64,000 bases of DNA from Poseidonibacter antarcticus. GTDB lineage: Bacteria > Campylobacterota > Campylobacteria > Campylobacterales > Arcobacteraceae. The stretch covers positions 186,001 through 250,000 of the forward strand of contig NZ_RCWF01000002.1 in NCBI RefSeq assembly GCF_003667345.1, read 5' to 3'. The translations under genes and the position numbers were made by a program. This document shows positions 1 to 64,000 of the stretch, piece by piece; position 1 is the stretch's first letter; the number at the start of each line of letters is the position of its first letter. The notes beneath the pieces were generated by a model, which ran no database searches, was not told where the DNA came from, and saw only the letters and a program-made list of their open reading frames with translations.

Positions 1-117
1 GCAAATGAACAACTAGGTATTACAATAGTTGTTGTAACGCATAGGGTTCCTAAGAACTTAGGAATAAAGTTTAGACAGTTATCTTTAGAGGATGGTATAA
101 TATATGAAGTTTCTTAA
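1..117 (+). CDS. ftsE: Cell division ATP-binding protein FtsE, C-terminal end (partial)
   Basis: The frame is open from the first base of the window and gives 38 residues before the stop. The piece contains a beta strand followed by T-H (VVVTH), the H-loop end of an ABC ATPase. It overlaps the start of the permease gene ftsX by 14 bases, the usual FtsE-FtsX coupling. FtsE is the cytoplasmic ATPase that powers FtsX in the divisome. The Walker motifs lie outside the window, so the assignment rests on the H-loop and the neighbour. Confidence 0.8.
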   Translation, partial: ANEQLGITIVVVTHRVPKNLGIKFRQLSLEDGIIYEVS

Positions 118-922
118 AAACATTCTTGCCTTTTTAATTCCTTTATGTTCAATGCTTTTAACATTTTCAATATATTTATTAATTGATAATGTTGTAGATA
201 ATTATAAAAAGAAAATATCAAAAGATTATTCTATTGTTATAGTTACAAATACACCCTTAATAAAAGAGAATATTAACGAATTAGCAGGTATTAATGTTGA
301 TAGAATTCAAACATTACCTAAAGAAAAAATTATTAATGATATAAAATCAAACTTATCAAGTAGTTCAATTGAATTGTTAAAAAAGAAACTTCCTAATTTT
401 TATCAAATATATCTAGAAGTATTCCCAACAACAAGTGAACTAGAGATAATAAAAGATACTTTATTAGAAAATAAAAATATAAGAAAAGTAGAAGTATTTT
501 ATAAAAATCATAATCAAACATATCTACTTTTAGTATTATTAAGTAGTATTTCATTTATCTTATTTTTTATAATTACTATTTTTGCGATTATAATAATAGC
601 TAAACAAATTAAACTATGGTTTCATGAACACAAGACTAGAATTTCAATATTAAGGCTTCATGGTGCTTCAGTTTTATACAGTGCATCAAATGTTTTAAAC
701 TATGCAATTTTTAGTTCGTTTCTTGCATTTTTAATTGTTGGAGTTTTTTTATATTATATCTCAAATAATATGACCATTTTATTTCCCATTGAATTACATG
801 AAATAGTAAATGTAAAAATTGATTTAAATTATGAACTATTTAAGATGTTCATCTTATCTTTTACAATCTCTATTTTTACAATACTTGGTGTATTATTAAA
901 GTATAAAATAAATGACGAGTAA
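104..922 (+). CDS. ftsX: Cell division permease FtsX
   Basis: 272 residues with one N-terminal membrane segment (about 8-28), a periplasmic domain (about 30-145), then three more hydrophobic segments (about 146-170, 195-222, 245-268). This is the FtsX topology. FtsX passes the FtsE ATPase cycle across the inner membrane to periplasmic murein-hydrolase activators. It lies between the end of ftsE and an envC-like gene, overlapping both (14 and 11 bases), so the three are probably translated together. The sequence is divergent, as is common for FtsX; the context makes the call firm. Confidence 0.88.
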   Translation: MKFLKNILAFLIPLCSMLLTFSIYLLIDNVVDNYKKKISKDYSIVIVTNTPLIKENINELAGINVDRIQTLPKEKIINDIKSNLSSSSIELLKKKLPNFYQIYLEVFPTTSELEIIKDTLLENKNIRKVEVFYKNHNQTYLLLVLLSSISFILFFIITIFAIIIIAKQIKLWFHEHKTRISILRLHGASVLYSASNVLNYAIFSSFLAFLIVGVFLYYISNNMTILFPIELHEIVNVKIDLNYELFKMFILSFTISIFTILGVLLKYKINDE

Positions 923-2249
923 AATAATATTTTTATTACTATTTATTTTTGGTAATGTTACTTTTTCATCAACTAAAGTTATAGATAATAAGATAAAGAA
1001 TAATAAAAGTAACCTACATAAAAGTGTGTCTAAGAAAAAACAAGCATCACAAAAAGTAAAAGATTTAGCAAATAAAATTGATAGACAAAATAGAAATATT
1101 ATAAAATTAGAAAGAGATATAAAAAAAGTAAATTTAGATATAAATGAGCATGAAAAACTTTTAGAAGAATCTAAATTAAAACTACAACAATTAAGAAAAA
1201 AATCAACAAATTTGATAAAAGAGAGAAAAGGCAATGAAGAACAAATTGTTGATACTATTATCGAAGATTTTTCTACTTCTATTGCACTTAAACTTGCATC
1301 AAAAAATACTCTTGGAGAATTAATCGATACTGAAATTTATACACTTCTTTCTGAAAATTCTAAAGATCAGATTTTAAAACTTGATAATAATTATGACTTA
1401 TTAACTAATAATACTAAAATAAATAAGAAAAAAATTAAAACTATTTCAAACTATATTGAAAAAAGAAAAAAAAGAAAAAAAACATTAAATACATTAAAAA
1501 ATAAACACTCTAAATCATTAATTGATTTAGAAGAGCAACATAAATCATATCAACGAGAATTGAAAAAAGTTGTTAAAAGACAAGAATCACTTAAGAAACT
1601 TTTATCTACACTTAATATTTTAAAAGAAGAAGAATTAAAAAAAGAAAGACTTAGAAGAGCAAAAATACAAAGACTACTTGCTTTAAAGAAAAAGAAACAA
1701 GCAGCTAAAAAGAGAAAAACAAAAAGTAAAAGTACATCAACAGCAAAAAAAGAAGAACCTATACAAACAGCAGAAATAAGAAACCAAAAATATGCAAAAA
1801 ATTTAAATCTAGATGTAAAAAAAATAGGTTCATCTAATTCAGGAGTAAAAGTTGTTAGATATAGGGGAAGAAGAACAATTGCACCTTTAAAATCCTTTAA
1901 AGTAGTAAAAAAATTTGGTACTTATTATGATCCAATCTATAAAATAAAACTTTTTAATGAATCTATAGTTTTAAAAACTACTCGAGCAAAAGCAAAAGTA
2001 GTTTCAATATTAAATGGAAAAGTAGTTTATGCAAAGAAAAATGCAGGAATGCTAGAAAATGTTGTTATTATTCAACATCAAAATGGCTTACATACTATTT
2101 ATTCTCATTTAGATGAAATAGCCCCTACTCTAAAAGTTGGGAAATGGATAAAAAAAGGTTATGTTGTAGGTCGAGTTAGTAATAACCTAACATTCCAAGC
2201 GACAAAAAATTCAGCGCATATTAATCCAAAAGATTTATTTAAAATATAA
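912..2249 (+). CDS. EnvC-like murein hydrolase activator (coiled coil + degenerate LytM/M23 domain)
   Basis: 445 residues: signal peptide (about 1-20), long Lys-rich coiled coil (about 25-290), then a LytM/M23 fold at about 330-445. The M23 zinc ligands look lost: there is no H-x-G-x-D at the first site, and the final H-x-H strand reads T-F-Q; only the Y-S-H of the core motif remains. This is the state of E. coli EnvC, which does not cut peptidoglycan but activates amidases when FtsEX signals. Its overlap with ftsX supports that role. Location is inferred to be periplasmic. An alternative is an active peptidase with an unusual site, which the missing ligands argue against. Confidence 0.85.
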   Translation: MTSKIIFLLLFIFGNVTFSSTKVIDNKIKNNKSNLHKSVSKKKQASQKVKDLANKIDRQNRNIIKLERDIKKVNLDINEHEKLLEESKLKLQQLRKKSTNLIKERKGNEEQIVDTIIEDFSTSIALKLASKNTLGELIDTEIYTLLSENSKDQILKLDNNYDLLTNNTKINKKKIKTISNYIEKRKKRKKTLNTLKNKHSKSLIDLEEQHKSYQRELKKVVKRQESLKKLLSTLNILKEEELKKERLRRAKIQRLLALKKKKQAAKKRKTKSKSTSTAKKEEPIQTAEIRNQKYAKNLNLDVKKIGSSNSGVKVVRYRGRRTIAPLKSFKVVKKFGTYYDPIYKIKLFNESIVLKTTRAKAKVVSILNGKVVYAKKNAGMLENVVIIQHQNGLHTIYSHLDEIAPTLKVGKWIKKGYVVGRVSNNLTFQATKNSAHINPKDLFKI

Positions 2250-2986
2250 TGACTAAATACAAATATCTACATATTTATTTACCTGTATTCTTTGCACTTT
2301 GGGTTGGACTTTTTTTTGATAGTAAAATCATTTCAAGTGAATTTATACATAGTCAATATTTTACTCTTGCTATAACACTTATCACCTTTATTTGGATTTA
2401 TACAAAAGTATCTGTTAAAATAAAGAAATTAATGCTTTGCGGACTACTTTTGGCTATTTTAGGAGAAGTTTTCTTTTCTTTAATTCTTGGTATGTATACA
2501 TATAGATTAGAAAACCTTCCACTTTATGTTCCTTTAGGTCATAGTATTATTTATGCAGGTGTTTTTTATATCACAAAAGAACCTATTTTTAAAAAGAATC
2601 AAGAATCAATAATCAAAATACTTTATGTATCAATGATAGTTTATTCAACGGCATGGTTGATTTTTGATAATGATGTTTTTGGATTTATTTGTATGTTAGT
2701 AATTATTTATATTTTTAAAAGAAGACCAAATACTAAATTTTTCTTTTTGATTATGTTTTTTGTGATTGTTTATTTAGAACTTTTAGGAACATATTATCAA
2801 TGTTGGTATTGGCCTGAGATTTGGTTTGATAAGATAGCTTTTATTCCTAGTTCTAATCCACCAAGTGGAATAAGTGTATTTTATTTTGGATTTGATGCTG
2901 GGTGTTTATGGTTTTATAAAAAATTTAATAAACAAAAATGGACAAGATTTCGTAATTTACAAAAAATAAAAAGAGAAAAAATATGA
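2249..2986 (+). CDS. Multi-pass membrane protein of unknown function
   Basis: 245 residues, almost entirely hydrophobic, with about seven predicted membrane spans from residue 8 to 225 and a short basic C-terminal tail (RFRNLQKIKREK). The start codon shares a base with the envC-like stop (TAATG), so it is probably co-translated with the ftsEX-envC run. No family motif was recognised. Conserved-looking polar and aromatic residues sit near 190-200 (YYQCWYWPE). The operon position suggests an envelope role but proves nothing. Confidence 0.75.
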   Translation: MTKYKYLHIYLPVFFALWVGLFFDSKIISSEFIHSQYFTLAITLITFIWIYTKVSVKIKKLMLCGLLLAILGEVFFSLILGMYTYRLENLPLYVPLGHSIIYAGVFYITKEPIFKKNQESIIKILYVSMIVYSTAWLIFDNDVFGFICMLVIIYIFKRRPNTKFFFLIMFFVIVYLELLGTYYQCWYWPEIWFDKIAFIPSSNPPSGISVFYFGFDAGCLWFYKKFNKQKWTRFRNLQKIKREKI

Positions 2987-3438
2987 TATTATACATAGAT
3001 GGAGATGCCTTTCCAAATTTATTAAAACCTATTGTTTTAAGAGCAATTGAAAGATTGGAAATTGAAACAATAGTAATAGCTAATAAAAAAATAAATATTG
3101 GGAAATCAAAAAATATCAAATATATGATAGTTGATGCAGGAGCCGATGAAGCTGATAATAAAATAGTAGAACTATTAAATGAAGATGATTTAGTAATAAC
3201 AGCTGATATTCCACTAGCAGATAGAGTTATAACAAAAAATGCACATGCAATAGACCATCGAGGTGCTATGTATACGCAAGATAATATAAAACAGTATTTA
3301 GCATATAGAAATCTAATGCAAGAAATACGAAATAGTGGAGAAATGACAAAAGGTCCAGCTGCTTTTTGTTCAAAAGATGCACAACAATTTGCAAACTCAT
3401 TAAACAGTTTTTTGCAAAAACCAAATAATAAAATATAA
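2983..3438 (+). CDS. YaiI/YqxD family protein (DUF188)
   Basis: 151 residues, the usual length for the family. It starts with ILYIDGDAFPN, the family's N-terminal acidic motif, and carries ITADIPLA near 66 and DHRG near 90, matching the PIN-like DUF188 pattern of spaced aspartates. Members are thought to be small PIN-fold nucleases, but no substrate is established. The gene overlaps the preceding membrane-protein gene by 4 bases (ATGA) and ends the ftsE-led run. Confidence 0.88.
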   Translation: MILYIDGDAFPNLLKPIVLRAIERLEIETIVIANKKINIGKSKNIKYMIVDAGADEADNKIVELLNEDDLVITADIPLADRVITKNAHAIDHRGAMYTQDNIKQYLAYRNLMQEIRNSGEMTKGPAAFCSKDAQQFANSLNSFLQKPNNKI

Positions 3439-3453
3439 TACAAAGGATTTACC

Positions 3454-4335
3454 ATCATACTAATAGACGATGCAACAAAAAAACAATTCAAAAAATTCTG
3501 CAATAAAAACAATCCAAAAGATATGGAAACAGCAATCAAATACTTTACAATATTTGGTGGTCTTGATATTAAAATAGACACAACTATTCCTTTAAAAGAA
3601 TTAATTGAAAAAGAGATTTTAAATAAATACTCTTATTTAAAAAATGAAATCACTTTATTTACAGGTGGATATAGTGTTGACCAAGCAATACTAAGCGGAA
3701 TTGCTCTAGGTGATAGAAGAACAAACTCATCTTTTAGAAGAGCTTTTGTTACTTTTGAAGAAGGAATGAAATGCGTTGATAAACTAGTTGAAAAAGGAAT
3801 AATCGAAATAGAAGCCTCTCAACATTTTATTACAAACCAAAGAGGAAATAATAAAATAGCTAGAAAACTTCTATTTACTACTCCCTTTTTAAGATTTTGG
3901 TACGCTTTTGTTTCACCAATTTATAAAGGAATCAAAGAAGGTAAATATGAAGAGTTTTATAAAAACTTTGAAAATAGAGAAGCTGAATTTACAAACTTTG
4001 TTTTTGAAGAGTTATGTCTTGAATTATTAACAGACCTTTATAAAGATGATAAACTAAAAAATAGTGGTAAATACTGGGATGAGAAACATAATATTGATTT
4101 AATAGCAAAAACTACATCAGGAAAGTTAATAGCTGCATCGTGTAAATATGTAAACTCGAAAATTAAAAAGAATGTATTAACAAGTCTTAAAAATACATGT
4201 AAAGAAATCGGATATGAACCTGATATTTATATTTTATTTACAAAAACAGGTTTTTCAAATGAATTAAAATCTTTAAAAGGTGATAACTTAAAACTTTATA
4301 CAGAGAAAAGCTTCAAACTTTTATTAGAAGATTAA
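3454..4335 (+). CDS. Stand-alone DUF234 protein (winged helix + nuclease-like C-terminal domain), possible ATC start
   Basis: The first in-frame ATG is at 3523 (270 residues), but the frame stays open upstream to the stop at 3436-3438, and residues before that ATG (KKQFKKFCNKNNPKDM) read like real protein. A ribosome-binding site AAAGGA (3442-3447) sits six bases before an ATC codon at 3454, which would give 293 residues. The N-terminal part resembles a winged helix; about 130-290 resembles DUF234, a restriction-endonuclease-like domain usually fused behind a P-loop ATPase. Here the ATPase is absent. E, D and SCKY in the C-terminal half fit an E/D-x-K nuclease core. The real activity is unknown. 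Confidence 0.72.
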   Translation: MILIDDATKKQFKKFCNKNNPKDMETAIKYFTIFGGLDIKIDTTIPLKELIEKEILNKYSYLKNEITLFTGGYSVDQAILSGIALGDRRTNSSFRRAFVTFEEGMKCVDKLVEKGIIEIEASQHFITNQRGNNKIARKLLFTTPFLRFWYAFVSPIYKGIKEGKYEEFYKNFENREAEFTNFVFEELCLELLTDLYKDDKLKNSGKYWDEKHNIDLIAKTTSGKLIAASCKYVNSKIKKNVLTSLKNTCKEIGYEPDIYILFTKTGFSNELKSLKGDNLKLYTEKSFKLLLED

Positions 4336-4338
4336 GAT

Positions 4339-5406
4339 ATGAACTTAGTTGGTTTTGATTATATAAATCAAAGAGATAAAAAACTCGTAGAGCTTTTTAT
4401 CTCTTCAAATAAGACTAAAAAATATATCTTAGGAATAAATAAACTAGGTAAAAGTGTTTTAAAACACCTAGAAGTTGATGGAATAATTGATGATTTTACA
4501 AGAGTTCAAAGTTCAAGAAAAAAAACTGTATTAAAAATACAAGATGTTCCAAAAGATTCTATTATTTTAACTGTTGCAACAGGAAGTCCACTTGAAGTAA
4601 AAATAAAACTAGATGAGTTAGGATATACGCATTTTAACTATTTAGCATTTATAAGATACTCAAAACTTGATTTAGTCCACCCTCCTTTTATAATGGATTT
4701 CAAAGATGATTTTTTGAAAAACGAATCAAAATATCAAGAAACTTACGATTTATTAGAAGATAAAAAATCAAAAGAAATATTTACAAAAATATTAAATTTT
4801 AAAATGACTTTTGATTTAGATTTTATGGAAGGTTTTACAAATAATCACAAAGAACAATATTTTGATAAAGAGATAATTCCCAAAATAAAAAATATAAATT
4901 TTGTAGATGGTGGAGCTTATGTAGGAGATACACTTCCACAAATAATCAATAACTTTCCAGATTACAATAAAATATATTGTATTGAACCAAATGATTTACA
5001 CCTAAAAATTGCAAAAAGAGATTTCCCAAATCAAAGAGATATAGAGTTTATAAACTGTGGATTAGGAAAAGAAAAAATAACAAGTACAATTTCACAAGAT
5101 GAGCAAAACAATTGCTCACACGATTATCATGCACAAAATATAAATACAATAGACAATCTAATAAATGAAAAAATAGACTTTATCAAAATGGATATTGAAG
5201 GTGCAGAACAAGACGCAATTAAAGGTGCTACAAATACTATCAAACTGTATCATCCTATTTTAGCTATTTGTATATATCATAAAGCAGAAGATTGGTATAA
5301 AGTACCAAAGATGGTATTAAATATTAAAAATGACTATAAAATATATTTACGTCATTATATGGAAGGTATTTTTGAGACTGTTATGTATTTTATACCAAAA
5401 TCATAA
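4339..5406 (+). CDS. FkbM family SAM-dependent methyltransferase
   Basis: 355 residues. An N-terminal domain of about 110 residues resembles a nucleotide-binding fold (LGINKLGKSVLKHL), followed by an FkbM methyltransferase: SAM-binding loop FVDGGAYVGDT near 187-197, an acidic strand CIEPN near 215, and DFIKMDIEGAE near 280. FkbM enzymes usually methylate hydroxyls on sugars or polyketides; here the target is probably a surface glycan, which is inference. It follows the DUF234 gene by three bases and ends 13 bases before the convergent AraC gene. Confidence 0.85.
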   Translation: MNLVGFDYINQRDKKLVELFISSNKTKKYILGINKLGKSVLKHLEVDGIIDDFTRVQSSRKKTVLKIQDVPKDSIILTVATGSPLEVKIKLDELGYTHFNYLAFIRYSKLDLVHPPFIMDFKDDFLKNESKYQETYDLLEDKKSKEIFTKILNFKMTFDLDFMEGFTNNHKEQYFDKEIIPKIKNINFVDGGAYVGDTLPQIINNFPDYNKIYCIEPNDLHLKIAKRDFPNQRDIEFINCGLGKEKITSTISQDEQNNCSHDYHAQNINTIDNLINEKIDFIKMDIEGAEQDAIKGATNTIKLYHPILAICIYHKAEDWYKVPKMVLNIKNDYKIYLRHYMEGIFETVMYFIPKS

Positions 5407-5419
5407 CTATTTACTTATT

Positions 5420-6223
5420 CTATTCTTCATTCATATATTTATTTGGACTAATTGCGTGCATTCTTTTAAATACTTTATTCAAATGACTTTGGTCATAAAA
5501 ACCTACGTCATTTGATAGTTGGGCAATTGAAAGGTCTTTAGAGTTTTGTAATTCTTTTTTTGCTTTATTTATTTTTTTATTAACGATAAAAGCATGTGGA
5601 GTTAAGCCAAATTTCTTTTTAAATATTCTAGTTATATAAGATTCGTTATATCCAATCTTTAAAGAAATATCTTTAAGCGTAATTTGTTCATCAATATTAT
5701 CTAAAATATATTTTTCTACTTCACATAAAAAACTATTTTCTTCTTTTATTATTTCTGCATCTAAAGTTGTATATTTTCTTAGTATATCAATGATTTTATT
5801 TTCAAGAGTATCTTCAAAAGATTTATCTTCTAAAAGAATATTATTAAAAACTGTTTTTAATTCTTCATAAATATATTTATCTTCAACAATATTTACTCTC
5901 ATATCCAAATGTCCTATTGAACTTCCAAAAAGCTTTTTTAGATTAATATAATACCATTCTAAATCAATATGTAGACCGTAGTAACCTAAAGGTTCTGGAG
6001 TAATTGCTTTAGATTGATGTACTTGATCTGGTTTAAAAATTGCCACTTTTTTGGGTTCTAAATAAACTTTTCCCTCTAAATGAAAATCAATTTCAATTTT
6101 GCCCTTATCAATTATTGATAATCCAAATGTTTCATGGGAATGTCTTGAATAATTTGTAAAGTATTTTTCTTGATAATAAAATTCTGCAAAAAAATTACCA
6201 TCTTTATCATATAACTTTTTTAT
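5420..6223 (-). CDS. AraC family transcriptional regulator, apparent ATA start
   Basis: The first conventional start (GTG at 6044-6046) gives only 208 residues and would cut through the sensor domain. Upstream of it the frame stays open to a stop at 6242-6244 and encodes a cupin-type start (YYQEKYFTNY..., then HSHETFG). A ribosome-binding site AAAAGGA lies five bases before an ATA codon (6221-6223), giving 267 residues. Domains: cupin effector domain about 10-110, two AraC helix-turn-helix motifs about 170-265 (LKDISLKIGYNESYITRIFKKKFG, then FYDQSHLNKVFKR). Its likely target is the divergent Gate-domain gene at 6332, about 110 bases away; the ligand is unknown. Confidence 0.8.
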   Translation of the reverse strand: MKKLYDKDGNFFAEFYYQEKYFTNYSRHSHETFGLSIIDKGKIEIDFHLEGKVYLEPKKVAIFKPDQVHQSKAITPEPLGYYGLHIDLEWYYINLKKLFGSSIGHLDMRVNIVEDKYIYEELKTVFNNILLEDKSFEDTLENKIIDILRKYTTLDAEIIKEENSFLCEVEKYILDNIDEQITLKDISLKIGYNESYITRIFKKKFGLTPHAFIVNKKINKAKKELQNSKDLSIAQLSNDVGFYDQSHLNKVFKRMHAISPNKYMNEE

Positions 6224-6331
6224 ATTTTTCCTTTTATATTTTTATGTAATTAAAACCTATAAAATGTCAGTTTTTTACTATATTAATTCTTTTATACTTG
6301 ATAATATTACAAGAAAATTAAGGATTAATTT

Positions 6332-7204
6332 ATGAACTATGCTCAAACATTTCAAACATCACTTAATAGTACATGGATAATATTAAAACTAATAATACCA
6401 ATATATATTATAGCCGACATTTTATTTTACTATAATCTTTTAGAAAATATTGCATTTCTTGTAGAACCAATAACTACAATGATAGGGCTCCCTCCTGAAG
6501 CATCTTTATCAATAATTAGTGGTATGTTTCTTAATGTTTATGCTTCAATAGCTTTTGCTGCTCCATTAGATCTTACAATTCATCAATGGACAATTCTTGC
6601 TGTGTTTATTGGTATTTGTCATTCACTAATCGTTGAAGGAGTAATTATAAAGAAAATTGGCTTATCAAATTCTTACTCTTATTCTCTTCGAATAATAGTA
6701 GGTTTTATTGTAGCTATGATTACTTCTTTTATGCCAAGTTCTTGGTTTAGTTCAACAATTACAGAAAATACTTTTACTAAAATACAATATAATTCTATTA
6801 CTGAAGTATTATATAACTCGATAATAGATTCTGCTATTTTAAGTGTTAAAGTAATTATTTTAATTACACTACTGATTTTTATTATGGATTTTATTAAAAC
6901 TAGAAAATTTATTGAAGATTCAAAGAAAAATGTTAGTAAAGGATTTTCTTTAACAGTTGGTATATTTTTAGGAATTACTTATGGTGCGGGAATATTGATA
7001 AAAGAAGTTGAAAGTGGAAGAATTAACAAAAATGATATCTTTTATATAGGAACATTTTTAATGATTTGTCATGCAATAATTGAGGATACTTTACTTTTTG
7101 TGATATTTGGAGCTGACTTTACAATGGCTATTGTAATTAGAACTATTGCCGCAATTATATTTTCATATATATTATTGCTATTTTATAAAAGAAGAACTAA
7201 TTAA
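6332..7204 (+). CDS. Gate-domain (nucleoside recognition) membrane protein
   Basis: 290 residues with about eight hydrophobic segments and the duplicated 'Gate' layout of nucleoside transporters and SpmA/FeoB: the first unit has GMFLNVYAS and ICHSLIVEG near 65-115, the second has GAGILIKE and ICHAIIEDTLL near 205-255. Such proteins are thought to form inner-membrane channels; the substrate cannot be read. It has AAGGA before its ATG and is divergent from the AraC regulator. A hairpin spanning the stop codon ends the transcript. Confidence 0.8.
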   Translation: MNYAQTFQTSLNSTWIILKLIIPIYIIADILFYYNLLENIAFLVEPITTMIGLPPEASLSIISGMFLNVYASIAFAAPLDLTIHQWTILAVFIGICHSLIVEGVIIKKIGLSNSYSYSLRIIVGFIVAMITSFMPSSWFSSTITENTFTKIQYNSITEVLYNSIIDSAILSVKVIILITLLIFIMDFIKTRKFIEDSKKNVSKGFSLTVGIFLGITYGAGILIKEVESGRINKNDIFYIGTFLMICHAIIEDTLLFVIFGADFTMAIVIRTIAAIIFSYILLLFYKRRTN

Positions 7205-7219
7205 TTCTTCTTTTATAAA
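7182..7219. terminator. Bidirectional hairpin between convergent genes
   Basis: Perfect 15-bp stem (7182-7196 pairing with 7205-7219) with an 8-base loop that contains the stop codon of the Gate-domain gene. It sits between two convergent genes and can serve both strands. Confidence 0.7.
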
Positions 7220-7231
7220 TTTTACTTAAAA

Positions 7232-7582
7232 TTAAGATTTAGCAGCAGTTACAATAATCTCAACTAGAGTTGTAGCTGTAGCCATATTTCCTTCAATACA
7301 AGCACGTGCAGGAGGATTTTCTTTTGAAACCCATTCGTCCCAAACACTATTAAATCCTTCAAAATCTCTTGCAATATCTTTTACAAAAATTTCTACTCTT
7401 AAAATATCATGTTTAGTTACACCTGCAACCGCAAGTTTTTCTTCAGCCATTGCAAGAACTCTTGCAGCTTGAACCTTAATATCTGGATTTTTATCATCTG
7501 ATACAATTCCAGCTAAATATACAGTTCCATTATGTTCAACAACTCTACTCATTCTTTGGCTTACTTCTTTTCTAATAACCAT
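7232..7582 (-). CDS. RidA family enamine/imine deaminase
   Basis: 116 residues, near-standard length for RidA/YjgF. It carries the family's substrate arginine in PPARACIEG near 90-98 and the C-terminal VEIIVTA strand. RidA proteins hydrolyse reactive 2-aminoacrylate and related enamines in the cytoplasm. AAAGGA precedes the ATG. It lies 11 bases downstream of the ABC-F gene, so the two are probably one transcript. A second, more typical RidA is encoded in the alanine cluster at 54633; this one begins MVIRKEVSQRMS and may belong to another subgroup. Confidence 0.88.
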   Translation of the reverse strand: MVIRKEVSQRMSRVVEHNGTVYLAGIVSDDKNPDIKVQAARVLAMAEEKLAVAGVTKHDILRVEIFVKDIARDFEGFNSVWDEWVSKENPPARACIEGNMATATTLVEIIVTAAKS

Positions 7583-7593
7583 TATATTTCCTT

Positions 7594-9423
7594 TTATAGT
7601 TTTTCTAATTTCTTGTCATACTCTTCATTTAATTCATCTAATTCTAACTGAAATTTTTCTAATTCTTCAAATTTTACTTCAGCTTTTTTCTCATATTCTG
7701 CAATATCTTTTGAAATTTCAATTACTTTGGCATTATCAGCTCGATTTGTAGCTTGAATAAGTTCATTTTGTTCTTTTTCGATTATATCTTCTATTTTAAT
7801 AATCTCATTTTCAAAATTATCAATTTTTTTCTTTAGTGGTGCTCTTAATTTATTACGTTCTGCAAGTAAAGCTGTTCTTAATTTTTTTGCTTCTTTTTTA
7901 TTCATTTTTGGAGCTTTTTTAACTTTTACTTCTGATTCCTCTTCTTCCCAACCAATTTTTTCTAAGAATTCATCATATCCACCATCAAAATAATCAGCTC
8001 CACCTTTTGAGAAAATAACTAGTCTATCACAAACTCGTCTTAATAACTCTTCATTATGTGTTACTACAATACAAGAACCATCAAAGTTTTCAATAGCTTT
8101 TGTCAAAGAATCAATTGATTCCATATCAAGGTGATTTGTTGGCTCATCAAGAAAAAGTATATTAACATCAGTTGCTAATATTTTACCAAGCATTACCCTA
8201 GATTTTTCACCACCTGATAAAACTGATACTTTTTTCTTAATATCATCACCTGTAAACATCATAGATGCAGCTATTCCTCTAATAGATGATTCAGGAAGTT
8301 TTCCATTTCCTAAGTAAATCTCATCCATAATAGTGTTAGCAGGGTTTAAGTGGTCGATATTTGTTTGTCCAAAGTGTCCAAATGTACTACTTGTATGATA
8401 ATCTATTTTCCCACTTACTTTTTCTAATTCACCTGCTATTACATTTAAAAGTGTTGATTTACCTTTACCATTTTTACCAATAATTCCTAAAGTTTCACCT
8501 TTTTCTAGTGTAAAGCTTATATCTTTGAAAAGAATATTATCGCTACTATATCCAAAGCTTACATCTTTTATATCTAGTAATACTTTTGCTGGTGTGTCTT
8601 TGTAGTTAAAATCAAAGTTTAAAGTAGCATCATTTTTTAATGCACCTAAATCTTCCATTTTATCAAGTTCTTTTTGTTTTGATTGTGCTTGTGCTGCTGT
8701 TGATGCTCTTGCTTTATTTTTAGCAATAAACTCTTCTAGTTCTTTTCTTTTTCTATCTTGAGATATTTTTTGTTTTTCAAAATGCTCATCATTACTTGCT
8801 AATTGTGCATAAAATTTATGTGTATTTCCTGGAATAATTTCTAAGTTTCGTCTAACTAATCCCATAGTATGAGTAGTTACAGAATCCATAAAGTTTCTAT
8901 CGTGAGTGATAATTATAACTTCACCCATAAAAGTTTTCAAAAATGCACTTAGCCATCTTAAAGATAAAATATCAAGGTAGTTTGTAGGCTCATCAAGTAA
9001 AAGCAAGTTTGGTTCAGTTACTAACAGTTTTGCAAGATTTATTCTAATTTGATAACCACCTGAAAAACTTAAAGGGTCTTTTTCTAAATCTTCTTGTGTA
9101 AAACCTAATCCAAATAAAATTTTCTCAACTTTATAAACACTATATTTGTCATCTTCACTTAAAGCTAAAGCACCTTCTTCTCTTACTGTTTTTTCTGTAA
9201 ATACAAGATGCTGTTTAAGTGCACCTATTTTATAACCTTTTGGAATAGAGATACTTCCATCATCATAGTGTTCTTCACCTAGTATTATTTTGAATAGTGT
9301 AGATTTTCCACTACCATTTCTTCCTACAAATCCTAGTTTATTACCAGAATTCATTCTAAAGTTTAGGTTTGAAAACAACTCTTTTTGTCCATAAGATTTT
9401 GAAATATTTGAAAGTTCTATCAT
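7594..9423 (-). CDS. ABC-F family ATPase (translation factor type)
   Basis: 609 residues with two ABC domains: Walker A GRNGSGKST near 35-43 and GKNGKGKST near 318-326; signatures SFSGGYQIR and LSGGEKSRV; Walker B LLLLDEPTNYLD and ILFLDEPTNHLD. A charged linker (about 215-265) joins them, and the C-terminal 100 residues form a coiled coil. There are no membrane segments. ABC-F proteins bind the ribosomal E site and relieve stalling or antibiotic blockage. The coiled-coil tail resembles YheS/Uup-type members; the exact subgroup is not decided here. Confidence 0.9.
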   Translation of the reverse strand: MIELSNISKSYGQKELFSNLNFRMNSGNKLGFVGRNGSGKSTLFKIILGEEHYDDGSISIPKGYKIGALKQHLVFTEKTVREEGALALSEDDKYSVYKVEKILFGLGFTQEDLEKDPLSFSGGYQIRINLAKLLVTEPNLLLLDEPTNYLDILSLRWLSAFLKTFMGEVIIITHDRNFMDSVTTHTMGLVRRNLEIIPGNTHKFYAQLASNDEHFEKQKISQDRKRKELEEFIAKNKARASTAAQAQSKQKELDKMEDLGALKNDATLNFDFNYKDTPAKVLLDIKDVSFGYSSDNILFKDISFTLEKGETLGIIGKNGKGKSTLLNVIAGELEKVSGKIDYHTSSTFGHFGQTNIDHLNPANTIMDEIYLGNGKLPESSIRGIAASMMFTGDDIKKKVSVLSGGEKSRVMLGKILATDVNILFLDEPTNHLDMESIDSLTKAIENFDGSCIVVTHNEELLRRVCDRLVIFSKGGADYFDGGYDEFLEKIGWEEEESEVKVKKAPKMNKKEAKKLRTALLAERNKLRAPLKKKIDNFENEIIKIEDIIEKEQNELIQATNRADNAKVIEISKDIAEYEKKAEVKFEELEKFQLELDELNEEYDKKLEKL

Positions 9424-9539
9424 ATTACTCTTTTTTTATTTATTTAAGAATGGATTATACGCAATACTCAGTTATAGGCTAATTAAAAAAGATGATAATT
9501 GTTGGGAATATTTATTATAGAGATTTTTAAGGGTGATTT

Positions 9540-9572
9540 TGTAAAGAGATAAATAAGATTTATCTCTTTACA
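9540..9572 (-). terminator. Hairpin downstream of dapD
   Basis: Perfect 15-bp stem with a 3-base loop (arms 9540-9554 and 9558-9572), 26 bases past the dapD stop. No strong T-run follows on the minus strand, so it may act as a terminator or as a 3'-end stabiliser. Confidence 0.6.
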
Positions 9573-9598
9573 TTTATAAAATTAAAGTTTGTAATTTA

Positions 9599-10786
9599 CT
9601 AATGTAAGTCAGCGTTTAATTTAACTTCTCTAGTTGATCTCATCGCAACAATTTGACCATTTACTGAATTTTGTCTAAAATGAACACCATTTACACCTAA
9701 GAAATCCATTCCTCTCATTAGAGTTTTAATTTCTTTTTCTGGGTTAGCTTCTGCAATTGAAGCAACCGCTTTTTCAGATAATGTAATTTTAGTACCTGGT
9801 AAAATAGTTACACCAGCATCTAAAATACATCCGTCACCAATAGCAGTACCAGTACAAGAGTTTGCACCTAATAATGTATTTTCACCAATAGAAACAGGTA
9901 CCCCATCAGTTCCAGAAAGAACACCTAAAATAGAAGCTCCACCACCAACATCAGAACCAGCACCAACTACAGCAGATGAAGAAATTCTTCCTTCAACCAT
10001 TACAGAACCTAAAGTTCCTGCATTAAAGTTAATATATGCAGCACCTGGCATTACAGTTGTACCTGCTGCTAATTGTGCACCCATTCTAACTTTTGAAGTT
10101 TCTAAAATTCTTGTATTATCTGCAGGAATTACATGAGATAAGAATCTTGGGAATTTATCTACCATATCAATTGATGGATATTTTCCTGATAATTTTAATG
10201 AAATTTCATTAGCTCTTAACCAGTCTAATTCAATAGGTTTATTTCCAACCCATGCACAATTGTGTAATTTTCCGAATACACCATTTAAGTTTAATGATCT
10301 TAAAGCTGCTTTTCCAGTTGATAATGCATATAATTTTAAATATGCAGCTTCAGTAGATGCTACATCTGTATCTTCAAAAATAAATACAACTCTATAATCA
10401 TCAGCTGTTAATCCTGAATCAATTGGTAATGATGCAAGTGTTGAAATAACTTGAACATTTTTATGATCTTCACCTTTAGCTTCTGCAATATATGGTTTAA
10501 AAGATTCAACACAAGTTGTTAAAAATTCATCATTAATATTACATACTAATTCTGATTTACTTGTATCTACATCTTGTCCTGATTTTTTTAAAGCATCTAA
10601 TAGTACTGCTGCACTTCCATTATTTTCATTCCAGTTTATAATTGGGAATGTTGCTTGTAAAATTTTTGATGAGTCTAATTGACCTCTATCTACTTTTGCA
10701 ATACCAAATCCGATTGGATTTTTGTACCAGCTTTGTGCTTGAATATTTTCTATTAATTGTTTAAATTCTTCTTTTGTATTAGCCAT
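9599..10786 (-). CDS. dapD: 2,3,4,5-tetrahydropyridine-2,6-dicarboxylate N-succinyltransferase
   Basis: 395 residues, the long DapD form known from Campylobacterota and Actinobacteria. The C-terminal half is a left-handed beta helix with hexapeptide repeats (GAQLAAGTTVMPGAAYINFN near 235-255, then VVGAGSDVGGGASILG). DapD succinylates tetrahydrodipicolinate in the lysine/diaminopimelate pathway and so supplies peptidoglycan. It appears monocistronic, with a hairpin downstream. Confidence 0.95.
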   Translation of the reverse strand: MANTKEEFKQLIENIQAQSWYKNPIGFGIAKVDRGQLDSSKILQATFPIINWNENNGSAAVLLDALKKSGQDVDTSKSELVCNINDEFLTTCVESFKPYIAEAKGEDHKNVQVISTLASLPIDSGLTADDYRVVFIFEDTDVASTEAAYLKLYALSTGKAALRSLNLNGVFGKLHNCAWVGNKPIELDWLRANEISLKLSGKYPSIDMVDKFPRFLSHVIPADNTRILETSKVRMGAQLAAGTTVMPGAAYINFNAGTLGSVMVEGRISSSAVVGAGSDVGGGASILGVLSGTDGVPVSIGENTLLGANSCTGTAIGDGCILDAGVTILPGTKITLSEKAVASIAEANPEKEIKTLMRGMDFLGVNGVHFRQNSVNGQIVAMRSTREVKLNADLH

Positions 10787-10845
10787 AATAACTCCATAAT
10801 TTTTTGGGATTATACTATAAAGTAAATTAAGTTTAAATTTTATAC

Positions 10846-12693
10846 CTAGTAAATGGTATCCATATCAATAGAAGCCATTGGTGAAGTAATTGTATGAAGA
10901 GAAGTAAGTAATGCTTTTATATTTTTTGAACGTAATATTATTTCATATCTATATTTATTTGCCATTTTGAAAATAGCACATTGTCCAAATCCTACTACTT
11001 CTATATCTTTGTTTTGTTTTAATAAATGTACATATTTATCTAGCTCATCTTTTACTTTTAGACCATTTGTATGTGCAAATATTACTTTTGCCATTTTTAG
11101 ATACGGTGGATATAAATCTTCTCTAAATTCTAGCTCTGATTCTAAAAAGTCTTGATAATTCGATTCATTTAAATAATAATCAAAAAACTCTTGATTTTTT
11201 GTTTGAATGATTACTTCACCCTCACCTTTTCTTCCACTTCGTCCTGATATTTGAATAAGTAAAGATAAGGCTCGCTCTCTTGCTTTATATGAATTCATAT
11301 TTAATAAAGAATCAATTCCTAAAACAACTGCTAATTTTACATTATGATAATCATGACCTTTTGACAACATTTGTGTTCCAACTAAAATATCAATTTCACC
11401 TTTATTAAATTCATTTAATATTGTTTTTAATTGTGTATTAGTTCTTACTTTATCTCTATCAAATCTTTTGATTATTTTATCTTTAAAAATTTCTTTTAAC
11501 TCTTCTTCTATTTGTGCAGTACCAACTCTTAAGTTTTTTATAACTCCTGTATGACAAGAAGGACAAAATTCAGGAATTTGCTGTGTATATCCACAATAAT
11601 GACATTTTAGTGCTAAATCATTTTTATGTAAACTCATTGAAACAGAACAATAAGGACATTCAACTGATTTTCCACAAGAAGTACAAATTTGGTACTTAAA
11701 GTTTGCACGCGTTGGCAAGAATACTATTACTTGATTTTTAGATTCTAGTGTTTTTGAGATTTTATTTAAAACTTGAATAGATAAACTAGCATCGCTATCA
11801 TCAAAAGTGTATTTTTTTTTAGTATTGTGATAAGTTTGTGTTAATCTTATAAATGGAATTTTATAAAAAGAACTTGTCGAAACTGTTGCACTTCCTAATA
11901 CTAATTGAATATCAAATTTTTTAGCTATATAAATACTCAAATCTTTTGTATGGAATCTTGGTTTTGAATCACTTTTATATGATTCATCGTGTTCTTCATC
12001 TACTACAATTACACCTAGGTTTTCATATGGTAAAAATAAAGCTGACCTAGCACCTGCTATTAGTTTTATACTTCCTTCTTGAAGTCCTTGAAGTATTTGT
12101 GTTTTTTTCTTTTTTGTGATTTTTGAATGCCAAATAGCTACACTATTTCCAAAAACTTTTTCTAATCTTTTTTGCATTTGTGGAGTTAGTGAAATTTCAG
12201 GCATTAATAAAATTGCCTGTTTGTTATCATTTAAATGTTTTTCAATGATTTTAATATAGATTTCTGTTTTTCCTGAACCTGTATTTGCAAATAATAGTGC
12301 TTGTTTCTTTTCATTTAAAAAATTTAAAGCTTTTGTTTGTTCATTTGATAATTCTATTTTACAATCAAAAGTTTGCTTTTCTTCTAGCTTTTTTATATCT
12401 TTTGAAAAAGGATTATAAACACTTAATGCTTCACCAAGAGAACATACATAATATTGAGAAACAAAGTGAGAAGTTTCGAGCATTTTTTTATCATAATATT
12501 CATTTGTGATTTCATCAATACTTACACATTTAAACTTTGGTTTTTCTACAGATTTTACAACAACACCAAGGCTTAAAACTTTTCGATTACGAAGTTTTAC
12601 TCCTACTTTTGTACCTATATTTATTTCTTCTTCGCTTTGGTATGTAAGATTATTAAGTGGAGATTTTAATAAAGCAATTTCATAGTAAAACAC
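10846..12693 (-). CDS. priA: Primosomal protein N' (replication restart helicase PriA)
   Basis: 615 residues, shorter than the E. coli protein. Walker A ANTGSGKTE at 136-144, helicase box DEEH at 232-235, and eight zinc-binding cysteines as four C-x2-C pairs near 345-385, followed by the C-terminal helicase motifs (GTQMLSKGHD, QISGRSGRKGEG). PriA recognises stalled forks and reloads the replicative helicase. The start is GTG; the pseudopilin stop overlaps it by one base (TAGTG), so translation is coupled. The N-terminal DNA-binding domain is shortened but present. Confidence 0.95.
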   Translation of the reverse strand: MFYYEIALLKSPLNNLTYQSEEEINIGTKVGVKLRNRKVLSLGVVVKSVEKPKFKCVSIDEITNEYYDKKMLETSHFVSQYYVCSLGEALSVYNPFSKDIKKLEEKQTFDCKIELSNEQTKALNFLNEKKQALLFANTGSGKTEIYIKIIEKHLNDNKQAILLMPEISLTPQMQKRLEKVFGNSVAIWHSKITKKKKTQILQGLQEGSIKLIAGARSALFLPYENLGVIVVDEEHDESYKSDSKPRFHTKDLSIYIAKKFDIQLVLGSATVSTSSFYKIPFIRLTQTYHNTKKKYTFDDSDASLSIQVLNKISKTLESKNQVIVFLPTRANFKYQICTSCGKSVECPYCSVSMSLHKNDLALKCHYCGYTQQIPEFCPSCHTGVIKNLRVGTAQIEEELKEIFKDKIIKRFDRDKVRTNTQLKTILNEFNKGEIDILVGTQMLSKGHDYHNVKLAVVLGIDSLLNMNSYKARERALSLLIQISGRSGRKGEGEVIIQTKNQEFFDYYLNESNYQDFLESELEFREDLYPPYLKMAKVIFAHTNGLKVKDELDKYVHLLKQNKDIEVVGFGQCAIFKMANKYRYEIILRSKNIKALLTSLHTITSPMASIDMDTIY

Positions 12694-13127
12694 TATTCAA
12701 TCTCTTTACATATTTCAAGACTACTTGTACAGTTAAAACTATTATTTTCAAGAGAAAATAGTACACTTTTATTAGAAGATAAAATATATTCATAAGAACT
12801 ATCTGATAGTTTTATCCATTTACCTATTTCTTTAAGTGAAGAAGTAGTAGAAAGTATATTAAAGTCTATGATTTTATCAAATAATATTTCATTATTAGTA
12901 TTAGAACTTGCATCATCTAAACTATCTATAGAAATAACTTCATTTAATAATGTTTGTTTTGTTTTTAATTTACTAATATTATTTCTAATAATTGCAAGAT
13001 TAGATTTTAATTCTGTGATTTTTGAGTTACTCATTATTTTATAGAATTTTGGTATTGCAAATGTTCCAATTATAGCAATAACAGCAATAACGATTATTAA
13101 TTCTAATAATGAGAAACTTTTTCTCAT
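12693..13127 (-). CDS. Type II secretion/type IV pilus-like pseudopilin
   Basis: 144 residues. A short charged leader (MRKS) precedes FSLLELIIVIAVIAIIGTFAIP, a class III prepilin signal with the conserved glutamate at position 5 of the mature protein, followed by an amphipathic helix and an unassigned C-terminal domain with cysteines near 130 and 138. A prepilin peptidase would cut after the serine. It starts in overlap with the ZapA-like gene and overlaps priA. No other pilus genes are nearby, so its machine is not shown. Confidence 0.85.
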   Translation of the reverse strand: MRKSFSLLELIIVIAVIAIIGTFAIPKFYKIMSNSKITELKSNLAIIRNNISKLKTKQTLLNEVISIDSLDDASSNTNNEILFDKIIDFNILSTTSSLKEIGKWIKLSDSSYEYILSSNKSVLFSLENNSFNCTSSLEICKEIE

Positions 13128-13336
13128 TAAAATCTTGCTAATTTATTTGAAAGTTGATTAATATCTTCTTTAAATGAAGAATATTCTTGAGTAATTCTTA
13201 TATATGCAGCTAATAAATCTTTAGTATCATTATTCTTTTCTTGATCTAAGAATTTAGTAAGCTCCATTTCCATATTGCTATCTACATTAATTGTATATGC
13301 CATATTATTAATATGAAAAATAATATCTTTATTCAC
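13127..13336 (-). CDS. Small ZapA-like protein
   Basis: 69 residues. The pattern is like a miniature ZapA: a beta hairpin start (IIFHINNMAYTINV), an acidic helix, then a long helix with KDLLAAYIRITQEYSSFKED that matches the spacing of the ZapA helix preceding its coiled coil. ZapA bundles FtsZ at midcell. The protein is shorter than typical ZapA (about 85-110), so the coiled coil is curtailed. It overlaps the ZapB-like coiled-coil gene by 8 bases upstream and the pseudopilin by one base. The call is inference from pattern and gene order. Confidence 0.5.
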   Translation of the reverse strand: MNKDIIFHINNMAYTINVDSNMEMELTKFLDQEKNNDTKDLLAAYIRITQEYSSFKEDINQLSNKLARF

Positions 13337-13529
13337 CTTTTTGCGCCTTTATTAGAGTTAATGTACTATCTATTCTTAGAAACATATCTTGATTATTTCT
13401 AGTTAACTCGTCATTGTCATTTTGTAAAGAATCTATCTCTTGTCTTAATGATTGATTTTCTAATTTTAGTCTCTCATAATCATGTAATAGTTTATCAATT
13501 TTATTATTTAATGTTTCTATTATTTCCAT
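13329..13529 (-). CDS. Short coiled-coil protein, ZapB/TIGR02449-like
   Basis: 66 residues forming a single coiled coil from about 5 to 60, with heptads of Leu/Ile (ETLNNKIDKLLHDYERLKLE, then SLRQEIDSLQNDNDELTRNN). Length and pattern recall TIGR02449, the small coiled-coil protein encoded just upstream of zapA in pseudomonads, and E. coli ZapB. Here it also lies just upstream of a ZapA-like gene, overlapping it by 8 bases. ZapB links the Z-ring to the nucleoid. Coiled coils converge easily, so gene order is the stronger part of the evidence. Confidence 0.55.
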   Translation of the reverse strand: MEIIETLNNKIDKLLHDYERLKLENQSLRQEIDSLQNDNDELTRNNQDMFLRIDSTLTLIKAQKGE

Positions 13530-13581
13530 AATCGCATTCTATCTAAATTTTCCTAGTAAAAAAATTTAAGAACTTTTTATT

Positions 13582-13992
13582 CTACTTATTTTCTTCATTT
13601 ATAAATATGTTTGCAACCTGATAAAGCATTGCAACTGATTTTCCCCATTGTGAATAATCATCAACATCTTTTAAATCAAAACCAAACTTTTCAGTTATTT
13701 TCTTTATTAAATCTTTTTCATTTAAATGAAAGTTATTATCAATATGAATTAATATCATAAGTTCTAAAAGAATAATTCTTTGACTTCTTGTTGTTTTATA
13801 ATTATTTAAATTTTCTTCTAAACAAAAAGTATCAATATCAAATGCATCAACATTCTCAATTCCCATTTCCAAACAATAACTTAATATAATTTCTTCTTCT
13901 CTATGCCCATAACTATTATCAATTCTAGCTAAGTAATGAGCTAATTGTAAAAATGAAAACTTTTCTCTTGTTTCTAATTGCATTAATAACAT
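13582..13992 (-). CDS. TerB-like all-helical protein
   Basis: 136 residues, cytoplasmic, all helical by appearance. Two halves resemble the TerB (tellurite-resistance B) repeat: about 20-50 (ARIDNSYGHREEEII) and about 75-110 (LIHIDNNFHLNEKDLIKKI), each with an acidic helix followed by E/D-E. TerB-fold proteins bind metals or act as scaffolds; no function can be given. It lies 52 bases upstream of the ZapB-like gene and probably shares its transcript. AGGA lies eight bases before the ATG. Confidence 0.55.
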   Translation of the reverse strand: MLLMQLETREKFSFLQLAHYLARIDNSYGHREEEIILSYCLEMGIENVDAFDIDTFCLEENLNNYKTTRSQRIILLELMILIHIDNNFHLNEKDLIKKITEKFGFDLKDVDDYSQWGKSVAMLYQVANIFINEENK

Positions 13993-14070
13993 ATATTTAA
14001 TCCTATTTTGTATTTATATATTTTATTATATTGATTAAAAGTTAATCAAATATAAACTATAAGCTTTTAA

Positions 14071-14727
14071 TCAAAAAGCTTTTATACTTAGTATAGGAAA
14101 TACCGTAAGTAAACCTGAAATAATAAACTCAATTGAAATTGAAGCTAAAATTAATCCCATAACTCTTGTAATAATATTTATACCTGTAACTCCTAGTTTT
14201 CTTGATATAAATGTAGCCATTCTTAAAGTTAAAAATATATACATACAAATAATTCCAACAATACCACTCATCATTAATAAATGATAAAAAGAATTAGATT
14301 GTTGTGAATAGATTATAATTGTTGAAATAGAACCAGGTCCTGCAATTAAAGGAATAGCAAGAGGGACAACTGCAATATCACTTATATCACTACTTTTTTC
14401 TTGTGCTTCTTTTAATTCTTCTTTTGTATTCTTAGCGTCTGGTGTTTTTGCATTTAACATACTAATCGCCATTAATAAAAGTAAAAGACCACCTGCAATT
14501 TTAAAAGATGAAATAGAAATACCAAAAAACAATAAAACATATTGACCAATCCAAACAGAAATCAGTCCTGTAATAAATGCTGCCATTGATGTAGTTCGTG
14601 CTGTTTGATTTTTTTCTTCTTTTGTATTATCTGCTGTAAGTGAAACAAATATAGGAAGTGCTGCAAAAGGAGAAAAAATTGTAGCAATCCCTATCATAAC
14701 TTGAATATATTCTGATATTGGTAACAT
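14071..14727 (-). CDS. MarC family inner-membrane protein
   Basis: 218 residues with six hydrophobic segments and the family patterns FSPFAALPIFVSLT near 18-31 and AVPLAIPLIAGPGSIST near 118-134, one per inverted half. MarC/NAAT proteins are inner-membrane proteins; some are annotated as amino-acid transporters, but the function of most is unknown. An acidic cytoplasmic loop (about 92-115) separates the halves. The gene appears monocistronic. Confidence 0.88.
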   Translation of the reverse strand: MLPISEYIQVMIGIATIFSPFAALPIFVSLTADNTKEEKNQTARTTSMAAFITGLISVWIGQYVLLFFGISISSFKIAGGLLLLLMAISMLNAKTPDAKNTKEELKEAQEKSSDISDIAVVPLAIPLIAGPGSISTIIIYSQQSNSFYHLLMMSGIVGIICMYIFLTLRMATFISRKLGVTGINIITRVMGLILASISIEFIISGLLTVFPILSIKAF

Positions 14728-14899
14728 AACAAAACCTTGATATAGTTTTTTTACTATTATATCTAATAATAACTAGAATTAAATATTAATTTTATATTAC
14801 ATATTTACTTCTTTAATTGAGTTGTTAAATGATTTTTTGTATAGAATTTATAGATAGTACTAAGTATAATAATTAATACTATCTATTATTTATAAACAG

Positions 14900-15610
14900 T
14901 TAAGCACCTAAATACTTAGCTCTAATTTCATCTGATTTTATAAGTTCAGATGCTGGTCCTTCAAGTGCAACTACACCATTTTCAAGAACATACGCATAAT
15001 CTGAAACTTCCAAGGCTGCAAAAGCATTTTGTTCGACTAGAAGTATTGTAATTCCTTCTTTTTTTAATCTTACAATTGTTTCAAAAAGTTCACCAATAAT
15101 TTTTGGAGCAAGTCCTAGTGATGGTTCATCTAGCATTAAAAGTTTTGGACTTGACATCAAAGCTCTAGCAATTGCTAGCATTTGTTGCTCTCCTCCACTC
15201 ATAGTTCCTGCTAATTGTCCTTTTTTTGCAACTAATCTTGGAAAAAGTTTAAACATTTCTTCTTGTAATTGCTCATATTTCGCATCATTATTAAATGCAC
15301 CCATTCTTAAGTTTTCTTCAATCGTTAAGTTCTGGAAACATCTTCTTCCTTCAGGAACAAGTGCAATTTCATCTTGAATAATTGTATGCGTTTTCATTTT
15401 AGAAATATCTTTACCTCTAAAAGTTATTTCACCATTTTTTTTAACATCATTTACAATTGATTGTAAAGTTGAAGTCTTCCCCGCACCGTTTGAGCCAATT
15501 AGTGAGACAATCTGACCTTCTTGAACTTCAAAATTTACGTTTTTAACACCTTTTATAAGTCCGTAAAATACTTCTAAATTTTTAACTTTAAGCATGTTTG
15601 AAATCTCCAA
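14900..15610 (-). CDS. livF: Branched-chain amino acid ABC transporter ATP-binding protein LivF
   Basis: 236 residues: Walker A GSNGAGKTS near 38-46, signature MSGGEQQM near 138, Walker B LLMLDEPSLGLAP near 157, H-loop VEQNA. The Q-N form of the H-loop region and the DEPSLGLAP signature are typical of LivF. It is the last gene of the liv operon and overlaps livG by 23 bases. The complex imports branched-chain or related amino acids. Confidence 0.93.
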   Translation of the reverse strand: MEISNMLKVKNLEVFYGLIKGVKNVNFEVQEGQIVSLIGSNGAGKTSTLQSIVNDVKKNGEITFRGKDISKMKTHTIIQDEIALVPEGRRCFQNLTIEENLRMGAFNNDAKYEQLQEEMFKLFPRLVAKKGQLAGTMSGGEQQMLAIARALMSSPKLLMLDEPSLGLAPKIIGELFETIVRLKKEGITILLVEQNAFAALEVSDYAYVLENGVVALEGPASELIKSDEIRAKYLGA

Positions 15611-16355
15611 GGTAAGCTTTTATTACTTCTTCATCTTTAATAGCATCTTTGATATCACCTTCAAAAATAGTTTTACCATAATCTAAAACCATAACTCTAT
15701 CACATAATTTATTTACAAATTTCATATCATGTTCAATTAATAAAATTGTAATATCAAATTCATCTCTAATTTTAAAGAATAACTCTGCTAATTCATGAGT
15801 TTCTTGTGGATTCATTCCTGCTGCTGGTTCATCTAAAAGTAAAAGTTGAGGATTTGCTGCTAAGGCTCTTGCAATCTCTACTTTTCTCTGTTGCCCATAA
15901 GAAAGTGAAGTTGCTAATTCATCTGCGTATTCTTTTATTCCTAATACATCCATAATTTCTAAAGCTCTTCTTTTAATTCTTCGCTCTTCTTTAAAAAATC
16001 TTGGTAATCTTAAAATTGCTTCAAAATATGTATAAGAAGCTTGATAATCAAATCCAATCAATACATTTTCCATTACTGTCATTGATTTAAATAATCTAAT
16101 ATTCTGAAAAGTTCTAGCTATTCCTCTATGTACAATTTTAAAAGGCTTTATTCCATCAATTCTTTGACCATGAAATTTTATTGAACCTTCTGTTGGTTCA
16201 TAATTACCAGTAATAATATTAAACATAGTTGTTTTACCAGCCCCATTTGGACCAATAAGACCATATATTTCTTTTGATTTTACTTGAAAAGAAGTATCTT
16301 TTATAGCAGTAACACCACCAAATTTTTTTGTTATATTGCAAACTTCTAAAATCAT
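15588..16355 (-). CDS. livG: Branched-chain amino acid ABC transporter ATP-binding protein LivG
   Basis: 255 residues: Walker A GPNGAGKTT near 35-43, Walker B LLLLDEPAAGMNP near 172, IEHDMKFV H-loop near 208, and the LivG-type insertion (about 100-135) before the signature LSYGQQRKV. It overlaps livM by four bases (ATGA) upstream and livF downstream, so the five liv genes are one transcription and translation unit. It pairs with LivF in the cytoplasmic ATPase dimer. Confidence 0.94.
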   Translation of the reverse strand: MILEVCNITKKFGGVTAIKDTSFQVKSKEIYGLIGPNGAGKTTMFNIITGNYEPTEGSIKFHGQRIDGIKPFKIVHRGIARTFQNIRLFKSMTVMENVLIGFDYQASYTYFEAILRLPRFFKEERRIKRRALEIMDVLGIKEYADELATSLSYGQQRKVEIARALAANPQLLLLDEPAAGMNPQETHELAELFFKIRDEFDITILLIEHDMKFVNKLCDRVMVLDYGKTIFEGDIKDAIKDEEVIKAYLGDFKHA

Positions 16356-17392
16356 TTGTTTGCCTTTTTCTTTTTAAATAAATCGGATAATTCTCTTTTA
16401 CCCATTAATCCTTCTCTTGCAAAAAGCATCACTATAATTAAAATTAGTGAGAATACAACCATTCTCATTCCCGGTAAGCCTTCTGTTTGAATTCCCAAAA
16501 TATTCATAGGTTCATCTAAGAATCTCATCCATTCTAATCCTGCCATTACAAAAATAGTACCTATAATTGCACCTGTTGTACTTCCTAATCCACCTAAAAC
16601 AATTATGATTAATAATTGGAAAGTCAAGAAGAATGTAAATAAATCTGGAGAAATAGATGTTAATAAAGCTGCTAATAATCCACCTCCAACACCTTCAAAA
16701 AATGCTGATGTTGTAAATGCCAATGTTTTTACTTTAAACGTATTAATTCCCATTGCAGTTGCAGCATCTTCATCATCACGTACTGCTTTCATAGAACGAC
16801 CAAATTTTGAATAAATAATATTTAAAATAGCCATAACTGCTAAAATTGCAATACCACCTGTCCAATAAAGGTTTGAGTATTCAGGAATATCGTTTATACC
16901 TAATGAACCATTTGTAATTTCAGGAGAGTTAATAGCTAAAATTCTAATAATAAAACCAAATCCTAGTGTAACAATTGCAAGATAATCACCACGTACTCTA
17001 AATACAGGAAAAGATAACGAAAGTGCTAAAATTGCAGAAATAGTACCTGATAATATTAAAGCCCATAAGAAATTTGTTTGTAAAGCTAAAACCCAAGGAT
17101 AAGGATCTTCAATATCATATTGATATAACATTCCTTCAGAATCAACCAATAAAATAGCTGTAACATAAGCACCAATTGCAACAAAACCATTTGGTTCTAA
17201 TGAAAACTGACCTGTAACACCATTTATTAAGTTATAAGAAACTGCAAGAATAATAAAAATTGCAACATTATTAATAATTCTTACTGTATATTCATCAAAA
17301 GTATTTTGAGCAAACCACGTAAACCATATTGCTGTTACAATAATAGCTAAGTTAATTAATCTTTGTTTTGTAAAAATTGAATCTTCAATCAT
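16352..17392 (-). CDS. livM: Branched-chain amino acid ABC transporter permease LivM
   Basis: 346 residues, about eight to ten membrane segments, with the permease signature GRSMKAVRDDEDAATAMGI near 200-218, the EAA-type loop that contacts the ATPases. The C-terminal tail is basic and cytoplasmic (MGKRELSDLFKKKKANK). It starts one base after the livH stop, with no gap for a separate promoter. Confidence 0.94.
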   Translation of the reverse strand: MIEDSIFTKQRLINLAIIVTAIWFTWFAQNTFDEYTVRIINNVAIFIILAVSYNLINGVTGQFSLEPNGFVAIGAYVTAILLVDSEGMLYQYDIEDPYPWVLALQTNFLWALILSGTISAILALSLSFPVFRVRGDYLAIVTLGFGFIIRILAINSPEITNGSLGINDIPEYSNLYWTGGIAILAVMAILNIIYSKFGRSMKAVRDDEDAATAMGINTFKVKTLAFTTSAFFEGVGGGLLAALLTSISPDLFTFFLTFQLLIIIVLGGLGSTTGAIIGTIFVMAGLEWMRFLDEPMNILGIQTEGLPGMRMVVFSLILIIVMLFAREGLMGKRELSDLFKKKKANK

Positions 17393-17393
17393 A

Positions 17394-18290
17394 CTAGAAC
17401 CTACTCTTTTCTAAATCTTCACCCATAATTCCAGTAGGTTTAAATAACAATACTAAAATTAAGAAAATAAATGCAAATGCATCTTTATATCCTCCCATTT
17501 CAGGGAAAAAGGCGATAACAACAACTTCAGTAAATCCAATAATAAATCCACCTAAAACTGCACCACTTACAGAACCAATACCACCAACAACAGCAGCTGC
17601 AAAGGCTTTTAGTCCAACTAAAACACCCATCATAGGTTCAACACTAGGATAGTTTACAGCCCAAAAAATACCACCAACAGCTGCAAGACCTGAACCCAAT
17701 GCAAATACTAAAGCAATAATCATATTTGCATCAATACCCATTAAATTTACTGTTTTAATATCAAATGAAAGTGCACGAATTGCCATACCATATTTTGTTT
17801 TATATAATACATATAAAATACATGCTAATAAAATTAAAGTGATAATAGGAACTAATATAGAAGCTACTGAAAAAGTTACACCAGCAACATTAAAAATATT
17901 TTCCATATATTCAGGAACTGGGAAAGCTCTAGGAATTCCACCTCCAAAAACTGTAAAAGCATTTTCTAAGAAAAAAGAAATACCAATTGCAGTAATAAGC
18001 AATGAAATTTTTGGAGCTTCTCTTAGAGGTTTATAGGCAATTTTATCCATAAACATACCAAAAAGTGCTGCTATAGTAACTGATAACAATACAGTAACAG
18101 AAAAAGGTAAATCAAATACTGCCATAAATGTATAACCTAAAAAGGCACCAACCATCATAATATCACCATGAGCAAAATTAATAAGCCTAAGCACTCCATA
18201 TACCATTGTATAACCAATTGCAATTAAAGCATACATAGATCCAAGAGAGAATCCATTTACCATTTGTTGCATGAATGTTAATATATCCAT
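17394..18290 (-). CDS. livH: Branched-chain amino acid ABC transporter permease LivH
   Basis: 298 residues, about eight membrane segments, starting with the family pattern NGFSLGSMYALIAIGYTMVYG near 12-32 and carrying the EAA-type loop TKYGMAIRALSFDIKTVNLMGI near 165-186. It follows the livJ gene after a 121-base gap with two strong hairpins, so its transcription probably depends on read-through from livJ. Confidence 0.94.
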   Translation of the reverse strand: MDILTFMQQMVNGFSLGSMYALIAIGYTMVYGVLRLINFAHGDIMMVGAFLGYTFMAVFDLPFSVTVLLSVTIAALFGMFMDKIAYKPLREAPKISLLITAIGISFFLENAFTVFGGGIPRAFPVPEYMENIFNVAGVTFSVASILVPIITLILLACILYVLYKTKYGMAIRALSFDIKTVNLMGIDANMIIALVFALGSGLAAVGGIFWAVNYPSVEPMMGVLVGLKAFAAAVVGGIGSVSGAVLGGFIIGFTEVVVIAFFPEMGGYKDAFAFIFLILVLLFKPTGIMGEDLEKSRF

Positions 18291-18331
18291 TAAATCTCCT
18301 GATTTTTTTAAAAGCTTCTTCTTTTGTTTTA

Positions 18332-18367
18332 CAATAGTAAAAGTAATTATATTTACTTTTACTATTG
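18332..18367 (-). terminator. 15-bp perfect hairpin in the livJ-livH gap
   Basis: Arms 18332-18346 and 18353-18367 are perfectly complementary around a 6-base loop. It is the second of two hairpins after livJ. It could attenuate read-through or protect the 3' end of livJ mRNA, an arrangement known for binding-protein operons. Confidence 0.6.
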
Positions 18368-18374
18368 CAAAAAA

Positions 18375-18405
18375 AAAGTCTAGTAATTAAATATTACTAG
18401 ACTTT
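18375..18405 (-). terminator. Intrinsic terminator/attenuator after livJ
   Basis: Perfect 13-bp stem with a 5-base loop (arms 18375-18387 and 18393-18405), followed on the minus strand by a T-run. It starts seven bases past the livJ stop. Because the permease and ATPase genes lie downstream, it probably sets the excess of LivJ over the rest. Confidence 0.75.
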
Positions 18406-18411
18406 CTAAAT

Positions 18412-19530
18412 TTATTCTGGGTTTACGGTTGCTTTAAATACAGCTTTACCATTTTTAATTTCTTTGATAACAGCAGATCTAGTTGCGTTACCTTCTTTAT
18501 TAATAGAAATTAATCCTGAAACACCATCAAAGGCAGTTGTTTTTTTAATTTGTTCATTAATACAAATTGAATTAGTTGGATCTTCACATCTATTCATTGC
18601 ATCAATTAAAATATTATACGTATCAGCACCTAATGCAGTAAACGAATTCATTTCATCTTTCCCTGTTTCTTTTTTATGGAAATTAATGAAATCTGAAGAA
18701 GTTTTTGATGGAGGATTTGTATAGTCAAAGAAATCTGTAAACATATAACCTTCAAGTGCATCTCCACCTAAATTAATAAATGTTTGATTTGCAACACCAT
18801 CACCACTAAACATTGGTTTAACTAAACCTAATTGTTTAGCTTGTCTTGCAATCATAGAAGCTTCTGGGTGATATAAAGGCATAAACATAAAGTCTGGATT
18901 AATTTTTTTAATTTGAGAAACTACAGCTTTAAAGTCTTTATCACCTGAAGTAACTTTGATTTTTTTAACAATTTTTCCACCTTTTGATTTAAAGGCTTTT
19001 TGGAATGCTTTTGAAAGTCCTAATGAATATACTTGAGCTTGGTCAATTACAACTACAGCTGTTTTATAACCTTGATCTATTGCAAAGTTTGCAACAACTT
19101 CACCTTGAAAACTATCTGAAAAACAAACTCTATTTGCAAAAGTTCTTCTTGAAGTTAATTTATCATTTGTAGCAACTGCGGCAATAACAGGAATTTTTTT
19201 CTTGTCAGCAATTGCAATTGTTTGTGCAGTATTAGTAGATGTAAGTGCTCCTAAAATAGCAACTACCTTATCTGATGAGATAAGTCTTGTAGTAGCATTT
19301 GCAGTTTCAACTTTATCACCTTTGTTATCTAATAACACTATTTTAATAGTATCACCATTTTTTAACGTAGGTTGTAACTTTTGTGCTAATTCTAAACCTA
19401 AATTAGTAACTTGCCCATATGCAGCTAATGGTCCAGACATTGGCATAACAGCACCAATTTTAATCTCTTTTGCCATTACAACGCCACAAGTTAGTGTTGA
19501 TGCAAGAGCTAAACTTAATAATTTCTTCAT
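18412..19530 (-). CDS. livJ: Branched-chain amino acid ABC transporter substrate-binding protein LivJ/LivK
   Basis: The frame is open upstream, but AAGGAG lies just before the ATG at 19528-19530, giving 372 residues that begin MKKLLSLALASTLTCGVVMAKE, a signal peptide cut near residue 20. The mature protein is a type I periplasmic-binding fold (IKIGAVMPMSGPLAAYG). It binds amino acids in the periplasm for LivHMGF. Paired cysteines near 315-325 may form a disulfide. It is first in the operon, as expected for a protein needed in excess. Confidence 0.93.
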   Translation of the reverse strand: MKKLLSLALASTLTCGVVMAKEIKIGAVMPMSGPLAAYGQVTNLGLELAQKLQPTLKNGDTIKIVLLDNKGDKVETANATTRLISSDKVVAILGALTSTNTAQTIAIADKKKIPVIAAVATNDKLTSRRTFANRVCFSDSFQGEVVANFAIDQGYKTAVVVIDQAQVYSLGLSKAFQKAFKSKGGKIVKKIKVTSGDKDFKAVVSQIKKINPDFMFMPLYHPEASMIARQAKQLGLVKPMFSGDGVANQTFINLGGDALEGYMFTDFFDYTNPPSKTSSDFINFHKKETGKDEMNSFTALGADTYNILIDAMNRCEDPTNSICINEQIKKTTAFDGVSGLISINKEGNATRSAVIKEIKNGKAVFKATVNPE

Positions 19531-19650
19531 TCTTTCTCCTTTTGTATAAATCACGATACCATAATTCTATGTAAATTTTATGTAAAGTTTGCTTATTTAT
19601 ACATAATATATATACAAAAGTTTCAAATATTATTCAGTTAATCACATTAT

Positions 19651-19992
19651 TCAATCAAGTTCTAAACTCATTAAATACATATCTTCCCCATCAATTACCT
19701 TAATTTTTACACTTTGACACTTTGGACAGCAGAAATCATTTTTTTCTAGAGTTGATGTTGTATCACAATCCAAACAATCAATCACTACTTTTTGATGATT
19801 GATTATAAATTGGGCATTATTACAGACGGTTTTTTCTTTAAAAGTATCAAATGCAGTTTGAAGTAAATCAGGTTCAACTCCTGATAATACTCCAATTTTT
19901 ACTACTACTTTTGTAACTTCTTGTGCATCATTTTGCTTTGCATGTTCTTCACAACTTTCAAGTAATGATTGAACTATTGAATATTCATGCAT
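19651..19992 (-). CDS. hypA: Hydrogenase nickel incorporation protein HypA
   Basis: 113 residues. It begins MHEYSI with the Ni-binding His2-Glu3, and carries a zinc loop with two C-x2-C pairs near 73-76 and 87-91 (CLDC, CCPKC). HypA hands nickel to the large subunit of NiFe hydrogenases together with HypB; in some Campylobacterota it also serves urease. Last gene of the hyp operon, 24 bases after hypE. Confidence 0.93.
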   Translation of the reverse strand: MHEYSIVQSLLESCEEHAKQNDAQEVTKVVVKIGVLSGVEPDLLQTAFDTFKEKTVCNNAQFIINHQKVVIDCLDCDTTSTLEKNDFCCPKCQSVKIKVIDGEDMYLMSLELD

Positions 19993-20016
19993 TTCTTCCC
20001 TTTATTTTTATATTGA

Positions 20017-21015
20017 TTAACAAATTCTAGGTAATAATTCACCCGTTGGAGTTTCTAAAAATCTTTTTGTTCCCCAAGATGAATGTAATACTACTTTTTT
20101 CTCATATTGTTGTGTTACTTTTCCTATTATGCTTGCATTTTTTGCTTCTTCAAATGTCTGTAATACTTCTATTGCTTTTTGTGCATCTTCTTTTGGTATT
20201 GCTAAAACAAATGTTCCTTCATTTGCTAAGCTCATTGCTTCAAAGCCTAGCATTTCACAAATTCCATTTACCTCATCACATACAGGTATTTTATCTTCTT
20301 GTATTTCTATACATATATCAGATTGTTTTGCCCATTCATTTAAAACAGCACTAACCCCACCTCTTGTAGCATCTCTTAAAGCAGTGATTTTAATACCTGA
20401 TTTTATTAAAGCTTCTACTTGTGGATATAAAGAAGTACAATCACTTTTTAAAGATGTTTCTAAATCCATTCCTTCACGTGCAGCAAAGATTGTAGCTCCG
20501 TGAGCTCCTATATCTCTGCTTACAAGAATCAAATCATCTTCGCTTATATTGTTTGAACTTATACCTTTATATTGTATTTCTCCAATACCTGTAGTATTTA
20601 TAAAAATCTTATCAACACTACCTTTTGGAACTACTTTAGTATCTCCACTTACTACAATTGCACCATTTTTACTTAGCTCTTCTTTCATACTTGCTACTAT
20701 TTTTTCTAAGCTTTTTATTTCAAAGCCTTCTTCTATTATCACAGAACAAGTAAGATACTTTGGTTTTGCTCCCATCATTGATAAATCATTACAAGTTCCA
20801 CAAATAGCAAGTTTACCTATATCTGCTCCATTAAAAAAAAGTGGACTTACTGTAAAAGAATCAGTAGAAAAAGCAAGTTCTCCACCATGAATAACAGCGG
20901 CATCTTCACTTTTTGATAAAATCTCATTTTTAAAAGCTTTATAAAATACTTTATTTATAAGTTCATTGTTCTCAGCACCACCATTTCCATGTGCTAGTGT
21001 TATTGTTTTATTCAT
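20017..21015 (-). CDS. hypE: Hydrogenase maturation protein HypE
   Basis: 332 residues, AIR-synthase-like fold, ending in PRIC, the C-terminal cysteine that is carbamoylated by HypF and dehydrated to thiocyanate as the cyanide source for the NiFe centre. The N-terminal LAHGNGGAENNELI is the family start. It needs HypF, which is not in this window. Gap to hypD is 33 bases. Confidence 0.95.
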   Translation of the reverse strand: MNKTITLAHGNGGAENNELINKVFYKAFKNEILSKSEDAAVIHGGELAFSTDSFTVSPLFFNGADIGKLAICGTCNDLSMMGAKPKYLTCSVIIEEGFEIKSLEKIVASMKEELSKNGAIVVSGDTKVVPKGSVDKIFINTTGIGEIQYKGISSNNISEDDLILVSRDIGAHGATIFAAREGMDLETSLKSDCTSLYPQVEALIKSGIKITALRDATRGGVSAVLNEWAKQSDICIEIQEDKIPVCDEVNGICEMLGFEAMSLANEGTFVLAIPKEDAQKAIEVLQTFEEAKNASIIGKVTQQYEKKVVLHSSWGTKRFLETPTGELLPRIC

Positions 21016-21048
21016 CTTTACTTTTCCTTTAGTACTTAATTTTAAATA

Positions 21049-22173
21049 CTATATTAGATTTCCATATTTATAATACGCAGCACATGCACCTTCACTACTT
21101 ACCATACAAGAACCAACTGGCTTAGTAGGCTTACATGCAGTTCCAAAGATTGTACAATCAGGTGGATTTGCAACTCCTCTTAAAATATCACCACAAATAC
21201 AAAGTTTATGATCTTTTTTCTCTTGCGTTGGTAATACATCTTTATATATTACTTTTGCATTATATTTGGCAAATTGTTCTTTTAGTTCAAAACCACTATT
21301 TTTAACATTTCCTAAACCTCTCCATTTGAAAGTAGTTTTTTCAAAATACTTAGACATCAAATCTTGAGCTTTTTTATTTCCATCATAAGAAACTAATCTT
21401 TTATACTCAATTTCTAATTCACATCTTTTTTCAATAAACTGCTTTACTATCATAGAAATAGATTGCATTACATCAACAGGTTCAAAGCCACCTACAACTA
21501 CAGGTATTTTATACTCTTTTGGAAATATTTCATATATCTTACTTCCACTTATAACACTTACATGTGAAGGTCCTAAGAAAGCATCTATATTATGATCTGT
21601 TGTATCTATTAGCTCACACATAACTTCTGGAACTGTTACGTGATTTATATGAAAACAGATGTTTTTAATATCTTGTTTTATTACAGTTTGAATAAGTGCA
21701 GCTGTCATTGGTGTTGTTGTTTCAAAACCAATTGCAAAAAATACAACTCTTTTATCTGGGTTTTCATTTGCTATTTTTATACAGTCCATTGGTGAATAAA
21801 CAAATCTAACATCAGCACCCTTAGCTCTTGCATCTTGTAGAGATGCTTTACTTCCTGGTACTTTTATCATATCACCTAGTGTTACAAGAATTACATTTTC
21901 TTGCATACTTAATACATAGGCATTATCAATTCTTTCTTTTGGCATAATACAAACAGGACAACCAGGACCGTGTATAAATTTGATATTTGAAGGAAGAAGT
22001 TGAGGAATACCATATTTCATAATTGTATGAGTATGTCCACCACAAACTTCCATAATATGTATATCTTTATCTAATAGTTTTGCATCTTCTTTTATGATTT
22101 TTGCATAAGCTTTTATAGTTTTTGCATCTCTGAAACCATCATATAAATCTTTTAGTTCTAATTCATTATTCAT
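21049..22173 (-). CDS. hypD: Hydrogenase maturation protein HypD
   Basis: 374 residues with the family's conserved cysteines: MEVCGGHTHTIMKYG near 42-56, GPGCPVC near 70-76, and a C-terminal cluster region (CICGDILRG, CTIFGTACKP) that binds the 4Fe-4S cluster. HypD with HypC assembles the Fe(CN)2CO unit of NiFe hydrogenases. It follows hypC by 12 bases. Confidence 0.95.
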   Translation of the reverse strand: MNNELELKDLYDGFRDAKTIKAYAKIIKEDAKLLDKDIHIMEVCGGHTHTIMKYGIPQLLPSNIKFIHGPGCPVCIMPKERIDNAYVLSMQENVILVTLGDMIKVPGSKASLQDARAKGADVRFVYSPMDCIKIANENPDKRVVFFAIGFETTTPMTAALIQTVIKQDIKNICFHINHVTVPEVMCELIDTTDHNIDAFLGPSHVSVISGSKIYEIFPKEYKIPVVVGGFEPVDVMQSISMIVKQFIEKRCELEIEYKRLVSYDGNKKAQDLMSKYFEKTTFKWRGLGNVKNSGFELKEQFAKYNAKVIYKDVLPTQEKKDHKLCICGDILRGVANPPDCTIFGTACKPTKPVGSCMVSSEGACAAYYKYGNLI

Positions 22174-22185
22174 AAGTCTGACCTA

Positions 22186-22467
22186 TTATTTATTGGGGCA
22201 ATTATCTGATTGCTCTATTGCTTCTAACCTGTCTTTTTCTTCCATTTTATCTATTATCTCTTGATAGACTTTCAGGGATTCTAGTGCATCTTCTTCATTT
22301 ATTTTATTCATTGCAAAACCTATATGAATTAATACATAATCACCAACTACAACATCTTGGTCTATTAAATCCAAAGATGCTCCACGTTCAACTCCCATAG
22401 TATCAACTACACAAGTATTCATTTCTTCATCTATACTTTTTATTTTTGATGGTATTGATAAACACAT
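22186..22467 (-). CDS. hypC: Hydrogenase assembly chaperone HypC
   Basis: 93 residues. It begins MCLSIPSKI with the essential Cys2, followed by an OB-fold-like body (DYVLIHIGFAMNKINEEDA). HypC carries the Fe(CN)2CO precursor from HypD to the hydrogenase large subunit. It starts four bases after hypB and ends 12 before hypD. Confidence 0.94.
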   Translation of the reverse strand: MCLSIPSKIKSIDEEMNTCVVDTMGVERGASLDLIDQDVVVGDYVLIHIGFAMNKINEEDALESLKVYQEIIDKMEEKDRLEAIEQSDNCPNK

Positions 22468-22471
22468 ATTA

Positions 22472-23257
22472 TTATCTCATCTTTCTTTTAAAGTTTATCC
22501 AATCAATTACATTTTGTAATGAATCTTTATCTTTGATATTTACTTCTAAAATATCTACATTTGGTTTTAATTTTCTAGCTTCTTTTTTCTCTTTTTCAAT
22601 ATCATATTCAAAATAAGGAAGTAAATCCGTTTTTGTAATTAAGATTAAATCAGCTGTTCTAAACATTACAGGATATTTTATAATCTTATCTTCACCTTCT
22701 GGAACTGAAACAAGTACAATATTTAAATGTGTCCCTACATCATAAGAAGCAGGACATACTAAGTTTCCTACATTTTCTACAAAACATACATCTAAATCAT
22801 CTAAAACAACATCATGTAAACCTTTGTGAACCATAAAAGCATCCAAGTGACAGGCACTTCCTGTTTGTATTTGAACAGCTTCTATACCTTTGTTTTTAAG
22901 TCTGTCTGCATCTTTTGATGTTTCTAAATCACCCTCAACTACTGCAAATTTAAAATCTACCATATCTACAATATTTTCTAAAAGTGTAGTTTTTCCACTT
23001 CCTGGACTACTCATAAGATTTATTCCTAAAACATTATGTGAATCAAAATGAGCTCTATTATGTGAAGCTTCATGGTCATTTTTATCAAGTATCTTTTTTA
23101 TTACAGATATTGTTTTTTTATCATTTAGCTGTGGGTTATGATGAAGTGTTTCATGAGCTGCTTGATGATTAGCACTTTCATTACTGTGACTATGTTCTTC
23201 ATCGTGTGAATGTCCGTGGTCGTGATCTGTTATACTGCATCCGCAATCTTTACACAT
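22472..23257 (-). CDS. hypB: Hydrogenase nickel incorporation GTPase HypB, His-rich
   Basis: 261 residues. C-x2-CGC near the N-terminus (C2, C5, C7) is the high-affinity Ni site; ten histidines follow within residues 12-40 and can store nickel. The GTPase domain has the G1 loop SSPGSGKTT near 83-91 and a switch/G3 region around ENVGNLVCPASYDVG. HypB uses GTP hydrolysis to load nickel with HypA. It lies 14 bases after the NicO-type permease gene, so nickel uptake and insertion are co-expressed. Confidence 0.95.
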   Translation of the reverse strand: MCKDCGCSITDHDHGHSHDEEHSHSNESANHQAAHETLHHNPQLNDKKTISVIKKILDKNDHEASHNRAHFDSHNVLGINLMSSPGSGKTTLLENIVDMVDFKFAVVEGDLETSKDADRLKNKGIEAVQIQTGSACHLDAFMVHKGLHDVVLDDLDVCFVENVGNLVCPASYDVGTHLNIVLVSVPEGEDKIIKYPVMFRTADLILITKTDLLPYFEYDIEKEKKEARKLKPNVDILEVNIKDKDSLQNVIDWINFKRKMR

Positions 23258-23271
23258 ATTTTAATCCTTTT

Positions 23272-23919
23272 TTATCCAAGAAGTATATTTGTTCCTACTA
23301 TTACTGAAATAACACCAGCAATTGTAAAAACTCTTTTTATATTTTGTTTTGAGTTTAATAGGTTTTTATTTATATATAAAATAAAAGCACCAAAACCTAA
23401 GAAAATCACCATTACACCAAGAGTAAAACTAAGAACCATAGTAAAATCAACACTTTGACTTTGAACTAATCCTAAAGTTACAAGCATTCCACGAACGCCC
23501 CCTATTCCCATAAGTGTACCAATTGTAAAAGCTGATGTTATATCTTTATTTGAGTCATTATGTGAATGTTTACTACCAAAATAAATATGAATATGTTCAA
23601 CTCCATTATGAATATGTTTATCCAAATTTATTCTATTTGTAAAAACTAAAAATAATAAATATATACCCATTCCTAAAATAACTGTTGCTGATATTACATC
23701 TCCATAAGCTAGTATTTCTTCTGATAAATTATATGTTTCTAATATCTTTGCAAAAATAAATAGTGATACACCATGCCCTACTGCAAACATTGTTGTAATT
23801 AGCATTGTTTTTCTTTTATTTTTTCCAATTGAAAAATCTGCAATAGCAGTTAAATGATCTGCTCCAAAAGCATGTAATATTCCATACCAAAAAATTAAAA
23901 GTAATCCCAAAGATTCCAC
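23272..23919 (-). CDS. NicO/NiCoT-type nickel (cobalt) permease
   Basis: 215 residues, six hydrophobic segments. HAFGADH at 16-22 matches the H-x4-DH metal signature of nickel/cobalt transporters, and a His-rich cytoplasmic loop (about 108-125) separates two halves. First gene of the hyp operon, hence nickel rather than cobalt is the likely substrate. AAGGAG precedes the ATG. No NikR-like operator was recognised upstream. Confidence 0.82.
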   Translation of the reverse strand: MESLGLLLIFWYGILHAFGADHLTAIADFSIGKNKRKTMLITTMFAVGHGVSLFIFAKILETYNLSEEILAYGDVISATVILGMGIYLLFLVFTNRINLDKHIHNGVEHIHIYFGSKHSHNDSNKDITSAFTIGTLMGIGGVRGMLVTLGLVQSQSVDFTMVLSFTLGVMVIFLGFGAFILYINKNLLNSKQNIKRVFTIAGVISVIVGTNILLG

Positions 23920-24014
23920 ATTTTCTCCTTATGAATGAGTGTTCAGTATTTGTAGTATATATAAAAAACATAAAGTTAAACTAATTTTTATTTACTCTTA
24001 TGTATATTTAGAAC

Positions 24015-24650
24015 ATGAAATGCCAAAATTGTAACAATACAACTTTTTACTATTTAAAAAATGATTATATAAAATGCAAAGAATGTGCAAAAAAATACTC
24101 TCTAAAAAAACTGCAAAGAGAAGAAAACATCAAAAAAGCTTTTATAGAAAATCTAAACGCACTTGAAAGCTCAAAAGCATTGAACTTAAATTATAGAACT
24201 ATAAAAGATAGATATGATGAGTATAGATATAAAATAGCAATGTTTTTAGAAAACGAATACAACAATAGTATAAAAGACAATAGTGAATATGAAGAGTACT
24301 ATTATTTCAATCAAAGACAAAAAAACAAAAAGAAAAAATCTCTTTATGAAGCTATAAATATTATGGGTTTTTACTCAAATGAAAAAGTATATACACTTTT
24401 GATGCCAAAATTACGACAAAAAACAAATGATATTCAAGATGATAGTTTTGAAACATATTTAAAATGGCATAAACTACATTCAAAACAAGCACATCAAACA
24501 AAACTATATGAGTTTTGGAAATATCTTGAAAATATACTTAAAAAATATAAAGGAATAAAAGAAGAGCATTTTTTTTATTATTTAAAAGAGTGTGAGTTTA
24601 GATTTAATTATGAAGAAAATGAACAAGTTCTTATTTTGGAAGGATTATAA
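24015..24650 (+). CDS. IS1595-type transposase-like protein, probably catalytically degenerate
   Basis: 211 residues. N-terminal zinc ribbon with C-x2-C at 3-6 and a second C-x2-C near 21-24, a helix-turn-helix-like stretch about 40-70, then a region whose tail (FWKYLENILKKYKGIKEEHF then YLKECEFRFNY) matches the C-terminal end of IS1595-family transposases. In that family the third catalytic residue lies in N-x-I-E before FW; here the position reads T-K-L-Y. The first aspartate position reads E. No terminal inverted repeats were seen beside the gene. A domesticated or dead transposase is the best reading; function unknown. Confidence 0.45.
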   Translation: MKCQNCNNTTFYYLKNDYIKCKECAKKYSLKKLQREENIKKAFIENLNALESSKALNLNYRTIKDRYDEYRYKIAMFLENEYNNSIKDNSEYEEYYYFNQRQKNKKKKSLYEAINIMGFYSNEKVYTLLMPKLRQKTNDIQDDSFETYLKWHKLHSKQAHQTKLYEFWKYLENILKKYKGIKEEHFFYYLKECEFRFNYEENEQVLILEGL

Positions 24651-24718
24651 AGAATAAACACATACTACACAAGATTATAATAATATACAATATATGAATA
24701 AATATCAAAAGGATAAAA

Positions 24719-25315
24719 ATGAAAATTAATAAATATATAATAATTCTAGCTGTTGGACTATTAGCTTTTATCTCAACTAACTTTAGTAAAGAAATCGTAG
24801 TACCACAAAATAAAAATATTGATTATTCAAAGACTAAAAAAGCACATTTTGCAGGTGGTTGTTTTTGGGGTGTTGAGCATTTGTTTGAAAAACAAGCTGG
24901 TGTAAAAGATGTAATTAGCGGATATATGGGTGGAACTGTTGAAAATCCTGATTATTATGGTGTTGTAAAAGGTGATACAGGTCATGTTGAAACTGTAGAA
25001 GTTATTTATAATCCTGATGAAATTTCTTATGAGAGTTTAGCAAAGCTATTTTTTGAAATACACGATTCAACTCAAAAAGATGGACAAGGTCCAGATATAG
25101 GAAGTCAATACCTTTCTGTTGTTTTTTATAACAATGAAGAAGAAAAGAAAACAACACAAAAACTAATAGAAATTTTAAAGACTAAAGGTATAAATGCAGC
25201 AACTACACTTAAACCAAATAGTCCTTTTTATGCAGCTGAGGGTTATCATCAAGATTATTATGCAAGAACTGGAAAAACTCCGTATTGTCATGTTTATAAA
25301 AAAATCTTTGATTAA
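24719..25315 (+). CDS. msrA: Peptide-methionine (S)-S-oxide reductase MsrA, exported
   Basis: 198 residues. A hydrophobic signal (about 5-20) precedes the MsrA domain with the catalytic GCFWG (Cys48) and the family's EVIYNPDEISYESL, DIGSQY and YHQDYYAR blocks. It repairs oxidised methionine, here probably in the periplasm. A C-terminal cysteine (YCHVYKK) may resolve the sulfenic acid. AAAGGA lies before the ATG. It is the last conserved gene before the accessory island. Confidence 0.93.
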   Translation: MKINKYIIILAVGLLAFISTNFSKEIVVPQNKNIDYSKTKKAHFAGGCFWGVEHLFEKQAGVKDVISGYMGGTVENPDYYGVVKGDTGHVETVEVIYNPDEISYESLAKLFFEIHDSTQKDGQGPDIGSQYLSVVFYNNEEEKKTTQKLIEILKTKGINAATTLKPNSPFYAAEGYHQDYYARTGKTPYCHVYKKIFD

Positions 25316-25339
25316 TAGCTATCTTGTACATCTAAAAAA

Positions 25340-25560
25340 GGGAGTGTTCAAAATTTTGTGTCAAACCGATAGAATATTAAATTCTAAAGGAATGACTTAT
25401 CAAACAACAGTTCAATATGGACGAGGCACTTGAACTAATAAAACAAGGTGCTAGAATTGATAGTAAAGTAATCCTTGCCTATTTAGAATTGGAGTTTAAC
25501 ATTTTCTCAATTGGCTATATTTTTTGAAGGAAGATTAGCTAAAGCTTTAAATATCTGATT
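25340..25560 (+). mobile_element. Decayed insertion-sequence left end, IS256-like
   Basis: A 24-base end (25340-25363) matches the one at 30571-30594 at 19 of 24 positions, including GTGTT and the final TGTGTCA. About 55 bases later an ATG (25417) opens a short frame MDEALELIKQGARIDSK, similar in shape to the N-terminus of IS256-family transposases; it stops at 25525-25527, after which another frame continues with EGRLAKAL. No right end was found. The family assignment is tentative. Confidence 0.45.
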
Positions 25561-25869
25561 TGAAAGGTCACTTTATTTGTTCCATAATTCCTTAATGTTT
25601 CTGGAACTTTGTAGTTTTTACTTTTTGAACACTTTGTGGAACATCAAAATCAACTTTACTACTTTATGTTCCAAAAGTAAGAGGTTGCTGAATACATGAA
25701 ACTGTCTACTTTATAGGGGACATTCCAATAAGAAAACTTGTTTTACTGGTACTAAAAAAGGGAAGCATTATATATCAAAAAACAACCTTTTATTCTACTT
25801 GAGAGCTAACTTATTCATATAACTTTATCCTTTCCTATTCTTCAATAATTAATTCACATTAATAAATTA

Positions 25870-25881
25870 TACCATTTGGTA
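25870..25881. promoter_or_regulatory. Operator-like palindrome upstream of the dehalogenase gene
   Basis: TACCA-TT-TGGTA, perfect 5-base arms. It lies about 70 bases before the dehalogenase start. A candidate site for the TetR regulator encoded two genes downstream; sequence evidence only. Confidence 0.3.
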
Positions 25882-25901
25882 TTTTATTAAGCTTATATTT
25901 A

Positions 25902-25917
25902 AGTACTAGGTGGTACT
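25902..25917. promoter_or_regulatory. Second operator-like palindrome before the dehalogenase gene
   Basis: AGTAC and GTACT arms around six bases, 33 bases before the dehalogenase ATG. Together with the palindrome at 25870 it brackets the likely promoter. Binding by the nearby TetR protein is inference. Confidence 0.3.
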
Positions 25918-25949
25918 ATTTTAAATAATTAATTAAAAAAAGGATAAAT

Positions 25950-26846
25950 ATGAAAGTTTTACGTACACCAGAAGAGAGATTTAAAAATCTGCCTAATTTT
26001 GATTACTCACCAAATTATTTGGAAGTTGAAGATAAAGACTTAGGTGCTTTACGAATTGCTTATATTGATGAGGGTTCAAAAGACGCACCTGTTGTTCTTT
26101 GTATGCATGGAGAACCTAGTTGGAGTTTTCTTTACAGAAAGATGATTCCTCTTTTTTTAGAAGCGGGATACCGTGTTATTGCACCTGATCTTATTGGATT
26201 TGGTCGTTCTGATAAACCAGCTTTACGAACAGACTATACATATCAAAAGCATGTAAATTGGATGAGTGATTGGCTGAAAGCACTTAATCTAACTAATATT
26301 ACCTTAGTAGCACAAGATTGGGGTGGGTTTATTGGTTTGCGATTAGTAGCAGATATGCCTGACCGATTTGCACGGGTTTCCATTTCAAATACAGGCTTAC
26401 CTACAGGAGATCAGGGTGCTTCTGAAACATTTCAACAATGGTTTGAGTTTACTCAAAATACAGAAGATTTTGACTGTGGATTTATTCTTAACAAATTTGG
26501 ACAAGGGACTCTAACAAAACTTGAACAAGATGCATATCGTGCACCATTTCCTTCTGAAGATTACCTTGCAGGTGCAAGAGTATTCCCAGCACTAGTTCCA
26601 GTAACTCCTGATAATCCAGCTAGTGAGGATGTTCGTAAAGCTCAAGAAAAACTTTCTTCGTTTACAAAACCAGTACTGTTATGTTTCGCTGATAAAGACC
26701 CTGTAAGTAAGCCATTTGAACAGTTTTTCCTAGATAATGTGCCAGGGACAAAAAAACAACCTCATACTGAACTTCATGGATTTCATTTTATACAAGAAGA
26801 AGATGGTGAACGTTGGGCAAAAGTAGTTATTGACTGGATAAAATAG
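25950..26846 (+). CDS. Haloalkane dehalogenase (HLD-I type alpha/beta hydrolase)
   Basis: 298 residues. Oxyanion segment HGEPSW at 53-58; nucleophile Asp123 followed by Trp124 (QDWGG); a second halide-holding Trp is plausible at 164; acid Asp250 (DKDP) and base His279 (GFHFIQEE) complete the triad. This is the HLD-I layout of DhlA-like enzymes, which cut carbon-halogen bonds to an alcohol and halide. Codon use is richer in G/C (CGT, GCG) than in neighbours, pointing to transfer. It is followed 25 bases later by a TetR gene. No signal peptide, so cytoplasmic. Other HLD-like hydrolases share this sequence, so the substrate is unknown. Confidence 0.85.
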   Translation: MKVLRTPEERFKNLPNFDYSPNYLEVEDKDLGALRIAYIDEGSKDAPVVLCMHGEPSWSFLYRKMIPLFLEAGYRVIAPDLIGFGRSDKPALRTDYTYQKHVNWMSDWLKALNLTNITLVAQDWGGFIGLRLVADMPDRFARVSISNTGLPTGDQGASETFQQWFEFTQNTEDFDCGFILNKFGQGTLTKLEQDAYRAPFPSEDYLAGARVFPALVPVTPDNPASEDVRKAQEKLSSFTKPVLLCFADKDPVSKPFEQFFLDNVPGTKKQPHTELHGFHFIQEEDGERWAKVVIDWIK

Positions 26847-26871
26847 ATCTAAACAATTTTGAGGTAAAAAA

Positions 26872-27471
26872 ATGAGGGTAGAAGAAACAAAACGTTCAAG
26901 AGGACGACCAAAAACATTAAATAGAGATGATGTTTTAGATATAAGTATGAAAGCTTACTGGAAAGAGGGTATTGAAGTTATATCACTTAATGAAATATGT
27001 AAGAGATCTAATGTATCAAAACCTGGTATTTATAGAGAATTTGGGAATGATGATGGATTAATGAAAGCTGTATTAGCTCAATATGAAAAAAAGGTTATAA
27101 ACGTAGTTCAAAAGTTATTTACTCAAGACATTCCTTTTACTGATACTTTAGATAAATTTATATTAATGTTAACAGTTGACTCTTCCCACCATGATGGATG
27201 CTTATTTATAAAATTACGTGATTCAAATTATCCTTTAGGGGAAGAGACAAAAAAGGAAATTGAACGTATTCACAAAAAATATGTTGAGTCATATGCAAAT
27301 TGGATTCAACGAGCCAAAGATAAAGGTGAATTTTCTAAAGATATTTCAACCAATCTTGCTGCAAACTATATTGACACACAAGTAGGAATGGTTATGAATA
27401 AAATCTCTAATGGTTATGATGTCCAAATGCTAAAAGATATTTTAACTTTATCTTTCTCTATATTTAAATAA
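26872..27471 (+). CDS. TetR/AcrR family transcriptional regulator
   Basis: 199 residues. RSRGRPK precedes the DNA-binding domain (about 17-65), with the recognition helix in RSNVSKPGIYREFGNDDGLM. The C-terminal ligand domain (about 80-195) has no assigned effector; its DGCLFIKL block is common in TetR regulators of this subgroup. It lies directly after the dehalogenase gene with GAGG before the ATG, and probably controls both; candidate operators lie at 25870 and 25902. Confidence 0.88.
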   Translation: MRVEETKRSRGRPKTLNRDDVLDISMKAYWKEGIEVISLNEICKRSNVSKPGIYREFGNDDGLMKAVLAQYEKKVINVVQKLFTQDIPFTDTLDKFILMLTVDSSHHDGCLFIKLRDSNYPLGEETKKEIERIHKKYVESYANWIQRAKDKGEFSKDISTNLAANYIDTQVGMVMNKISNGYDVQMLKDILTLSFSIFK

Positions 27472-27539
27472 AAATCATCAATAGAAGAAAAGTTCAAAAC
27501 TACATTATTATGAATATAGATGACCAAAAAAGGAAAATT

Positions 27540-27929
27540 ATGAATAGTATATTTAAAAAAATCGTTCTTATCACAAGCATTTTCAATTTCCCTATAGGGA
27601 TAGGAATGATTATTCAATCTATTTTGAGTAAAACAGGTGAAGCTTTAATAAGCAATGCTGTAGCAGGAGCATTTATAATATTTGCGGGAGCGACACTTAT
27701 TTGGGCTATACAAGAATTAAAGACTAGAGCATCCATAATCCTTTGGAATGGTTTAGTGCGGTTATTTAATGTATTTTTAGTTTCCTATGCAACTACCGTT
27801 GGAGAAGTTCCTTCAGCAATGATAGTTATGACAGGAATGGATTTAATATTGGCAATTATCTTTATCTTTGGAAGTGTAAAAGTTACAGGAATACCATTCT
27901 CAAAATTAGTAATGGGAAAAATAAAATAA
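27540..27929 (+). CDS. Small four-span membrane protein, unknown
   Basis: 129 residues with four hydrophobic segments (about 5-25, 40-60, 68-90, 98-118). The frame is open upstream to 27510, but AAAGGA lies seven bases before the ATG at 27540, which also gives a clean membrane start (MNSIFKKIVLITSIFNFPIG). No family was recognised. It sits in the accessory island after the TetR gene and may be part of the same transcript. Confidence 0.65.
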   Translation: MNSIFKKIVLITSIFNFPIGIGMIIQSILSKTGEALISNAVAGAFIIFAGATLIWAIQELKTRASIILWNGLVRLFNVFLVSYATTVGEVPSAMIVMTGMDLILAIIFIFGSVKVTGIPFSKLVMGKIK

Positions 27930-27969
27930 ACAAGGAAAGATAATCTTCTAAATACTTAAAGGTAATGTA

Positions 27970-28293
27970 ATGACCGTATCTGAAAATTTTATAGAGTTTG
28001 TACTTGATCAACTTTCTCAATTAGATGGTATAAGTACACGAAAAATGTTTGGTGGTTTGGCTATTTATCAATACCGAGTAATTTTTGCTCTTATATCTGA
28101 TGATATGGTATATCTAAAAGTTTATAAAACTACTATAGAAAAATATCTCCAAGCAGATTCAAAACCTTTACAACCTTTTCCTAATAGACCGGCTGTTAAA
28201 TCATATTATGAAGTTCCTGTAGATATTTTAGAGGACAGCGAAAAATTTACGAAATGGGTAGAAGAATCTTTGTTTGCTCAAAAAGAGAAATAA
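27970..28293 (+). CDS. TfoX/Sxy N-terminal domain protein
   Basis: 107 residues. It matches the TfoX-N domain: RKMFGGLAIYQYRVIFALISDD near 23-44 and a C-terminal YYEVPVDILEDSEKFTKWV. The TfoX C-terminal domain is absent. In gammaproteobacteria the full protein activates competence, but stand-alone TfoX-N proteins are widespread and unassigned. Island gene; GGTAATG precedes the start. Confidence 0.82.
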   Translation: MTVSENFIEFVLDQLSQLDGISTRKMFGGLAIYQYRVIFALISDDMVYLKVYKTTIEKYLQADSKPLQPFPNRPAVKSYYEVPVDILEDSEKFTKWVEESLFAQKEK

Positions 28294-28863
28294 AGAGTCT
28301 TGGAGAGGTAACTTAAATTCATACTCGGCATTAAAATATTCTGAGATAAAATAAAAAGTCCTACAACCTGTACCATTTGGAGTTTGTTCAGAAATTAAAC
28401 TCCTTTTAGAACAAGCTTTTCATTAGTAAAAACTGCTCCAAAAGTAAGAGGATAAAGAAGAGACTGATCAGAATTTAATGTCCTAATTTCAGTTACACTC
28501 CAATATCGAGTGCTTTAGAAATTTTATATAGTTGTTCAAAATTATAATGTTTATTTTCAAGATTTGATTCAATTTTTGCAATTCTATGTGCAAGTTCTAA
28601 TTGAGTAATATTTTTTTATGAAAGTTATTGATTTCATTTTTTGTAAACTCAAAATGTTCTATATTACATATTAAATAATTTAGAATAATTTTTTTGAAAA
28701 AATCTTCTTCTGATACAATACTAGATGCAACATGTTCCTTTATTAACTTAACATATTCTAAGTAACTACAAGCATTATAGTTTTTAGTCTTTGCTTAATG
28801 GCTTTTTAATAAAGATAATGAAATAATTTATTTAATTTTAAATTAGAGTGAAAAGGGTATTTT
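28294..28863. other. Gene-poor gap with a broken regulator and gene scraps
   Basis: 570 bases with no intact gene. A broken XRE-type regulator lies on the minus strand (28493-28794). Before it, a minus-strand frame ending LTFGAVFTNEKLVLKGV (stop near 28398) has no start and no recognised family; it includes the 15-base block shared with 25670-25684. Confidence 0.6.
28493..28794 (-). pseudogene. Broken XRE-type (helix-turn-helix) regulator
   Basis: Two frames join into one protein: about 55 residues (YLEYVKLIKEHVASSIVSEE... NEINNFHKK) run into a stop, and the next frame continues with ITQLELAHRIAKIESN and FEQLYKISKALDIGV, the end of an XRE domain. The break lies in a run of seven A on the minus strand (28611-28617); one more A restores the frame. 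There is no start codon before the first part, and the domain looks about eight residues short between helices 2 and 3. Confidence 0.6.
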
Positions 28864-30504
28864 ATGGATTTAGTAACAAGTATATTAGGTTTTGATCTAA
28901 TGTCTTTTTTTGGCAATATATTTATGGTACTTATGCTTATTTTAATTATTGGAATTATCTTAGGTCGACAAGTTTTCAGTATTAAAGGTTTGGCAATTGT
29001 AAGTGTGATAACAATATTTATACTTGGTGGTGGGACTATATATCGCTATATAAATACATTTAAGGGACCTGGTATATCATTTTATAAAATAAATAATGAT
29101 ATTAAGGAAAATATATACGATGTACCTGATGAAGCGGATACAAAAGTTATAGATTTGGCTGATTATGGTGTTAATGATGAAGCAAATGCCTTGAAACTTA
29201 TTGAAATTAAAAAAGGAACCTTAATCCATTTATACGATAGTCCTGATGGTTCACAAGAAGATGATTGGGCTGAAATATATGTTAAAAAAGATATCAAAGA
29301 AATGACTATTGATAGCTTTGAACAAAATAAAAATAATGATGAAATAGATATCTACTACAGTAAAAATAATGGATTAAATGGAAAAGTATCTAGAGTCGTT
29401 ATACAGCATAATGCGACGCCTTCTTCAAGAATCTCATTTCATGAAGGGAATGGCTTGAAGGAGAATAAAGTATGTGAATTTGCAATTCTTGATAACTCTT
29501 TTATAAATTTTAAAAATGATGATAAATATGGATGTGATAATGATGAAGTAAGATCAGTACTACTAAGACATATTCCTCCAAATACTAGAATTAGATTATT
29601 TGACGACCCAAATGGTTCATTAAAAGATGACTGGTTGGATATTTTTACATTAAAGACTATTGACATATTAGAAATCGAAACATTAGAGTTACAAAAAGAT
29701 ATTAATAATGATAAATATATTATTCAGTATCATAAGAAAAATGGACTTGATGGTAAAGTTTCAGCTGTTGAAATTACTCAAAAAAGCAATCTTGAGCCTT
29801 TGGCTGTCTTTTATGATGATATGGAAGGGAAAGGTAATATTGTAAAAGTAATCAATCTTTCAAAAACTTTTGATGAAAAACTTGATGGGAAAGGTGAAAA
29901 TGATGAAGCTAAATCGGTAATTCTTTATAATATTCCAGCTGGTAAACGTTTAAGTGTGTATGATAACCCTCATGGTGATTTGAATGATGATTGGGCTGAA
30001 ATATATGTTAAAAAAGATATCAAAGAAATGACTATTAATAGCTTTGAACAAAATAAAAATTACACAAATTATGAAATACATTTTTATCCAAAAAATAATC
30101 TAAATGGGAAAATCAGTTATCTAAAAGTAGCTGATGCTGAAACTTTTTCTTCTTTTATTGAGTTAATGGAAGTTAATAAAAACAAAGAAAATATAATTTG
30201 TAGATTATCTACAAGTCCAAAAAGAAAGGTTAATTTAAAAAAAGAATCGCACTGTAAAAACGATGAAGCGAATTCTATACAACTTTATTATGTACCAAAA
30301 AATACTTATATTTCTGTTTATGATGATCCTAATTGTAATGGGGAAAAAGATGATTGGACTGAAATATATGTTAAAAAAGATACTAAATCTTTACAAATAA
30401 ATAATTTTGAACAAAACATTAGTAATAAAAGTAATTATAGTGTTAAATATCATAAAGATAATGGTTTAAATGGTAAAGTATCTTGTATTAAATTTGGAAA
30501 ATAA
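28864..30504 (+). CDS. Membrane-anchored protein with four ~120-residue beta/gamma-crystallin-like repeats
   Basis: 546 residues. Two hydrophobic N-terminal segments (about 15-35 and 42-60) precede four repeats whose marker N-D-E falls at residues 104, 226, 346 and 466. Each repeat has an NDEAxS-type site, a strand such as ISVYDDPN, then DDWAEIYVKKD, I-x-x-FEQN and NGLNGKVS. The N/D-x-x-S pattern next to a lyDdpN strand resembles the calcium clamp of microbial beta/gamma-crystallins. Repeats 1 and 3 share long identical stretches, implying recent duplication. The body is probably outside the membrane. Family call is inference; the repeats are seen directly. Confidence 0.6.
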   Translation: MDLVTSILGFDLMSFFGNIFMVLMLILIIGIILGRQVFSIKGLAIVSVITIFILGGGTIYRYINTFKGPGISFYKINNDIKENIYDVPDEADTKVIDLADYGVNDEANALKLIEIKKGTLIHLYDSPDGSQEDDWAEIYVKKDIKEMTIDSFEQNKNNDEIDIYYSKNNGLNGKVSRVVIQHNATPSSRISFHEGNGLKENKVCEFAILDNSFINFKNDDKYGCDNDEVRSVLLRHIPPNTRIRLFDDPNGSLKDDWLDIFTLKTIDILEIETLELQKDINNDKYIIQYHKKNGLDGKVSAVEITQKSNLEPLAVFYDDMEGKGNIVKVINLSKTFDEKLDGKGENDEAKSVILYNIPAGKRLSVYDNPHGDLNDDWAEIYVKKDIKEMTINSFEQNKNYTNYEIHFYPKNNLNGKISYLKVADAETFSSFIELMEVNKNKENIICRLSTSPKRKVNLKKESHCKNDEANSIQLYYVPKNTYISVYDDPNCNGEKDDWTEIYVKKDTKSLQINNFEQNISNKSNYSVKYHKDNGLNGKVSCIKFGK

Positions 30505-30570
30505 TTTAGAAAATATTTTAGGATTAAAGTAAAGCTAAAATTAAAGTTCTTATTTTAATTCTAAATATTT

Positions 30571-30697
30571 GGGTGTGTTAGAAAATCTGTGTCAGTTTTA
30601 TATAATAAAAGATATGATACAGATGAAAGATATAGAACAAAAAGATTTTGATTTTAATGATGCCGTACAAATACCTCAAGGAAAATATAAGAAATAA
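30571..30697 (+). mobile_element. Second decayed insertion-sequence left end, IS256-like
   Basis: The 24-base end 30571-30594 matches that at 25340 (19 of 24). An ATG at 30623 opens MKDIEQKDFDFNDAV, similar to IS256-family transposase starts, but the frame stops after 24 residues (30695-30697). It has the same orientation as the remnant at 25340 and marks the right side of the accessory island. Confidence 0.5.
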
Positions 30698-30735
30698 ATA
30701 TTCTTAAATATTCTCCTAATTTGAATATTTAAACA

Positions 30736-31452
30736 TCAATCCGTCAAATAATATTCTACAGTTGATACAACTCTAATCTTTTTGATTTGTGGATTATTTC
30801 TATCTCTTTGAGTTATTGAAAATTGTCCTTGCGATGCACTTTTGATTTTTCCTAGTTTACTTTTAGAATCAAAGGCAAACTTTTGTGCTACTTCTCTGGC
30901 TTTTTTCGTAGCTTCTTCTATCATTTTTGGTTTTATTTCATTTAATTTTGTAAAAATATATTCTGTTCTATTTTCATAGTTATCACCTGAAAATACTATT
31001 CCTTGTTTTCCAAGTTTTGATAAGGTACTTTGTACAATTCTAACTTCATCTATATTTTTAGAATATATAGTTATTGTTTGTTTTGCGTTATATCTAAAAT
31101 TTATTTTAGCATTTCCATATTGTTGTGCTACTTTATCTACTATTATTGGTGTTGAAAAAGTTATTTCTTTCTTTTCTATTCCATTTGAAGTTAAAAATTT
31201 ATCTATTTTTTCATTATTTTTATCTATTGAATTATACAACTCTTCCAAATTATTATTAATTTCTGTGTATGTAATAGGCCAAATAACAATATCTGCTTTG
31301 TACTCTTTTTGAGATAAACCTTTTACTTTTACACTTCTATCATATTGTTTATATTCGATAATTGCTGTTTTAAAAAAATATCCTAGAGTACTTAAACCTA
31401 AGAATATAAATATTCCTAGAACAAAAAAACTTGTTTTGCTACTATTTTGCAT
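30736..31452 (-). CDS. SIMPL domain (DUF541) protein
   Basis: 238 residues with an N-terminal membrane anchor (about 8-28). The body has the SIMPL features: VKGLSQKEYKADI near 42-54, the paired strand-helix motif (NFRYNAKQTITIYSKNIDEV) and KKAREVAQKFA near 185-195. SIMPL proteins lie in the cell envelope and have no general assigned role. It follows the HemD gene by 24 bases. Confidence 0.85.
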   Translation of the reverse strand: MQNSSKTSFFVLGIFIFLGLSTLGYFFKTAIIEYKQYDRSVKVKGLSQKEYKADIVIWPITYTEINNNLEELYNSIDKNNEKIDKFLTSNGIEKKEITFSTPIIVDKVAQQYGNAKINFRYNAKQTITIYSKNIDEVRIVQSTLSKLGKQGIVFSGDNYENRTEYIFTKLNEIKPKMIEEATKKAREVAQKFAFDSKSKLGKIKSASQGQFSITQRDRNNPQIKKIRVVSTVEYYLTD

Positions 31453-31476
31453 ATTGTTTTCCTTTAATTATAATTT

Positions 31477-32364
31477 CTACGACAAAGACAATGCTGTATC
31501 AACACAAGATTTAAAAGAAGTATTTTTAGCAATTATTGGTTTTATATTTTTTGGAAAATATTTTGCTGTTGTTTTTCCAATTGATATAGCTGTATATGAT
31601 TCATCCCAAGAAAAGACTTTGAAAAAGTACTTTATTGTTGATGGTGAAGTAAAAATGATTTTTGAGTTTTTTGGGATTTTCTTCTTTTTTACTTCTTTAT
31701 TAAATTTATTTTCATAAATAACATCATCATCACAAACAACATCATTGTTTTGTAAGATATTTATTAAATCTGAAACAATTTCTTTTCCTCTTAGGTATAA
31801 AACTTTTTTACCTTTTAATTTATCACATATTTCATAAGCAAATTCATCACCATGTTTTGTTTTACTAATATATTCTAAATTCCCATTTAATTCTTTTACT
31901 AGTTTTGCTGTTTGTTCAGATATTACATATGAAGGAATTGTTTTCCAGTCTTTATTCATAGATTCTATTGCATTTATTGCATTCTTCGATGTAAATATTA
32001 GTGCATCATAATCATCTAATCTAACTTTTTTTTCTTTATAAATTATTTTAAATAGAGGAATATTTTCTGCCCATTTTACTTTTTTATCATTTAATAAAAA
32101 GATATTTTTCTTTGAATTATTTATATTCTGTAAAAATGATAATACATAGCTTTTTATTCCAGAATTTGATTTTGAAAAATTTATAGATTTATCTTTTAAA
32201 ACATTGAAAGAAATATTTTTCTTTGTTAAATAATATGTGATTTTAAAAAATTCTAGTCTTGTATATTTATTAGTATAATTTACATCTTTTATTAAAATAT
32301 TTTTTTTATTGTCAAACTCATAATATATTAAATTTAGTGAATTTATAATCTCTTTTATATCCAT
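31477..32364 (-). CDS. hemD: Uroporphyrinogen-III synthase HemD with an N-terminal extension
   Basis: 295 residues, while HemD is usually 210-260. Residues about 85-295 fit HemD: YDALIFTSKNAINAIESM, VISEQTAKL, GKKVLYLRGKE, and IIFTSPSTIKYFF near the end. The first ~85 residues (MDIKEIINSLNLIYYEFDNK...) are not part of HemD and were not recognised. HemD cyclises hydroxymethylbilane in tetrapyrrole synthesis; the divergent SirB/CbiX gene across an 82-base gap also acts on tetrapyrroles. HemD is poorly conserved in sequence, so the call rests on motif pattern. Confidence 0.75.
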   Translation of the reverse strand: MDIKEIINSLNLIYYEFDNKKNILIKDVNYTNKYTRLEFFKITYYLTKKNISFNVLKDKSINFSKSNSGIKSYVLSFLQNINNSKKNIFLLNDKKVKWAENIPLFKIIYKEKKVRLDDYDALIFTSKNAINAIESMNKDWKTIPSYVISEQTAKLVKELNGNLEYISKTKHGDEFAYEICDKLKGKKVLYLRGKEIVSDLINILQNNDVVCDDDVIYENKFNKEVKKKKIPKNSKIIFTSPSTIKYFFKVFSWDESYTAISIGKTTAKYFPKNIKPIIAKNTSFKSCVDTALSLS

Positions 32365-32446
32365 ATTTTACTCCTTATAATTAATTTTTTAATTATAGCC
32401 ATTTTGTATTTATTTTGTTATAATCGCTATAAAAATAAGGAATTAT

Positions 32447-32812
32447 ATGAACGCTTTAGTCTTAATTGCACATGGAAGTAAAAGAATGCTATCAAATAAG
32501 GAGTTTATAAAACTTGTAGATGATGTAAGAAAAAAAGATAATAAATTTTCTAAAGTTCAAGCAGCCTTTTTAGAACTTGCAAATCCAAGTATTCAAGAGG
32601 TTTGTAAAGAACTAATTTCAAATAAAATATCAAAAATACTTTTTTATCCATATTTTTTAAACACAGGTAAACACGTAGGTACAGATTTACCAAATATTAT
32701 AAAAGAATTACAAAATGATAATCCTTCTATTGAATTTGTGTTATTAGAACATTTTGGAAAATCAGATAAAATAAGCGATATTATTCTAGATGATTTGTCT
32801 TTATGTATTTAA
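32447..32812 (+). CDS. Sirohydrochlorin chelatase, small CbiX/SirB type
   Basis: 121 residues, single-domain form. His9 (LIAHGSK) and His76 (GKHVGTDLP) are the metal-handling residues. Such enzymes insert Fe2+ or Co2+ into sirohydrochlorin; whether this one serves siroheme or cobalamin cannot be told. Divergent from hemD. Its 3' end overlaps the convergent DUF3010 gene by 12 bases. Confidence 0.85.
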   Translation: MNALVLIAHGSKRMLSNKEFIKLVDDVRKKDNKFSKVQAAFLELANPSIQEVCKELISNKISKILFYPYFLNTGKHVGTDLPNIIKELQNDNPSIEFVLLEHFGKSDKISDIILDDLSLCI

Positions 32813-33220
32813 AATAGCACATAATACTGCTAGATATGATTGTTCTTGATATTTTTTTAATTTACTAGGAAATTGTATTTCGTTTTTTCTTTCATACGAT
32901 GAAATAGATTGAGCAGATAAAAGAGATATTTGAGCTTTTGAATATAGCTGAATAAGTCCTTCCATTTTAAAAGTAACTGCACCACCTGAAAAAGCACCCT
33001 TTTTTGAGCGCTTTTTTATAACTATTTTTTCAACTTGATTATCATCAAAAAAAGTGTTTATTTCTTTTAGGTAAGATATAACATTATTTGTATTTTCATC
33101 ATCTTCTAGTGTAATTTTTTTAATTTTTAAGTCTATATAATCAACAATATCATCAGAAGAATAATCAACTAATGTCAATACTGTATAATTTGATTTTAAT
33201 TCAATTCCACAAACTCTCAT
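32801..33220 (-). CDS. DUF3010 family protein
   Basis: 139 residues when started at the ATG 33218-33220, which has AAAGGA before it; the open frame runs 12 residues further without a site. It begins MRVCGIELKSNYT, the DUF3010 start, with a ribonuclease-H-like pattern (G-I-E-L strand). Function unknown. It overlaps the end of the convergent chelatase gene. Confidence 0.8.
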   Translation of the reverse strand: MRVCGIELKSNYTVLTLVDYSSDDIVDYIDLKIKKITLEDDENTNNVISYLKEINTFFDDNQVEKIVIKKRSKKGAFSGGAVTFKMEGLIQLYSKAQISLLSAQSISSYERKNEIQFPSKLKKYQEQSYLAVLCAILNT

Positions 33221-33312
33221 AAAAAATCCTTTATTTAATTTTGAATAAGTATACAAAATATTAAAGAATCTTTTTGATTTTATGTCAAATTGTAATATTT
33301 ATTATAAAATTT

Positions 33313-33747
33313 CTATTCTGTGATTTCTTCAAAAAGATAAAAGTTTGTATGCCCTGCTTTTGGATCATAAGTTTCACTTTTTTTATCAGTAAATTTATAA
33401 ATCATTTCCATTGCATCTTTATGACAATTTACATTTCCAAGTACTTCTTTTAAATCATCTTTTGTTAAAAAGTTTTGATCGTGACCTTTTTTAAATTTTC
33501 CTGCTGCATCTTTATCTACAAAAGAATATTTAACAACATCTATATTTCTTTTTACATCAATTCTTGCTTTTTTATTTACATCTTCAAATCTTAAAATTCT
33601 ATTACCATTTGATGATATTTTCATTGTTGTTGCAGTTTCAATATCTTTTACATCTTCTATAATAATGTATTCTTTACCATTTATTGAAATCTCATTATCA
33701 TTAAGTTTTTTAATCTCTTTAATAGTGGTTTTTTTTCCTTTAGCCAT
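33313..33747 (-). CDS. Hypothetical cytoplasmic protein
   Basis: 144 residues, no signal or membrane segment, rich in Lys and Asp/Glu. A basic start (MAKGKKTTIKEIKK) leads into beta-strand-like segments (EISINGKEYIIIEDV), and the last 60 residues carry KKGHDQNFLTKDDL and GHTNFYLFEE. AAGGAG precedes the ATG. No family recognised; single gene between DUF3010 and DUF2721. Confidence 0.7.
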   Translation of the reverse strand: MAKGKKTTIKEIKKLNDNEISINGKEYIIIEDVKDIETATTMKISSNGNRILRFEDVNKKARIDVKRNIDVVKYSFVDKDAAGKFKKGHDQNFLTKDDLKEVLGNVNCHKDAMEMIYKFTDKKSETYDPKAGHTNFYLFEEITE

Positions 33748-33883
33748 ATTGAGCTCCTTGTTATATACTTTATAAATTTGTCTGCATTATATCTAAATTA
33801 AAATAATTGAAATAGCGAAATAAAAATTATGATAAACTTCTACTTACAATTTTTTATAAAATAAATATAAATTAGGTTTTAAT

Positions 33884-34360
33884 ATGATTACAACAATAAC
33901 AGAAGATGGAGTAAATACAGTTTCACATCTAATACAACTTTCAGTTGCTCCTGTATTTTTATTAGCAGGTGTTGCTGGATTATTAAATGTTTTTACAGGA
34001 AGACTTGGAAGAATTATTGATAAAGTAGAAAAAATAGATGCAATTATTGAAAGTAAAAAGACAGAAGAATCAAAACTTCATACACATGAAAAATCAAAAG
34101 AGCGAAGACTTTTTCTTACTCTTAGAATGCAAAATATAAATTATGCAATTTCACTTTGTACAATGACAGGATTATTAATAGCACTTGTAATTGTAACAAT
34201 GTTTTTAAGTTCAATATTTGATTTTAATGGGTCAATATTTATAGCAACTTTATTTATATTAGCAATGTTATCTTTGATTACTTCATTAATTCTATTTCAA
34301 AAAGAAATATTTTATACAACTTCTTTTATTAAAACAAAAAAAGCAAGTTTAAAAAAATAG
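33884..34360 (+). CDS. DUF2721 family membrane protein
   Basis: 158 residues with three hydrophobic segments (about 18-38, 88-110, 113-135). It carries the DUF2721 start pattern HLIQLSVAPVFLLAGVAGLL and GRLGRIIDK near 45. Unknown function. Probably first gene of a + run continuing into the DUF302 gene 35 bases on. Confidence 0.8.
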   Translation: MITTITEDGVNTVSHLIQLSVAPVFLLAGVAGLLNVFTGRLGRIIDKVEKIDAIIESKKTEESKLHTHEKSKERRLFLTLRMQNINYAISLCTMTGLLIALVIVTMFLSSIFDFNGSIFIATLFILAMLSLITSLILFQKEIFYTTSFIKTKKASLKK

Positions 34361-34395
34361 TATATTATAATTACAAAAATTTATTAGGAAATAAA

Positions 34396-34773
34396 ATGCA
34401 TTATATAGAAGAATCAAAAAAAAGCGTAGAAGAAGTAGTAGAAACAATACAAAAAATAATCTCAAACTTTGGGTTTGGAATATTACATATTCACAATGTA
34501 AAAAATACATTAAATTCAAAAGGTATAGATTTTGATAATGAATGTCAAATCTTAGATGTTTGTAGTCCAAAAGTAGCAGAAGAATTTTTATCTCATGATA
34601 TGTCTTTATCAGTGATTATGCCTTGTAAAATCTCTGTTTATAGTGATAAAGGAATAACTAAAATTGGAATGAATTCATTAACACAATTAGTAGATGATAT
34701 AAATCCAGACTTTATACAATTAGCACAACAAACACAAAAAACATTATTACAAATTATTGATGAAGTTAAATGA
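34396..34773 (+). CDS. DUF302 family protein
   Basis: 125 residues, no signal peptide. It shows the DUF302 layout: SVEEVVETIQKIISNFGFGIL near 9-30, CQILDVCSPKVAEEFL near 54-70 and SVIMPCKISVYSD near 76-89. The family's function is not established; structures suggest a ligand-binding fold. Overlaps the methyltransferase gene by four bases (ATGA). Confidence 0.85.
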   Translation: MHYIEESKKSVEEVVETIQKIISNFGFGILHIHNVKNTLNSKGIDFDNECQILDVCSPKVAEEFLSHDMSLSVIMPCKISVYSDKGITKIGMNSLTQLVDDINPDFIQLAQQTQKTLLQIIDEVK

Positions 34774-35441
34774 TAGAATTTGATCTTATAAAATATAAGC
34801 AAATGGTTAAAACTCATCATGAAAATGATGAACCAAGTGCTTGGTGTGATTCTATTTATACCAATGCACAAGGTGATTATAAAGCTGTATTTTGGGCTGA
34901 TTTAGAACCAAGTCCATATTTAGTTCAATGGCTAGAAAACAATAAAAAAGATTTGAAAAAGAAAAAAGCTATTGTAATTGGTTGTGGTGTTGGTGATGAT
35001 GCACAAGCTATAAGTGATTATGGTTATGATGTAATTGCTTTTGATATTTCACCTGAAGCTATAAACTTATGTAAAAAAAGATACCCGAATACTAAAGTTA
35101 CTTATCTAGTAGCAGACTTATTTGACTATGATAAAAAATGGCTTGAAAATTTTGATTTAGTTTATGAGTGTAATACAATACAAATATTACCAGAGAAATA
35201 TAGAATAAAAGCTAGAAAAGCTATATCAAATTTAGTAAGTAAAAATGCTTATGCATTAGTATCTTGTAGATGTAGAGAAAAAAATGAAAAAGAAGATGAG
35301 ATTCCTTTACCTTTGGATTATGAAGAAATCAATAAATTTGTCACAGAAGATAAGTTAAAAGAAATTAGTTTTAAAGCTTATAATGATTCACAAATACCTT
35401 CTGTACCACATTTTTTTGCAGTATATAAAAAAGAGAATTAA
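34770..35441 (+). CDS. Class I SAM-dependent methyltransferase
   Basis: 223 residues. SAM loop AIVIGCGVGDDAQAIS near 69-84, acidic strand VIAFDISPEAI near 90-100, and ADLFDYD near 117. The layout resembles thiopurine/thiol methyltransferase-like enzymes (TPMT fold), but the substrate cannot be read. Overlaps DUF302 and the next gene (TAATG), so it is part of a tightly coupled run. Confidence 0.85.
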   Translation: MIEFDLIKYKQMVKTHHENDEPSAWCDSIYTNAQGDYKAVFWADLEPSPYLVQWLENNKKDLKKKKAIVIGCGVGDDAQAISDYGYDVIAFDISPEAINLCKKRYPNTKVTYLVADLFDYDKKWLENFDLVYECNTIQILPEKYRIKARKAISNLVSKNAYALVSCRCREKNEKEDEIPLPLDYEEINKFVTEDKLKEISFKAYNDSQIPSVPHFFAVYKKEN

Positions 35442-35836
35442 TGAAAAAAGAAACAAATCCTAAACTTGAAAGAGTTTTAGAAAAACCTATAAAAGTTTTT
35501 GGTAAGCAATTAAAAGTTTTAAGAGTAATACTAGCAGCTAGTGTTGGTGTTTTATATACAGGTACATTATATAATGAAACATCATCATTGACTCCGCTTA
35601 TATTTTGTATCTTATTTTTGATTATTTTAATAATATCTAGTTTACTTATGCTAAAAAAGATTCTTTATTTTGGTAAATACAATTTGGAGTGTTCAAGTGC
35701 TGGAGATGTTTATCTTACTCAACTTCAAGGTATTTGCCCAAAATGTAAAGGTTCATTAAAAATCATTAAAAAAAATAATACAAAAAAAATCTTATGTGAT
35801 AAAAACTCTTCTCACATTTGGAATTTAAAGGAATAA
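35441..35836 (+). CDS. Two-span membrane protein with a C-terminal zinc ribbon
   Basis: 131 residues. Hydrophobic segments about 27-45 and 50-72, then a cytoplasmic tail with C-x2-C near 105-108 (CPKCKG) and a further cysteine near 122 (LCDK) with histidine near 127. The last ligands make a partial zinc ribbon. Start overlaps the methyltransferase stop. No family recognised. Confidence 0.65.
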   Translation: MKKETNPKLERVLEKPIKVFGKQLKVLRVILAASVGVLYTGTLYNETSSLTPLIFCILFLIILIISSLLMLKKILYFGKYNLECSSAGDVYLTQLQGICPKCKGSLKIIKKNNTKKILCDKNSSHIWNLKE

Positions 35837-35840
35837 GACA

Positions 35841-36275
35841 TTGGAAACAACACAATTAATCATACATTCAAGCTTACGTTGGGTAGTACTTATAACCCTA
35901 ATTACACATTTAGTTCTAATATATAAAGGATATTTTCAAAATAAACCATTTTCAAAATTCAATACTATATTCGGTCATATAACTGTTGGTTTTGTGCATT
36001 TACAATTTGTAATTGGGCTTTATGTTTATTTTACAAGCGAAAAGATAAATACTTTTCTTGATGATGTAAAAGGTTCTATGGCAATTAGCGAGTTAAGATT
36101 TTTTGCGGTTGAACATAGCCTTATTATGTTAGTAGCAGTTATTCTCATTACAATTGGTTCTTTTAAAGCAAAAAGAATTGAAAATGAAAGAAAAAAATAT
36201 AAAACTCAAATGGTTTATTTTACAATTGGTTTAGTTTTAATTCTTGCAGCAATTCCTTGGAATTTAGCTAATTAA
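35841..36275 (+). CDS. Four-span membrane protein (cytochrome-b-like fold, unassigned), TTG start
   Basis: 144 residues with four spans. TTG start at 35841 with AAAGGA ten bases upstream. HSSLRW near 9-14, FGHITVGFVHLQFVIGL near 44-60, VEHSLIML near 91-98 place histidines in three helices; similar proteins in Bacteroidota are sometimes labelled cytochrome b. Haem binding is not shown. Closely spaced within the 33.9-38 kb run. Confidence 0.65.
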   Translation: METTQLIIHSSLRWVVLITLITHLVLIYKGYFQNKPFSKFNTIFGHITVGFVHLQFVIGLYVYFTSEKINTFLDDVKGSMAISELRFFAVEHSLIMLVAVILITIGSFKAKRIENERKKYKTQMVYFTIGLVLILAAIPWNLAN

Positions 36276-36279
36276 TAAA

Positions 36280-37233
36280 ATGTTTAAATTAATTTTATTA
36301 GGAATACTATCAGGTGGTTTTTTCAGTACGACTTTTGTATTAAATGAACTTATGAGCGTTGAAGGTGGGCATTGGCTCTATTCTGCAACGCTTAGATATT
36401 TTTTTATGATTGTATTTTTAGTAATAATTTTAATTTTTCAAGGTGGTTTTAAAAGACTAGTTGAAATATATAAACTATTTATTGATAATTATATATTTTG
36501 GATGATAAGTGGAACTATTGGTTTTGGTTTCTTTTATGCATTGATTTGTTTTGCTGCTGATTTCTCACCTTCTTGGGTTATTGCTGCTTCATGGCAGTTT
36601 ACAGTTGTTGCAACACTTTTTGTTTTACTTCTTTTTGGAAAAAGTTTTCCTAAAAAGATATGGGCTTTTTCTTTTATAATTTTTGTAGGAGTTTGCTTAG
36701 TAAACCTATCTCATATTGATAAATTTGATCTTTCAAGTTTAATCTATGGTGGTATTCCTGTTTTAATTGCTTCATTTTGTTATCCATTTGGAAACCAATT
36801 AGTATGGGAAAGTCAAAATAATGCACATAAATTTGTGCCACATATAAAATCAGATTTATTAAAAAATGCTTTTAACAAGGTTATGCTTTTAACACTTGGG
36901 TCTATTCCTTTTTGGATTATTCTTCTTTTGATTATCCAACCAGAAGCACCAAGTCAATCACAGGTTTTAAATTCAGCACTTGTAGCACTATTTTCAGGTG
37001 TATTAGCTACAACTATTTTCCTTTATGCAAGAGGATTAGCAAAGCATACAAATGAATTAGCAGCAATTGATGCAACACAAGCTAGTGAAGTTATATTTAC
37101 TATTATTGGTGGATTTATTCTTTTTGGAACTATTTCTATAAATGAAATTTCTTTATTTGGTTTAGTTTTAATCATATTAGGATTATTTTTATTTATAAGA
37201 TATCAAAATAAAACGGAGGAAAAATGCAAATAA
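36280..37233 (+). CDS. EmrE-like multidrug efflux transporter (DMT superfamily)
   Basis: 317 residues, ten hydrophobic segments in two five-span halves. The start LGILSGGFFSTTFVLNELMSVEGGHWLYSA and DATQASEVIFTIIGG near 267-281 fit the family of multidrug-resistance efflux transporters within DMT. Substrate unknown. Its 3' end overlaps the RNase HI gene by 10 bases. Confidence 0.82.
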   Translation: MFKLILLGILSGGFFSTTFVLNELMSVEGGHWLYSATLRYFFMIVFLVIILIFQGGFKRLVEIYKLFIDNYIFWMISGTIGFGFFYALICFAADFSPSWVIAASWQFTVVATLFVLLLFGKSFPKKIWAFSFIIFVGVCLVNLSHIDKFDLSSLIYGGIPVLIASFCYPFGNQLVWESQNNAHKFVPHIKSDLLKNAFNKVMLLTLGSIPFWIILLLIIQPEAPSQSQVLNSALVALFSGVLATTIFLYARGLAKHTNELAAIDATQASEVIFTIIGGFILFGTISINEISLFGLVLIILGLFLFIRYQNKTEEKCK

Positions 37234-38048
37234 CAAAAGAGTTTATAGAGCTTATTTCATCTAATGACACACTAAATAAAGCTCAATGTCAAATATTAGA
37301 GTTAAACTTTCCAATTGAAGATAATTGGAAAGAGTTAATATATGAAAAAGATATTCTAAAAAATGATGCAAATAGACTTATGCTTTTAAAAGGTAAATTA
37401 GCACTTAAAGCACAAGAACAGATTTTGAAGAACTATAATATGGTTTTAGAATTTAACAATATAAAACCTAAATCAAACGCAAAAGTAGAAATTCAAGAAA
37501 GTAAAAATATACAAGAAACACAAATAAACGATGATGAAGAACATATAAGAATTTATTGTGATGGAGCGTGTTCTGGAAATCCAGGACTTGCAGGAAGTGG
37601 TTTGGCTATTTATTCAAACGAAAAAAATCCTGTTTTATTACATGGTGATTTTGTAGAAAATGGTACAAATAATATTGCAGAATTAAATGCTCTTTATCAG
37701 GCTTTAACAATTGCAAAACAAGCAAGTTCTAAAAATATTATTACTATATATTCAGATTCAAAATACAGTATAGATTGTATTACAAAATGGGCTTATGGAT
37801 GGAAAAATAAAGGCTGGAGTAAAAAAGGTGGAGAGATTAAAAATCTTGAACTTATCAAAAAAACTCATGAACTTTATGAAAGAATAAAAGACTTAATAGA
37901 AATAAAACACGTAAAAGGTCACGCAGGAATCGAAGGTAATGAATTAGCCGATAGAATGGCAGTTACAGCTATAAAAGAAAAAACTCAAAACTATTCGATG
38001 TATTCGTATGATAAAATAAACGAGGTTTTAAGTTTAACTTCTTATTAG
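37224..38048 (+). CDS. rnhA: Ribonuclease HI with an N-terminal extension
   Basis: 274 residues, while RNase HI is about 155. Catalytic residues are in place: Asp113 (YCDGACSGNPG), Glu153 (AELNAL), Asp178 (YSDSKYS), His233 and Asp243 (ELADRMA). It cuts RNA in RNA-DNA hybrids. The first ~105 residues are helical and charged and do not look like the usual hybrid-binding domain. A GGAGG ribosome site lies inside the end of the preceding gene. Its 3' end overlaps the convergent GH17 gene by four bases. Confidence 0.9.
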   Translation: MQITKEFIELISSNDTLNKAQCQILELNFPIEDNWKELIYEKDILKNDANRLMLLKGKLALKAQEQILKNYNMVLEFNNIKPKSNAKVEIQESKNIQETQINDDEEHIRIYCDGACSGNPGLAGSGLAIYSNEKNPVLLHGDFVENGTNNIAELNALYQALTIAKQASSKNIITIYSDSKYSIDCITKWAYGWKNKGWSKKGGEIKNLELIKKTHELYERIKDLIEIKHVKGHAGIEGNELADRMAVTAIKEKTQNYSMYSYDKINEVLSLTSY

Positions 38049-39898
38049 ATTTTAGATTGTTCTAATTGTTCAAAATTTCCTAAAAGATATATTGATACAA
38101 CAAAAACAATAGAACCTATAAAAATATTATATAAAATAATAGCTACAAGACTAAAGAATAAAGATAGAATAACTATCATTTTATTCTTAGTTAAAAATCC
38201 AATAATAACAGTAGCCAAAGCAATTAATCCAAACACTTTATAATGTATAAATAATCCAATATAATCTTTTATTACAAACTCATTTGATAATTGATTATTT
38301 GTTAAAATTCCAAGTTTAATAGCAAATGCAATTCCTATAAATACTAAAACATATAAAATCAAATTTCTTATATCTTTAAAAGAAGTATTTTGACTACCCT
38401 TATATAAAATATATGCAAAATATAAAGAAATTAGAATCCAAATATTAGAAAATATATTATAAGCTGTTTCATTTAACAGTATTAAAATAGATGTAATTAC
38501 AAGAATAATTGATAATATTTTTCCAGATTTACCAAAATCTATTTCTTTATATTTATTTTTAAAAAGCCATAAAAAAGAAATAGCTGAAATTATGAAAGCA
38601 TATATTTCAAAGTTTTGATACCTTCCTTCAAAAGCTAAAATAATATTAGAAACAATTACAAAAAAAGCACTTAGATAAAATAAATAAAGAGGAATACTTT
38701 TTATTTTATTAGCTATATTTCCTAGTAAATAATAATAAATAAACAAATGAGAAAACAATGCAACAAAAGCCCAAACGAACTCTAAATTTGTTCTTACAGT
38801 AATAAAATATTGCTCAACTTGTAAAATATAAAGAATTGAAAATAAAGTATTTATAGCAGTAAAAGCTAATAATCTATTATTTGAAATCTTTGCTTTTCTA
38901 AGTAGTAAGAAAGAAAAACTAAAAACTAAAAAAATCGAAGCAAAAGCTAAATATTTATAATTAGGAAAGTTTGACACTTCACCTTTAAAAACATTTTTAT
39001 CCATTCTATCTTTATCAAATAATCCCCAATATCCACCAACAGCACCTTCACTTAATCTTTTCCAAGGTTGATCAAATGCTTCAATAATATTGTAATCCCA
39101 ATTATATTTTTGTGCAACTTTTACAAACTCTCTTACAAATAAAGCTTGGTTTATTTTACTAGGAAGTACATCTTCTCGCATTCTTCCCTCAGATGGCCAT
39201 CCTGTTTCACCAATTAGAATATTTTTATTTCCTAAAGTTTCTTCAACTTCAAGTCTTACTTTTACTAAATGATCAATTGCTTCATCTATATTCATAGGAT
39301 TATCTTCCCAATAAGGAAGAATATGTATCGTTACAAAATCTGTAACTTCTTCTATTTGTGGATTTTTCAACCAAAACTCCCAAACATCAGCATATGTAAC
39401 TTTAGTATTGGGAAGTGCGTCTTTAGTTTCCTTTATATATTTATAAAGTTGTTCTGCTGAAACATCTCTTCTTAATAAAACTTCATTTCCTATAATAACT
39501 GCTTTTACTATATCTTTGTTTTCTTTTGCAAGTTTTATTAAAGTATCAAGCTCTTTTTTAGTCGATATTTTATCAGAACTAACCCACGCTCCCATAAGCA
39601 TTTTCAAATTATTTTCTCTTGCAATTTGTGGAATAATTTCTAATCCCACAGTTGAATATGTTCTAATACAATTTGTATATTTAGATAATAGTTTTAAATC
39701 TTTTTGTACAAGTTTTTTTGATATTTTATAGTTTTTATCAAATGGAGATTCATCTTTTGAATAAGGTGCATAAGAAACACATTGAAGTTTTGAAAAAGAA
39801 TTTGAATCATCTTTTAGTACATTTATAGCACCTAAATAAAAGAAAAATAGCATTACAAGAATAATACTAAAAAGAGTAAATATGGTCTTTTTTAACAT
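38045..39898 (-). CDS. Membrane-bound GH17-type glycoside hydrolase
   Basis: 617 residues when started at the ATG 39896-39898 (AGGA upstream); the frame extends 12 residues further without a site. One N-terminal membrane segment, then a GH17 barrel (about 35-310) with GNEVLLR (acid/base) and IGETGWPSEG (nucleophile), then about ten membrane spans (about 320-610). GH17 enzymes act on beta-1,3-glucans; fused to a membrane domain, an envelope or exopolysaccharide glucan role is likely but inferred. No other glycan genes adjoin it. Confidence 0.82.
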   Translation of the reverse strand: MLKKTIFTLFSIILVMLFFFYLGAINVLKDDSNSFSKLQCVSYAPYSKDESPFDKNYKISKKLVQKDLKLLSKYTNCIRTYSTVGLEIIPQIARENNLKMLMGAWVSSDKISTKKELDTLIKLAKENKDIVKAVIIGNEVLLRRDVSAEQLYKYIKETKDALPNTKVTYADVWEFWLKNPQIEEVTDFVTIHILPYWEDNPMNIDEAIDHLVKVRLEVEETLGNKNILIGETGWPSEGRMREDVLPSKINQALFVREFVKVAQKYNWDYNIIEAFDQPWKRLSEGAVGGYWGLFDKDRMDKNVFKGEVSNFPNYKYLAFASIFLVFSFSFLLLRKAKISNNRLLAFTAINTLFSILYILQVEQYFITVRTNLEFVWAFVALFSHLFIYYYLLGNIANKIKSIPLYLFYLSAFFVIVSNIILAFEGRYQNFEIYAFIISAISFLWLFKNKYKEIDFGKSGKILSIILVITSILILLNETAYNIFSNIWILISLYFAYILYKGSQNTSFKDIRNLILYVLVFIGIAFAIKLGILTNNQLSNEFVIKDYIGLFIHYKVFGLIALATVIIGFLTKNKMIVILSLFFSLVAIILYNIFIGSIVFVVSIYLLGNFEQLEQSKI

Positions 39899-40285
39899 TT
39901 GTATCCTAAATTTAAAAATATATTTAAGATACAAGCCTAATAAATAAGCTTATATCTTAAAAAGTTATCGCTATTTTACCTATATTTTTACCATATTCAG
40001 TAATTTTATGAGCTTCTTTTAAATTTTTAACACTAAAACCTTTTATAGTTTTTGTAAGTGTAGTTTTTATTTTTCCTTCATCAATTAAAGATGCAATTTG
40101 TGTTGAAATAGAGTCAATTCCCCTGCTCCACCAATAATTAAAATAGTTTTATTTTATTCCCTTTTTTGATATATTTTTCTTATTATACTCAATATAAAAA
40201 AATATTCTTTAATTTTTAAAGATTAATATAGCAGTGTTAAGATATTATTTCATCAATTATTATTAAAAGAAGATAGGAAGTATTT
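39899..40285. other. Gap holding an alcohol dehydrogenase remnant
   Basis: 387 bases. The only gene-like content is the minus-strand alcohol dehydrogenase remnant at 39957-40155. The rest (40156-40285) is AT-rich leader of the aldolase gene with GGAAG before its ATG. Confidence 0.7.
39957..40155 (-). pseudogene. Remnant of a zinc-type alcohol dehydrogenase/quinone reductase
   Basis: One minus-strand frame reads KTILIIGGAG, the nucleotide-binding loop of a medium-chain dehydrogenase; the next frame, joined at the following bases, reads DSISTQIASLIDEGKIKTTL and ends LKEAHKITEYGKNIGKIAITF, the family C-terminus. The intervening Rossmann fold and the whole N-terminal domain are missing, so an internal deletion joined the two pieces out of frame. 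Confidence 0.75.
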
Positions 40286-41254
40286 ATGATTGAAAGAAAA
40301 GGTTCAATACTTACAGTAAGAGAAGACGTAAAAGTATTTGATTGTACAATAAGAGATGGTGGATTAGTAAACAATTTTCATTTTACAGATGAGTTTGTAA
40401 AAGCACAATATGAAACATGTGTTGCAGCTGGAATCGACTATATGGAAATTGGTAAAAATAACTCACCTTCAATTATGAGTGAAAAAGAATATGGACCTTG
40501 GAATTTCTGTAAAGAAGAAGATATTAGAAGAATCGTAGGAAACAACGATACTAATATGAAAATTGCAGTTATGTCTGATATTGGAAGAACTGTAAATGAA
40601 GAATTACTTCCAAAAAGTGAAAGTGTTGTTGATATGATTAGAATTGCAACATATATTCACCAAATCCCTGCAGCTATTGAACTTGTAGAAGAAGCTCATG
40701 CAAAAGGTTATGAAACTACTATAAATATTATGGCTATTTCAAAATCATTTGATGATGAATTGTCAGAAGTTTTAGAAGTTGTTGCAAAATCAAGTGTTGA
40801 TGTTATTTATATAGCTGATTCTTTTGGTTCATTTTATCCTGAACAAATCAATAAATTAACTGAAAAATATTTAAAAGTTGCCCAAGCACATGGAAAACAA
40901 GTTGGAATTCACGCACATAACAATATGCAACTTGCGTATGCAAATACTATTGAAGCTTTAACTTATGGTACAAGTTTTCTTGATGTTACAATTTCAGGAT
41001 TAGGACGAGGTGCAGGAAACTGTCCTATGGAACTTTTAATTGGTTTCTTAAAAAATCCAAAATATAAATTAATGCCAGTTTTAAAATTCATTGAAGAGTT
41101 TATAATTCCATTAGAAAAAGAACTTGATTGGGGTTACTCAATTCCATATATGTTAACAGGACAATTAAACGAACATCCAAGAGCTGCTATGAAAGCTAGA
41201 GATGAAAAAGATACTAAATATAGAGAGTTTTATAGAAACCTACTAGCTGAATAA
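40286..41254 (+). CDS. HMGL-like (DRE-TIM metallolyase) aldolase
   Basis: 322 residues. DCTIRDGG at 19-26 holds the catalytic Arg23-Asp24 and first metal ligand; HAHNNMQLAYANT near 212-224 gives the metal-binding histidines; GLGRGAGNCPMELL near 236-249 is the family end. DRE-TIM enzymes make or cut C-C bonds next to a keto acid. The 4-hydroxy-2-oxovalerate aldolase branch is closest in feel, but partner genes are absent, so the substrate is open. Confidence 0.82.
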   Translation: MIERKGSILTVREDVKVFDCTIRDGGLVNNFHFTDEFVKAQYETCVAAGIDYMEIGKNNSPSIMSEKEYGPWNFCKEEDIRRIVGNNDTNMKIAVMSDIGRTVNEELLPKSESVVDMIRIATYIHQIPAAIELVEEAHAKGYETTINIMAISKSFDDELSEVLEVVAKSSVDVIYIADSFGSFYPEQINKLTEKYLKVAQAHGKQVGIHAHNNMQLAYANTIEALTYGTSFLDVTISGLGRGAGNCPMELLIGFLKNPKYKLMPVLKFIEEFIIPLEKELDWGYSIPYMLTGQLNEHPRAAMKARDEKDTKYREFYRNLLAE

Positions 41255-41575
41255 GTATTAATAAACCTTTTAGACATTTTGTATATTTTCTATATTTTTT
41301 AGAAAATATACAAATATAACAATATCTTCTACTTTTTTAATCTCCAAATAATTATATATCTATTCTTAATTTATTTTTCATACTTCTTGGTATATAATCA
41401 TGTAAATTACATAAGAAAATTTTATAATTTATTATAAAATAAATTACACTACAAGTACTATTTTATGAACTTTATTTAACTTTATTTTATTAAAATAATT
41501 TACTAAAGTTAAGTAAATAATTGTAGATTAGTATATTAGTCTAACTTATAAATATAAAATAAAAGGATATTTAAA
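41255..41575. other. AT-rich gap with inverted repeats
   Basis: 321 bases without a gene. It has a 14-bp hairpin after the aldolase (41278-41314) and a 9-base inverted repeat, TTAACTTTA at 41476-41484 against 41504-41512, in the leader of the aldehyde dehydrogenase, where a regulator could bind. Nothing else was seen. Confidence 0.6.
41278..41314 (+). terminator. AT-rich hairpin after the aldolase gene
   Basis: Perfect 14-bp stem (41278-41291 with 41301-41314) and a 9-base loop, 23 bases after the aldolase stop. No clear T-run follows, so termination is probable but not certain. Confidence 0.5.
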
Positions 41576-43021
41576 ATGAAAGAGTATAAATTATATATTA
41601 ATGGACAGAATAAACCCTCATCTAGTGGTAATATTATCGATGATTTTAATCCAGCAAGTGGAGAGTTATTTGCAAAAGTACACATGGCTGGTAAACAAGA
41701 TATAGAAGATGCTATACAAAGTGCATACCTAGCTCAAAAAAAATGGGCAAAGACTGCACCACGAGAAAAAGAAGCAATACTTTTAAAAGCTGCTGATATA
41801 TTTGAAGCAAGATCAGATGAAATTAAAAAAATTCTAATGAACGAAAGTGGTTCAGTTATTGCTAAATGTATGTTTGAAATTAATACAGTTGCCGATATCT
41901 TAAGAACAGCAGCAGGTGAAGCTAGAAGAGTTTCAGGAGAAACATTTACTTCTAATGATCCTGATACTTTTTCATATAGTATTAGAAGACCATTAGGTGT
42001 TATTGCAGGTATTTCTCCATTTAATGCACCTATGATTTTAAGTTCGAAAAAATTTGCTTTTGCCTTAGCTGCTGGGAATTCATTTGTATTAAAACCATCA
42101 AGTCAAACTCCAGTGTGTGGACTAATATTTGGAGAAATTTTTACTGAAGCAGGATTACCAAATGGTGTTTTAAATATTATTCCCTGCTCAAGAAAAGATT
42201 TAGGAGATTCATTCCAAGCTGACCCTAGAATTGCGATGATTACATTAACAGGTTCAACAGAAGTTGGTAAAAAAGTTGCTTCAGCAGCTGCAGCAAATCT
42301 TAAAAAATGTACAGTTGAACTTGGAGGGAAATCTCCCACAATAGTATTAGGTGATGCTGATGTTGATTATGCTGTTGATTCAGCAGCTTTTAGTATTTTT
42401 TTACATCAAGGTCAAATTTGTATGGCAGGTTCAAGAATATTAGTAGAAGAAAATATTTATAATGAATTTTGTGAAAAATTTGTAAATAAAGTCAAAAATC
42501 TTAAAGTTGGAAGACCTGATGATATAACTACCATTATTGGACCACTTATAAAAGAAGCGCAATGTGAATTTATTAATACTTTAGTTGATGATGCAGTAAA
42601 TAAAGGTGCAAATCTTTTAGCAGGAAGACAAAGTACTGGTACATATTATCAACCAACAGTTGTAACAAATGTAAATGAATCTATGAATATTTTTCATGAA
42701 GAGGCATTTGGTCCAGTTGCTGTTATTATAAAAGTTAAAGGACTAGATGAAATTATAAGAATTGCAAATAATTCAAATTATGGATTAAGTTCAGCAATAA
42801 TTACAAACAATTTAAGTGCTACTCAAAGACTTATTGAAGAACTTGAAACAGGTATGGTACATGTAAATGGAACAACTATTCAAGATGAGGCACATATCCC
42901 ATTTGGGGGAGTAAAAGAAAGTGGTATTGGTAGAGAAGGTGGGCATTTTTCTATTGAAGAAATGACTGAGTTAAAATGGGTAACTATTGAAGGTGTAAAA
43001 AATCGTCAATATCCTTTTTAA
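41576..43021 (+). CDS. NAD(P)-dependent aldehyde dehydrogenase family protein
   Basis: 481 residues, usual length. ISPFNAP near 145-151 holds the oxyanion Asn; Glu248 (ELGGKSP) is the general base and Cys282 (GQICMAG) the nucleophile. FHEEAFGPV and ESGIGREGG complete the family pattern. The GQICMAGSR version and Phe-Asn-Ala-Pro recall benzaldehyde/vanillin-type dehydrogenases, but specificity is not readable. AAAGGA precedes the ATG; a terminator follows the stop. Confidence 0.9.
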   Translation: MKEYKLYINGQNKPSSSGNIIDDFNPASGELFAKVHMAGKQDIEDAIQSAYLAQKKWAKTAPREKEAILLKAADIFEARSDEIKKILMNESGSVIAKCMFEINTVADILRTAAGEARRVSGETFTSNDPDTFSYSIRRPLGVIAGISPFNAPMILSSKKFAFALAAGNSFVLKPSSQTPVCGLIFGEIFTEAGLPNGVLNIIPCSRKDLGDSFQADPRIAMITLTGSTEVGKKVASAAAANLKKCTVELGGKSPTIVLGDADVDYAVDSAAFSIFLHQGQICMAGSRILVEENIYNEFCEKFVNKVKNLKVGRPDDITTIIGPLIKEAQCEFINTLVDDAVNKGANLLAGRQSTGTYYQPTVVTNVNESMNIFHEEAFGPVAVIIKVKGLDEIIRIANNSNYGLSSAIITNNLSATQRLIEELETGMVHVNGTTIQDEAHIPFGGVKESGIGREGGHFSIEEMTELKWVTIEGVKNRQYPF

Positions 43022-43051
43022 GTAAAGCTTCAAAAGAAGCTTTACTTTTTT
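43021..43051 (+). terminator. Intrinsic terminator after the aldehyde dehydrogenase
   Basis: Perfect 11-bp stem with a 4-base AAAA loop (43021-43031 and 43036-43046) followed by T5. It starts at the last base of the stop codon and faces the convergent adhesin gene. Confidence 0.85.
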
Positions 43052-43054
43052 AGC

Positions 43055-46000
43055 TTAACTTGTTACACCATCTGAGATAGATTGTTCTACTTTTATTTGA
43101 ACTGTTGTATCTACTATTTGTGCATTTCCATCTGTTGATACTAAATCAGAATTTTCTGAAGAAACTTTATTTACTTCACTTTCATCTTCTTCAAGTCCAG
43201 GAATATTATTTGATGTTTCCAAAAGATCGTCTAATACTTCAGAAATTTCATCATCTTTATTATCTAAATTAATTTCTTCTTTTTGAAGTTCAGAAACATT
43301 ATCAAAATTTATTCCATTATCAATAAGTTCTGTCGAAAGTTCTTCTACTACTTCATCTGATTCTTCTTCTACAGATTCATCTTCAAGGATTACTTTTTCA
43401 GTCTCGTCTACAACTTCTGGATTTATATCATTTATTGTAATTCCTAATTCACTCAATGTAATTAATTCATCATCACCTATATCATTTGAATCTAACTCTG
43501 ATATAATTTCTCCTGATGCATTTTTAAATGTAATACTATCACCTTCATCATAAGTAAATAATCCATTTTCATCTGTAATACTTTCAAATCCTGAACTTGT
43601 TGTATATGATACTCCATCAATTGCTTCTGTTCCTAATGTTGCTGTTAATATACTATCTTCAACTACAACATCATCAGAAGTTCTTTCATCAAATTCACTT
43701 TCATCAATTCCTGCATATTCTTCAAGCATATCTTGAACATGTTCCATTGCTGTATCTTCATCTACATATGTTTGACCTATATTTTCAACAAATACTTTTA
43801 CTTCTTCTTCAGATGCTGTTTTAAGGTTAATATATGAATCAACCAATGCTACTCTTGTTTCATCTGTAATTACAATATTATCACTAGCATCACTATCGAT
43901 TGACTGTAAGAATGTTGCTAAGTTTTCTAGATATTCATCATTTACATTTGTATGTTCTACATCTGCTATATCTTGAAGGAACACTTTTCCATTTGCAAGG
44001 TCTTCTGCTGTTACTACACCTAAAACAACTGCTCCTACACTAAACGTTACACTATCACCTTCTTTATAGTTAAAGTCTCCATTTGAGTCTGTTAGTCCTT
44101 TTAGTCCTGAACTTGTCTCATATTCTACACCTTCTACTATTCCATCGATTAGCGTTGCTGTTTTTGTTGCTGTTGATGTAAGGGATACTATTCCATCATT
44201 AAATTGAATATTTTCAACATTATTTACAGTAAGTTCATATCCTGCATCCCATTGACTCCATGCATTATATGTTAATGCTTTTATAGTATAACTGCCATCA
44301 TTATTTTCAACAATATCAAATTTTGTTGTTCCATCATCTTGATTATGATTAATAACTAAAGTATCATTTCCATCTTCACCATTAATAACTTGTCCTGTTC
44401 CCTTCCAAAAACTATCAGGTGTATTTATTGTATCATCGCCACTTCCTGCATTAATGATTTTATTATTACCTTCACCTATATTTATAGTATCTGATCCTTC
44501 TGTGCCATTAATAACTTCTTTATCCTCCCAAGAATTATATGAACTATTAATTTCATTATTCGAACTTTCCTGTACTTTTGAATTATCTGATGACGTATCA
44601 TTAGTAGATTTATTTAAACTTGTTTTTAAACTCACAGTATCACTTGATATTGTTGTATCACTATCCGTTGCTGTTGCAACATTATCCTCATCTTCATTAT
44701 CTCTAGTTTCTGTAGCACTTGCTGTTATAGTTAAATCAACATTTTCAGTTCCTTCAGGAACAGTCATTTTGATATTTGTATAATCGATAGACTTTACATC
44801 TTCTGTAGTAGTTAATTGCCAAGTACCATTGCCTTGATCAACTAAATTATTTAAATCAAAACTTGCATTATTAGGAACACCACTTATTTCTACACTTAAT
44901 GTTTCACTTCCATCTATATCTGCTAAAGCGGCACTTATATCGACATTGTATTCTATTGTTGGGCTTGCATATCGTATCTCTTCGATATGATTTACTGTTA
45001 ATGTTTGGTTTGTATCCTTATCAATTATTTGAGCTGCTATTACACCATTGTTATTTGTATAATTATTTACAGTGTAACTCGATTCAGATTTACCTAGTAC
45101 TAATATATCTTTCCCATTTCCACCATCTAAAGATGTATTGCCACCGATGTTTCCATTTATTTGAATTACATCAGGACCATTTCCACCTTTTATATTGGTA
45201 CCACCAGCTGTATTACCAATAATAACATGATCTTTACCATTTCCAACATCTATATTTTGATTAGAAGATAAATCTCCAAAGTTATGTTCCGTATATCCAT
45301 TTAAATTTCCAAGATTTACAGCACTTCCAGTTGAGTCTACTTTTGTTACATCAATACTTACAGTAGTTGGAGCATCAGCAACAGCTTTAACATCAATAGT
45401 TGTAGTATATGCATCACCAAAATAAGTTCCATTCCCGACTTCAAATTTAAAACTTCCATCTTCATCGCTATTAGCAGTTGGTTCAAATACAAGTTTTCCA
45501 GCTGCTATATTAGCTAAAGAGATAACAGTACCTGCTCCAATTGCCACTTTTGAAGTAGCTGTTATAATAGTTGATTCTCCATCTTTATTGATAATAGTAT
45601 CTCCACTTGTTACATTTAAATAAAGTGTACCATTTGTTGGAAGCTCAGTTATTTTAAATTCTGTTGTAGTAGTAGCAGTATAATCACCAAAATCATTTAT
45701 TGTTAAACTATAATAAGATGTCTCTTCGTCAGTATTAATAACATCATTTGTTGATATTAATGGATCTGGAGCAAAATTAAAAGTTTCACTTGTAGTATTA
45801 ACTTTCTCATAACCTCCACCAATCACTTCTGTTACTTTTACCTCTATACTAGATAAATCCTCCAATGCAGCTATTTGTATCGCATCAAGTGTTACTGTTC
45901 CTCTTCCTGTTGCATTTAATGCAACATCATAATTATCATTACCTATCTGAACTTTAACTGTTGCATTACCATGAGGGGGATAATCTTCATCCATTTGAAT

Positions 46001-48484
46001 ACTAAAAGTTATACTACCATCTGAAGTTACTATATCAGTTATGCTACTATCAACAACTTCTGTATAAACTATCTTATTGATTAAATAATCATCCACATAA
46101 TTTGGTGCTGAAAACTCTACTTTATCAAAAGATACTATATCTGTATCTGTAGAGTTAGGTAATTCAAAAGTATATGGATTATCTACTTTATCAGAACTTC
46201 CTACTGCATTTACCATTTTTATTTGAGTCCCTGATGCATCATAATAAGTAACAAAAGCTTGTGTAGTACTTGAACCATCTCCTGTCACAGTTGCAGAACC
46301 AACAACATCACCATCATCATAGAAAGTTACTTCTGCAGTCTCATGATTATTTCTCCAAGCAAAAGCAACATCAAGTGAATTTACATCATTATCAAAATCA
46401 ACAACAATTTTTTCATTTAATCCTAACTCTGTTGTAGCACCATTTGAAAGATTTGTACTTGTTACACCAAATCCATCATGATTTGTACCACTAACGATAG
46501 ATAGATCTCTCTCTTCTCCATCTGTTCCAATGGCAGTAACTTTGACACCATTTGTACCACTTACATCAGTTGTTATATCAATAACTTTTGGTGTTGTTGC
46601 ATCTGCTGTTATTGTTACATTTACGGGGTCACTATCATCAATTATTTTTGTAATAGCAGGTGTGTCATCAAAAGTTAGATTTTCTAAACTTCCTACTTGC
46701 CATGCATTTTCTTCATTTACAAATGAGATTGATGCAGATAAAGAGTCATTATCGATATATTTATCTTCACTAGAACCATCATTATCTCTATTTACCTCTG
46801 TTGCTTTTACAATTCCAAAAGATTCTCCAGCTTTTATTGTAATAGTTAAAGAATCAGAAGCACTTGCAGGTTCTCCATCTATTCCAACATTCAATGTAAC
46901 AATTATATCATTTTTAGCTATAACACCATCTGGTAATGAAGCTGTATATGTAATATCGTTTCTGGCTTCAAAATCACCTTCAGGATTTGGATCTTCGTTT
47001 ACTGATGCTGAAGCTGTTAATGTTACTGTTGTTTCATTTTCAGTATCTGTTACATTTGCTGTTGCACTTGCTCCATCTACACTTACATTTTCAAAGTTTC
47101 CACCGTTAATTGCTGTTACTACTACTTCATAACTTTGTGAATCATTATATACATCTGAATCTTGTGTATCAATTGTTAATGTACCTTTTCCACTTGCATC
47201 TAAAGCTACTGTTTGTTCAACTCCATTTACAGTTACTGTTGCAGTTGCACTTGTATTCGCATCTGGTGCGTTTGAAGTTTGGATTGTAAATGTTACATTT
47301 GCTGCATCTTCATTTACATCTGCTGTACTTACACTTACTGTTGTTGTTTGATTCACATCATCGATATTTGCACTTACTGTTGTAGTTGTGTCTGCTGTTA
47401 ATTTCTCAAAGTTTCCACCACTTACTTCTGTAATTTTATTATCTAATGTACTTGCATCTTGATATACATCTTCTGTATTTGTGTTTGTAACTTCTAATGT
47501 TCCTGTAGTTCCCTCAGTAATTGTAATATCACCAAGTGTTGTTTTTACTACTACTGGATCATCCCCTTCTAAAACTGCGTTTGAAAGTGTTGCTGTAAAT
47601 GTTACAGTTTGTGTTGCTTCATCTGTATTTGTTGCAGCTAAACTTACTGTTGTTTCATTTTCAGTATCTGTTACATTTGCTGTTGCACTTGCTCCATCTA
47701 CACTTACATTTTCAAAGTTTCCACCGTTAATTGCTGTTACTACTACTTCATAACTTTGTGAATCATTATATACATCTGAATCTTGTGTATCAATTGTTAA
47801 TGTACCTTTTCCACTTGCATCTAAAGCTACTGTTTGTTCAACTCCATTTACAGTTACTGTTGCAGTTGCACTTGTATTCGCATCTGGTGCGTTTGAAGTT
47901 TGGATTGTAAATGTTACATTTGCTGCATCTTCATTTACATCTGCTGTACTTACACTTACTGTTGTTGTATCAGTCTCAGATTCGAGAACTAGTTCTGGTT
48001 CTGACTCTATTCTATCTTCATCAGTATTTTGTATTTCTGTATTAAATTCATCTTCTCTTAAATTACTAGTAATATTAGTTGAATCAGCAGTTCTTACATC
48101 AGATACTTCATTAATATCTGTATTATCTAGTACTGTTTCTTCACCTAATGCTGTTTCTTCCTCTGTAGCATCTATATTATTTTCAGTAGATTCTACATCT
48201 TCATTTAGGCCTTCTCTAGTAAAAAATAATTCTTCTGTACCTGATACTATCTCAATTAATGAAGAATTATTAAGTTGCATTTGTCCATTATTAAGAACAA
48301 CTACATCATTTGATAAAAGTTGAATTTCTATTTGTGATGATGACGAATTTGCACTATCTCCAAATACTGTATCATTTTCATAAATCTCGTCACCAACTTC
48401 TAAAACTCTAACATTACCATTTTCATCTTTTACTTTGAAAATTCCATTTGATAAGCTTTTAACATTTCCTGTAATCTTCGCCAT
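43055..48484 (-). CDS. Giant retention-module adhesin (type I secretion, Ig-like repeats)
   Basis: 1809 residues. No Sec signal; residues 1-80 are a retention module (GNVKSLSNGIFKVKDENGNV, LEVGDEIYENDTVFGD, IQLLSNDVVVLNNG). Next come an acidic linker, then T1SS Ig-like repeats, two of them (about 173-280 and 380-487) identical; a cadherin-like part near 905-1010; two RTX-like stretches (near 1083-1130 and 1323-1362) with GG-x-G-x-D; two copies of a ETSSG..T/S-D..G-x-F-x-Y-x-E-GDS module (near 1465 and 1630); and an acidic tail. Such proteins are exported by type I systems and held in the outer membrane for biofilm adhesion. No secretion genes lie in the window. Confidence 0.85.
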   Translation of the reverse strand: MAKITGNVKSLSNGIFKVKDENGNVRVLEVGDEIYENDTVFGDSANSSSSQIEIQLLSNDVVVLNNGQMQLNNSSLIEIVSGTEELFFTREGLNEDVESTENNIDATEEETALGEETVLDNTDINEVSDVRTADSTNITSNLREDEFNTEIQNTDEDRIESEPELVLESETDTTTVSVSTADVNEDAANVTFTIQTSNAPDANTSATATVTVNGVEQTVALDASGKGTLTIDTQDSDVYNDSQSYEVVVTAINGGNFENVSVDGASATANVTDTENETTVSLAATNTDEATQTVTFTATLSNAVLEGDDPVVVKTTLGDITITEGTTGTLEVTNTNTEDVYQDASTLDNKITEVSGGNFEKLTADTTTTVSANIDDVNQTTTVSVSTADVNEDAANVTFTIQTSNAPDANTSATATVTVNGVEQTVALDASGKGTLTIDTQDSDVYNDSQSYEVVVTAINGGNFENVSVDGASATANVTDTENETTVTLTASASVNEDPNPEGDFEARNDITYTASLPDGVIAKNDIIVTLNVGIDGEPASASDSLTITIKAGESFGIVKATEVNRDNDGSSEDKYIDNDSLSASISFVNEENAWQVGSLENLTFDDTPAITKIIDDSDPVNVTITADATTPKVIDITTDVSGTNGVKVTAIGTDGEERDLSIVSGTNHDGFGVTSTNLSNGATTELGLNEKIVVDFDNDVNSLDVAFAWRNNHETAEVTFYDDGDVVGSATVTGDGSSTTQAFVTYYDASGTQIKMVNAVGSSDKVDNPYTFELPNSTDTDIVSFDKVEFSAPNYVDDYLINKIVYTEVVDSSITDIVTSDGSITFSIQMDEDYPPHGNATVKVQIGNDNYDVALNATGRGTVTLDAIQIAALEDLSSIEVKVTEVIGGGYEKVNTTSETFNFAPDPLISTNDVINTDEETSYYSLTINDFGDYTATTTTEFKITELPTNGTLYLNVTSGDTIINKDGESTIITATSKVAIGAGTVISLANIAAGKLVFEPTANSDEDGSFKFEVGNGTYFGDAYTTTIDVKAVADAPTTVSIDVTKVDSTGSAVNLGNLNGYTEHNFGDLSSNQNIDVGNGKDHVIIGNTAGGTNIKGGNGPDVIQINGNIGGNTSLDGGNGKDILVLGKSESSYTVNNYTNNNGVIAAQIIDKDTNQTLTVNHIEEIRYASPTIEYNVDISAALADIDGSETLSVEISGVPNNASFDLNNLVDQGNGTWQLTTTEDVKSIDYTNIKMTVPEGTENVDLTITASATETRDNEDEDNVATATDSDTTISSDTVSLKTSLNKSTNDTSSDNSKVQESSNNEINSSYNSWEDKEVINGTEGSDTINIGEGNNKIINAGSGDDTINTPDSFWKGTGQVINGEDGNDTLVINHNQDDGTTKFDIVENNDGSYTIKALTYNAWSQWDAGYELTVNNVENIQFNDGIVSLTSTATKTATLIDGIVEGVEYETSSGLKGLTDSNGDFNYKEGDSVTFSVGAVVLGVVTAEDLANGKVFLQDIADVEHTNVNDEYLENLATFLQSIDSDASDNIVITDETRVALVDSYINLKTASEEEVKVFVENIGQTYVDEDTAMEHVQDMLEEYAGIDESEFDERTSDDVVVEDSILTATLGTEAIDGVSYTTSSGFESITDENGLFTYDEGDSITFKNASGEIISELDSNDIGDDELITLSELGITINDINPEVVDETEKVILEDESVEEESDEVVEELSTELIDNGINFDNVSELQKEEINLDNKDDEISEVLDDLLETSNNIPGLEEDESEVNKVSSENSDLVSTDGNAQIVDTTVQIKVEQSISDGVTS
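47023..47347 (-). repeat. 325-bp in-frame duplication inside the adhesin gene, copy 2
   Basis: Matches 47644-47968 base for base as read by eye, offset 621 bases (207 codons). Encodes one Ig-like repeat. Lack of silent differences implies recent duplication or gene conversion. Confidence 0.9.
47644..47968 (-). repeat. 325-bp in-frame duplication inside the adhesin gene, copy 1
   Basis: Partner of 47023-47347. A diverged Ig-like repeat lies between the two copies, so the unit gained or lost by recombination would be 207 codons. Confidence 0.9.
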
Positions 48485-48523
48485 AACTTTTCCTTAAGGA
48501 ATATTTTATTTTATTATTTTTAA

Positions 48524-48552
48524 ATATTACCACAATTTTATATATTTGTAAA
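48524..48552 (-). promoter_or_regulatory. Sigma-70-type promoter of the adhesin gene
   Basis: TTTACA (48547-48552) and TAATAT (48524-48529) on the minus strand, spaced by exactly 17 bases, about 40 bases before the adhesin start. Confidence 0.6.
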
Positions 48553-48554
48553 TA

Positions 48555-48566
48555 ACCCAGTGGGGT
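48555..48566. promoter_or_regulatory. G/C-rich palindrome abutting the adhesin -35 box
   Basis: ACCC-AGTG-GGGT, arms of four, the only G/C-rich patch in the gap, two bases upstream of the -35 box. A candidate operator; no binding protein is known from the sequence. Confidence 0.4.
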
Positions 48567-48672
48567 GATATAAATGAATTTAATACTTAAATATTATTAA
48601 ATTATTTAGTTTAGGAACTTTATTTATTAAAACGTGCTATATAGAGTGTTTGTATTACAGATAGTATTTTGT

Positions 48673-48698
48673 AAACTAGACATTTTTTTGTCTAGTTT
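48673..48698. terminator. Hairpin downstream of the DUF3553 gene
   Basis: Perfect 10-bp stem (48673-48682 and 48689-48698) around a T6 loop. The T-run lies on the + side, yet the only gene near is the minus-strand DUF3553 gene ending at 48787. Confidence 0.5.
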
Positions 48699-48786
48699 TT
48701 ATAGATTTACTACTAAAAATTCACTTTGATATTTTATATTAACAAAAAAGGAAAAGATATATATTATAGTAGAATAAATTATATGT

Positions 48787-49632
48787 TTAAGAGTTTTTTT
48801 CTGATATACAACAAATAAAAGATTGCACATCTATCATATCTTTTGGTTCAAGTTCTGTAATATTATTCTTTAAATATTTAGCAAATTTTTGAACTCTGTT
48901 ATAAGTATTCCAATTTAATTTTAATTTATATTTAATATCATAGCCTACTATATCAGTAATACTTTGTATAGTTGTCGGTTTAATAAACATATGATTATTT
49001 GAATGGATTAAGAATTGGAAATATGAGACTATTGTCCATTTATTTGCATTTATTGATTCTAAAACTGCACAAAATTTATTAAAATGTAGTTTTTCATTTT
49101 CTTCATCATACAACAAATTAAATAACAATTTTGAAAATTCTTCTTTTGATTCATCTGATTCTAATCCGTTTTTAATTGCTAATTTTTCATTTGGTAAAAT
49201 TAAAGTTGTTGTATTTATAATTTTTAATGCTCTTTTTACAATTTCTTCGTAATTATCATTTTTTAAGAGTTCTTCATATTCTTCTTTATTAAGTAAGTCA
49301 ATTGCTAAATCTTTTGCTTTTATTTTATAATTTCTTTTTTTCTGTACATAATCTTCACCACTAAATCCATCTTCATAGTTTTCTAGAAAATATTTTATTA
49401 AGTTAGAATTAGGAATAAATTTTTCACTATTTTCAGTATTTATATTTTCAAATAGTTCATTAGTTATTTCATCAATTTCTACTAATGGATTTTGTTTTCT
49501 ATTAAATTTTTTTAAACCACAATTTAAGAAAAATACTTCATAAATATTATTTCCAGTATTTTCTAATACCTTACCTGCTCCCCATTCTTCTTTCAAAGGA
49601 TTTTTTACACATATGTCTTTTTTTAATATCAT
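48787..49632 (-). CDS. DUF3553-containing protein of unknown function
   Basis: 281 residues, cytoplasmic. The first ~60 residues (VKNPLKEEWGAGKVLENTGNNI... VFFLNCGLKKF) match the DUF3553 module, a small SH3-like domain often joined to helicases. The remaining 220 residues are helical, with DGFSGEDYVQKKRNY near 92 and IVSYFQFLIHSNNHMFIKPTT near 199; no family was recognised. Single gene with AAAGAAG before the ATG. Confidence 0.65.
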   Translation of the reverse strand: MILKKDICVKNPLKEEWGAGKVLENTGNNIYEVFFLNCGLKKFNRKQNPLVEIDEITNELFENINTENSEKFIPNSNLIKYFLENYEDGFSGEDYVQKKRNYKIKAKDLAIDLLNKEEYEELLKNDNYEEIVKRALKIINTTTLILPNEKLAIKNGLESDESKEEFSKLLFNLLYDEENEKLHFNKFCAVLESINANKWTIVSYFQFLIHSNNHMFIKPTTIQSITDIVGYDIKYKLKLNWNTYNRVQKFAKYLKNNITELEPKDMIDVQSFICCISEKNS

Positions 49633-49949
49633 TTAGTCTTCTTTATTTTAATATTTACAAGTATTTGATAATAAAATATATTTAAATCCATTTTATTACA
49701 AAACACTAATAACTCTTAGTTTAGCACTTATTTATAAATTCCAGCATATTTGATACAAAATTACTTTCTTAAAGACTCTAAATTCTTTCTTTTTTATATT
49801 TTAATAACTGATGTTTTTATGAATTAGTTTTATAACTTTATTGTTTATTTCAGATATGCCAATATATAAATATACTAAAATTTATAGTTATTTAAAATTC
49901 TTTAGAAAAATGATAAATTTTATTAAATACGTACTTAACGTGTTTTGAA
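49633..49949. other. AT-rich gap without a recognised gene
   Basis: 317 bases between the DUF3553 gene and a small membrane-protein gene. No frame above 20 residues with a ribosome site, no strong hairpin and no promoter pair could be made out. Confidence 0.5.
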
Positions 49950-50135
49950 CTAATTATTTTTTGGGAATATTAATTTTACATAAAGATATATAACAATTGG
50001 AAGAATTGCAAAAAGTATAATAAAAGTTATTATACCAATTTTTATTTGTATTGATATAAACATTATAAGAGCATAAATAATCATTATAATAATTCTTACT
50101 TTTTTATCTAAATTATTTAATTTTTTTAGATTCAT
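49950..50135 (-). CDS. Small two-span membrane protein
   Basis: 61 residues from the ATG at 50133-50135 (an ATG three codons further up is possible). A basic start (MNLKKLNNLDKKVR) precedes hydrophobic segments about 17-35 and 38-55. No family; ribosome site weak. Reported because the hydrophobic pattern and basic start are coherent. Confidence 0.45.
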   Translation of the reverse strand: MNLKKLNNLDKKVRIIIMIIYALIMFISIQIKIGIITFIILFAILPIVIYLYVKLIFPKNN

Positions 50136-50297
50136 AAAATACACTTTATCTTAATTTTTTTAATTATACAATTAATTTAAATAAAATATACTATTTGTAT
50201 TAAAATTTAATTTTTATTATCCTTTAATTTTTAGCTATCGATACATTTTTTATAGCTTCTGTTTTAAACTAGATATTTTAATCTATTTTTATTGTTT

Positions 50298-50522
50298 TTA
50301 TTTCTTCTTATTTTTCTTTTTTGAAGCTTTAGCCATTTTAGCTTTTTTCTTAGCTTTTGCTTTTGCTAAATCTACATTAGCACCTTTTCTAGCATTTATA
50401 ACTTGTTCACTTGTTTCTTTGTGATTAAAGCCTACTAGAACTGGATTTTTATTTTGATTAGACTTCATTGCAATCTTATCACCTTTAGTTGTATCTACAC
50501 TAGAAGTATTTTTTCTTGACAT
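50298..50522 (-). CDS. Small basic protein with a Lys-rich tail
   Basis: 74 residues. The first half is polar (SRKNTSSVDTTKGDKIAMKS); the last ~25 residues are almost all Lys and Ala (AKAKAKKKAKMAKASKKKNKKK-like). The tail recalls histone-H1-like nucleic-acid-binding tails, but the head has no known domain. TTAAGGT precedes the ATG. Function unknown. Confidence 0.6.
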   Translation of the reverse strand: MSRKNTSSVDTTKGDKIAMKSNQNKNPVLVGFNHKETSEQVINARKGANVDLAKAKAKKKAKMAKASKKKNKKK

Positions 50523-50587
50523 TTTTTACCTTAAGTTTTATAATTATCGTATTCTATTGAAACTTCAATTACAAAGAGTTAAAAAAA

Positions 50588-51775
50588 CTACTTTTGACAT
50601 TCTTGTGCAGTAATCATTTGTAAATAATCTTTGAAATAAATCTTTTCATTATTTTCTATATATACTCTTGGTACTCTCTTATTAATCATACAAACAATTT
50701 CATAATTAATTGTGTCTAATGATTCAGAAACACTATCAATTGAAATTCCATTTTCATCATTTCCACCAAATAAAACAACCTCATCACCAATTTTAACATC
50801 GAGACCTGTAATATCAATAAGACATTGATCCATACAAATATTTCCAATAATAGGCACTTTTTTATCTTTTACCATTACAAAAGCTTTCCCTGATAACATT
50901 CTTGTAAGTCCATCAGCATAACCAATTGGAAGAGTTGCTACTTGTGTGTTATATTCACATTTATGTTTTAAACCATAACTAACACCCTGCCCTTTTTCAA
51001 TCTGTTTTACTTGAGAAACTTTTGCTTTTAAACACATAACTTCTTTTAGATTTATTTTATTATGGTTTACATATTTTGAAGGATATAAACCATATAACAT
51101 AATCCCAGCACGAACCATATCTTTGTTATATTCAGGTAAATCAATAATAGCTGCACTATTTGAAACGTGTTTAATAGGAATATCTAAACCTTTTTGTTTT
51201 AAAGCATTAACAACATTTTCATAAGATTTTACTTGTTTTCTTGTATATTCTTTATCTATTTCATCAGCAGTTGCAAAGTGAGTAAAAATACCTTCAATAT
51301 ATAAACCATCAAGTTTACTCATTTGTAATATCGAATCAATTGTTTCTTGACTTTCTTGCATACCTAATCTATTCATTCCTGAATCAATTTTAATATGTAT
51401 AGTCATTTTCTTATTTAGACTAAGTGCCGTTTTTGAAAAAAATTTTGCTTGTCTTAAAGAATAAACAGTTTGAATTATATTATTTTGAAGTATTTCTTCT
51501 GTTAATTCATCAGGAGTATAACCTAATACTAAAATTTCAATATCAGGGAAAGAAGCTCTTAATTGTATTGCTTCAGATAATGTAGCAACTGCAAATCTAT
51601 TCGCACCATTGTCAAGTAGAGTTTGAGCAATTGATACTGCTCCATGCCCATAACCATCTGCTTTTATCACAGCAGTAACTTTAGTATCTTTTTTTACTAT
51701 TCGTCTTGTTTCTCTCATATTATGAGCTAAATTATCCAAATTAATTTCTGCCCATACAGCTCTTGATAATTTCAC
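50588..51775 (-). CDS. alr: Alanine racemase
   Basis: 395 residues, PLP fold-type III. Lys38 in VIKADGYGHGA binds PLP; the second catalytic Tyr lies in GVSYGLKHK near 275. It interconverts L- and D-alanine. GTG start with AGGAG upstream. Last gene of the alanine locus, 83 bases after the symporter; here it may feed D-alanine to DadA as well as to peptidoglycan. No second alr is in the window. Confidence 0.95.
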   Translation of the reverse strand: MKLSRAVWAEINLDNLAHNMRETRRIVKKDTKVTAVIKADGYGHGAVSIAQTLLDNGANRFAVATLSEAIQLRASFPDIEILVLGYTPDELTEEILQNNIIQTVYSLRQAKFFSKTALSLNKKMTIHIKIDSGMNRLGMQESQETIDSILQMSKLDGLYIEGIFTHFATADEIDKEYTRKQVKSYENVVNALKQKGLDIPIKHVSNSAAIIDLPEYNKDMVRAGIMLYGLYPSKYVNHNKINLKEVMCLKAKVSQVKQIEKGQGVSYGLKHKCEYNTQVATLPIGYADGLTRMLSGKAFVMVKDKKVPIIGNICMDQCLIDITGLDVKIGDEVVLFGGNDENGISIDSVSESLDTINYEIVCMINKRVPRVYIENNEKIYFKDYLQMITAQECQK

Positions 51776-51858
51776 TTTTTTCTCCTGATATTACTAATAA
51801 ATTATTTTAACTTTTTTTTATAAGCAGATAGTTTAAATCTGCTTATAACTTTTTTTAA

Positions 51859-53199
51859 TTATGATTTCTTTGGAATACCATTTTCAAAGTATCTATTTGT
51901 TTCAGCTACGATTACTTTAGATAATAAAAGTAAAGCTATTAAGTTTGGTATAGCCATTAATCCATTTGCTAAATCTGAGAAGTTCCATACAAATCTTAAT
52001 TCAGTAACTGCTCCAACCATAACAAAAACTAAAAATATAATTCTATAAAGTATTACTGATTTTTCACCAAAGGCATATTCAAAACCTTTTTCACCAAAAT
52101 ATGACCATCCAAGTAATGTTGAGTAAGCAAAAAATACTGTTGTTGCAAATACAATTATCATACCAGTATCACCTAAGAAGAATTCAAAACTTTTTAAAGT
52201 CAATAATCCAGCACTTCCACCTTCTAACCAAACAGGAGCCATTAAAATTACAGTTGCAGTCATTGTACATACAATTAAAGTATCAATAAGAGTTTGTAAC
52301 ATAGAAACTAAAGCTTGTTTAACAGGATCACTAGTTTGTGCAGCAGCTGCAGCAATTGCACTTGAACCAAGTCCAGCTTCATTTGAAAATAATCCTCTTG
52401 AAACCCCCATTCTAATTGCAGCAGCAACAGCAGCACCAGCAAATCCACCAGCAGCTGCAAAAGGAGCAAAGGCATGTTCAAAAATTAAACCAAAAGCATC
52501 TGGTACTCTATCAAAGTTTGTAACAATAATAAAAAATGCAGAAAGCATATATAATAAAACCATAAAAGGAGAGAAATAAGCTGTAAATTTTCCCATAGTT
52601 TTAATTCCACCAAGAATAACAGCTCCTGTAAGAACAACTAAAACAGCTCCTGTAATCCAAGTAGGAATTTGTGCTTGATCATATAATACAGTTGCAACTG
52701 CATTTGATTGAGTCATATTTCCAGTTCCAAATGAAGCTAAAATAGTTAAGATAGCAAAGGCCATTCCAAGTTTTGGCATATTTAGTCCATTTGTGATGTA
52801 ATACATTGCACCACCTTTATAACCATTTATACCTTTTTCTCTATATTTAACAGCTAAAATAGCTTCTGAATATTTTGTAGCCATTCCTACTAAACCTGTA
52901 ATCCACATCCAGAATATTGCTCCAGGACCTCCAAGTGCAATTGCAGTTGCAACTCCAACAATATTACCAATACCAACAGTTGCACCAAGTGATAACATCA
53001 AAGCAGAAAACTGAGAAATATCACCTTCTGCTTTTTTATCCTTTGCAAAAAGAATTTCTATGGCATGAGCTACAACCTTAAATTGTAGTCCTTTTAAACG
53101 TATAGTTAAGAACAAACCTGTTCCAACAAGTAATATTAGCATAGGAGCACCCCATACTAATGATGATAATGAGCTAATAAAGCCGTTAATTGTTTCCAT
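51859..53199 (-). CDS. Sodium:alanine symporter, AGCS family
   Basis: 446 residues, about eleven spans. LSLGATVGIGNIVGVATAIALGGPGAIFWMW near 68-98 and the glycine/alanine-rich GVSRGLFSNEAGLGSSAIAAAAA near 268-290 are the AGCS signatures. It imports alanine or glycine with Na+. AGGAGAGAAG precedes the ATG. It lies between dadA and alr, but two hairpins in the 158-base gap before it may lower its expression. Confidence 0.93.
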   Translation of the reverse strand: METINGFISSLSSLVWGAPMLILLVGTGLFLTIRLKGLQFKVVAHAIEILFAKDKKAEGDISQFSALMLSLGATVGIGNIVGVATAIALGGPGAIFWMWITGLVGMATKYSEAILAVKYREKGINGYKGGAMYYITNGLNMPKLGMAFAILTILASFGTGNMTQSNAVATVLYDQAQIPTWITGAVLVVLTGAVILGGIKTMGKFTAYFSPFMVLLYMLSAFFIIVTNFDRVPDAFGLIFEHAFAPFAAAGGFAGAAVAAAIRMGVSRGLFSNEAGLGSSAIAAAAAQTSDPVKQALVSMLQTLIDTLIVCTMTATVILMAPVWLEGGSAGLLTLKSFEFFLGDTGMIIVFATTVFFAYSTLLGWSYFGEKGFEYAFGEKSVILYRIIFLVFVMVGAVTELRFVWNFSDLANGLMAIPNLIALLLLSKVIVAETNRYFENGIPKKS

Positions 53200-53280
53200 A
53201 TCTTCTCTCCTTAGATATTCTAATGAGTAATTAAATTATTAAAATTACTCGCATTACGTAACTAACTAAACAACAGTTTA

Positions 53281-53314
53281 ATTACAATATTAATCCAATG
53301 ATTAATATTGTAAT
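53281..53314 (-). terminator. 14-bp hairpin in the dadA-symporter gap
   Basis: Perfect 14-bp stem (53281-53294 and 53301-53314), 6-base loop. Second of two hairpins reached by transcription leaving dadA. Confidence 0.55.
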
Positions 53315-53323
53315 CAAACAAAG

Positions 53324-53358
53324 ATATAAAATGAAGAGATTATCTCTTCATTTTATAT
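53324..53358 (-). terminator. 16-bp hairpin at the dadA stop codon
   Basis: Perfect 16-bp stem (53324-53339 and 53343-53358) with a 3-base loop, touching the last base of the dadA stop. Likely terminator or attenuator for dadA. Confidence 0.65.
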
Positions 53359-54596
53359 TATCCTTGGAAAAAAGATGAGAATAATAAAATATCCACATTT
53401 GTTTCATTTTTCTTATCAACTGTAATTACATCACTAATAATTTTACCAATTGAAGGAGCAAATGTAATTCCTAACCAACCAAGACCAGTAGCGTGAACTA
53501 AGTTATTGTAATTTTCATCGAATCCTAAGATTGGAATATCATTTGGAGTAAGTGGTCTAAATCCTGACCATTCTATAACATCTCTTCTTTCAAAATCATT
53601 TGTATATTGAGCTAAGTTTGCATTCATACTATCAATTTGTTTTTTTACAATAGCAGGATTTTTTGTTGCTAGTTCAAGTTTTGCAGTCATTCTAATAGTC
53701 TCTCTTCTTGGAGTCATTGCAATAAAAAGATCAGCAAATAAGGCTGAAGTTTTAGGCATTAATTCTTTATCCATTTTATAAGTTAAACTATAACCTTTTG
53801 CAGGTGTCATTAAAAATTTGTTTTTTGCTTGTTTTGCTAAAGTATCATCCCAACCTGTAGATAAAACAAAAGTTTCAGCTTCATACACATCTTTTGAAGT
53901 TCTGATTTTACTAACTTTTGAACCTTCAAATTCTAATCTTTTTACTTCTTCATTTAAAAGGAATTCAACACCTTTTTCTTCTAAGTATTTTTTTAGGGCA
54001 AGCATCATTTCACCTGAATCAATATGCCCATTTTCTTTTAACAAAATTGAACCAATTGCTTTATCATTTAAAATTGGCATATACTCTTTTGTTTTTTCTT
54101 TTGAAAGAATTTCGTAAGCTTTAGGATCAGTACAATGAGCAGCTTTTGCATCAAAACTAGCTTGTTCTGTATAAATCATTAATAAACCATCTTTTCTAAA
54201 GTGAAAATCTATACCATCATCTTCAACCATTGATTGATACATATCTAAACTAACTTGTCCATATCTCTCAAATAATGCTAAAGTTTTTTTCAATCTAGCT
54301 TCAGTTGCACTAGCAGCAAATTTTAAAAGCCATTTTAATAAATGTAAATCTAATGTTGGATGAATACTTAGAGGTGATTCTCCTTTTAACATTAATTTTA
54401 AAGTTTCAGTAATAGCACCAGGTGTACTAAATGGAGCTTTTTTAAATGCAGATAATAATCCTGCATTCCCAAAAGATGTCCCATTTGTAATATCATTTTT
54501 TTCAATTACAGTTACACTTCGTCCACTTTTTTGTAAACAATATGCTGACATAAGTCCAATACAACCACCACCTACAATAATCACATCTTTTTTCAT
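53358..54596 (-). CDS. dadA: D-amino acid dehydrogenase DadA
   Basis: 412 residues. FAD loop VIIVGGGCIGLMSAYCL near 5-21, then GTSFGNAGLLSAF near 39-51, and the C-terminal ATGLGWLGITFAPS near 373-386. DadA-type flavoproteins oxidise D-alanine and other D-amino acids to keto acids and pass electrons to the membrane. It lies 36 bases after ridA, which would clear the imine product, and upstream of the symporter and racemase genes. Confidence 0.92.
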   Translation of the reverse strand: MKKDVIIVGGGCIGLMSAYCLQKSGRSVTVIEKNDITNGTSFGNAGLLSAFKKAPFSTPGAITETLKLMLKGESPLSIHPTLDLHLLKWLLKFAASATEARLKKTLALFERYGQVSLDMYQSMVEDDGIDFHFRKDGLLMIYTEQASFDAKAAHCTDPKAYEILSKEKTKEYMPILNDKAIGSILLKENGHIDSGEMMLALKKYLEEKGVEFLLNEEVKRLEFEGSKVSKIRTSKDVYEAETFVLSTGWDDTLAKQAKNKFLMTPAKGYSLTYKMDKELMPKTSALFADLFIAMTPRRETIRMTAKLELATKNPAIVKKQIDSMNANLAQYTNDFERRDVIEWSGFRPLTPNDIPILGFDENYNNLVHATGLGWLGITFAPSIGKIISDVITVDKKNETNVDILLFSSFFQG

Positions 54597-54632
54597 TTTA
54601 CTTCTCCATTAATCTATATAATAAATTTTAGT

Positions 54633-55007
54633 TTATTTTTTTGCTATTGCTTCAATTTCAATCAAAGCGTCTTTTGGTAATCTTGCTACTTCATAAGTTG
54701 CACGTGCTGGATATGGAACACTAAAGTATTCTCCATAAATTTTATTTACTATAACAAAGTCTTCTAAATCTTTTAATAAAATTGTTGTTTTTGAAATATC
54801 TTTCATTTCTAAACCAGCTTCTTCTAAAATATACTTGATATTTTCTAAAGATTGTTTTGCTTGAGATGCAATATCCTCTCCTGCAAATTCACCTGTATTT
54901 TCATCTATTGGTAATTGACCTGATACAAAGATGAAACCATCTTTATCTACAGCTTGAGAATATGGTCCTATTGCACCAGGAGCTTTACTTGAATTTATTG
55001 CTTTCAT
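54633..55007 (-). CDS. RidA family deaminase of the D-amino-acid locus
   Basis: 124 residues from the ATG at 55005-55007 (AAAAGGA upstream); the frame is open for another 55 codons, but that part overlaps the promoter. [10 protein letters not shown] near 11-20, FVSGQLPID near 26-34, and [21 protein letters not shown] at the end match canonical RidA with its substrate arginine. It probably hydrolyses the imino acid released by DadA. First gene of the operon, with its own promoter at 55045-55073. Confidence 0.93.
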
Positions 55008-55044
55008 TTTAATCCTTTTATGATAATTTTTTTTCACTAAGGGC

Positions 55045-55073
55045 AGTATATAATAAAATTTTATCAATGTAAA
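55045..55073 (-). promoter_or_regulatory. Promoter of ridA-dadA
   Basis: TTTACA (55068-55073) and TATACT (55045-55050) on the minus strand, spacer 17. It faces the regulator promoter across 57 bases. Confidence 0.65.
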
Positions 55074-55130
55074 TACTTTTTTGTATATTTTTAATACAAT
55101 TTTATTATCGTAAGAATAAATTATTATAGT

Positions 55131-55159
55131 TTGACAATCTTTTCTTATTATTCTATAAT
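55131..55159 (+). promoter_or_regulatory. Consensus sigma-70 promoter of the DauR-like gene
   Basis: TTGACA (55131-55136) and TATAAT (55154-55159), spacer 17: a full consensus match. Transcription would start near 55166, which rules out translation starts upstream of that point. Confidence 0.8.
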
Positions 55160-55193
55160 ATTTTTTATACAAAAACTATTTAAGGAATATTTA

Positions 55194-55841
55194 TTGAATC
55201 CGTACATTAAAAAATTTACATTTATTGCAGACTTTCTAGCAGAAGTGCTAGGCAGCAATACTGAAGTTATATTACATGATTTAACTAACTATAAAGAATC
55301 CATAGTATATATTGTAAATGGGCATATTAGTGGAAGAAAAATAGGAGATTCTATTACAGACTTAATGTTAGAGTTTATTCATAAAGAATCAAAAGGTAAT
55401 AAACAATTTATATGTAATTACAATTCAAAAACACTTTCAGGTAAACTTTTGTATTCTTCAACATATTTTATTAGAGATAATTCAAATAAGATAGTTGGTG
55501 CTTTAGGTTTAAATTCAGACTATCATGATTTCAAAAAATCATTATCTTTTTTGACTTCTTTACTACCTAATTATGTTGATGATAAGACTCTTGCTTTAAA
55601 TAATGTAAGAGAAAACCTAAGTTCAGATGCGCAAGAATTAACATTAAATAAAATTGATACAATAATAAATCAATTTAATATTATTCCAACAAGAATGACT
55701 ACACAAGAAAAAACAGATATTATTGCAGCGCTAGATGAATGTGGAATCTTTAATATAAGAGGTTCTGTTCAAGAAGTAGCAAATAAAATTGGTATGTCAG
55801 AACCTTCAATTTATAGATATATTAAGAAAACTAGAAAATAA
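55194..55841 (+). CDS. YheO/DauR-type transcriptional regulator, TTG start
   Basis: 215 residues from TTG at 55194, with AAGGAA eight bases upstream; the longer open frame begins inside the promoter and is excluded. Residues about 8-115 form a YheO-like PAS domain (GSNTEVILHDLTNY near 22-35, IGDSITD, GALGLNSD); about 165-212 form a helix-turn-helix (VQEVANKIGMSEPSIYRYIKKTR). In Pseudomonas DauR represses D-arginine dehydrogenase genes. Here the divergent ridA-dadA promoter is the evident target, with a D-amino acid as probable ligand. Confidence 0.85.
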   Translation: MNPYIKKFTFIADFLAEVLGSNTEVILHDLTNYKESIVYIVNGHISGRKIGDSITDLMLEFIHKESKGNKQFICNYNSKTLSGKLLYSSTYFIRDNSNKIVGALGLNSDYHDFKKSLSFLTSLLPNYVDDKTLALNNVRENLSSDAQELTLNKIDTIINQFNIIPTRMTTQEKTDIIAALDECGIFNIRGSVQEVANKIGMSEPSIYRYIKKTRK

Positions 55842-55965
55842 ACTAATTTTTTTAGACTCTGCAACCTTAATTTTTTCTTCTTTTAAAACTTTCTTAAACT
55901 CTATAATTATAATTAAAACTTATTATGATAATATAATTATATATTATTGAACATAAGGGAAAATC

Positions 55966-57195
55966 ATGAAAAAATTAAAATATTTAAATCATATTGTATT
56001 ATTAACAAGCCTAACAATAGGATATAGCGCTTGTGGTGACACTAAAAAAGTCAACGATCAAAAAGTAAAACAAAGTGAGACATTAAGTCAAAATAATACT
56101 AATATTGAACCTTTTATAAAAAAATACGCTATAAAAAGTGCTCATATTGAATATAAAATTATAGGTTCTATGGACATTATGGGTAATAGTTCAAAAACAA
56201 CAGGAACAAAAAAATTAATTTTTTCAAACTTTGGGAGTCATGAATTAACTGAAATTAATAAAATTGAAGAACAAAATATGATGGGAAATCAAAAAACAAT
56301 AAAAACTCATACATTAGACTATATTAAAGAAGCAACATTATATAAAGTTGACTTTAATAAGAAAAACATACAAAGAATGCAAGTTCCTGCCTTAGGTATG
56401 ATGATAGAAGATAAAGATGAAAGCATACAGGAAAAAGGTCAAAAGATAATAATAAGTATGGGTGGGAAAAAAATTGGCATTGATAAAGTCTTAGGTTATG
56501 AATGTGAAGTTTGGTCATTAATGGGAACAGAACAGTGTTTATATAAAGGAATTCCTCTTAAAGTTCAGAGTAATATTATGGGGATAAAAAATACTGAAAT
56601 AGCTACAAAAATTGAATTTGATTTACCTATAAATAAAGATATATATAAACTCCCAACTTTTCCTATAATTGATAGTATAAGTGGAACAAATATAGATAGA
56701 GATCAATTAGATAAAATGGATGAGACTGACAAAAAAAATGCTATTAAAAATAGAACTGACCTAGATAATTTGACTCAAACATTACAAGAGAGTCAAAAGA
56801 AAATAAAAGCCAATCCTAATATGAGCGAAGAAGAACAAAAAAGATTACTAATAGAAACTATGAGTAATTCAAAAGATATGAAAAGCCAATTTGAAAAACA
56901 AAAAGAAATGATGCCAAAAGCTATTACTCTTATGAAATTTTATCGAGATTGTCTTCAAGATGCTAAGTCCAAAGCTGATGCACAATCTTGTGATAAAAGA
57001 GGACAAGCACTAGCTAAAAAATTAGGGATAGATGAAGAATTTAATGATGAGGAAGAAGATAAAAGAGCTTGGACAAAAGAAGGAAGAAGAACTATTGTTT
57101 TAGAGATAAATGAAGAAATAAAAAATATAGAAAGTAGATTACCTTGTATTCAAAAAGCAAAAAACATGATGGATTTAATGAATTGTAATCAATAA
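55966..57195 (+). CDS. Putative lipoprotein, unknown
   Basis: 409 residues. Signal with TIGYSAC near 17-23 can be a lipobox, cysteine 23 being the lipidated residue. Residues about 35-240 are strand-rich (MDIMGNSSKTTGTKKLIFSNFG) and recall DUF4412-like outer-membrane proteins; about 245-400 is helical and charged with paired cysteines near 323 and 344, and 395 and 407. GGGA precedes the ATG. No partner is evident. Confidence 0.65.
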   Translation: MKKLKYLNHIVLLTSLTIGYSACGDTKKVNDQKVKQSETLSQNNTNIEPFIKKYAIKSAHIEYKIIGSMDIMGNSSKTTGTKKLIFSNFGSHELTEINKIEEQNMMGNQKTIKTHTLDYIKEATLYKVDFNKKNIQRMQVPALGMMIEDKDESIQEKGQKIIISMGGKKIGIDKVLGYECEVWSLMGTEQCLYKGIPLKVQSNIMGIKNTEIATKIEFDLPINKDIYKLPTFPIIDSISGTNIDRDQLDKMDETDKKNAIKNRTDLDNLTQTLQESQKKIKANPNMSEEEQKRLLIETMSNSKDMKSQFEKQKEMMPKAITLMKFYRDCLQDAKSKADAQSCDKRGQALAKKLGIDEEFNDEEEDKRAWTKEGRRTIVLEINEEIKNIESRLPCIQKAKNMMDLMNCNQ

Positions 57196-57282
57196 TCCTA
57201 AATTCTTCTATATTAAAGATAATATAATAAATTATTTAGATATATTGTATATAAACCAAAAATTCTATTGTAGGGAGAAATT

Positions 57283-57849
57283 ATGAAAAAAAGTATCTTA
57301 AACGTTTTTCTTATGCTCTTTGTTCTTCTATTTTCTGCATGTACAGCAAAAAATGAAGTAGATCAAAATGAAAAAAAACAACTTATTCTAAATATGAAAG
57401 ATAAAGTTCTTCAAGATTTATATATATTGAAACCAGATGTAAAGGCACAAATTACAAATGCTGAAGGTTATGGTGTATTTACTAATGCTAATCTAAAAAT
57501 AATTTTTGCAAGTCTTGGTGGTGGTTATGGTGTAATTAAAAATAATAATACTCAAAGATATACTTATATGAGAATGGGAGAAGCAGGAGTCGGACTAGGT
57601 CTTGGTATAAAAGATTATAGATTAATTCTTGTTTTTCATACAAAAGAAAGCTTAAATAATTTTATAAAAAATGGTTGGACACTTGGTGCACAAGCTGATG
57701 CATCTGCAAAAGCAAATAACCAAGGTTATTCTGTTGGTGGAGAAATGAATGTAAACGATATTACAATTTATGAACTAACAGAAAACGGTCTATCTCTACA
57801 AGGTACAATAAAAGCAACTAAATTCTGGAAAGATGAAGAGCTAAATTAG
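57283..57849 (+). CDS. YSC84-domain lipoprotein
   Basis: 188 residues. Signal ending LFSAC (Cys20) is a good lipobox. The mature part matches the YSC84 domain: NAEGYGVFTNANLKIIFASLGGGYGV near 60-85, then LGLGIKDYRLILVFHTKESLNNFI. In bacteria these domains occur in exported proteins of unclear role. GGGAGA precedes the ATG. Its stop overlaps the stop of the convergent WtpA-like gene by four bases. Confidence 0.85.
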   Translation: MKKSILNVFLMLFVLLFSACTAKNEVDQNEKKQLILNMKDKVLQDLYILKPDVKAQITNAEGYGVFTNANLKIIFASLGGGYGVIKNNNTQRYTYMRMGEAGVGLGLGIKDYRLILVFHTKESLNNFIKNGWTLGAQADASAKANNQGYSVGGEMNVNDITIYELTENGLSLQGTIKATKFWKDEELN

Positions 57850-58748
57850 TAAGAAAGAATAGAATCATCCCCAGTTATAATTACTGGGTCTATTTTGCCT
57901 TGTCCATTTTTTGACATAATATCTTGTCCTTCTTTTGATAAAACATAATTTACAAATTTAATAGCACCAGTTTTATCTTTTGAAGGATTATCATTTTCAA
58001 TAATTGTAATACCATATATCATTGCATCAGCATCTTTAGTAATAAATGACCCCTCTTCTTTACCATTAATATTAAAAGAAACTGTTTTGTAAAATTCTTT
58101 ATTCTCATTATCTTTTAAAGATACTTCTTTTGATAAAGTAATATATTCTAAATTGTGTTGTTTAGCAACTGATTTATAAATATATAAATAGTCATATTTA
58201 TTTTCTTGAATTAATCTTAATAGTTCAGACTCTTTATCTCTTACTATGATTTTATTTTTATTTTCACTTCCTTCTTTATAACATGGTTCATATCCTAGTA
58301 AATTATTATAGAAGTTTGGTATATTATAAAACTTTTCTGCTAATTTTGTTACTAAGATTGATCTATAGCCACAAGGATCTAAGTTTGGGTTTGTGTGTGC
58401 GATTTTTACATCATCTCTTAAAAAAATTTCTGGCCAGTTCTGATTCGTTATTTCTTTTGCATATTTTGCATTTTTTGTATATGCAATAACCATTTCATTT
58501 GTTGAAAATTGCGCATTAAATTTAGCATATTTAGGAATTAACAAATTATCAATTACTTTATAATCGGCACTTGCTAATACATCAGCATGTTTACCTTCTT
58601 CATAGATCTTTTTTGCTGCTTTTATTGAACCTGAGTTTTCCATTTTTACAATATATTTTGGGTATTTATTTTCAAATGCTTTTGCTATTTGCAGAAAAGG
58701 TATGCTTAAGGAACCTGCTTGAAAGACTGTAATAATTTCTTTTTGCAT
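57846..58748 (-). CDS. WtpA/ModA-like oxyanion-binding protein without a signal peptide
   Basis: 300 residues. ITVFQAGSLSIPFLQIAKAFE near 5-25, ENSGSIKAAKK near 37, HADVLASADYKVIDNLL near 54-70, and DPCGYRS near 123-129 match tungstate/molybdate-binding WtpA. These proteins are normally exported, but this one starts MQKEIITVFQAG with no signal and no room for one, since its ATG overlaps the YaeQ stop (TAATG). No permease or ATPase gene adjoins it. A cytosolic store or sensor for molybdate/tungstate is possible. Confidence 0.8.
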   Translation of the reverse strand: MQKEIITVFQAGSLSIPFLQIAKAFENKYPKYIVKMENSGSIKAAKKIYEEGKHADVLASADYKVIDNLLIPKYAKFNAQFSTNEMVIAYTKNAKYAKEITNQNWPEIFLRDDVKIAHTNPNLDPCGYRSILVTKLAEKFYNIPNFYNNLLGYEPCYKEGSENKNKIIVRDKESELLRLIQENKYDYLYIYKSVAKQHNLEYITLSKEVSLKDNENKEFYKTVSFNINGKEEGSFITKDADAMIYGITIIENDNPSKDKTGAIKFVNYVLSKEGQDIMSKNGQGKIDPVIITGDDSILSY

Positions 58749-59278
58749 TATTTATAAATATCTTGAGTAATTACAATACTATTATCATTTTCAATAAGAG
58801 TAAGTTCATTATCAAATATATTACACTGCATATTCATAGATCGTCTGTAAAGTGATTCTATATCACCCTTAATATTTAGATGTACTATTTGAAGATTCTT
58901 AAAATGAAAAAGAGAATGTTCTATATTTTTACGCCAAATACTCTCTAAATTTTCTTCAAATGTATATATTATTACTCTTTCTGATTGTCCACATATTTTT
59001 TTGATACGTTTTTTATTAGGTTGTCCCAAATCAATCCATACTTCAATATTTCCGTCTTGTGACTTTTGACATAATCCAGGCTCATCATCTTGTACTCTTC
59101 CTTTACAAAACATCAAAGTATCATTTGCATTTAATATAAAAGCAACTAGCCTAATCATTAGTCGTAAATCATCTTCTGATGGATCTTGTGCTAGAGTTAA
59201 GTGATGTTCGTTATAATAGTTTTTATCCATATTTGCAATATTTAGTAAAGCCTTATGAATAATTGGATTTGCAGCCAT
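58748..59278 (-). CDS. YaeQ family protein
   Basis: 176 residues, usual length. It begins with HKALLNIANMDKNYYNEHHLT and carries EDDLRLMIRLVAFILNA near 35-51 and VWIDLGQPNKKRIKKICG near 80-97, the YaeQ core, which is a restriction-endonuclease-like fold of unclear activity. AAAGGA precedes the ATG. It is translationally coupled to the WtpA-like gene. Confidence 0.9.
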   Translation of the reverse strand: MAANPIIHKALLNIANMDKNYYNEHHLTLAQDPSEDDLRLMIRLVAFILNANDTLMFCKGRVQDDEPGLCQKSQDGNIEVWIDLGQPNKKRIKKICGQSERVIIYTFEENLESIWRKNIEHSLFHFKNLQIVHLNIKGDIESLYRRSMNMQCNIFDNELTLIENDNSIVITQDIYK

Positions 59279-59339
59279 TCTTATCCTTTATTTTGTATCA
59301 TATTTTGGAATTATTCTCAAATAAATTTATTAAATCTTA

Positions 59340-59693
59340 CTAAAATTTTCTAAGAGATTTCCATGTTCCTGCATTGTGTACATTATCAAAGCCTTTTTCA
59401 ATTAAAATATTTTTTGCACTCCCACTTCTACTTCCACTAGCACAACAAAGAATTATAGGCTTTGTATTATCTAATTCTATTATTCTATTTTCAAGTGAAC
59501 CTAATGGAATATTGATACTTCCCTCTTTATGAGCCAAAACAAATTCATCTACAGTACGAACATCAATAATTTGTCCACCTTGAGTAAGTAAAGATGGTAC
59601 AAGTTTTAATACTTGATATTGAGTATATTTTTTGTAGGCTATAAAAGCTACAAATGCGATAATAAAATAAATTAAATTTTCATTCATAAGCAT
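59340..59693 (-). CDS. Membrane-anchored rhodanese-like protein
   Basis: 117 residues from the ATG overlapping the TenA stop (TGATG). One membrane segment (about 5-18), then a rhodanese domain: IIDVRTVDEF near 40-49 and the active loop CCASGSRSG near 81-89 with the catalytic cysteine. Rhodaneses carry persulfide sulfur. Coupling to a TenA-like gene suggests a link to thiamin-related sulfur, which is inference. Confidence 0.85.
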   Translation of the reverse strand: MLMNENLIYFIIAFVAFIAYKKYTQYQVLKLVPSLLTQGGQIIDVRTVDEFVLAHKEGSINIPLGSLENRIIELDNTKPIILCCASGSRSGSAKNILIEKGFDNVHNAGTWKSLRKF

Positions 59694-60343
59694 CAATTCT
59701 TATAACAAACGTCAAAAAACTGTTTTTCTAACACTACTGCTTGATTAAAATATTCTTTAATTATTTCTTGTTCTGCTTTATTCGCATTATTAAATGCAGT
59801 ATCAAGTTGAGTTCTTAAGTGTTCTACAACTGATTCAAAATACTCACCAGAATGCAATGTAATCCACTCTCCAAAGTAAAATGGAAGTGATTCAACACAA
59901 TCAACCAATGGCTTTGCCCAACTTAAATAAATCCACTCAGCAACACATAATACAGCAATCATATTCGCATATTCACCACTATTTATAGCTTTTAACATTA
60001 ATGCTTGGAAATCACTAGTTGGTTTTAAAATTGTTGGATTTTCTTGTTCACTTTTAGGAACTTCCAATGTTTCAAATGATCGTTGAAAATACGTATTTTC
60101 AGGACCTGCAATATTTCCTAAAAAATGAGCTAAAGGTAAACGATCAGCTAAAGATGGAGCATATTGTATTGCACAAGATGCTAGACGTACAAAATTATCA
60201 ATAAAAGTATAATCTTGACCTAAATAAAGTCTCATTTTATCTAAGTCTAAACTATTATTTGAAAGTTCAGTACAAAAAGAATGACCTATAACTTTAGACC
60301 AATTTTCGATATTAGTTTGTTTTAATTGTTCACTTGGACGCAT
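59693..60343 (-). CDS. TenA family protein (TenA_E type)
   Basis: 216 residues, all helical. YLGQDYTFIDNFVRLAS near 40-56 and VLCVAEWIYLSWA near 131-143 fit TenA. In TenA_C enzymes a cysteine sits two residues before the tryptophan of the second motif; here that place is Ala, and Glu precedes Trp, so the TenA_E group fits better. TenA proteins salvage aminopyrimidines of thiamin. Overlaps the rhodanese gene. Confidence 0.8.
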   Translation of the reverse strand: MRPSEQLKQTNIENWSKVIGHSFCTELSNNSLDLDKMRLYLGQDYTFIDNFVRLASCAIQYAPSLADRLPLAHFLGNIAGPENTYFQRSFETLEVPKSEQENPTILKPTSDFQALMLKAINSGEYANMIAVLCVAEWIYLSWAKPLVDCVESLPFYFGEWITLHSGEYFESVVEHLRTQLDTAFNNANKAEQEIIKEYFNQAVVLEKQFFDVCYKN

Positions 60344-60582
60344 TTGTTTTTTCCTTACTTATTTTTCAAATTTTAAAGAATAGTATACTATAAAACTCTA
60401 TAAACAATTTATAATCATTTAAATAATTATAAATATATCTATACTTTATTTATAAACTATGAAAAAAGTATTAATAAAAATAAAAAAATCAAGTATTACA
60501 ATTAATTTATTGAAAATTACAGAATATTGAAAATATCTACTTTATTATGCCAGAATAGGTACAAAATAGTACTCATATATAT

Positions 60583-60610
60583 AATAGAAGGAGAAAGTTC
60601 TCCTTCTATT
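60583..60610 (-). terminator. Hairpin downstream of hsp20
   Basis: Inverted repeat with 13-base arms (60583-60595 and 60598-60610), 11 bases past the hsp20 stop. The centre is short, so the inner pairs open as the loop. T-rich sequence follows on the + side only. Confidence 0.6.
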
Positions 60611-60621
60611 TTAATAATTTT

Positions 60622-61044
60622 TTAATTAACTTTTATTTGTTTAATAGTAGTATTATCTTTTAGTTTTGGAATTGTTATTTCTAAAACACCATCTACACTT
60701 GTTGCAGATATATTCTCTTTATCAATGTTTTCAGGTAAATTAAAAACTCTTTGAAATTTTCCTAAAGAAGTTTCAACCTTATAATAGTCTTCTTCTTTTA
60801 CTTCTTCTTTTAAAGTTCTTTCACCATAAACAGTCATTCTTTTATCATCTAAATCAATTTTCACATCTTCTTTTTTTATACCAGGTAAATCAATTTCAAT
60901 ATGATAAGCGTATTCACCTTCTCTTGTATTAACACTTGGAGCAAATGAACTAATAGATGTATCAGTATTTGCTTTTGTTAACGTATCTAAAGTTTTTTGC
61001 ATATTTGCAAATTCAAACAGCGGATCTAATCTTGTCAATAACAT
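60622..61044 (-). CDS. Hsp20/alpha-crystallin family small heat-shock protein
   Basis: 140 residues. Alpha-crystallin domain about 38-130 with YHIEIDLPGIKKEDVKIDLD near 47-66 and the edge GVLEITIPK near 119-127; a final I-K-Q-I tail stands in for the I-x-I assembly motif. It holds unfolding proteins in the cytoplasm. GGAG precedes the ATG. Control region 61066-61168 carries a promoter, two CIRCE operators and a third inverted repeat. Confidence 0.94.
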   Translation of the reverse strand: MLLTRLDPLFEFANMQKTLDTLTKANTDTSISSFAPSVNTREGEYAYHIEIDLPGIKKEDVKIDLDDKRMTVYGERTLKEEVKEEDYYKVETSLGKFQRVFNLPENIDKENISATSVDGVLEITIPKLKDNTTIKQIKVN

Positions 61045-61065
61045 GTTGACTCCTTTTATTTTTTT

Positions 61066-61087
61066 ACTTGAAATAATATTTTCAAGT
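61066..61087. promoter_or_regulatory. Inverted repeat resembling an HspR (HAIR) site
   Basis: ACTTGAAA and TTTCAAGT around six bases, in the initially transcribed part of hsp20. The core CTTGA/TCAAG is that of the HAIR operator, but the inner bases and the spacing (six, not seven) differ. It could also be a plain mRNA hairpin. Confidence 0.35.
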
Positions 61088-61096
61088 TATGGTCGA

Positions 61097-61125
61097 ATTG
61101 TAACATTTTTTTTAGCACTTGTCAA
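61097..61125 (-). promoter_or_regulatory. Promoter of hsp20
   Basis: TTGACA (61120-61125) and TACAAT (61097-61102) on the minus strand, spacer 17. The -35 box lies inside the first CIRCE operator, so a bound HrcA would block RNA polymerase. Confidence 0.8.
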
Positions 61126-61138
61126 CACTGAGTGCTAA
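61112..61138. promoter_or_regulatory. CIRCE operator 1 (HrcA binding site)
   Basis: TTAGCACTT-N9-GAGTGCTAA. It differs from the CIRCE consensus (TTAGCACTC-N9-GAGTGCTAA) at one base and overlaps the promoter. Confidence 0.88.
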
Positions 61139-61141
61139 TTT

Positions 61142-61168
61142 TTAGCACTATTTTACTTTTAGTGCCAA
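61142..61168. promoter_or_regulatory. CIRCE-like operator 2
   Basis: TTAGCACTA-N9-TAGTGCCAA. Same arm length and spacer as operator 1 with one mispair. Centres of the two operators are 30 bases apart, about three helical turns. Confidence 0.7.
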
Positions 61169-61219
61169 TTTATAATTATTATTAGGTTTATTTTAGTCAA
61201 GAAGACTCAAGTTCTACAA

Positions 61220-61855
61220 TTAGCAAATGTGTTTAAGTACTTTATGAAAATTAGGTAGAGAAACAACATCACCTGCAATCATACTATCAATATGAATACC
61301 ACCTATTCTAACTCTTACTAATCTTAATGTAGGAAAACCCACAGCAGCTGTCATCTTTCTTATCTGACGTTTTTTCCCTTCATTAATTGTAATAGAAATC
61401 CAACTAGTAGGACCGTGTCTTTCATCTCTAATATTACGACCACGAGAGGGAAGTTTTGGCTCATCTGTAAGAGTGAATGCTTTACAAGGTAGAGTTAGAT
61501 ATTTGGTACTATTCACAGTAATCTCAACACCATTTTGAAGTTTTGATATTGCTTCTTCTGTAATCTCTCCGTCAACTTGAACGTAGTATTCTTTTTCTAT
61601 ACTTTTGTCTCTTACTTTGTAACTCATCATACCATCAGTTGTCAGTAATAATAAACCTTCAGAGTCATGATCTAATCGCCCTATTGCCATTGTATTATCA
61701 GGGAAGTTAGATAAATCACCTAATAACTTTTTCTTCCTTTTTGCTTCTTGTACAAACTGACTTAAAAAGCCATGTGGCTTAAATATTTTAAAATGCTGGT
61801 GTTTTTGGACTGTTTCGCAGGGTTCTATTAAATTGTTTTGATTAGTACTTGGCAT
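61220..61855 (-). CDS. rRNA pseudouridine synthase, RsuA/RluE family
   Basis: 211 residues. Catalytic Asp62 in GRLDHDSEGLL, plus EKEYYVQVDG near 88-97 and EGKKRQIRKM near 158-167. There is no N-terminal S4 domain, which fits RluE rather than RsuA or RluB; RluE modifies a uridine of 23S rRNA. The start leaves a polar N-terminal stretch of 20 residues. Upstream of hsp20 but with a separate promoter for the latter. Confidence 0.88.
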   Translation of the reverse strand: MPSTNQNNLIEPCETVQKHQHFKIFKPHGFLSQFVQEAKRKKKLLGDLSNFPDNTMAIGRLDHDSEGLLLLTTDGMMSYKVRDKSIEKEYYVQVDGEITEEAISKLQNGVEITVNSTKYLTLPCKAFTLTDEPKLPSRGRNIRDERHGPTSWISITINEGKKRQIRKMTAAVGFPTLRLVRVRIGGIHIDSMIAGDVVSLPNFHKVLKHIC

Positions 61856-61980
61856 TAGAAATTTCCTTGAACATAATGAATATAGGCTTTTTTTTTCAAA
61901 TTATATTCCTTTTATTTTAAATTATAATTAGTTTAGTATACTGTCCTTTGAATTTAAGAAAATCATTGTAAGGAAAATAT

Positions 61981-62325
61981 ATGAAGAGATCTATTGGAAT
62001 GAAAAGTTCTTATGCTTTAACAAATAATAGTGTAGATGATGAAATCACGCAAATATCAGCTGGTAACTTTGCTTTAGGATATGAAAGTAAAAGTGGGCTA
62101 TTTGTAGTTCAAAACTTTGGTCGTTCTGATACCAATTTAAATCAAGAAGTAAAAAATTGGATTGGTAAATATAAAAGATTTAAATTTTTCTATGCTTCAA
62201 GTCCTAAAAGTGCTTTTATAAAAGAGTGTAAAAATTATCATGCTTTTGATAAAAATAAGATAGATAATAAAACTCACCCAGAAAAACCTGAAAATACAGA
62301 TTATACTTGTCCTTATTGTAAATAA
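61981..62325 (+). CDS. Hypothetical protein with a C-terminal CPYC
   Basis: 114 residues. Strand-rich body (ITQISAGNFALGYESKSGLF near 22-41) and a Cys pair at the very end (YTCPYCK). A lone C-x2-C could bind a metal as a dimer or be redox active. AAGGAA precedes the ATG. No family recognised; its stop abuts the convergent hydrolase gene. Confidence 0.65.
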   Translation: MKRSIGMKSSYALTNNSVDDEITQISAGNFALGYESKSGLFVVQNFGRSDTNLNQEVKNWIGKYKRFKFFYASSPKSAFIKECKNYHAFDKNKIDNKTHPEKPENTDYTCPYCK

Positions 62326-63027
62326 TTAGGATAGACTCATCCATTTTCTTATTTCAAGGCTTAATTTTTTAGGCACCTCTAAAGGTAACATATGACTTGT
62401 TCCTTCTCTTGATACTTTTGTAATATGTTTATGTTCATTTGTAAAATTGTCTAAAGAACTATGAGTAAAAAGTCTATCTTTTGTACTATAGAATATTCGA
62501 ATCGGTAAGCGTAAAGAAATCATTTCTTTATGTAAATCTTTTCTTTTAAAGGTGCTATTCATTTGAATATTATAGACATTTTGTCCTAAATCTGTAAACA
62601 TATCTTTTATAAGTTTTATAAGTTCTTCATCATCTTTGTTGGATTCTTCAATTAAAGAGAGTACTTTTTTATGAGATAATCCTTTAAATCTTAAATTATT
62701 TATAAGAGCTAAAGTCTGTCTTCTTTTTTCAATCTCATCTGTTTTCATTTCACTTGGTGTTCCGGCTACTAGAAAAAGTCTATTTACTCTATTTGGATAA
62801 TTGATTGTAAAATATGTTGCAAGATATGCACCTAAAGAAAACCCTAAAAGATTTATTTTTTCATCTTTTATAGTCTTTCCTAACTCTCTTGCAGCTTCCT
62901 TGAAATCATCTGTTAAGGGAAGTGATAAATGAATTAATTCAAAATCATCTTCTAAAAAAGGTTTTAATCTTTTCCATAATCTTTCATCGGTCATAAGACC
63001 AGGAAGTAAATATATTTTTTCTTTCAT
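62326..63027 (-). CDS. Alpha/beta hydrolase
   Basis: 233 residues. Nucleophile Ser64 (GFSLGA), acid Asp in YSTKDRLF near 184, base His in EGTSHMLPLE near 210. It begins YLLPGLMTDERLW, as in small esterase-like hydrolases. Substrate unknown. It lies two bases after the cupin gene, so the two are co-expressed. Confidence 0.85.
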   Translation of the reverse strand: MKEKIYLLPGLMTDERLWKRLKPFLEDDFELIHLSLPLTDDFKEAARELGKTIKDEKINLLGFSLGAYLATYFTINYPNRVNRLFLVAGTPSEMKTDEIEKRRQTLALINNLRFKGLSHKKVLSLIEESNKDDEELIKLIKDMFTDLGQNVYNIQMNSTFKRKDLHKEMISLRLPIRIFYSTKDRLFTHSSLDNFTNEHKHITKVSREGTSHMLPLEVPKKLSLEIRKWMSLS

Positions 63028-63029
63028 TT

Positions 63030-63677
63030 TTACATATGACCTGTTTTTACAAAAATTATAGTTTCCTCATTAACATAAGGAAAGTGTTCACTCAAGTGAG
63101 GACTTCTTATCCAAGATCCTTTTGGATATTCTCCGTATTCATCTATAAACATTCCTTCAAGAACTAAAACTTCTTCTCCACCCCAATGTTTGTGTGGAAT
63201 AAACTTTTCACCTTTTGGCCATTTTACTAATGCTGTTTGTTCATGCAAGGGTTGAACCTCAAGATTACCTTGTCCAGCAAGCCAAGGAGATGTATTAGTA
63301 TCAATAATTACCTGTATTTTATCAGTAAAGAAGTTAGTTTTTCTAAAGATTACAAAACCTTTATCTGATTTTACTAATGACTCATCTTCTTGTGGTAATC
63401 TTAGATAAGTTCCTTTTGGATATTCACCATATTGATTAATATAAGTACCCTCTAATATAAAAATCTCGACACTATTTATTTTCTTTGTTTGATTTAATGA
63501 CGAGTTTTCATTTAATTTAATAAATGAAGTCTCTTCTTTATCTTTTATTGATAATACTTTTTTAAATACATTTTTATTTTCTGTTTCTTGCCATTTTATA
63601 GTATTGGTATCTATTAAAGCTCTTTTTTCATAATCACTATTCATTTTATTTACTTTTTTATTTTTATTTTTTAACAT
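63030..63677 (-). CDS. Duplicated cupin protein, ChrR-like
   Basis: 215 residues from the ATG at 63675-63677; a second ATG at 63644 is possible. Two cupin halves each end in GEYPKGT/S-W/Y-R-x-P. The second half keeps HKHWGGEEVLVLEG (metal histidines and glutamate); in the first the same place reads as a strand without histidines, so only one half can bind metal in the usual way. ChrR cupins bind zinc and act as anti-sigma factors, but no sigma factor gene is near. Confidence 0.8.
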   Translation of the reverse strand: MLKNKNKKVNKMNSDYEKRALIDTNTIKWQETENKNVFKKVLSIKDKEETSFIKLNENSSLNQTKKINSVEIFILEGTYINQYGEYPKGTYLRLPQEDESLVKSDKGFVIFRKTNFFTDKIQVIIDTNTSPWLAGQGNLEVQPLHEQTALVKWPKGEKFIPHKHWGGEEVLVLEGMFIDEYGEYPKGSWIRSPHLSEHFPYVNEETIIFVKTGHM

Positions 63678-63682
63678 AAATT

Positions 63683-64000
63683 CTATTTTAAGTAAGTCAA
63701 AATCTCTTCATTGATATTAAGAGGTTTTGGTTTAATATCTTTCATTAAATTTTTAAAGTTTAATACTAGTTCATCTTTATTTTGTAAAGTCACTTTTTGA
63801 TTAGATTTGATTAAATAAACAGTAAAATCACTTAAGAACGAATTGATAAAAGACATCCATTGGGCTATTAGCCCTTTAAAGTCTAATGATTTTATATTTA
63901 CTTTTGCATCATCATTATTAGCAATAATAGCTTGATATTCTTCTAATTTATAGTAAGTTCTTAAAAAACTTGAAGCTCTGTTTTTAAGTTTATTTTTTAA
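63683..64000 (-). CDS. C-terminal part of an unknown protein (partial)
   Basis: The frame is open to the window edge and gives 105 residues before the TAG at 63683-63685. Helical, with SSFLRTYYKLEEYQAIIAN, DFKGLIAQWMSFINSFLSDF and a Lys-rich end. No signature allows a family call. Its stop lies five bases before the cupin start, so it is probably the upstream gene of the same operon. Confidence 0.7.
   Translation of the reverse strand, partial: LKNKLKNRASSFLRTYYKLEEYQAIIANNDDAKVNIKSLDFKGLIAQWMSFINSFLSDFTVYLIKSNQKVTLQNKDELVLNFKNLMKDIKPKPLNINEEILTYLK

Follow-up and report, generated by a model that had tools for sequence, protein, structure and literature searches.

Gene structure of the locus

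The question raised by this locus is whether two very small overlapping genes, lying upstream of a pseudopilin gene and priA, are genuine and encode counterparts of the Z-ring factors ZapB and ZapA, as an earlier note made from the DNA letters had proposed. The locus belongs to a 64,000-nucleotide stretch of the Poseidonibacter antarcticus genome (contig NZ_RCWF01000002.1, positions 186,001 to 250,000), hereafter called the window, and comprises the following features:

10846..12693, minus strand: priA, replication restart helicase (NF004069)
12693..13127, minus strand: pseudopilin, 144 aa, with a type IV pilin-like N-terminus (N_methyl, TIGR02532); positional counterpart of Cj0683
13127..13336, minus strand: ORF2, minimal ZapA-like protein, 69 aa, GTG start (AlphaFold model, structural matches, hhalign, conservation)
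13329..13336, minus strand: 8-nt overlap of the ORF1 end and the ORF2 start (from the sequence), likely reflecting translational coupling
13329..13529, minus strand: ORF1, ZapB-like short coiled-coil protein, 66 aa, ATG start (Pfam ZapB score, relatives, shuffles)
13582..13992, minus strand: small TerB-like protein upstream of ORF1 (TerB, 17.9 bits, below the cut-off)

The two genes, of 66 and 69 residues, were found exactly where the earlier note had placed them, and both are genuine rather than chance reading frames, since relatives of ORF2 were detected in 97 of the 101 genomes of the family (Arcobacteraceae) and in 275 of the 298 Campylobacterota genomes, representing 53 of 59 genera (67-sequence phylum profile, E ≤ 0.05). 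The pseudopilin gene shares 1 nt with ORF2 (TAATG) and another 1 nt with priA (TAGTG); together with the 8-nt overlap between ORF1 and ORF2, this series of stop and start codon overlaps suggests translational coupling. The pseudopilin scored slightly below the cut-off of Pfam N_methyl (20.8 against 21.2 bits) and above that of the NCBIfam family TIGR02532 (17.4 against 16.3 bits), and the priA product reached 912 bits with NF004069 from NCBIfam (cut-off 767). A promoter scan returned a number of sites not above the chance expectation. The pseudopilin gene and priA probably share the transcript of the ORF1/ORF2 pair, but no result indicates that they act together with it.

Conservation and gene order of the pair

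Comparisons with five related loci yielded dN/dS values of 0.07-0.16 for ORF2 and 0.04-0.21 for ORF1 and, judging from these ratios, both genes are under strong purifying selection. The ORF2 relatives are strongly diverged within the phylum, many members showing 12-30% identity. The 23 of 298 genomes that gave no ORF2 match were considered as genomes lacking the pair; at priA, however, seven of the 14 loci read in them held a diverged pair (two of these seven ORF2s were judged by eye), indicating that true absence is rarer than 23/298.

Gene order was read at 94 loci from a dozen families, 83 of which yielded ORF2 at E ≤ 1e-3. ORF1 was located directly upstream of ORF2 and on the same strand in 75 of the 83 loci; 4 nt was the commonest overlap among these 75, and overlaps of 4, 8 and 11 nt recurred in relatives. 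Downstream, the pair was followed by pilin and priA (n = 41), by priA alone (n = 18), by pilin alone (n = 9) or by neither (n = 15), and the Helicobacter-type loci had priA and no pilin. Nearly all the Arcobacteraceae loci read kept the order ORF1-ORF2-pilin-priA, in most cases preceded by a TerB-like gene. Since pilin and priA were both missing beside the pair in 15 of the 83 loci, the conserved unit is the ORF1/ORF2 pair, its linkage to pilin and priA being common but not obligatory. The coupled operon with a pseudopilin and priA, which the earlier note had regarded as unusual, is indeed present, but this genome is not special in that respect, the arrangement being common throughout the phylum.

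At 49 of the 83 loci the pair is preceded by a divergent uvrB, a position occupied in the window by the TerB-like gene and a MarC-like gene instead. Like the window (13582-13992, minus strand), most Arcobacteraceae loci have a TerB-like gene upstream of ORF1; in the rest of the phylum, no such gene was observed next to the pair.

A probable counterpart in Campylobacter jejuni

In Campylobacter-type genomes (a genus assigned from gene order and size) the genes were arranged as uvrB (divergent), ORF1, ORF2, pilin and priA, with ispG also present where the stretch extended far enough. Cj0683 of C. jejuni is a pilin-like competence protein, encoded in an operon immediately before priA (PMC10046745). 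This placement of a pilin directly before priA is that of the Campylobacter-type genomes, so that by position ORF2 would correspond to Cj0682 and ORF1 to Cj0681, and Cj0681-Cj0682-Cj0683-priA would repeat the same four-gene order, with the coil gene first, then the small gene, the pilin gene and priA. The two differ in that the papers found make no link between Cj0681 or Cj0682 and Z-ring factors. In a TraDIS study Cj0682, described as having "no functional domains predicted", was listed as essential in every C. jejuni and C. coli strain tested and not in the C. lari strain (PMC10077673), although short genes and polarity on priA may yield false essential calls. A search of the open-access literature found no relevant paper on ZapA in Epsilonproteobacteria, which does not by itself prove novelty. 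Cj0683 has been called unique to Campylobacter (PMC10046745), yet pilin-like genes occupy this position across many Campylobacterota families.

The operon context raises the alternative that the pair has its role in DNA uptake or in restarting replication, its products being small cytoplasmic proteins that assist the competence pseudopilin or PriA. In this genome the genes of the pair overlap in series with pilin and priA, one or both of which follow the pair in 68 of the 83 loci; moreover, Cj0683 functions as a pilin in competence, and an effect of PriA on transformation is reported from Neisseria (PMC10046745). The pair was nevertheless kept together at the loci with neither gene, and the Helicobacter-type loci have priA without the pilin. 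Deletion of Cj0683 is tolerated, but Cj0682 has been reported as essential (PMC10046745, PMC10077673), and neither the ZapA fold nor the ZapB profile described below indicates competence. A role of the pair in uptake or restart thus appears improbable.

ORF1, the ZapB-like coil

ORF1 encodes a short protein made of a single coiled coil with no further domain, and only coiled-coil families matched it; both the sequence and the alignment bear out its earlier description as one continuous coil. Its score with Pfam ZapB (PF06005) was 31.5 bits, equal to the cut-off of 31.5 and hence borderline, in an alignment beginning at residue 1. ZapB matched 29 of 38 phylum-wide ORF1 relatives at E ≤ 1e-3, the next family matching five, and ten shuffles of ORF1 that preserved its heptad composition scored 19.2 bits at most, indicating that the match exceeds that of a generic coiled coil. 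Coiled-coil similarity in ORF1 is weakly specific. The best NCBIfam match was TIGR02449, a family that the earlier note places ahead of zapA in pseudomonads, aligned over nearly its full length (3-59 of 65) with 26.0 bits, far below the cut-off of 55.4; this family matched 13 of the 38 relatives at E ≤ 0.01, and no paper on it was found in the open-access literature. ORF1 had been likened beforehand to both ZapB and TIGR02449, and only the first comparison reaches its cut-off.

ORF1 shares with ZapB a continuous short coiled coil that aligns from both N-termini. It differs in having a conserved C-terminal motif (D.L.KIE.vLg phylum-wide, RIDSTLTLIK in Arcobacteraceae) and in that its gene adjoins a ZapA-like gene, whereas zapA of E. 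coli is flanked by ygfB and the 6S RNA gene. The Arcobacteraceae ORF1 is about two heptads shorter than that of other families. In Arcobacter butzleri the gene beside terB was already named zapB (B_01653) in a 2026 paper, which gave no name to the gene separating it from B_01651, a type II secretion gene (PMC13276354); B_01651 is presumably the pilin.

Sequence evidence for a ZapA-like ORF2

ORF2 alone gave no significant family match in Pfam or NCBIfam, Pfam ZapA (PF05164) did not match the window ORF2 at all, and searches of NCBIfam with its relatives returned weak, scattered matches only. Pfam ZapA was the best match of the phylum consensus (18.1 bits, profile positions 1-75 of 88) and of a single homologue, L104 (19.2 bits, positions 1-73 of 88), against a cut-off of 23.8. 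None of the single ORF2 sequences examined passed any family cut-off, and since that of Pfam ZapA was tried and not reached, ORF2 is termed ZapA-like here and not a member of PF05164.

A conventional ZapA elsewhere in this genome was considered, and no protein scored above the Pfam cut-off; the same held for all of 150 Campylobacterota genomes.

The 67-sequence ORF2 profile used for the phylum search was compared by hhalign with a ZapA profile, a shallow one of seven mostly gamma-proteobacterial sequences, giving a score of 30.0 (E 3.9e-5, probability 70%) and a collinear alignment from residue 1 and the hairpin through the second helix. The best score among 400 column shuffles of each profile (800 in total) was 19.3, and the reversed-profile control scored 10.5. 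Profile similarity to ZapA, one of three features whose joint absence would have spoken against the proposal of the earlier note, is therefore present at that E-value. The score was 30.7 without the Arcobacteraceae sequences and 20.3 with these alone, suggesting that the Arcobacteraceae ORF2 represents a more diverged clade. Lone ZapA sequences gave no clear score with the ORF2 profile, and extra diverse ZapA sequences sought in IMG/VR were not found. Searching PDB sequences with the ORF2 profile returned nothing useful, the top row being a repeat artefact.

Predicted structure of ORF2

The AlphaFold (AF2) model of ORF2 (pLDDT 93.7) consists of strands at residues 3-9 and 12-18 and helices at 20-29 and 38-67, that is, a beta-hairpin (3-18), a short helix (20-29) and a long helix (38-67), in agreement with the beta start and long helix anticipated from the sequence. 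A second model, of a Campylobacter-type homologue (locus L193) and built with a phylum-wide alignment, showed the same topology of two strands and two helices (pLDDT 91.6). When this second model was searched against the PDB with Foldseek, ranks 1 to 9 were all ZapA chains (E 0.26-0.70, prob 0.66-0.87), the next unrelated entry having a prob of 0.13; with VIA-align, ranks 1 to 6 were all ZapA entries, with Z of 4.5-5.2 over 68-71 of 79 residues, followed by 3.4. The window ORF2 model gave the same picture with both programs, although weaker, ZapA taking VIA-align ranks 1, 2, 3, 5, 6 and 7. With all the Foldseek E-values above 0.1 and Z of about 5, these scores are modest even for a small protein and not significant alone; the assignment rests on a single family occupying the top ranks over the full length. 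The ZapA head fold was thus found in the predicted monomer, in two models.

ORF2 shares with known ZapA proteins (PF05164; E. coli 4P1M, P. aeruginosa 1T3U/1W2E, Geobacillus 2MMV, Klebsiella 9ISJ/9ISK) the hairpin and two helices in the same order, as well as being a small cytoplasmic protein, and they are its top structural matches in the PDB. It differs in being shorter, as the earlier note had pointed out (here a median of 74 aa against 109 in E. coli), in its short first helix and in falling below every curated cut-off. The second helix has 30-33 residues in the monomer models and is much shorter than that of E. coli ZapA; the C-terminal coil is mostly absent, so that a dumbbell tetramer is not assured. 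A further difference is that Cj0682, its likely counterpart, is reported to be essential; E. coli zapA is dispensable. In one member of a Helicobacteraceae-like family (L212, 4476-5180, minus strand), ORF2 has 234 aa, comprising a ZapA-like head and a long extra C-terminal tail.

A second alternative is that ORF2 is a nucleoid-associated or other small dimeric protein that merely resembles ZapA, for instance through an Lsr2-like dimerisation hairpin. The Lsr2 dimerisation domain (PF11774) weakly matched six of the 67 ORF2 relatives, with a best E of 0.009, against four relatives matched by ZapA; the phylum consensus scored 16.4 bits with it, under the cut-off of 29.6, and the Lsr2 structure 4e1p appeared at VIA-align rank 16 (Z 2.6 over 43 residues). 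This match is limited to the hairpin and first helix, however; ORF2 has no room for the DNA-binding tail, its long second helix is explained by ZapA and not by Lsr2, and the ZapA structures rank well above Lsr2, all of which makes this alternative very unlikely.

FtsZ and the proposed role of the pair

FtsZ was nearly universal, being found in 100 of 101 genomes. In E. coli, the extreme N-terminus of FtsZ, above all F2, docks into a groove on the ZapA head; this motif is reportedly conserved where ZapA is present and not conserved in bacteria without it (PMC12754632). Outside the Helicobacteraceae-like family, the FtsZ N-terminus of Campylobacterota was similarly aromatic-acidic (for example MSEFLVEE, MEAFNIEE, MSGFTVEE, MDNLFKVDD); within that family the tail phenylalanine is missing, and ORF2 persists in a more diverged form. 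As far as it can be read from sequence, this FtsZ tail pattern fits a ZapA-like ORF2. The joint occurrence in that family of a changed FtsZ tail and a more diverged ORF2 (FtsZ loci L243-L292) is a possible sign of co-evolution. ZapA residue N60, which contacts F2 of FtsZ, is apparently K or R in the ORF2 alignment, as read by eye.

The least probable alternative takes ORF1 for a generic coiled coil and supposes that ORF2, though of ZapA fold, lost its Z-ring function and gained a phylum-specific role. It would accord with the very short second helix, the changed groove residue, the lack of any family cut-off passed and the strong divergence even inside the phylum, but is countered by the close association of ORF2 with a ZapB-like coil and by its almost universal occurrence together with FtsZ.

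That same close pairing and presence alongside FtsZ make a division role the best fit. We consider it quite likely that ORF2 represents a ZapA that has been shortened and has diverged, with ORF1 as its ZapB-like partner; the two would together bind FtsZ filaments and hold them in the Z ring. The ZapA/ZapB identity put forward in the earlier note is supported by the profile similarity and predicted monomer fold of ORF2 and by the ORF1 score at the ZapB cut-off. Under this reading, ORF2 would be a ZapA head (beta-hairpin, short helix and a helix of about 30 residues) almost without the extended C-terminal coil that E. coli ZapA carries. The two proteins would be made together from their overlapping genes; ORF2 may dimerise and its head would bind FtsZ filaments, and the ORF1 coil, by binding ORF2, would bridge the heads, holding the filaments together at midcell. 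We suggest far more tentatively that the Campylobacterota ZapA has been stripped to little more than an FtsZ-binding head, forming no dumbbell tetramer, with the co-translated ZapB-like coil cross-linking the filaments, and that the pair might therefore be an obligate unit that Campylobacter cannot do without, in contrast to the zapA of E. coli.

The mechanistic question that follows is whether a ZapA without most of its coil could cross-link the Z ring, provided that a ZapB-like protein is almost invariably co-produced as its partner. A function is also proposed for a small unannotated gene, the likely counterpart of Cj0682. By standard annotation ZapA is seemingly missing from the whole phylum Campylobacterota, in which a protein with a predicted ZapA fold is nonetheless present almost everywhere.
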